A DNA stretch of 33,461 nt from Pseudomonadota bacterium. Lineage in GTDB: Bacteria; Pseudomonadota; Alphaproteobacteria; Acetobacterales; Acetobacteraceae. Made by a program: the position numbers and the translations under genes. Of the stretch, positions 1 through 33,461 are shown in pieces. The stretch covers positions 1-33,461 of the forward strand of contig JAJZBH010000004.1 of NCBI GenBank assembly GCA_021799015.1. Direction: 5' to 3'. The notes under the pieces were generated by a model. That model saw only the letters and a list, made by a program, of their open reading frames with translations, was not told the DNA's origin and searched no databases. Positions within the stretch are counted from its first letter, which is position 1. Every line of letters starts with the position of its first letter.

Positions 1-502
1 CGCCGGCGTTCTACCCCCGTTATAATCTCCATCCAGCCACCCGCTCATATCGACGCTCTTACGAGCGTCCATATGAGCGCCACGCTCGGTCAAACACAGG
101 CGGCCTTCAGCGAATGGATACTGGCGTGGGGCGCTGGCATAAAGGGCGCCAAGCACGTCGCCGTGCCTCGAGTTCCCCAGTACACTCGCCAGCTAGGTTC
201 TTTGTCCAACAGCTCACTCCCCACCACGGCGAACTGGCCTGCCATTTCAATCATCTCCGGGCGATGACACTTGCTGGCGGTTAAAATGACCAAACGGCCA
301 TTCTTCCGGTCATTCTCTGAAACCGGAATACGCTTCATTGGTCCGCGCTGATACCGGCCCGCCCCTGCACAGGCGATCGCCTGAGCTTTCGCTGTAGGTA
401 ACGTCGGCCCGCCTTACGCGACATGGCCATTTTGCCCGCTGGCGAATAGAATCAACGGCTGAGCGGAATCACGCTTGGGTCACCGGGGTCCGTCTGATAC
501 AT

Positions 503-3500
503 TTGGCTATGACCAACGATTCCTTCGTTCACTTGCGCGTTCACTCTGCCTATTCCCTTTCGGAGGGGGCGCTCAAACCCAATGCAATAGCCGCTCTTGC
601 GAAAACCCAGAAGATGCCCGCCGTTGCGATGACCGACACATCGAACCTGTTCGGCGCCATAGAATTCTCAAAGGCATGCACCGACTGCGGAGTCCAACCA
701 ATTATAGGCTGCCAGATCGCTTTGAGTCGTGCCGATCACAAGAATCTGCCACCAGATCCGATCGTCTTGCTTGCGAAGGACCTCGCGGGCTTCAATAATC
801 TCTCAAAGCTCTCCTCCACTAGCTTTCTTTCCACGGACGCAGGTTCGCGTCCTCAGATAACCATTTCCCAACTTTGCGAACACCATACAGGTCTCATACT
901 GCTTACCGGCGGGCGATTTGGCCCACTGGGCCGCTTGCTTGCGGAAGGCCAGCACGACGAGGCCAAACATTTTCTCGGGTTATTGGTCGAGTGCTTCGGC
1001 GACCGTGTTGCCATGGAACTTGAGCGTCATGGTCTACCAACCGAACAAGCGGTTGAGCCTGGCCTAATTTCGCTAGCTGATGATGCCGGGGTTCCGCTTG
1101 TTGCTACGAACGAATGCTTCTATTCGGGTCCTGAAATGTATGAGGCGCACGATGCACTCCTTTGCATCGCTGAAGGCCACCTGCTCTCTGAAGCTGAACG
1201 CCGGCGAGTGACCGGCGAACATTGGTTCAAGACAGCCACAGCTATGCGCGCCCTTTTTTCTGACCTGCCGGACGCGTGTGACAATACGTTAGCGATTGCC
1301 CAGCGATGCGCCGTGGCCGCACCTATCCGCAAGCCTTTGCTTCCGACATATCCGAAACTCAGGCCGGGTACCAGCGAGGCAGAAGCCTTGCGTCACATGG
1401 CACGCGACGGTCTGCAGCGGCGCCTTGCCGTTATGGATGCTGATGATGTGACCGTGACTAAATACCGTGATCGTCTGGAATTTGAACTTAATGTCATCGA
1501 GCAGATGGGATTTGCAGGTTATTTCCTGATCGTGGCAGATTTTATCCAATGGGCAAAGTCTCAGGGTATTCCGGTTGGGCCTGGTCGCGGCTCCGGTGCC
1601 GGATCTCTAGCTGCCTATGCTCTGCTGATTACCGATCTTGATCCAATTCCGTTCAACCTGCTTTTTGAACGCTTTCTAAACCCAGAGCGGGTATCGATGC
1701 CTGACTTTGATATCGACTTTTGTCAGGAACGCCGTGACGAGGTTATCGACTACGTCCGGCGCGAATATGGTGCCGATCGCGTTGCGCAAATCATAACGTT
1801 TGGGAAACTTCAAGCAAGAGCAGCCGTCCGCGACATAGGGCGTGTTCTTGGCATGCCGTATGGGCAGGTCAACAAGGTGGCAGAGCTTACACCGAACAAC
1901 CCTGCAAAGCCAATTCCATTGGTGGATGCAGTGCAAGCCGAACCACGCCTGCGCGAGCTTCGCGACACTGACGAGTCGGTGCGGCGGTTGCTCGAAATTG
2001 CCATGCAAGTGGAGGGACTTTATCGGCATGCGAGTACCCATGCGGCAGGAATTGTTATAGGTGATCAACCGTTAATGGACTTGGTTCCCCTATACCGCGA
2101 TCCTCGTTCCGAAATGCTAATTACCCAGTACTCGATGAAAAACGTAGAGACCGCTGGGCTTGTCAAATTTGATTTTTTGGGCCTCACGACGCTGTCGATC
2201 GTTGATCGAGCAGTAAAATTGCTTTCTGATCTAGGCCTCAAGATAGATCTTTCAAGCATTCCACTGGATGATCGAAAAACGTACGAGATGCTGTCTCGTG
2301 GCGAGGCTGGCGGCGTATTTACGTTTGAAACCCAAGGGTTTCGGGATGTCCTGCGGCAGATGCGCCCTGACCGGTTTGAAGACCTCATCGCTGCGCAGGC
2401 TTTGAATCGGCCTGGCCCGATGGCCAATATCCCAGCGTACTGTGCCCGTAAACACGGCGAACCTTGGGAATCACCAGAGCCTTCAATCCACGATATTTTG
2501 AGCGAAACCTACGGGATCCTCGTTTACCAGGAACAGGTGATGCAAATCGCGCAGCGGATGGCCGGATATAGCTTGGGTGGGGCCGATTTGCTGCGTCGTG
2601 CGATGGGCAAGAAGATACGCGACGAAATGGAGGCGCAACGAAAGACTTTTGTTGAAGGGGCAATGGCAAAGGGCTTTGCTGAAAGCAAGGCCATCGAGGT
2701 CTTTGATCTGATGGCGAAATTTGCCGACTATGGCTTTAATAAATCGCATGCGGCAGCATATGCATTGGTGTCGTACCAGACTGCATGGCTGCGGGCGAAC
2801 CACCCGGTGGCCTTCATTGCCGCTTCAATGAGCCTTTCCAAATCCAATCCCGAAAAACTTTCTACCCTTCGGCAGGATGCGATACGATTGGGCATCTCAA
2901 TTCTGCCTCCCGATATCAACAAGTCCACGCATGATTTTACTATTGAACGCGCTGCAGATGGCACCTTGGCAATTCGGTACGCGCTAGCTGCCATCAAGCG
3001 TGTCGGTGAGCATGCCATGCGTGATCTCTCCACTGCCAGGAAAGACAGACCTTTTTCTGACCTCACAGATTTTTGTGCGCGCGTTGATCCTCGTTCTCTG
3101 AACAAGACTCAGATAGAGCAGCTAGCCAAAGCAGGAGCGTTTGATGGGTTAGAATCTAACCGCGCAAGAGTTGTAGCTGGCGCTGAGATTTTGCTTCGAC
3201 GTGCCCAGGCAGAAACAGAAGCAAAACAAACAGGACAGTTGGGCCTTTTTACGGAGCATCGTAATCGGCTTCGTTCCCGCGCCAGTATTGCGGCAACTGA
3301 CACCGAAGCTAAAGGAAATCTCGTTGTCGTTCAAGGCGCAGATGCCGTACGGCTTCCCAATGTACCTGCATGGTCGAGATTTGAAGCAATTTCTCACGAA
3401 GCAGAGGCCATTGGCTATCATCTAACGGCCCATCCACTTGACGCTTACGATACTGTTCTTCGGCGCCTCAACGTCATAGAGTCCGCGCGCCTTGAGTCTG

Positions 3501-4000
3501 CTGCCCGGACCGGGGTAACGCGCGTTAAACTTGCCGGCATTTTTGTTTCCCGAAAGGAGCGCACAACACGCACGGGTACTCGCATGGCGTGGGTGCAGCT
3601 TTCGGATCGCCGTGGTACGTTTGAGGTGACACTTTTTTCGGAGATTCTTGCCCGGGCTCGCGATCTTTTGGCGGACGGGGAAATGCTCCTGATCTCTGCA
3701 GAATTAAGGATGGATAGTGAAACGCTCCGTGTGACGGCGCTCGACGTAGATGCGCTCGAACGGGCAGCTGTAGCGGTTGGTAGTGACCTACGTGTTGAAT
3801 TCGAAACAAAAGGCGCCATCACTTCGCTTCGAGCATTACTTGATCGCGCCGGGCAAGGTAAAGGACGAATCATACTCGTCCCTCGGTTCGAGTCCCGCGC
3901 CACGCTCCAGATTGCATTGTCTGGTGGGTTCAATGTATCTCCGCAGCTCGCTGAGGAAGTTAGGACAATTGACGGCGTCGGGAATGTTACCCTATTCTGA
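503..4000 (+). CDS. dnaE: DNA polymerase III subunit alpha
   Basis: 1165-aa ORF; N-terminal PHP-like FVHLRVHSAYSLSEGALK; polymerase motifs GPGRGSGAGSLAAYAL, PDFDIDFCQERRDEVIDY, GLVKFDFLGL; internal clamp-binding-like QLGLF. ATG at 509 (MTNDSF) is a more likely start than the TTG at 503. Confidence 0.98.
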   Translation: MAMTNDSFVHLRVHSAYSLSEGALKPNAIAALAKTQKMPAVAMTDTSNLFGAIEFSKACTDCGVQPIIGCQIALSRADHKNLPPDPIVLLAKDLAGFNNLSKLSSTSFLSTDAGSRPQITISQLCEHHTGLILLTGGRFGPLGRLLAEGQHDEAKHFLGLLVECFGDRVAMELERHGLPTEQAVEPGLISLADDAGVPLVATNECFYSGPEMYEAHDALLCIAEGHLLSEAERRRVTGEHWFKTATAMRALFSDLPDACDNTLAIAQRCAVAAPIRKPLLPTYPKLRPGTSEAEALRHMARDGLQRRLAVMDADDVTVTKYRDRLEFELNVIEQMGFAGYFLIVADFIQWAKSQGIPVGPGRGSGAGSLAAYALLITDLDPIPFNLLFERFLNPERVSMPDFDIDFCQERRDEVIDYVRREYGADRVAQIITFGKLQARAAVRDIGRVLGMPYGQVNKVAELTPNNPAKPIPLVDAVQAEPRLRELRDTDESVRRLLEIAMQVEGLYRHASTHAAGIVIGDQPLMDLVPLYRDPRSEMLITQYSMKNVETAGLVKFDFLGLTTLSIVDRAVKLLSDLGLKIDLSSIPLDDRKTYEMLSRGEAGGVFTFETQGFRDVLRQMRPDRFEDLIAAQALNRPGPMANIPAYCARKHGEPWESPEPSIHDILSETYGILVYQEQVMQIAQRMAGYSLGGADLLRRAMGKKIRDEMEAQRKTFVEGAMAKGFAESKAIEVFDLMAKFADYGFNKSHAAAYALVSYQTAWLRANHPVAFIAASMSLSKSNPEKLSTLRQDAIRLGISILPPDINKSTHDFTIERAADGTLAIRYALAAIKRVGEHAMRDLSTARKDRPFSDLTDFCARVDPRSLNKTQIEQLAKAGAFDGLESNRARVVAGAEILLRRAQAETEAKQTGQLGLFTEHRNRLRSRASIAATDTEAKGNLVVVQGADAVRLPNVPAWSRFEAISHEAEAIGYHLTAHPLDAYDTVLRRLNVIESARLESAARTGVTRVKLAGIFVSRKERTTRTGTRMAWVQLSDRRGTFEVTLFSEILARARDLLADGEMLLISAELRMDSETLRVTALDVDALERAAVAVGSDLRVEFETKGAITSLRALLDRAGQGKGRIILVPRFESRATLQIALSGGFNVSPQLAEEVRTIDGVGNVTLF

Positions 4001-5032
4001 GTGTGCCATTTTTGGTGTCTCGGGATCACTCACGTCACGATGTCAAATCCGTGTAGGACCATAATAGTGCGCATGAGAGTATTCGCAGAAACTGGCTTCC
4101 GGTGTAGGAAGCCGTCTTCAGAGGGCATGCAGCAACTATAAAATAAGTTGATGTGGCGATAGGGAGACGCCAGAGTTTTTTTCGGTTTGGTCAGCCAGTA
4201 AACGCTTCTAAAGAGTGTGTTGTCCTTGTAGCAGAGGGTATGAGGAGACCTTGTTCTCGAAGAGGTGGAGAACGGCGGCGGAATGAATGAATGCAAACTA
4301 ACGCCGAAAATCAACCGTTCTTACAAGTTATGGGTGAATGCGGCTTACATTGACAAAAAGCGGCTCTTATCTCTTTTTTGAGCGTAAAGGTAATAGGTAT
4401 GGGATAGCTATGGTTGTTAGTTATAGTTTTAGCCGCGCCTAGCCAATTAGGTTCACCTATTTTCTTCAGTGATGGTTGAATCGCAAGGAAAAAAAATCAT
4501 TTTGTGCAAGGCGTATCGCGGCCTAATGGTGAGCAGACTGCTTTCGACGCGTGAAGCTGGCAGAGCATGCGGTCATGCACGGTTTTAGTCTAGGAGTTAT
4601 GCTTATTTCCACGTACTCATCTTGCGGAGGCCTAAAGATAGCGCGCGTTTTTCTTAATTATACAGTGCCGGGCAAGAGCACAGGCGGTTGCAGTGTTTGG
4701 GAGTTGCTGCGTTTAATTGGTAGTTTATGAATCGGCGAGTATACCGGCTGCCTTGATTGGGCAGGATGGCGCAATGAACGGTTTGCATATGCGCGGATTG
4801 GTATGGTTTGCGGGTTTGGGGGCGAGGCGTGCAAGTTTTCTTGAAAGGAAGAGTCAGGATACTCGCATGGGGCATGACTAAGGCGCCGTCGGAGACGGTT
4901 TCATTGCACGGACGCATTTGCAACGAGCGCTGCAGAACTTGTATCTTAGCCGTATAGACCTAACTGGCATTCTGAGGGCAGTGTGCGTGGCTCTCGCAGG
5001 TGTTATGTGCGAGGCCCGCGACAGGAGGTTCC

Positions 5033-6217
5033 ATGAAAGACACAACTAGGGCGCACGTTCTAGCTCGCCACGGAGAGTTGATGCATTCTGAGGCTATTTC
5101 CTTCGCAGTCAGGAACATTGAATCAGCCATGCGGGGGTGGCCTGCAGTAATTACGACCGCGGTTCTGGTGAGCGCGGCCATCGCGGTAGCTGCAATTCTG
5201 CAGATAGTGATTGTTCGTATGGTGCCAAAGCGGCTGCTAAGCACACGACCGGTGCTCGGACGAATGATAAAAAGTATGCGGAAGGTCTTGTTTTTTTATA
5301 TTGCTGTCATTTTGCTTAGTGGTGTTGTTCCGGTGGTGCCGATTTCGGAAGGCGCGCGGATCAGTCTGCTTCATGTCCTTGGAGCTATTTTTATTGTCTT
5401 GATGGGTTGGACATTCACAATCATGGTGGATGCTACTACGGCTCATCAATTAGCTCACCGTCCAGAAAATATTCAGTCTGACGCAATCGCTCGCAAGCAC
5501 GTAACCCAATGGCAAGTGCTAAGGCGCGTTAGTTATGTGTTGACCGTTATGGTCACTGTTGCGGCCGCGCTGATGGTGTTTCCGGCGGTGCGTGCATATG
5601 GTGTGTCGCTCCTGGCGTCCGCTGGGGCCGCAGGCTTGGTGGTTGGTTTGGCGGCAAGGCCGGTGCTATCCAATTTAATTGCGGGTGTCCAGATCGCAAT
5701 CACTCAACCTTTGCGCGTTGAGGACGCCGTGGTGATCAACGGTCAATGGGGATGGATCGAAGAAATTACCAGCACCTATGTGGTTGTTCGCATCTGGAAT
5801 TGGCAACGGATGATCGTGCCATTGGCGTGGCTACTGGAACAACCGTTTCAGAACTGGACGCGCGATAGCTCGGAATTAATCGGGACGGTACATTGGAACG
5901 TCGATTACACGGTGCCTGTTGACGTTCTCCGTAAGAAGCTCGATGAAATTGTCCATTCAACGCCGCTCTGGAGCGGCAAAGTCATGGTACTGCAAGTTAC
6001 CCAAGCGCTAGCAACGACGATCGAGCTGCGTGCCTTAGTATCCGCCCGCAATTCCGGTGAGGCATGGGATCTGCGTTGTTATGTGCGCGAGAAGATGATC
6101 GCCTTTCTGCAGGCAGAATACCCAAATGCTCTGCCCAAGCAGAGGCTGGAGATTGATGCCGCCGCGATGGCTCAGGCAAGGATCGTCGGCGCACAGACCC
6201 CGGAAGACGCGGTGTAA
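5033..6217 (+). CDS. MscS family mechanosensitive ion channel
   Basis: ORF 5000-6217; likely start at ATG 5033 preceded by AGGAGG. Several N-terminal TM segments and an MscS-like stretch GVSLLASAGAAGLVVGLAARPVLSNLIAGVQIAITQPLRVEDAVVINGQWGWIEEITSTYVVVRIWNWQRMIVPL. Confidence 0.93.
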   Translation: MKDTTRAHVLARHGELMHSEAISFAVRNIESAMRGWPAVITTAVLVSAAIAVAAILQIVIVRMVPKRLLSTRPVLGRMIKSMRKVLFFYIAVILLSGVVPVVPISEGARISLLHVLGAIFIVLMGWTFTIMVDATTAHQLAHRPENIQSDAIARKHVTQWQVLRRVSYVLTVMVTVAAALMVFPAVRAYGVSLLASAGAAGLVVGLAARPVLSNLIAGVQIAITQPLRVEDAVVINGQWGWIEEITSTYVVVRIWNWQRMIVPLAWLLEQPFQNWTRDSSELIGTVHWNVDYTVPVDVLRKKLDEIVHSTPLWSGKVMVLQVTQALATTIELRALVSARNSGEAWDLRCYVREKMIAFLQAEYPNALPKQRLEIDAAAMAQARIVGAQTPEDAV

Positions 6218-6833
6218 AAGTGGAGCTTTCAACGGGCATTGGCTTAGGGGGAGAGTCGGCGAGCTTCCGGAAATGCTGCGGTGGCAGTGTCCCTGCAAAC
6301 TGCGGGCTTAAGCGAAATCCCCGGTAGGGGAGGGGAATGTTTAGGTGGGAGCTGGCTACCGGCCGGAGTGGTTCTTAATGTGTACTGGCTGTTGGTGTCG
6401 CTTTTGAGGAATTTGGCGAGCAGATCGTGATTCGGCTGATTGAGTTTTGGAGGCCAGACATGACTGAAGAATGGAACACAGGCCCTTTTTTGCTAACGCT
6501 CGCTAAGCTCCAGACAAAAAATCCCTAGACTTGTGGTTTCGTGCAGGGTTGGTGCACCGTCGCGTAGGCATTCGTCGACATTCAGTGCGGTCGGTTGTAC
6601 GTCAACTCGGCGCGGTAAGCGCGGGATAATCGGAATTAGGCCCTTGCTTCCAGATATCTGGCCGCGTGATGGGAAAATGCTGAAGGCTTGCCTCCGCGGA
6701 TCGCATGGTAAGGCAATGAGTGTTGCGGAACGTTACGGCTCATCTTCGAGTGGTATCCTCGGCCATCGAAGGGGGCAATGTTGAACAAAAGCAGATCGTA
6801 CTGCCCAAGCAACGGGAGCCGCGACGAACGGTA

Positions 6834-8813
6834 TTAAAGCCTAGTCCGACCACGTACGCCGAACAGGAAGTTCTGCCCGGGTATTTGTAAGCCATTAATT
6901 GGTTCGAAGGGAGAGTTAAGCAGGTTTCGGCCAGTGGCAAACAAGGTAAGCCTCCGAAAGATTCGAAAGTTAACCGTAAGATTTACGATCACGCCAGCGT
7001 TCGACAAGCCGATACCCGCAGGGTATCCAGAATTGTCGATCAGATAGTCAGAAAATTGGCCAATATACCGGATCTGCGGCACTATATCGATGCGTGGGGT
7101 TGGCGCGATCTCGAATAACGCGGAACCCGCATTTTCAGGGCGGCGTAGCAGCGCGGCTCTAGTTAAACCGTCCCGGGCCTGGGTGTAGGTATAGCTAAGT
7201 TGTGCCTTTAGCCACGTCACAGGATGCAGATTAAGCTGGGTTTCAACGCCGTGGATTCGGGCCACGGCGATATTTTCCTCCGTCGCGATTGCAGGGGATA
7301 CCTGAGTATATTCGATCAGGTTGTTGATATTATCACGAAAGTAGTCAGCTGAAATCGTCGCAACGCAGTCGCAGCCGAAGCTCGCGAGCGTAGTAGTTGC
7401 ACCTATCTGGTAGCCAACGCTGCGCTCGGGCTTCAGCGAGGGATTCCCGCGGTAGCCGTAGGTGTCAATGCCGTAGAGGTCAAAAAGCGAGGGGGCAAGA
7501 AATCCGGAACCGTACGAAAATTTAAGACGAGTTGATAAACTAGGAATCATGACTGCAGCACCAATGCGCCCAGTTATTACGTTACCGTAATCTGAAATGC
7601 CGTCGTCACGAAGGGCAGCCATAAGTGACATATGGGGGAAAAGATGTCCTTGTGCTCCTATGTGAAATGCGGTCGTGCGCTGTCCGGCATTTACGGTGGA
7701 TTTGTAAGGAGAACCATAGAAACTCTCATCTACGTTCTGGTTTGCTCGGGTACGATCTTGCTCAAACCCGGCGACAAAAGCGCAATGGTGCATTATTCCG
7801 CAGGACTTCAAGCTAAGAACATTGTTGAACTGGATTACTGTTCGGGTGCCGGCATACGAACTGTTACCGGCAAACTGATTTGGGTCGGCCGGATCGAGCA
7901 GCGCAAGGTAGCGGCGATCGTCCTGGAGACGGGACAGATAAAGAGAACTGGTGAGATGCCGGTCGAAAAGGTGGGATCTGACTCCTAGTCGGCTAAAAAA
8001 AAGCGAATCGTAGCTATTCTCGTATGGGTCGTCGAACGCAGGATAACCCAGATCAGGGTAGGTCGAGCCCGCCTTTCGGGCGCGCACGATTAACGAAACA
8101 CGGGTTCCGGCAAAGGGCCTGTAGCCCAGGTTTATGGCAGCGAGTTGATAGCGGAATGGGTTGCGGATGGCACGGTAGGCTAAGAGGCGCCGAGCTAGGG
8201 AATCGAAGCCCGCTTGTTCGATTATTGATCCGGTGAGGGCGAAGTCAAACGCGCCCTTGGTGCCCGAAACCGTCGCGCTGGCCTCACCTTGTCCCGGAAA
8301 CCCACCTGCCACATTGTAGCTAATGTGCGGCGCACCTGTGCCGCGCTTGCTCACGAGATTGATTACTCCACCGATGGCACCCGAACCGTACAATCCTGAC
8401 ATTGGGCCTCGAACCACCACAATGCGGGCGATGTCAGCCAAGCCGTCGACGCCAAAGTTAAAGGCACCGTTAGAGACAGATGGATCGTTGATGGGGACAC
8501 CATCGAGCAGAACCAAAACATCCTCGGAATTACTTCCTTGAATGAACACGCTGGTTGCACTGCCTGGACCACCGGAGGGAACGACATTCAGACCTGGCAC
8601 AGCTGCGAGTGCTTGTGCCAAGGTGGAATCGCCGCGACGCTTCATCTCGGTCGCGGTGATGATGGTGACGCTGGCTGGCGTGTCGCTAACTGTAGTTGGA
8701 ACGTAGCTGGCTGTGATGCTTTTGATTCGAATGCTTTCTGTTGGGGCATTCTGAGCAAAAGCTGATGCGCAAAGAAGGGCAGTAAACAGGAATATGCAGA
8801 CGAGGCGACGCAT
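6834..8813 (-). CDS. btuB: TonB-dependent outer-membrane receptor, BtuB-like (cobalamin)
   Basis: 659 aa with signal peptide; plug-domain motifs SVTIITATEMKRRGDSTLAQALAAVPGLNVVPSGG, VLVLLDGVPINDPS, VVRGPMSGLYGSGAIGGVINLVSKRG. Preceded by a cobalamin riboswitch, which supports the substrate call. Confidence 0.92.
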   Translation of the reverse strand: MRRLVCIFLFTALLCASAFAQNAPTESIRIKSITASYVPTTVSDTPASVTIITATEMKRRGDSTLAQALAAVPGLNVVPSGGPGSATSVFIQGSNSEDVLVLLDGVPINDPSVSNGAFNFGVDGLADIARIVVVRGPMSGLYGSGAIGGVINLVSKRGTGAPHISYNVAGGFPGQGEASATVSGTKGAFDFALTGSIIEQAGFDSLARRLLAYRAIRNPFRYQLAAINLGYRPFAGTRVSLIVRARKAGSTYPDLGYPAFDDPYENSYDSLFFSRLGVRSHLFDRHLTSSLYLSRLQDDRRYLALLDPADPNQFAGNSSYAGTRTVIQFNNVLSLKSCGIMHHCAFVAGFEQDRTRANQNVDESFYGSPYKSTVNAGQRTTAFHIGAQGHLFPHMSLMAALRDDGISDYGNVITGRIGAAVMIPSLSTRLKFSYGSGFLAPSLFDLYGIDTYGYRGNPSLKPERSVGYQIGATTTLASFGCDCVATISADYFRDNINNLIEYTQVSPAIATEENIAVARIHGVETQLNLHPVTWLKAQLSYTYTQARDGLTRAALLRRPENAGSALFEIAPTPRIDIVPQIRYIGQFSDYLIDNSGYPAGIGLSNAGVIVNLTVNFRIFRRLTLFATGRNLLNSPFEPINGLQIPGQNFLFGVRGRTRL

Positions 8814-8936
8814 CGCGTGTCTCCGTGGTCGCTTGCCCTTTTAGGCTGGGCGACGGTTTGGGACGGCGACAGACGGCTTTGGGACTCTCACCCTTCGCGT
8901 TCGGTGCACCCCGCCCGAATGCGCGCACATCGTCTA

Positions 8937-9112
8937 GATGCCGGCCGGTCTCCTGGCTCGCGGGTCATTAAGCGACCCGGCCTTCTCGTCCCGTTGGACA
9001 ATGGCCGATAGCGGGTCGCCTTCACCACTCACAGTTGCGGGGGCAGCTGCAGTCTGGGCCCGATCGGCTCGTCCTGCATTCCCGTTTCAGCCCTTGCGGG
9101 CCACCGTCATCT
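8937..9112 (-). promoter_or_regulatory. Cobalamin (AdoCbl) riboswitch upstream of btuB
   Basis: On the minus strand: GGTGGCCCGCAAGGGCTGAAACGGGAA, then CTGCCCCCGCAACTGT (9031-9046), then the B12 box GCCAGGAGACCGGCC (8943-8957), in canonical order ahead of the receptor gene. Boundaries approximate. Confidence 0.95.
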
Positions 9113-9623
9113 GCCTTCTCATAACGTGAGGGCGGAGTCGGATGCAAGACGGAGGAAGAACGATAATGAGTCGGAGCAGGCCGAACAAAGGATTCTCGGC
9201 GACATGTTTTTCATCACCCATGTGCCTGGCGATAGCGCTGACATCTATCTTGATTGGTAAAGACGCCGACATCGCGTTGCTCCTCAAGAATTTAGCGGCA
9301 TGATGAGTTTTGGCGGTCAGGAAGAGGCACCAAAGGGTGGCTGCACTCTGAAGGGCACCTTCTTATGGTGCTGCAACATTCGGATCTGGGGCACGCAACG
9401 ATTAGTCACTTTGGTGCTCGGCCAATGCGGCACGGTGCTATTCGTTAACTCGCGCTCTATCATCGGAGCTGATGCTCTGGTCGCGAGCTAGCAGTAATTT
9501 CTTACGCACCTGCGCTTCCTCATATGGGCGAAAACGCCGGCAGAGACTTCTGGAGGCGTTCTTTTCACTTTCGGGAAGAGTCTGGCTTGTCTTGCACCAA
9601 CGATAATTGCAGGATAACGAACT

Positions 9624-10259
9624 TTATTCATTCGCCTCCATGCGTTTTAGCTGGTTCTTCATGGCTTCGAGCAGCGCAGCCACCTGGCCACCGTTATCAC
9701 TTATGACACTTGCGTAATCCGATCGCTCGGTAATCCGCAGTGACGTACCCTCGACTACAACGTCAATGATCTTGGGCGTACCCCTGATATCCTGTACCAC
9801 CCACTGGACGTTAGCTGGGGGATGGTCTGGTCGATTGATTACGGTACTAACCATTTCACCTTCCGGTCCATTCTGCGCGCCAAGTACATGGAAAGTGATG
9901 CCGACATAAGCCCGGATCTGCGTCGTGATATTGAAAGCGAGAAGTTGGTGGAATAGGGTCATGTATTGTTGGCGCTGTTCCGGCGTTGCCACGTTCCAGA
10001 ATCGGCCAAGTACGAATCGGCCGATCTGATTGACAGCGACAATTTCATCAACCAACGCACGGAGCTTGTCAGCTTTTTGCGATGCCGAGCCGGGCCCGTT
10101 GACGATATTCACCAGACGTTCCCCCGATCGCCTGATAAATTGCTCAGCCGCAGATTTTTGAGGCGCAGCGGCAGCGGCCGGCATCAGGTCGGCGAGCACC
10201 GAGATTCCCGGCAAGGCGGCGAATGCTCCTAGCAGAACGCGACGCGAGCGATTGGTCAT
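9624..10259 (-). CDS. mlaC: MlaC/Ttg2D-type periplasmic phospholipid-binding protein
   Basis: MTNRSRRVLLGAFAALPGI signal-like N-terminus (RR motif), AEQFIRRSGERLVNIVNG, FVLGRFWNVATPEQRQQYMTLFHQLL: MlaC family pattern. Overlaps the end of mlaA region. Confidence 0.9.
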   Translation of the reverse strand: MTNRSRRVLLGAFAALPGISVLADLMPAAAAAPQKSAAEQFIRRSGERLVNIVNGPGSASQKADKLRALVDEIVAVNQIGRFVLGRFWNVATPEQRQQYMTLFHQLLAFNITTQIRAYVGITFHVLGAQNGPEGEMVSTVINRPDHPPANVQWVVQDIRGTPKIIDVVVEGTSLRITERSDYASVISDNGGQVAALLEAMKNQLKRMEANE

Positions 10260-10260
10260 G

Positions 10261-11082
10261 TCAGAAGCCTTTCCTGTATTTCGCATCCAAAGCCTTTTGC
10301 ATCGCGCGTCGTTCTGCAGGAGGATACCACGCAGGAACGGTTGGCACGTTGCTCACATTGATAGTACGCAATTGTGAGGCGCGATGCTGGCGATAAAGGC
10401 TCCGAAATGTGGCATAGGGATCCAGAGCAGTCTCTTTGATGTTCTTGATTGGGCCGATCAGCTCTGCGCGCAGATTGACTAAATTCAGGGCATTTGATGA
10501 ATAGTTAAACGCTGTCAACGCCGTTGAGCCCGGTGCCGGAAATGTCGGCGACAGCACCACGTCAGCAGGAATCGATGTTGCGTCCCGTAACCCTGAAGGA
10601 CCGAAAAGCGGCAAATAGAGATATGGTCCAGCTGGCACACCATAGCCAGCCAAAGTTAGGCCGAGGTCGGTATAAACCCTATGGTACCCTAGGGCACTGG
10701 CCGGATCAAAGATTCCCCCCAGACCGATGGTCGAATTGACCAGAAACCGGACCAACGTTGTACCAGCGTCCGTGGGTTTGCCGGCTGCCATAAAACATAG
10801 CAGTTGGCCTGGGGCTGACAGATTGTTCATGAAATCAGTAACATGATTGCGGAATGGCTGGCTCGTCACACGGTCGTAGCCTTCTGCAACAGGCAACATT
10901 ATATAGGTATCAAGGACGTTGTTGACCTTATAAAATGCTTGATTCATCGGTTTCAGCGGATCGTTCTGCTGCTGGTAGGCTTGATAAGCCAATTTGTCCG
11001 TTTTGGGTGGTGGAGTCGCACACCCAACGAGACTTACGCAAAGGCCGCAGAGGGCAAGGAACGGTAGGATCGCGTTTGCCAT
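10261..11082 (-). CDS. mlaA: MlaA/VacJ family outer-membrane lipoprotein
   Basis: Start at MANAILPFLALCGLCVSLVGCATPPP (lipobox LVGC); DPLKPMNQAFYKVNNVLDTY, RNHVTDFMNNLSAPGQLLC, NSTIGLGGIFDPAS, TLAGYGVPAGPYLYLPLFGPSGLRDA are diagnostic of VacJ. The ORF track extends to 11163. Confidence 0.96.
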   Translation of the reverse strand: MANAILPFLALCGLCVSLVGCATPPPKTDKLAYQAYQQQNDPLKPMNQAFYKVNNVLDTYIMLPVAEGYDRVTSQPFRNHVTDFMNNLSAPGQLLCFMAAGKPTDAGTTLVRFLVNSTIGLGGIFDPASALGYHRVYTDLGLTLAGYGVPAGPYLYLPLFGPSGLRDATSIPADVVLSPTFPAPGSTALTAFNYSSNALNLVNLRAELIGPIKNIKETALDPYATFRSLYRQHRASQLRTINVSNVPTVPAWYPPAERRAMQKALDAKYRKGF

Positions 11083-11300
11083 GATGCTCCTGTTTCGCCC
11101 CCGATCCGGGGCCTTGCTGGTCTTAGACACAGAATGTTTTCCGTCGGCCTCGGTACGGGCCACGGGATCTATGTAGCGCGTGTACTGGATCGATCAATCT
11201 TCATGTTGCTCTGCAGCGCGGCAGGCAAGCCTCCCTGATGTTCCTGGCCTTGAACCGCATCGTGCTTCCTGCCACCACAATACATGAAGGAGCTCCAACG

Positions 11301-12263
11301 ATGAATAGCGAATCTTCGCCCTCGGTCCTATCGCGCTGGTTGTCAGGCGAGCGTCTCGTACCAATCGCCACGCGAATGGCACACCTTACGCCGCCGGAAA
11401 TTTCGTTTGAATTTTTCCCTCCAAAGACTGAGATTCTGGAGGATCAGTTATGGAGTTGCATTCGTCGCCTCGAGCCGCTTCGCCCACGCTTTGTGTCGGT
11501 GACGTACGGTGCTGGCGGGTCAACGCAAGAACGGACCCATGCAACAGTTCTACGTCTGGTCCGCGAAACCAGCCTGACACCTGCGGCTCATCTCACCTGC
11601 GTTGGAGCAAGTCGCGACGAAGTGGACGCTGTCGCAAGGCGGTACTGGGACGCAGGCGTACGGCATATCGTTGCGTTGCGCGGGGATCCCCCGAGTGGCG
11701 CTTCTTATGTAGCGCATCCGGCCGGTTACAGGTTCGCTGCTGACCTGGTTGCAGGTCTGAAACGAGTTGCCGATTTTGAAATTTCGGTGGCTGCTTACCC
11801 AGAGACACATCCACAGGCAATCAGCCCCGAATTTGATCTCGATAACCTGAAGCGTAAGCTTGATGCGGGTGCTTCCAGCGCCATAAGCCAAGTCTTCTTC
11901 GACACAGGAATTTTTCTTGACTTTCTGGACCGGGCTCTTGCCGCTGGCATCACCGCGCCCATCATCCCGGGGATCATGCCGGTGTCAAACTTCGCACAAG
12001 CAAAGCGGATGAGCGAGATGGGCGGTACACGTGTGCCAGAATGGATGGAAGAAATGTTCGCGGGGCTTGGTAACGACCCGGAAACTCGCCGCATGGTCGC
12101 TGCTGCCATTGCGGCTGAACAGGTTCGCACGCTACAGGCGAACGGCATTGATCAATTTCATTTTTACACGCTAAACCGAGCTGATTTAGTGTTCGCGATT
12201 GCACACATCTTGGGTGTACGAACGCGCCCTGTTGAGCCGTCGACCGGCAGCGACATTTCGTGA
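11301..12263 (+). CDS. metF: 5,10-methylenetetrahydrofolate reductase
   Basis: EISFEFFPPKTEI, SVTYGAGGSTQERT, IVALRGDPPSG, VAAYPETHPQA, ITAPIIPGIMPV. GAAGGAGC-type SD before ATG 11301. The ORF track start is 11238. Confidence 0.97.
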   Translation: MNSESSPSVLSRWLSGERLVPIATRMAHLTPPEISFEFFPPKTEILEDQLWSCIRRLEPLRPRFVSVTYGAGGSTQERTHATVLRLVRETSLTPAAHLTCVGASRDEVDAVARRYWDAGVRHIVALRGDPPSGASYVAHPAGYRFAADLVAGLKRVADFEISVAAYPETHPQAISPEFDLDNLKRKLDAGASSAISQVFFDTGIFLDFLDRALAAGITAPIIPGIMPVSNFAQAKRMSEMGGTRVPEWMEEMFAGLGNDPETRRMVAAAIAAEQVRTLQANGIDQFHFYTLNRADLVFAIAHILGVRTRPVEPSTGSDIS

Positions 12264-14443
12264 GTACCTACCTTAACGGACTGAATCACGCCCAACGGGA
12301 GGCTGTTGAAACGACCGAAGGGCCCGTTCTGGTTCTTGCTGGAGCAGGAACAGGGAAGACCCGTGTGCTTACAACAAGATTTGCTCATATTCTGCTCACG
12401 CGAAGGGCGCTTCCGAACCAAATACTTTCCGTCACGTTTACTAACAAAGCGGCGCGCGAAATGCGGGGGCGTATCGAAGTCCTAATCGGAGGACCTGCTG
12501 ATGGGCTGTGGCTTGGCACCTTTCATTCACTGGCTGCGCGCATGCTCCGCCGCCATGCTGATCGTGTCAATCGAACCGCCCATTTTTCGATCCTTGATCC
12601 GGACGACCAGCTAAGAACACTTAAACAGGTGATGGAAGCGCGCCATTTGGACGTGAAACGCTTCCCGCCCCAAGGTTTGATCGGGACAATTCAGCGCTGG
12701 AAGGATCGCGGATTGATGCCTGATCAGGTGTCCCAGTACGAGGATCTTGACTGGGGCGCCACGTCGGCACGCGATCTCTACGCCGCCTATCAGGACCGCC
12801 TGCGTGCGCTAGATGCCGTCGACTTCGGTGACCTTTTGCTGCTTACGACGGATTTGCTCAAGCGAGACCCAGATGTACTCGCAGCCTATCATCGCGCATT
12901 TCGTTACATTCTTGTTGACGAATATCAAGACACGAACACAATCCAATACTACTGGATGCGTCTTCTAGCTCAGGCGCACAAGAATGTTTGCTGTGTCGGC
13001 GACGATGATCAGAGCATCTACTCGTGGCGCGGTGCAGAGATTGAAAACATCCTTCGCTTTGAAACCGATTTTCCCGGCGCGAAAATCATTCGTCTCGAAC
13101 AAAACTACCGCTCGACTGTGCCGATACTTGCGGCAGCAGCTCATCTTATTTCCCATAACAAGTCCCGCCTCGGCAAAACCCTCCATTCTGGCCATACCGA
13201 GACTGGCGGCGAAAAGGTTGAGATTCTGTCATTTTGGGACTCCGACGAAGAAGCTAGGATGATTGGTGATCGCATTGGAATTTTGCGTGAGCAGGGTGAG
13301 AAATTGGCTGAATGCGCCGTGCTTGTCCGTGCTGGCTTTCAGACCCGTGCTTTTGAAGAGCGATTCATCCAGATCGGCTTGCCTTATCGGCTTATCGGAG
13401 GATTGCGCTTTTACGAGCGTGCGGAGATCAGAGACGCGATCGCATACCTGCGTGTACTTACTCGACCTGCTGATGACCTCGCGTTTGAGCGTATCGTTAA
13501 TGTACCTAAGCGGGGGATTGGTGACACAGCGTTATGCCGCCTTCGCGAACGCGCGAGCTCTGATCGCGTGCCGCTCACTGAGGCGGCGTCGCGTGTCATC
13601 ATGGGTGGAGGCGTGCGTGGCAAGGCGCGTGACTCTCTGCGTGAGTTGCTGGAAAACTTTTGGAATTGGAAGCGAGTTTTGCGGGAGGACGGCCACGTTA
13701 TAGCCTTTTCTACGATCCTCAATGAAAGCGGCTATGCCGCCATGTGGAACGAGAACAAGTCGCCAGATGCTGCTGGCCGCGTGGAAAACCTCAAGGAATT
13801 GGGCCGAGCGCTTGCTGATTTTGAAACGCTTGAAGGTTTTCTCGACCACGTATCGCTTGTTATGGAGAACGATGAGATGGCGGCGGGCGACCGTGTTGCG
13901 CTAATGACACTGCACGCCGCAAAAGGGCTAGAGTTCAGCAACGTCTTTCTCCCAGGCTGGGAGGAAGGCGTATTCCCGAATCAACGGGCGCTCGACGAGG
14001 GGGGCGCAAAGGCCCTTGAGGAAGAGCGTCGCCTTGCTTATGTCGGGATCACGCGTGCTCGGCACCGGCTGATCATATCGCATTGCGCAAACCGCCGCGT
14101 TTACGCCACTTGGCAATCGAGTACCCCTAGCCGTTTTACTGAGGAACTTCCAGGAGAATTTTGTACAAGTGGAGGAACAGCTTTACCTAAGTCTGAAGAA
14201 TCGCTCTTTGTCTCTTCATATTTTGGAGATGCGCGTGTTCATGTCGCGCATAGCATTACGGTTGGACGGCATACGTCTACGTCACTTCGCGATTCCGACG
14301 ACTTATCTCTCGGCTCGCGTGTCTTTCATCAGAAGTTCGGTTACGGGATTGTGCGCGACGTAGATGGTGATCGCGTTACTATTGATTTTGATCAGGCCGG
14401 AGAAAAGCGTGTCCTAAAAAGCTATATCGAACAGAGCAGGTAA
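12260..14443 (+). CDS. uvrD: UvrD/PcrA-type superfamily 1A DNA helicase
   Basis: LNHAQREAVETTEGPVLVLAGAGTGKTRVLTTR (Walker A), ILVDEYQDTNTIQYYWM, GDDDQSIYSWRGAEI, TLHAAKGLEFSNVFLPGWEEG, RRLAYVGITRA; C-terminal FHQKFGYGIVRDVDGDRVTIDFD. GTG start overlaps metF stop (GTGA). Confidence 0.96.
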   Translation: MSTYLNGLNHAQREAVETTEGPVLVLAGAGTGKTRVLTTRFAHILLTRRALPNQILSVTFTNKAAREMRGRIEVLIGGPADGLWLGTFHSLAARMLRRHADRVNRTAHFSILDPDDQLRTLKQVMEARHLDVKRFPPQGLIGTIQRWKDRGLMPDQVSQYEDLDWGATSARDLYAAYQDRLRALDAVDFGDLLLLTTDLLKRDPDVLAAYHRAFRYILVDEYQDTNTIQYYWMRLLAQAHKNVCCVGDDDQSIYSWRGAEIENILRFETDFPGAKIIRLEQNYRSTVPILAAAAHLISHNKSRLGKTLHSGHTETGGEKVEILSFWDSDEEARMIGDRIGILREQGEKLAECAVLVRAGFQTRAFEERFIQIGLPYRLIGGLRFYERAEIRDAIAYLRVLTRPADDLAFERIVNVPKRGIGDTALCRLRERASSDRVPLTEAASRVIMGGGVRGKARDSLRELLENFWNWKRVLREDGHVIAFSTILNESGYAAMWNENKSPDAAGRVENLKELGRALADFETLEGFLDHVSLVMENDEMAAGDRVALMTLHAAKGLEFSNVFLPGWEEGVFPNQRALDEGGAKALEEERRLAYVGITRARHRLIISHCANRRVYATWQSSTPSRFTEELPGEFCTSGGTALPKSEESLFVSSYFGDARVHVAHSITVGRHTSTSLRDSDDLSLGSRVFHQKFGYGIVRDVDGDRVTIDFDQAGEKRVLKSYIEQSR

Positions 14444-14452
14444 CACAGAAAA

Positions 14453-15343
14453 ATGAACTGGCGTATCGGTGAGCTTGAGCGGATTACCGTTGTCGTACCT
14501 GCTGAGGCACTTGAAGCCTTTGAGGCTGCATTCGAGAGTTGTTGCTGTGCAATAAGTTTCTTCTTCGATGAGGTGGCTGGAGTCTGGATTCTTGAAGGCT
14601 TGCGTGAGCCGGGAAGGCAAGACTCCGACCTTTCCGCGGCGTTGGCGCTTGCCGAAGAGATAAGCGGCATTGCGCCGCCGCTTGACCGCAGCACTCTTCC
14701 GGCGGGAGGCTGGCTAGCACGTTCGTTTGCCGGTTTTCCAGAGCAAATCATTGGCAACCATTTTGTGATTCAGGGGAGTCATATTAAATCCAAGCCGTCT
14801 GGTTGTCGCATTGACATCAGGCTGGATGCGGGCCTCGCCTTCGGATCCGGAGAACACGAAACTACACGAGGATGCCTGCTTGCGCTCGAACGTTTGCCGC
14901 ACGGAAAGCAGCGGTGTCGGATCTTGGATTTAGGCACGGGTTCTGGCGTTCTGGCGATCGCTGCTGCCAAGCTGCTACGTCGAAGAGTTTTGGCCAGCGA
15001 CATAGATCAACGTTCCGTGATCGTGGCGAAGCAGAACGCGGCACGTAATAACGTAGCTGCTTTTGTACGCGTTATACGTGGAAATGGCTGGAAGAACAAA
15101 ATTATTCGTCAAAAGGGCCCTTACGATTTAGTTTTTGCGAACATTCTGGCTCGCCCGCTTGCGGCGATGGCACAAGAACTAGCCGTGAATCTTGCTCCGG
15201 GAGGGATTGCCATTTTGTCGGGTCTACTTCGTAGTCAGGAGCGTTTCGTACTCACGGCCCATCGTCGGCATGGCGTTTGGCTCCGCGATCGTATCCATAT
15301 GGGCGCGTGGACCACACTTGTACTCCAGAAGGGCCCGCGGTGA
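14453..15343 (+). CDS. prmA: Ribosomal protein L11 methyltransferase
   Basis: LDAGLAFGSGEHETTRGCLLALE, ILDLGTGSGVLAIAAAKL, VFANILARPLAAMAQELA, LAPGGIAILSGLL: PrmA signature motifs. Confidence 0.95.
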   Translation: MNWRIGELERITVVVPAEALEAFEAAFESCCCAISFFFDEVAGVWILEGLREPGRQDSDLSAALALAEEISGIAPPLDRSTLPAGGWLARSFAGFPEQIIGNHFVIQGSHIKSKPSGCRIDIRLDAGLAFGSGEHETTRGCLLALERLPHGKQRCRILDLGTGSGVLAIAAAKLLRRRVLASDIDQRSVIVAKQNAARNNVAAFVRVIRGNGWKNKIIRQKGPYDLVFANILARPLAAMAQELAVNLAPGGIAILSGLLRSQERFVLTAHRRHGVWLRDRIHMGAWTTLVLQKGPR

Positions 15344-15965
15344 TGTTTGGCGTGCTGATTTTCGTGCTCTGAAACCCTGACTAATTCGGCGTAAGACGGG
15401 AATGGCGCCGCTAACGGCAATGCGTCTGCTTCAAATACAGGTTTCGCAGCGTAGGCTGGGTGTGTTTGCGGATGGTGAGGCCAAGGTTGGTCCATAGATC
15501 GGTAATGAGGAATGGTCGTACCCAATGTGTGTGTTATGCACAACGACGTCAGTGAAACGCAAAGTCGTCTGAGTCGGGCGGGGCTCTTGTGGAGCAGAGA
15601 TTAGCTAACGGCTTTTCGAAATGGAGTCAGCGTACTGGACGCGTTGCCAGACCCGATGTTTATGCCGGAGGCGGGTAAACGTATGGCAGTTTGTCGCGGC
15701 GTGATACGGCGCCTAGGCTTGGTGGGACTGAAACCGTTGGAGCATAACGCCTTGCCTAAAGGCGCCAAAAGCGGGGTTCTGTATTTTGGCGCGCCTGTTT
15801 TGATGTCACGGTTTGGCCACAACTCAAGATAGGCGCGCGACTGCAAACCTTAAAGTGTCGTTACGATAGCGCGTACTGGCCCAACGTCGTAAGATCTTGG
15901 CCAGACTCTCAAAAGGGGTCTTATTCGTTGTAAAGTTATTGATTGGTTTAGTAAGGGATGATGCA

Positions 15966-17747
15966 ATGGAGCCAACCCGCGCCGACGCGATCCGCCGCAT
16001 ACTACGGGAGCGCAATCTTGATGGCTTTATCCAGCCACGGAACGACGAGTTCTTCGGAGAATTCGTTCCACCTTCCGACGAACGTCTGGCATGGCTGACG
16101 GGTTTTACCGGTAGTGCTGGCCTCGCGATCCTTCTGCGCGATCGTGCAGCGGTATTCTCAGATGGGCGGTACATGATACAATTGGCTCAACAGACCGACC
16201 CGTTGATCTGGGAGCGGGTTCGCATTGCGGATATGAGGCCCGAGGAATGGTTGCGCGTCAATGCACCACTGGGTGCCCGCATTGGTTACGATCCTTGGTT
16301 GATGAGCGCTGAGACAATTGACAAGTTTTCTAAAGCCGGAATTGCGCCCGTAGCGATCGCGAACCCGATTGACATGCTTTGGGAAAACCGTCCGAAGTCG
16401 TATCCGGCGCCCGCATGGCCGCATGGGTTAGAATTCTCTGGTGAATCCGCCGGTCACAAGCGCGCACGTATAGGCGCCGCCATTAGCTCCGAGGGAGCAG
16501 ACGCCACCCTGTTGACAGATCCGCATGCTGTCGCTTGGCTTTTCAATTTACGCGGAAGTGACTTGCCATATACGCCGATTCTGCTGGCTACTGCATTGCT
16601 GCGCAATGACGGCTCGGCGGAGCTATACGTCGACCCACTGAAGCTCAACGACGCTGTTCGCTCCCACCTTGGACACGGTGTTACGATTGTGCCGCGCGAG
16701 TCGATGGTTCGCTCGCTTTCGACATTACAGGGGCAGCGTGTTCGCATTGATCCCGCCACTTCTCCTATTCGCTATCTTCAAATCCTCAGTGAGGCTGGGG
16801 CAATTGCTGTTTCTGGTCACGATCCTTGCGTTTTGCCGCGAGCAATAAAAAACGGCGTGGAGCGGAAAGGAGCGCGCAACGCGCACCGACGCGATGCGGT
16901 TGCGATGTGCAAGTTTTTGGCATGGTTCATTGCCGAAGCTCCAACCGGGAAACTGGACGAAACGTCGGCGGCGGCGAAATTGCATGAGTTTCGGTCCGTC
17001 GCACCGGAATTTCGTAGTGATAGTTTCCCGTCAATCTCGGCTGCAGGCGAACATGGAGCTATCGTTCATTATCATGCAAACAACATCACCAATCGGCCAA
17101 TTCGCCGCAATGAAGTTTATCTCATCGACTCCGGAGGGCAATACCCTGACGGCACGACCGATATTACGCGGACGCTTTGGACGGGTCCGGGTGTTCCACC
17201 TTCGGATGTGCGTGACTGTTATACTCGAGTTCTTGGGGGGCATATTGCGTTGGCTCGCGCGCGGTTTCCAGAGGGTACAAGTGGCCCGATGCTTGACGCT
17301 CTCGCTCGCACGATGCTCTGGGACGCTGGCCTCGATTACGATCACGGGACCGGTCACGGTGTTGGTTCGTACCTGTCTGTTCACGAGGGGCCTGTCGCGT
17401 TCCACCGTACCGGAAAGCCGGTTCCACTCGCATCCGGAATGATTCTTTCCGATGAGCCTGGTTACTATCGGGAAAATAAGTATGGCATCCGACTCGAAAA
17501 TCTCCTTCTCGTTCGCGAAGCCGCGCTTTCTGCCGCTAAATCTTTTCTGGAATTTGAAACGTTGACCCTTGTCCCCTTTGACATGCGTTTGGTCGACGTT
17601 TCCCTCCTTGATGCACGCTCACGTATGTGGTTGGACGCATACCATGCTAGAGTTCTTGTTGAAATCGGCCCGTTGTTGGACGACTCGACGCGAAACCTCC
17701 TCACGGGTCTGTCCTGCGATGATTGGATGTCAATCGCTTCGTCGTGA
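15966..17747 (+). CDS. Xaa-Pro aminopeptidase (M24B family)
   Basis: Metal ligands present: YLIDSGGQYPDGTTDITRTLW, GTGHGVGSYLSVHEGP, SDEPGYYRENKYGIRLEN. Likely start MEPTRADAIRR at 15966; ORF track start is 15897. Confidence 0.95.
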   Translation: MEPTRADAIRRILRERNLDGFIQPRNDEFFGEFVPPSDERLAWLTGFTGSAGLAILLRDRAAVFSDGRYMIQLAQQTDPLIWERVRIADMRPEEWLRVNAPLGARIGYDPWLMSAETIDKFSKAGIAPVAIANPIDMLWENRPKSYPAPAWPHGLEFSGESAGHKRARIGAAISSEGADATLLTDPHAVAWLFNLRGSDLPYTPILLATALLRNDGSAELYVDPLKLNDAVRSHLGHGVTIVPRESMVRSLSTLQGQRVRIDPATSPIRYLQILSEAGAIAVSGHDPCVLPRAIKNGVERKGARNAHRRDAVAMCKFLAWFIAEAPTGKLDETSAAAKLHEFRSVAPEFRSDSFPSISAAGEHGAIVHYHANNITNRPIRRNEVYLIDSGGQYPDGTTDITRTLWTGPGVPPSDVRDCYTRVLGGHIALARARFPEGTSGPMLDALARTMLWDAGLDYDHGTGHGVGSYLSVHEGPVAFHRTGKPVPLASGMILSDEPGYYRENKYGIRLENLLLVREAALSAAKSFLEFETLTLVPFDMRLVDVSLLDARSRMWLDAYHARVLVEIGPLLDDSTRNLLTGLSCDDWMSIASS

Positions 17748-17822
17748 TTTGAATCGCTCGGTGAGGCTTGGCCTTATTTTTGGTGTGCCGCCTCACGTTG
17801 CCGTTTTGAAAGGAGGTAGAAC

Positions 17823-18356
17823 GTGCGCCTTTTCGTAGCCCTTGATCTGCCTTGGGAGGTCAAGCGCAGTTTGGCCGCGTTTGCGATCAATCTTGCCAGT
17901 GCACGCTGGGTTCCTCCCCAGAACATGCATCTGACTTTGCGTTTTATTGGTGAAAGCAAAGGAGCGGAAGCAGAGGAAATTGATTACGCTCTATCGCGCA
18001 TTCAGGCGCGCGAATTCTCACTGGTGCTAACCGGAGTCGGGTGGTTTGAAAAAGCCGGGCGTGTAAACACGCTCTGGATCGGGGTGGAGCGTAACGAGTT
18101 GCTGTTTCGTCTCCAGGTAAAGATCGAGACTGCGCTTCGTCGGATTGGTTTGCCGCCCGAGCGGAGAAAATTCATGCCTCACGTTACTCTCGCGCGTATG
18201 GATCACCCTGTTACCCCTCGTTTGGTTGAGTTCGTCCAAGCTCACAACCTGTACCGCTCGCCAGCGATTGTAGCTGAACATATAACCCTGTTTAGCTCTC
18301 ACCTAGGTGGTGAGGTACCTGACTATACGGCTGAGATGGAGTATACTTTAGGATAA
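17823..18356 (+). CDS. thpR: RNA 2',3'-cyclic phosphodiesterase (2'-5' RNA ligase family)
   Basis: MRLFVALDLPWEVKRSL start, two HxTx motifs (HLTLRFIG, HVTLAR); GTG start with GGAGG SD. Confidence 0.92.
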   Translation: MRLFVALDLPWEVKRSLAAFAINLASARWVPPQNMHLTLRFIGESKGAEAEEIDYALSRIQAREFSLVLTGVGWFEKAGRVNTLWIGVERNELLFRLQVKIETALRRIGLPPERRKFMPHVTLARMDHPVTPRLVEFVQAHNLYRSPAIVAEHITLFSSHLGGEVPDYTAEMEYTLG

Positions 18357-18407
18357 GGCTTCAGCGTAGCGTTATATCTAATAGCCGACCCGAGGATCTA
18401 GAAGGCT

Positions 18408-19409
18408 TTATAACATCGGCAGATTCGCCCGTGCGCGCAGTATCTCGAGCAGCACAAGAGTCGTCGTTAGAACGAGTGGTCCGAGCACAAAGCCGGGTGG
18501 TCCAAACAGGACAAGCCCGCCTATGATCGATATGAAAGTCGGGACGGTGTGCAATCGCAAGCGGTTTCCCAGAAGGATCGGTCTTATAACGTTATCGATT
18601 CCGCCCACCACCACGCTACCCCAAACAATCAATATTGAAGCCTTGATCTCATGACCATCCAAAATTAACAAAATGGCTTCAGGGATCCAAACAATGAATG
18701 CGCCAAGCACTGGCACCATGGATAGCAAAGCCATTACCAAGCCCCAGAGAACCGGAGCAGCAAGGCCAAGAACTAGGAACATTAGGCCACCTAGCGCACC
18801 CTGAATTATCGCCACTACAATGGTGCCGTAGATTGTCGCATGGATCGTATCAACGATACGGGCGAACAGGCGGTCGGTTTCGGTCTGATTGAGCGGCAGA
18901 ACGCCGCGGAGGACAGCGCAGGCGGCACCGCGGTCTCGCAAGACGAAGAAAAGGATGTAAAAGGTAAGCACGATCTCCAGCGCTTGCGCTAAAGATCCTC
19001 GTAGGAACGAGGCGCTGACATTGCTGAGCCAAGTCGTTAGACGGCTAATCATAGCGGGTAGATCAATTTGCTCTTGCGCCCAGTATACGAATGCTGGAAG
19101 TCGGATCGATTTCGTGGCTAATTTTTCCTGAATAAAACCAGCGCTAGCAGCGGCCTCGCGGACCAATCGCTCAATCACCAAAACGGCTGGTGTTGCCACG
19201 ATGATTGCAGCAACTAGCACGGTCAGAACCGCAGCAATGCCGGGACTTCTAAAGATCTTCTCAAATCGTACCTGCAAGGGCACAAATAGGACACCGAGAG
19301 CGAGCGCCCATGCGAGCGCGCCCAAAAAAGGAGCGGCAAGCAATACGCAAAGAACTGCACCGACCATCACTGCAGCTGTGAGGGTAAATGTATTGATCCG
19401 CTCATTCAT
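18408..19409 (-). CDS. AI-2E family transporter / permease
   Basis: 333-aa polytopic protein; FYILFFVLRDR, MALLSMVPVLGAFIVWIPEAI, VVVGGIDNVIRPILLGNRLRLHTVPTFISIIGGLVLFGPPGFVLGPLV are typical of the family. Confidence 0.93.
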   Translation of the reverse strand: MNERINTFTLTAAVMVGAVLCVLLAAPFLGALAWALALGVLFVPLQVRFEKIFRSPGIAAVLTVLVAAIIVATPAVLVIERLVREAAASAGFIQEKLATKSIRLPAFVYWAQEQIDLPAMISRLTTWLSNVSASFLRGSLAQALEIVLTFYILFFVLRDRGAACAVLRGVLPLNQTETDRLFARIVDTIHATIYGTIVVAIIQGALGGLMFLVLGLAAPVLWGLVMALLSMVPVLGAFIVWIPEAILLILDGHEIKASILIVWGSVVVGGIDNVIRPILLGNRLRLHTVPTFISIIGGLVLFGPPGFVLGPLVLTTTLVLLEILRARANLPML

Positions 19410-20320
19410 GTTGGAATCGCAGAGCTGAGAGAATGCTCTTCAGTCTTGTGCTCCTGGAGTAGTTTGAGCGCACGATGGCGTCTTGGGCTTCGTCTCCGGC
19501 TGGCACTGAAGGCGCACCAGCCATGTTGGCCATTATATGACCCGAGATGAGAATTGCTAAGGGGATGGTCAAGCTGTTGGCCCCTCAACGGGTTAATGAC
19601 GAACACTTGTGCGGCAGGGTCCCGCTCGGCGTTAATATTTGGCACATTTTGCGCGATTGCCGCGATGCCTGAGAACGCGCCGGTGAAGGTCGCGCGATCG
19701 TGTGTCATTGGTGCGGCGGCCTTGCCCACAACGAAGTCGCGAGTGCCTGAATTGGCAGGTTGCACCGTTATTGGCGCAACGGGAGTCAGGAATAGCGGCA
19801 AAAATCGATGGAGTGCACCCAGAGAGGCGTCACTCTCGGTGAGCCGTCGGTTCCCGAAGAAAAACCCAATGTTGGTAAGAATGCCAATTTCACCAGAGCA
19901 TGTCGGCGCGATTATGAGCGTCGGAAGGTTCTGGCGCTGCAGATGCGTCGACTCATCTGTTGGCACACCTGCAAGCTCTGCGGTTGGGAACTTGCGTAAA
20001 GGGGCAGTTGTAACTTGAACCGCAGCTGGTTTCGGGCCTCGCGCTGCGGCAAATGCATTCAACCTGTAGTTGTGAATTTTAGAAACGCGCGAAATCGGAC
20101 GGTTGGCCCGTTGGGCAAACGACGCAACGAGATCCATTAATCCATGAGCGCCACGTTCGTCAGCGCCCGGAATGTCGCGCATTGCCAGAACAAAGCGATT
20201 AGAGGCCAAATTGGCAAGGGCGTTCATTACGGTAGCGAGTACAAGCGCGACGGTCATTCTGGCGGTGTCCGCGATCCAAAACTCGACGATCATTAATACG
20301 CCGGTCGCCATCAGGAGCAT
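19406..20320 (-). pseudogene. htpX: Decayed HtpX-like M48 membrane protease, still an open 304-aa frame
   Basis: Recognisable HtpX landmarks in order: NAFAAARGPKPAAVQVTTAPLRKFPTAELAGV, TLII..., NIGFFFGNRR, IAAIAQNVPN..AERDPAAQVFVINPLRGQQLDHPLSNSH. HExxH position reads DESTH, and the downstream REYEAD-type Glu ligand reads RDFVVGK. May be a pseudogene or a pseudoenzyme. Confidence 0.8.
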
Positions 20321-21391
20321 TGGCGTACTAGGTAGTCACGAAGAATGTCTAAACAGGAAGTGTCTACGACGCGTTGATTTCCATCAATCTCCAAGACCTT
20401 AAGTTCTCCAACGGGCGTTAACGGCTAGTGGGCACCATGATGATCTGAGAAGCCGGGTGCCAAGCGGCACGATTCGTATGCTAAAAGAGCGCAAGCGGCA
20501 ATTTGGGATACGCGCGACTTGGACCTTTCTTGTGAGGCACGCAGGAAGCTCGAGGCCGAATCGCTGGTAGACACCAAGTTCAGAGTGCATGCGGAGAGAG
20601 TTTTTCGCTGCCCCTCAGGAGCTGGAGCCCGGCTAATGGCGGCTTCGGCAAGCGAGGCCACGTATATGAGATTGTCTGCCAATAAAGGGACGCTTGTTGA
20701 GTGCAACAACGACACATACCTTGTCGCTGTCCTAACACGTTATGGAAGACCGATATTGTACTTCAAGAAACCAGTGCGCTAACGTAAAAGTTAACGCGCG
20801 CAATTATGATATTTGCAATAAACATACGTTATCATCGAGCTGTCCACGGGGAAAGATCTTCACTCGTGCATGCCTATCACAGCGATCACGAGGTAGGACG
20901 GCCCAAGAAATTTTTGCCAAGTTCAGGAGATGGTGTTAAATATAGAAAAAATGTTGCGACGACCTAAGGTCGTGCGTCCCAAAACAAAGCGTGAGGCAAG
21001 AAGGGTCACTTAAGGTACTACGGTGTAATATGCCGCCAATTGAATCACTGGGTGGATATCGAGATTCCTTTAAGTTCAACCACATGATGCCAGCCGAGCC
21101 CGCCGATCCGAGACGGATTAACGAGTACTTTTATGCAGTTCTTGATTCCTTCACGTAAAATTACGCATTTTATCGTTTCCTACGAATCACGCTGACGCCT
21201 GAACAGCGGGTAGAACCAATAGTCCTCCCGCTCCCGGGATCAGGGTCTTGCCTCTGTCATCAGAGCCCCCGGTCGCCGCGCACCAGTTTTGGAGGGCCAG
21301 GAGGTTGACCAAATACACCGGTAGATTTTTTGGCAAGCAAAAATCACGCCAACCCCCTTCTCGAAGTCCACATAGTTGATATACTCAGTGA

Positions 21392-22825
21392 ATGTCGATC
21401 GCGCCTCGCCTTGACCTGCGCCAAAATCAGACTCTGGTCATGACGCCACAATTGCGGCAGGCAATCCAGCTGCTCCAGTTTACCAATTTGGAGGCTACGC
21501 AATTCCTTGATGAGGAAATGGAGCGCAACCCGTTTCTTGAGCTAGGAGACAGTGATGCGGCTGGCTCAGCTCCCACCGGTGTTGACAAACCCGAGGAGCC
21601 GGGTCCGCTTGACCCCGAACCCGGCGCGGCTCTCGATACGGATTTTTCGAATGTATATGACGTTGGAGCCGTTTCCGACCAAGCTGGTGGCGTCAACCTC
21701 TTTGATATGGATGATGAGGACCCGATTGGCAGAATCGCGGGTCGCCCCCTAGGACTCCGTGACTATCTGGAACATCAGGCACGACTCGCTTTTTCAGATC
21801 CTATTGATCGCAAAATTGCTCGAGCTTTGATTGCGGCGTTGGAGCCAACAGGCTGGCTCGCTGAGCCGCCGGAGGCCATTGCCACAGCACTTCAGCTGGG
21901 CATCGGACGAGTTGAGAAAGTGCGGCAGATGATGCGGCATTTCGATCCTACGGGCGTGTTCGCGTGTGATTTGGCTGATTGCCTGTCAGCCCAGCTCGCT
22001 GAGCGCAACAGGCTTGATCCGGCCATGGCCGCTTTGCTCCGGCACCTCGATCTATTAGCCCGCCGCGAATATCGCACACTGATGACCATCTGTGGCGTCG
22101 ACGAGTCGGATCTGCGCGACATGATCGATGAAATTCGTCGGCTGGATCCGAAACCGGGCGCCCGTTTTGAAGCAGAGGAAGTTCGGGTTTTGATCCCTGA
22201 TGTTGTCGTACGCCGGAACCCTGACGGCGAGTACCTAGTGGAACTAAATCCTGAGACCATGCCACGAGTGCTTGTCAGACGAGGATTTCATGCTCGGATG
22301 GTAGTCAAGGCAACACGTGAAACCAAGCAATTTCTGAACGAACGGATGCAGGCAGCAAATTTTTTAATCCGAGCACTGGAAGCAAGAGCGCAGACAATTC
22401 TACGTGTTGCAAGCGAGATCGTTCGATTACAGGAGGGCTTTTTCAGGCACGGAATCGCCTATCTGCGACCCTTGACTTTGCGGGACGTTGCCCAGAGCCT
22501 GGAGCTTCACGAAAGCACGATTAGTCGCGTCACGGCAAATAAATCCATGGCAACACCACGCGGCATTCTCGAGATGCGTTTCTTTTTCACAGCCGCGCTC
22601 GGCGGCGCAGATGGCGAGATTCATAGCGCGTCTTCTGTCCGATATCGAATTGCCGCTCTCGTGGAGCAAGAAAGGCCTGAGGCAATCCTTTCTGACGATG
22701 CTCTTGCGCGAATATTACAAAACGAAGGCATAGACATTGCACGTCGAACTGTGGCCAAATATCGTGAAGCGTTGCGCATACCCGGTTCGGCGCAGCGGCG
22801 GCGGGATAAATCATTGCGTGGTTAA
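21392..22825 (+). CDS. rpoN: RNA polymerase sigma-54 factor
   Basis: MSIAPRLDLRQNQTLVMTPQLRQAIQLLQFTNLEATQFLDEEMERNPFLE; HTH ESTISRVTANKSMATPRGILEMRFFF; RpoN box ARRTVAKYREALRIPGSAQRRR. Confidence 0.98.
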   Translation: MSIAPRLDLRQNQTLVMTPQLRQAIQLLQFTNLEATQFLDEEMERNPFLELGDSDAAGSAPTGVDKPEEPGPLDPEPGAALDTDFSNVYDVGAVSDQAGGVNLFDMDDEDPIGRIAGRPLGLRDYLEHQARLAFSDPIDRKIARALIAALEPTGWLAEPPEAIATALQLGIGRVEKVRQMMRHFDPTGVFACDLADCLSAQLAERNRLDPAMAALLRHLDLLARREYRTLMTICGVDESDLRDMIDEIRRLDPKPGARFEAEEVRVLIPDVVVRRNPDGEYLVELNPETMPRVLVRRGFHARMVVKATRETKQFLNERMQAANFLIRALEARAQTILRVASEIVRLQEGFFRHGIAYLRPLTLRDVAQSLELHESTISRVTANKSMATPRGILEMRFFFTAALGGADGEIHSASSVRYRIAALVEQERPEAILSDDALARILQNEGIDIARRTVAKYREALRIPGSAQRRRDKSLRG

Positions 22826-22873
22826 CCCGTCGATTAGTGAACCGGTAACTCGGCTACGCAAAGGCGATTCGCG

Positions 22874-23494
22874 ATGGAAATTACTGTCTCCGGAAAGCAG
22901 ATTGACCTATCCGATGCTCTTCGCGCCCACGTTGCGCGGCATCTGGACATTATCGCTGGCAAATATTTCGACCATGCGATAGAGGCGCATGTGACGTTTA
23001 GCCGTGCACGAAGCTTTTTTACGTGTGACATTAATGTACACGCAGCGCGCGGCTTGACGTTGCGTGGAGAGGGAGAAGCTGCCGACGCACATTCGGCCTT
23101 CGATGATGCGGCAGAGCATATTGCCAAGCGGTTACGGCGCTACCGGCGGAGAATGAATGAGCATTCGCGCGAAAGTGCGAACCGTACGCGACCAGAAATG
23201 ATACGACAATTCGTGTTACGTGAGGTCTACGAAAACGGCGCAGAGGTCGACCTTGAATCGAACGGAAGCATGGGTGGAACTAATGCATTAAACCAAGAGA
23301 CCGGACCACACGCTGCGGTCGTCGCTGAGATGCAGACCGAAATCCGGCCGCTCACCGTCAGTGAAGCGGTAATGCGGATGGACTTGGCGGATCAGACTTT
23401 ATTGCTATTTCGCAATATCGCGACCGGGGCGCTAAATATTGTTTATCGCCGGCCTGATCAGCATATTGGATGGATCGATACAAGTACGATATAG
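22874..23494 (+). CDS. hpf: Long-form ribosome hibernation promoting factor
   Basis: MEITVSGKQIDLSDALRAHVARHLDIIAGKYFDHAIEAHVTFSRA; C-terminal dimerisation domain LTVSEAVMRMDLADQTLLLFRNIATGALNIVYRRPDQHIGWID; directly follows rpoN. Confidence 0.95.
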   Translation: MEITVSGKQIDLSDALRAHVARHLDIIAGKYFDHAIEAHVTFSRARSFFTCDINVHAARGLTLRGEGEAADAHSAFDDAAEHIAKRLRRYRRRMNEHSRESANRTRPEMIRQFVLREVYENGAEVDLESNGSMGGTNALNQETGPHAAVVAEMQTEIRPLTVSEAVMRMDLADQTLLLFRNIATGALNIVYRRPDQHIGWIDTSTI

Positions 23495-25653
23495 CCCGTC
23501 CCGGGGGCGCCGCTGACTGAAGGTGTCCTAGGGCGTCGCAAAGCTTCGTGGCGGGGGATGGTGCCGCACGGTGTGTCAAACCGGACAAGGGAGGGTGCAC
23601 TCGCTATTGCAACTGGTGGCCAGAGGGTGGGAATGATTGCTTCGCGGTTGCTCGGGCTTTGTCCGATAGCTGTACTTGGATCTGGCATATGTATTATCGG
23701 CGTTACCGAGTAATTTTGTTGACGTGGTGCAGATTTGAGCAGGCAAGGCCACGTTGCGACGGGACCACATTCCGGACCAACATGAACCCTCGCACGGAGA
23801 TCGTGGACCGAACTATGGTTTCACTGCCAATTGAACGTATCAGACGCTTTGGGGGATAGGGAATCACCTCGAACTTGAGCGTGATTAGAGAGTGGCGCAT
23901 GCGCCTCGACGTTGCTTCGATCCAACCAGCGACCCTGCGCATTTGACGTATCTGGACGTCGTAATGCCTGACGCGGATCTCTTTTCGGATATCTCGGAGG
24001 AGTTTTCCTTGATAAATCGAAAGCTGAAAGGGCACATCGGCCACCATTCTAGGCGTTATCTAATCGGTCTTCGGTGGAGTTGCTTGCCTTCGGCATCACG
24101 CAAGGTATTCAATACCTCGTCGACTGTTCACCAGAGAATGAGGTCGAGATGTTGCCTGATCCACTTGTCGCCGACATCGACTACATTGCCAAAACTCCGA
24201 AAGACATCCTCATTTATGATGGTTCTTGCGCTGGTCCTGAGTTGACAGGTCGTGGCTAGGTGCCACTGAAGCTCGAACGGGGGCCGCGCCGCCACATCCA
24301 AATTTACCAAAAAATCACCTCATCCCCCCCCCCATGGGCACGAAGCCTCGAACGGGTTACGGGAGGTTAAGGATGACGGTGGAACATGCTCCCGATAACT
24401 TCTGTACCGACGCGCTCCGGTATTGCCAAACAGTGATTTTCTCCAGGCGGACGTCATATGGTTCAAAAAAGTTTAAGATAGGGATTCTGATGGCCCACGC
24501 GATCGTTGCATCCTCGCGCCATCTGCATGGACATTTCATAAATACCGAGTCGGAGATGCTGACAAGGACAACGTAGGGAGAGCTGCGCTTGGTCAGGCAC
24601 GTATCTGAGAATCGTAGGCTGTATTGCTCTGGCCCGACAATGGTATCGAAGATCCGTATCAAGACAAGTGTACATTCAACTTCTTGATTACGGAAAGGCA
24701 TACAGAGCGGAGTAAGCTATTACGTTTAAAACCCAATCTCCTGAATTTCTGAGAAAACCCTTGAAAATAGTTCCTTCCGCCGAAAATGGCTGGGGTAGGG
24801 ATGAAGAGGGGCGGCGGCAGAGATTCGCACGGCCAGCGTTGGCTACCACGTGGAAAGAACTGATAAAATATAAACAAAATGAGGCGCTGGTTTTCCTCAA
24901 GTTCTGTTTGTTTTGCACAGACAAAATAAAATACGGCAAAAATTAGCGAGTCGCATATATATTGCTGTCGTGAAAACCAGAGGCGTTTTTTTCTTCCTGC
25001 GTGGCCGGCAGCATTTGACATCATCGGCTCCAAATCCATTATGGTACGCTAGGTGATTGGCGGTTGTAGTCATGGTAGCAATTACGACATGGGAGCAAAG
25101 AAAAATGATATGCACAATGCGATGCCAAGCAAAATTTTTGTCGTTAGTCGTGTCGTACAATGTTCTTACTGGTCACCATTTTGCGTCGACTCAAATTTAA
25201 CATTTAGGACGCCGGTTTATCATTGGACTTGTTCAAATCAATTGTATTTTTGGCGTAAAAAGAAACCCTTCCAGTCATTCAATCAGAGCTGTCGGCAGAG
25301 TCCATGCCGGTTTGAAGAAATGATACTTAATAATTCCCGTGCGGCAGTTGAGGATATTGTTCTGAAAAATCCATAGTCCTACCCATAATACGTTATCAAA
25401 GAGTCCGCCGTGGCTGCCTTGAATAGCTTAAGCCCATATTGTTGAGACCTGCCTCTCTCTGCTAGTTGTTATGTAAGCGAACACGCCTTTTCAATGCGTC
25501 GGGAAACGGCTGTGGCCCGGGTATGGGTTGATTTCACGATTGGCCTGTTGGCACCCAATCGCGGTGGCCGATGTACTTCGTATAAGGTTCCGCAGCGCCG
25601 ACGTACAAGGCGGTAACTTTGGAAAATAACGTCGAAACGAAATGGAGTTTCTG

Positions 25654-26739
25654 ATGTCGCAGACTGCATTGCTTCGCCCGGTGGAATTCCGATCGGTAGT
25701 GGCTAAAAATCGAATCGCAGTTTCGCCAATGTGTCAGTACAGCGCAATCGAGGGCCTTGGGCAAGACTGGCACTTACAAAACCTGGGTGCAAAGGCGGCA
25801 GGCGGAGCAGGGATTGTGTTTACCGAAGCAACGCATGTTTCACCGAATGGGAGAATTACTCAGGGCTGTCTTGGTCAGGGGGACGACGCGCAAGAAACGT
25901 TTGCGGCCAGGTTGGTTGCGCTGATTGCTTCTGCTGGTGCGGTGCCAGGGATACAAATTGCACACGCGGGCCGTAAAGCGAGCTCTTTGCGGCCGTGGGA
26001 GGGGGGAGGATTCGTCGCGCCGGAGTCGGAGGGTGGATGGTTGCCCGTGGCTCCTAGCGCAAAAGCCTTTACGCCCGACCGGCCGGTTCCAAATGAACTA
26101 TCCGTGGTGGAAATCGATGAAATCGTAACCGAGTTTGCGAGAACAGCAGGCAGAGCGAGGCGTGCAGGGTATCAGATTCTTGAGATTCACGCTGCGCACG
26201 GGTATTTGCTCCACAGCTTTCTTTCCCCCGTTACAAATTTACGAAGTGATCGTTACGGCGGATCCGCGGCACGGCGGGCGCGCGCATTGATGGACGTAAT
26301 TGATGCCGTACGCGCAGAGTGGCCGTTGGAGTTGCCCTTGTTCGTGCGATTATCCTGTGTCGATTGGGTCGGGGGTGGTCTGACAATAAATGATTCCGTG
26401 CAGCTGGTGACGTGGCTGAAGGCGCGGAACGACGTTGATCTGATCGATTGTTCTTCAGGGGGGATTTTGCCACAGCAAAATGTGCCATCGATACATCCTG
26501 GGTATCAAGTGCCATTTGCTGAGGCGATCAGGCGTGAAACGGGACTAGCAACGGGTGCTGTCGGAATGATCCGTTCAGCGGATCTGGCGGCGGAGGTTAT
26601 TGCTAATGGCCGCGCAGACCTGGTTTTGTTGGGGCGCATCTTGCTAGCGGATCCGGGATGGCCGCGGCGAGCGGCAGCCCAACTTGGCGAGCCCATGCTG
26701 GATTTGCCTCAGTATCAGCGCGCGGCGCCGGCGATCTAG
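25654..26739 (+). CDS. NADH:flavin oxidoreductase / Old Yellow Enzyme family (YqjM-like)
   Basis: NRIAVSPMCQYSA, IQIAHAGRKAS, ILEIHAAHGYLLHSFLSPVTNLRSDRYGGS, LGRILLADPGWP. Start at ATG 25654 with upstream GGAG preferred over 25642. Confidence 0.95.
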   Translation: MSQTALLRPVEFRSVVAKNRIAVSPMCQYSAIEGLGQDWHLQNLGAKAAGGAGIVFTEATHVSPNGRITQGCLGQGDDAQETFAARLVALIASAGAVPGIQIAHAGRKASSLRPWEGGGFVAPESEGGWLPVAPSAKAFTPDRPVPNELSVVEIDEIVTEFARTAGRARRAGYQILEIHAAHGYLLHSFLSPVTNLRSDRYGGSAARRARALMDVIDAVRAEWPLELPLFVRLSCVDWVGGGLTINDSVQLVTWLKARNDVDLIDCSSGGILPQQNVPSIHPGYQVPFAEAIRRETGLATGAVGMIRSADLAAEVIANGRADLVLLGRILLADPGWPRRAAAQLGEPMLDLPQYQRAAPAI

Positions 26740-26748
26740 TTATGCGTT

Positions 26749-26786
26749 AGTGGATATAATTATCCACCTTATTCACGTAATCCACA
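26749..26786 (+). promoter_or_regulatory. Cluster of DnaA-box-like 9-mers upstream of dnaB
   Basis: ttatccacc (26760-26768), ttattcacg (26769-26777), taatccaca (26778-26786), each 8/9 to TTATNCACA, end to end; an inverted GTGGATA arm at 26750-26756 mirrors TATCCAC at 26761-26767. Confidence 0.55.
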
Positions 26787-26834
26787 AGCGTCCCCCCCTG
26801 TCGCGGGACTCATCGCTGGAGTAGCATTACGGTA

Positions 26835-28331
26835 ATGACCAAGTTGGATTCGCCCCTTTTAGGATTGTCGCAGCGTTTACCGCCGTCGAATCTTGAGGCG
26901 GAGCAAGCGCTTTTGGGTGCGCTTCTCGCGAACAATAAAGCATATGAACGGGTTTCGGAATTTTTATTGCCTGAGCATTTCGCCGATTCGATTCATGGGC
27001 GCATTTACGAGGCGATCGCGAGACGGATTGAGGCAGGGCAGCTTGCCGATCCCGTTACGCTCCGAGCTGAGTTTGAGCATTCAGCGGTGCTCGAAGAGGT
27101 CGGCGGAACCGCGTATCTCGGGCAATTGCTGGCGGCAATGGTGGGTATCATCAATGCAGGGGATTATGGGCGGATAATTCATGATGCGTGGATCCGCCGC
27201 AACCTGATCGATCTCGGCGAGACCACTGTAAACCGGGCATTTGGCGCCGATCCCGATATGGATGGAAAAGCTCAAATTGAAGCGGCGGAGCAGGCGCTGT
27301 TCGATCTTGCCACTCGCGGGGGAACGGACGGAAGGGCGATGACTTTCGAACGAGCGTTAGAGCTCGCGATCGAGTCTGCGGAGCAGGCATTCCGTCGAGA
27401 CGGTCATGTCTCGGGACTAACGACAGGACTTCGAGATCTGGACGCGAAGACTGGCGGGATGCATGAGTCCGATTTGCTGATTCTGGCTGGGCGCCCCGGG
27501 ATGGGAAAAACTGCGTTAGCAACGAAAATTGCCTTCGGGGCAGCTCAGGCACTCCTGAACGACGTGAGAAAGACCGATCCGAGCGCAGAGGCGAAGAAGA
27601 CGGTGGTCATTTTTTCTCTAGAAATGAGCGCCGAACAACTAGCAACGCGTTTGCTTGCTGAAGAGGCGCGGGTTGCGTCCGACCGTATTCGAAGAGGTGA
27701 AATCGGAAAGAAGGAGTTTGATAGTTTTGTTGCAGTGTCAAGGAGAATTGCAAGATTGCCGTTGATTATTGATGATACTCCGGCAATTTCGCTTTCGGCG
27801 ATGCGAACGCGATGCCGGCGGTTGAAACGGACTAATGGGTTGGCTTTGGTGGTTGTCGACTACCTGCAATTGATGCGGCCTGCCACGGGTACGAAACCGG
27901 AGAATCGGGTGATCGAGATAAGCCACATTACGCAAGGGTTAAAAGCTCTCGCCAAGGAGCTACAGGTGCCAGTACTAGCATTGTCGCAGCTTTCTCGCGC
28001 GGTTGAGAGCAGAGAGGACAAGCGACCTCAGTTGTCGGACCTGCGCGAGTCGGGAACGATCGAGCAGGATGCGGACATGGTCATGTTTGTTTATCGTGAC
28101 GAGTATTATTTGCAGGGAAGGGAGCCCAAACAGGCAGCTTTTGAAAACGAGGACAAATTTCATTCCGCTAAGGATAAATGGATGGTTGACATGGAAAATG
28201 TTCATAACAAGGCAGAATTGATTTTGGCGAAGCAACGGCATGGTCCGACAGGGAAGATCGACCTGTTCTTCGAAGCAGAGTTAACGAGGTTCGCCGATCT
28301 CGATACTCACCACCTCGATGTTCACCCTTAA
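26835..28331 (+). CDS. dnaB: Replicative DNA helicase
   Basis: PPSNLEAEQALLGALL, LILAGRPGMGKTALATKIA, VVIFSLEMSAEQLATRLLAEEA, LALVVVDYLQLM, LSQLSRAVESREDKRPQLSDLRESGTIEQDADMVMFVYRDEYY. No intein. Confidence 0.98.
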   Translation: MTKLDSPLLGLSQRLPPSNLEAEQALLGALLANNKAYERVSEFLLPEHFADSIHGRIYEAIARRIEAGQLADPVTLRAEFEHSAVLEEVGGTAYLGQLLAAMVGIINAGDYGRIIHDAWIRRNLIDLGETTVNRAFGADPDMDGKAQIEAAEQALFDLATRGGTDGRAMTFERALELAIESAEQAFRRDGHVSGLTTGLRDLDAKTGGMHESDLLILAGRPGMGKTALATKIAFGAAQALLNDVRKTDPSAEAKKTVVIFSLEMSAEQLATRLLAEEARVASDRIRRGEIGKKEFDSFVAVSRRIARLPLIIDDTPAISLSAMRTRCRRLKRTNGLALVVVDYLQLMRPATGTKPENRVIEISHITQGLKALAKELQVPVLALSQLSRAVESREDKRPQLSDLRESGTIEQDADMVMFVYRDEYYLQGREPKQAAFENEDKFHSAKDKWMVDMENVHNKAELILAKQRHGPTGKIDLFFEAELTRFADLDTHHLDVHP

Positions 28332-28519
28332 ATGCGGCATCCTAGCTTCTGGGGGATTTTCTGGTGCACTAAAGCATTCCGCTGACTCAAAGTGGTGAGT
28401 CTCGTGTGCGAGTCTGCTCTGATGGCACAGACAGTGTGCGCGCTGGCGAACACACGGGGAGACAGAGGTTGGAGGCGATCGCATCTGATCAGAACAGCCA
28501 GCGCAGGCATGTTAAACGG

Positions 28520-29132
28520 GTGCGGGTTGTTCTCGCCTCGATCTGTAACCGTATCGTGTTCGCACGTTTAAATGGTCGCGCCCTGCCCATTTCGTCGACA
28601 AACTTGTTGCCCTCATGTTGATCGACCAGCCAAGCAGCGGCGCTGTCGATCCACGAAAAGAGCCAAATCCAGACCCTCGACCAAGGCCAAGCCGTGGCTG
28701 CCGCTGAATCTCATCCGTTGCGGCACCATGATCCACGGCTACAAGCGCGATGGCACGACGACGCTGTTGGTTGCTCTCAACGCTTTTGAGGGCTCGTTCG
28801 TCGGAGGTTGCGTGCAGCGGCTATTGGCACGAAAAGTTCGACCATTTCCTCAACTCCGTTGAGCGTTGGGCAGCTGATCGAGGCGGTGGTCGACACCTAC
28901 GCAACCCACAAAGCCAAAAGATTAAGGAATGGTATGAGCGGTATCCGCGCTGGAGTTTCTATTTCACCCCCTTTTCCGGTTCGGGGTCAATTCGGTCGAG
29001 AACTTCTTCTCGACGTCGACGCACAAGCGCATAAGGCGTGGTAGCGTTCGCTCGATTGTCGACCCGCAAGCGCCCATCAACCGCTGCCTTGATTTTGGCG
29101 AGCCCGATCAGGCTGCCGTGCCCTTCGAATGA
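28520..29132 (+). pseudogene. IS630-family transposase remnant
   Basis: Fragments across frames: L*PYRVRTFKWSRPAHFVDKLVALMLIDQP; RCGTMIHGYKRDGTTTLLVALNAFEGSFVGGCVQR; LIEAVVDTYATHKAKR; KEWYERYPRWSFYFTPFSGSGS; THKRIRRGSVRSIVDPQAPINRCLDF. In-frame TAA at 28546-28548 and several frameshifts. Confidence 0.85.
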
Positions 29133-29944
29133 ACCGCAGTACCTGGGTGTGACGGGACTACAGGAAGATTTGTTTGCTATGCTGGTAGGCGTAGCAGTAT
29201 GTGAGATGGGCGTGCTTGACCCACACGATTTCGTGGACTCTAATAAACGGGCGAGGCTTGCGAGGTGATGTGTTGATGCGTATGGCTGGTTGGCCTGTAA
29301 TCGAGCTTGCGTGCTGCACATTTAAGAGGAACCGAAGCGGGAATCAGGCGCGTCGTACGACAGGTTTTTGAGTCTCTAAGCTGTGAGTGCTCGAGGTGTG
29401 AGAGGCTGGCACATCATAATTGTACGGCACGGGACGGTGACACATAGGGCTGTTCTGGGTTTCTCGACGTTATGGCCGTGATGTCAGCACGTCGTCTTTC
29501 GTGCCGACTGTATTGCACGCATTGGAGTGATACCGCGCGAGCTAGGTGAGAGGTGTGATCATATTTGTAGGCGAGAATCTTTTGAGAAGGCCTTCGATGT
29601 CGAGGTTATGGGCAGGACGAGGCGGGTTGTCTGCAGAGGTGGGGGGGCAGCTGCATTGGCGCACATCGTAATGATGGAGTCCGATCCGCGGTCAACTCTG
29701 TCGTGTGCCATGGCCACTGCAGGTTGTGGTCCCGCGTAAGATTGAGTCCAATATTGGCGAATGTGGGCGTGTCGGCAGGAGTAGTAACGAGCGGTTGTCA
29801 TGCAAGCGGTGGCGAACGCGCTCTTGCCGGGTGCCGCACCACCAGCAGCTGTGTATTGATTCAACATGGTGGTGTTCGTCCGATCATGGAGTGGTCTGGG
29901 TTTGGCTCGAGAGATCGTTTTTTTTGGCCTTACAGCATGATCCC

Positions 29945-31036
29945 ATGATTTCCGTCCCGACTTTATTTGTCGATCCTGGCGCCATTGCGGCGAATTGGCT
30001 ATTGTTGGATTCGTGGCACCGTGCGGCAGGGGGACGGGCTTGTGGCGCCGCGGTCAAGGCAGATGCTTATGGTGTAGGGCTGAACCTCGCTGCGCCGGCG
30101 CTGTTCGAAGTTGGTTGCCGCCATTTTTTTACTGCAACGATTGACGAGGCAATTGTACTCCGGGAGCTGCTTCCTGAAGCTTGGATTAGCGTTCTCAACG
30201 GGCTTACGCCAGAGCTGGCACAGAAGAATATCCTTCCCGTGTTGAACTCCATAGGCGATATCGAGCATTGGCGGCGGTTCGCATATAAGGTGGAACAAAA
30301 AGTGCCGGCTGTGCTTCACGTTGACACCGGTATGGCGCGGCTCGGCTTGGATGCGCAGGAATTCCTGCACTTGGCAGAGCGCCCAGAGCTTCTATCGGGG
30401 ATTTCGCTTGACTTCGTCATGACGCACCTCGCTGCGGCCGAAGTGCCTCAAGCGGCGCAAAATATTGATCAAGCCGTGCGCTTTCGCACCATCGAGGCTA
30501 CATTTCGGCGAACACGAACAAGCTTAGCAAATTCCGCCGGCATTTTTTTGGGTGCCAGATTTGCCTCGGACTTGGCTAGACCCGGTTATGCGCTCTATGG
30601 AGGCAATCCAACACCAGGGCATAAAAACCCGATGCGTAGTGTAATACGATTGGCTGCTCCCGTCATTCAGGTGCGCGATATACCGGTTGGAGCATCGGTC
30701 GGTTACAATGCCACTTGGGTCGCGACGCGAAAGACAAGGGTCGCTACACTTGGAATCGGCTACGCTGACGGAATTTTGCGTGCGGCGTCAGGACGACTGG
30801 TTGCGCGGTATCGCGGCGTGCAGATAAAGCAGATTGGACGCATTTCGATGGATTTGATGACATTCGATGTAACTGAGCACCCCGATATAGGACCGGGATC
30901 AATCCTAGACTTGCTGGATGATACGATCACGATTGAAACGATGGCAAAGGCGGCAGAAACATCGGGCTATGAGATCCTGACCTCCTTGGGAAAGCGCTAT
31001 CGACGAGTCCTCAAACATGGTTATACGGGCGCATGA
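29945..31036 (+). CDS. alr: Alanine racemase
   Basis: PLP-lysine motif GAAVKADAYGVGLN; HVDTGMARLGLD; VGYNATWVATRKTRVATLGIGYADGILRAASGR; ISMDLMTFDVT. Start MISVPTLFVDPGAIAANW at 29945; the ORF track start of 29705 is not family-like. Confidence 0.95.
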   Translation: MISVPTLFVDPGAIAANWLLLDSWHRAAGGRACGAAVKADAYGVGLNLAAPALFEVGCRHFFTATIDEAIVLRELLPEAWISVLNGLTPELAQKNILPVLNSIGDIEHWRRFAYKVEQKVPAVLHVDTGMARLGLDAQEFLHLAERPELLSGISLDFVMTHLAAAEVPQAAQNIDQAVRFRTIEATFRRTRTSLANSAGIFLGARFASDLARPGYALYGGNPTPGHKNPMRSVIRLAAPVIQVRDIPVGASVGYNATWVATRKTRVATLGIGYADGILRAASGRLVARYRGVQIKQIGRISMDLMTFDVTEHPDIGPGSILDLLDDTITIETMAKAAETSGYEILTSLGKRYRRVLKHGYTGA

Positions 31037-31818
31037 TTCGTCTTCTTGATCCAGTTGCGGCGTTGGGCCGCGTCACGCTCAACCTCGTCTCTGTTCTTGG
31101 GGAACTCGGTCTGTTCACAACATCCGCGATTGTCGGACTGTTTCGCCCCCCATTCTATCCGCGCAACTTTAGCCGGGCATTTGCGGAAATAGGCTTTTTT
31201 TCGTTACCTGTGGTAGCCATGACGGCGATTTTCACGGGTATGGTACTAGCTTTACAGACCTACACCGGGTTTTCTCGATTTGCCGCGCAATCAGCAATTC
31301 CCAGCGTGGTCGTATTGTCACTAACACGCGAACTTGGGCCCGTCTTGGCAGGGCTAATGGTAGCGGGACGTGTCGGTTCTGCCATGGCGGCCGAGATCGG
31401 AACGATGCGAGTCACGGACCAGATTGACGCGTTGAGTACATTAGCAACGGATCCTATCCGGTATTTGGTGACGCCACGCTTACTAGCAGGCGTCATTGCC
31501 TTGCCGTTGCTGGTGCTTGTTGCTGATATACTTGGTGTTGCGGGAGGATTTCTGGTGGCGACTTCCCGTTTTGGGTTTTCAGCTGCAGATTATCTCCACA
31601 ATACCCAGCAATATCTGCATACCGCTGATGTCACGTCGGGGTTAATTAAGTCAGCGGTCTTTGGTTTCACCATTGCCTTGATGGGATGCTTCTTTGGGTA
31701 CCGTTCGCGTGGGGGAGCGCAAGGCGTGGGTTCGGCAACAACAAGCGCTGTGGTGGCAGCATCGATTTTGATTCTGGCGTTAGATTATTTGTTGACCCAG
31801 GCGTTTTTTACAGCATGA
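31033..31818 (+). CDS. mlaE: MlaE family lipid ABC transporter permease
   Basis: MTAIFTGMVLALQTYTGFSRF, LTRELGPVLAGLMVAGRVGSAMAAEIGTMRVTDQIDALSTLATDPIRYLVTPR: MlaE signature. Start overlaps alr stop (ATGA). Confidence 0.97.
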   Translation: MIRLLDPVAALGRVTLNLVSVLGELGLFTTSAIVGLFRPPFYPRNFSRAFAEIGFFSLPVVAMTAIFTGMVLALQTYTGFSRFAAQSAIPSVVVLSLTRELGPVLAGLMVAGRVGSAMAAEIGTMRVTDQIDALSTLATDPIRYLVTPRLLAGVIALPLLVLVADILGVAGGFLVATSRFGFSAADYLHNTQQYLHTADVTSGLIKSAVFGFTIALMGCFFGYRSRGGAQGVGSATTSAVVAASILILALDYLLTQAFFTA

Positions 31819-32588
31819 GCGAGCATGCAAAGATCTCAATTCGAGGATTGAGGAAGTCCTTCGGAACGAAAATAGTTCTTGACGGTGTAGACCTTGATAT
31901 TGCGCCAAGAACAGCGATGGTTGTAATCGGCGGGTCGGGTTCCGGGAAATCCGTATTGCTAAAATGCATCCTTGGACTTATTCCGCCGGATGGTGGACAA
32001 ATTCTAATTGATGGAGAAGATGTTCTAACCGCGCCAGCATCACGCGGACGCGCTCTGCGGGATCAAATCGGGATGTTGTTCCAGAATGGGGCACTGTTCG
32101 ATAGTGAAAGCGTTTGGGAGAATGTTACCTTTGGTTTGCTGGCCCGAGGGTTAATCCAACGCAGTCGAGCACGGGCACGGGCAGTTGAGGTTCTCGCGCA
32201 GGTCGGGTTAGGGGAAGCCGTCGCGGATCTTTTTCCAAGCGAATTGTCGGGTGGTATGCAAAAACGCGTCGCGCTCGCGCGCGCGATCGCGGCTGAACCC
32301 GCCATCATGCTCTTTGATGAACCGACTACCGGCCTTGACCCAATCATGGGAGCCGTAATCGACGGGTTAATTGTCGATTGTGTTAAAAGGCTAGGGAGTA
32401 CGTCGATTGCCATTACCCATGATATGGCAAGCGCGGGACGGATTGGAGATCGGATTGCGATGCTGTTCGATGGTAGAATCGTTTGGGAGGGAGACGCGGG
32501 TGAAGTGCGAGCGAGCGGTAATCCCCTAGTTGATCAGTTCATTAACGGCCGCCGCGAGGGACCGATCAAAATGGCGTTGCGGCGCTAG
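31815..32588 (+). CDS. mlaF: MlaF family lipid ABC transporter ATPase
   Basis: ISIRGLRKSFGTKIVLDGVDLDI, GGSGSGKSVLLKCILGL (Walker A), LSGGMQKRVALARAIAAEPAIMLFDEPTTGLDPIMG. ATG 31815 overlaps mlaE stop; ORF track start 31686 lies inside mlaE. Confidence 0.96.
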   Translation: MSEHAKISIRGLRKSFGTKIVLDGVDLDIAPRTAMVVIGGSGSGKSVLLKCILGLIPPDGGQILIDGEDVLTAPASRGRALRDQIGMLFQNGALFDSESVWENVTFGLLARGLIQRSRARARAVEVLAQVGLGEAVADLFPSELSGGMQKRVALARAIAAEPAIMLFDEPTTGLDPIMGAVIDGLIVDCVKRLGSTSIAITHDMASAGRIGDRIAMLFDGRIVWEGDAGEVRASGNPLVDQFINGRREGPIKMALRR

Positions 32589-32669
32589 GCGCTTCAGGAA
32601 ACTTCTGAAAAAGGAGAGCAGTTAGGCGCAGAGATCGCCGCGCCATATTTTGTTTGTCCCGCCGTAAAA

Positions 32670-32689
32670 CCCCGGCGTTCAGGCCGGGG
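32670..32689 (+). repeat. 7-bp perfect hairpin CCCCGGC-GTTCAG-GCCGGGG
   Basis: Directly visible inverted repeat just upstream of the TnpB remnant; resembles subterminal hairpins of IS200/IS605 elements. Confidence 0.6.
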
Positions 32690-32794
32690 ATATAAAGCAA
32701 AAAATTAACCCACGTTCACTATGTACTGGCGTGATTGCCACATGTAAGTAATAACCGCTTCTATCGGGATCTAGAAGCGAAACTCTCCACGGTG

Positions 32795-33237
32795 CCCAGA
32801 GGGCCGGGAAAAAGCGCCGGGCGAAAGCGAGCCATCGCACGATTGCAAACAGGCGCAAGGACAAGAATAATAAGATTAGCACTAAAATAGCTCGCAAATG
32901 CGGATTGATTGTCGTGGAAAGCTTGTCCTCATCGAGACAGGTAGAGACGAAACTAGCCGAGTCAGTGTTGGACCAGGTATGGTCAGACTTGAAAGGAATG
33001 CTCAGCTATAAAGCCATTGGGCACTGTGGCATCTTCCTTGAAGTTGACGAGGCCGGTACAACCCGAACCTGTTCGTCCTGCGGAAGCAGGATGGGGCCGA
33101 AAGGTGTCGCAGGACCCGGAATAAGGGAATGGGTCTGTGAAGAATGTGGACCCCTGCTCGATCGGGATCTGAATTCATCACTGAACATTCTCCGTCTCGA
33201 ACATGAGACGCTCGCGGGAGGAAGCCTCATACCTTAG
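32795..33237 (+). pseudogene. tnpB: TnpB / IS605 OrfB C-terminal remnant
   Basis: ANRRKDKNNKISTKIARKCGLIVVESL (RuvC-II Glu region), TCSSCGSRMGPKG...WVCEECG zinc finger, DRDLNSSLNILRL (RuvC-III Asp). N-terminal and RuvC-I part missing; apparent frame break upstream of about 32830. Confidence 0.85.
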
Positions 33238-33411
33238 AGTGAGGAGGTCACGGGTTCTATCTGGATTCCAATAAGGCCGTGACACCATGCACCGTCATGC
33301 TTCATCAAGTTAACAGTCCCCGGCACCGGGGGGGGGTAACCGGGGCAAAAGTTGGGGTGGGGATTGATTTTTTGCTTGTGCGGTCACGGTTAGGGCTGAT
33401 TCAAGCTTGGT

Positions 33412-33461
33412 GTGAGCGCGCTGCCGAACTTTGACGATCTACCTTTGAGTGAGCTGAAGCA
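33412..33461 (+). other. Possible start of an IS66-like transposase ORF, cut by window end
   Basis: GTG frame VSALPNFDDLPLSELK resembles N-termini of some IS66 TnpC proteins; only 16 residues visible. Confidence 0.25.

Follow-up and report, generated by a model that had tools for sequence, protein, structure and literature searches.

A decayed htpX gene with a frame apparently kept without its protein, upstream of an AI-2E family transporter gene

The locus and its neighbours

The window, i.e., the whole stretch of 33,461 nt that was analysed, comes from an acid-loving bacterium and is a contig of a 2.43-Mb assembly that is 94% complete. On its minus strand, a long ORF related to the membrane protease HtpX is followed directly by a gene for an AI-2E family transporter, the stop codon of the first overlapping the start codon of the second, and rpoN, which encodes sigma-54, lies divergently on the other side of the ORF (Table 1). 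The same gene is present at the same place in the closest relative, G005 (another Acidiphilium metagenome-assembled genome, hereafter the sister), where its product is 67% identical. Because rpoN is divergent, the promoter of the minus-strand transcript must lie in the non-coding DNA between rpoN and the ORF, unless the AI-2E gene has a promoter of its own.

Table 1. Features of the htpX remnant, its overlap with the AI-2E gene and the adjoining region (positions in the window)
Feature	Position	Strand	Details
AI-2E family transporter gene (PF01594)	18408..19409	minus	protein 94% identical to sister; dN/dS 0.15
ATGA, remnant stop overlapping AI-2E start codon	19406..19409	minus	conserved in sister
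Decayed htpX ORF	19406..20320	minus	304 codons, open; start at 20320, stop ends at 19406
Indel pair near the 3' end of the remnant	19532..19564	minus	+1 at ~19564, -13 at ~19532; net -12, frame restored
Asp at third zinc ligand	19736..19738	minus	codon 195; Glu in active HtpX, Asn in sister
DESTH at the HExxH position	19943..19957	minus	codons 122-126; HESTH in sister
Non-coding stretch between rpoN and remnant	20321..21391		1.07 kb
rpoN (sigma-54)	21392..22825	plus	divergent; protein 95% identical to sister; dN/dS 0.20

In the other genomes of the genus that were examined, htpX and the AI-2E gene are not adjacent; a long distance separates them in G008, and in G004 they are on different contigs. 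A plasmid search matched the AI-2E gene alone, in S. fredii NGR234, without an htpX gene beside it. In a further genome, G083, the AI-2E homologue (L087, 1468-2483) is found in two pieces in different frames and is apparently frameshifted.

Loss of the HtpX signature and the age of the decay

The original prediction described a 304-aa ORF that retains an HtpX scaffold, and both its coordinates and its length were right; it named no strand. The NCBIfam HtpX model (NF002363/PRK01345) aligns with residues 2-255 at E=1.6e-48, so that homology extends over nearly the full length of the ORF, and the landmarks NxFA, ELAGV, and PNINAER survive. The ORF is a remnant of HtpX. However, what marks a working protease of this type (M48, PRK01345) has been lost. 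With 165 bits, the score falls far below the curated cut-off (422), the ORF is not matched by Pfam Peptidase_M48, and identity to the active HtpX proteins of the family is 35-37%. Alignment of the ORF with 38 active-type HtpX proteins shows that the first zinc-binding His of HExxH is replaced by Asp, giving DESTH, and that the Glu of TREYxAD is also Asp, as had been read from the sequence at first sight. The C-terminal THPxxxxR region is gone as well, and the membrane segment that is strongest in active HtpX (around residue 180) has dropped in hydropathy from 2.2-2.35 to 1.0-1.2. When solved structures were searched by sequence, the ORF gave just a chance-level match to the HtpX homologue 3cqb, whereas the intact HtpX copy of G008 matched it at 1e-12. 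The original prediction had named an intact HExxH at another place in the ORF as the finding that would refute inactivation; such a motif was looked for and none was present. Taken together, the sequence comparisons support well the claim that the product is inactive as a protease.

The loss reaches well past the zinc site. Among 95 near-invariant columns, each at least 93% conserved in the 38 active-type proteins, 51 are changed in the window ORF. When the sister is included, 33 columns are retained in both sequences and 36 are lost in both, while 15 are lost in the window only and 11 in the sister only. Since 36 of the 51 losses are common to the two genomes, the decay of htpX began before they split, and the gene was probably already dead in their common ancestor. 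The DESTH variant itself, which the original prediction proposed to look for in related genomes, is not common to the sister, whose orthologue has HESTH but carries Asn at the position of the Glu ligand; this HESTH is likely a leftover. A third orthologue was sought in the named genome collection and the sister alone was recovered, leaving two known sequences of the remnant.

The original prediction proposed a search for an active htpX in the rest of the genome. No M48 domain was detected in the rest of the window's genome (94% complete) or elsewhere in that of the sister (88% complete), although at these levels a copy could have been missed; the window's genome does encode FtsH. Within the genus, intact, active-type HtpX was found in G008 and G004, and most members of the genus and family lack the protein. 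The loss of htpX is thus ordinary in a genus that often lacks HtpX; the unusual side of the remnant is an open frame that lacks a constrained protein.

Neutral drift within an open frame

Comparison of the window with the sister (pair statistics were taken from an aligned sample of ~158 kb of the two genomes) gives no sign that the amino acid sequence has mattered since their split. Substitutions at the three codon positions number 54:56:60 in the remnant, against 14:9:47 in the AI-2E gene and 13:11:44 in rpoN, and the products of both neighbours are far better conserved than the remnant (Table 1). The remnant dN/dS (omega) varies with kappa over the range 0.75-0.96, and its bootstrap intervals are 0.55-1.03 (kappa 1), 0.62-1.19 (kappa 2), and 0.68-1.33 (kappa 3.3). 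Its first 245 codons contain 78 amino acid changes, where 70 +/- 5 are expected under unconstrained mutation, and the replacements are no more conservative than random, while the AI-2E protein is clearly constrained in the same test. The overall divergence of the remnant (0.167) is that of the window's intergenic DNA (0.172) rather than that of its other genes (0.062). No clustering of substitutions was detected along the ORF, and an apparently conserved stretch at ~19618-19689 was not significant in the clustering test; the substitution rate drops at the overlap with the AI-2E gene. The amino acid drift of the remnant has been neutral since the split, with omega intervals that leave room for weak purifying selection. 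The favoured interpretation of these comparisons is that the remnant is a pseudogene whose protein no longer matters, which agrees with one of the two alternatives offered at the outset.

In its neutral codon evolution and its intergenic level of divergence, the remnant resembles the bacterial pseudogenes of reduced genomes. It differs from them in having neither a stop codon nor a net frameshift in either lineage. Given the substitutions that separate the pair, ~4.3 in-frame stops would be expected and none is observed (P ~0.02); with a drifting ancestral branch added, the chance of finding no stop falls to ~0.0005-0.002. Frameshifting indels occur at 2.2/kb in the remnant as against 8.4/kb in the intergenic DNA of the pair and 0 in the other genes, and the two that are present, where ~8 are expected, cancel each other, lying ~32 nt apart near the 3' end. 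Both of these indels appear to have arisen in the window lineage, because the sister still has a readable RVARL that matches active HtpX. When stops and indels were simulated jointly over the first 240 codons, the probability of an open frame came to ~3e-4 with indels at the intergenic rate, to 0.004 with half that rate, and to 0.016 with the indel rate of the ORF itself, values that are rough and pertain to a case chosen for being open. In the ~158-kb pairwise alignment, the remnant is the only ORF of at least 150 codons that has flat codon positions and is open in both genomes; the other four flat ORFs are all interrupted in the sister, and one of these is the opposite strand of the remnant itself.

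The original prediction spoke of a pseudogene caught before its first stop codon. The word pseudogene holds up well, but the simple timing does not, since both lineages have drifted for long and are still open, and so long a drift without a stop or a net frameshift is unlikely by chance. The same holds for its proposal that a plain pseudogene would reveal itself by a dN/dS near 1 together with stops in close relatives: the omega interval does reach 1, but the sister has no stops. What the first reading did not include is the overlap of stop and start codons with a constrained downstream gene, which may be the reason that the frame has stayed open.

Explanations for the open frame

In the favoured model, to which a probability of roughly one half is assigned, the pseudogene has been retained as a transit ORF that serves translational coupling or counters polarity. 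The remnant, as the first cistron, would be co-transcribed with the AI-2E gene that it overlaps. Ribosomes translating the remnant would stop at the TGA and reinitiate at the overlapping ATG, and while in transit they would protect ~0.9 kb of the RNA against Rho-type termination. Missense changes in the remnant would then be neutral, while stops and net frameshifts would cost expression of the transporter and be purged. Bacterial termination-reinitiation typically takes place at overlaps of -4 nt, and the last 15 nt of the upstream gene can suffice for it (PMC10666635). With its conserved ATGA, the pair has the stop/start overlap expected of coupled genes. It also resembles the coupled -4 nt pairs described (PMC10666635) in that its second gene lacks a Shine-Dalgarno match, but differs from them in that its upstream cistron lacks a constrained protein, and coupling in this case is predicted from sequence. 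No Shine-Dalgarno match was found before the AI-2E gene in the window or the sister, or at the first ATGs of the window htpX ORF. However, this absence carries little weight either way, because several ordinary genes of the window also have a weak match or none.

The broader claim, that purifying selection acting on the frame only has made the gene of a dead enzyme serve the gene that it overlaps as a leader ORF, long and independent of sequence, is put forward tentatively, with somewhat less confidence than the retention itself. The proposed likeness to known leader and upstream ORFs, which control the next gene by translation, would be limited to the transit of ribosomes; the remnant is far longer (304 codons) and derives from a decayed enzyme gene. 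Among the papers searched, none was found to describe an HtpX pseudoprotease or frame-only selection on a pseudogene.

The main rival is a plain pseudogene, in which decay has been neutral throughout and it is by chance that neither genome has lost the open frame. This is a serious possibility, if a less probable one than retention as a transit ORF. Every measure of substitution is neutral, as it would predict, and gene loss of this kind has been commonplace in a family that mostly lacks HtpX; furthermore, at the ORF's own indel rate chance openness is not extreme for an ORF picked because it was open. However, this reading must accommodate the missing stops and the missing net frameshifts together, for which the intergenic rate gives the lowest of the simulated probabilities, and the remnant's standing as the single flat and open ORF in 158 kb. 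The decay common to both lineages implies a drifting history that is longer still.

A second possibility, also raised in the original prediction, is that a pseudoprotease has been retained because it does something other than catalysis, for instance binding to the membrane or acting as an adaptor. The surviving landmarks, the frame open in both genomes, and lower omega bounds of 0.55-0.68 give this idea some room. However, the protein-level constraint that it predicts was not found: bias among codon positions is absent, replacements are random-like, and substitutions are unclustered, while the membrane segment has lost hydropathy and more than half of the near-invariant positions are gone. A kept pseudoprotease is therefore regarded as improbable. 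Equally improbable is the proposal that the frame persists, independently of the downstream gene, because the cell would suffer from hydrophobic products that are truncated or frameshifted. Such harm would also yield neutral missense change with nonsense avoided, but loss of expression or deletion would be the simpler selective outcome.

An open frame is usually read as the mark of a functional protein; in this case it has apparently been kept without one. If retention as a transit ORF is correct, the intactness of an ORF would be an unreliable guide to function in overlapping operons, flat codon positions combined with the absence of stops would be a signature that can be searched for genome-wide, and dead genes would have a way to persist and to give rise to long leader ORFs. 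An ORF with a degenerate motif should not be named a pseudoprotease before such a test of constraint.

Some observations count against the transit-ORF model. The remnant is known from two sequences, and its adjacency to the AI-2E gene was seen in these two genomes only. In addition, the 13-nt deletion of the window lineage in the remnant creates a promoter-like sequence, TTAGCA-17-TATAAT (19560-19532, minus strand), ~125 nt before the AI-2E gene, which is present in the window only and not in the sister. Such a putative promoter could free the AI-2E gene from its leader in this lineage.

Several other features of the region were noted. Synteny with the sister breaks at 18397-18401, within a few bases of the 3' end of the AI-2E gene: window positions 11157-18401 match sister contig C3, positions 18397-28029 match contig C65 in reverse, and both contigs continue beyond the break. 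The intergenic gaps of the window were searched for decayed neighbours that could serve as a control, and no gene remnant was recognisable. One of these gaps, the 2.1 kb at 23495-25641 that follow rpoN-hpf, differs from the sister by many indels, evolves at the neutral rate, and contains no recognisable gene. With its several long intergenic gaps and a GC content of 53.8%, which is probably low for the genus, the window has the look of genome reduction.
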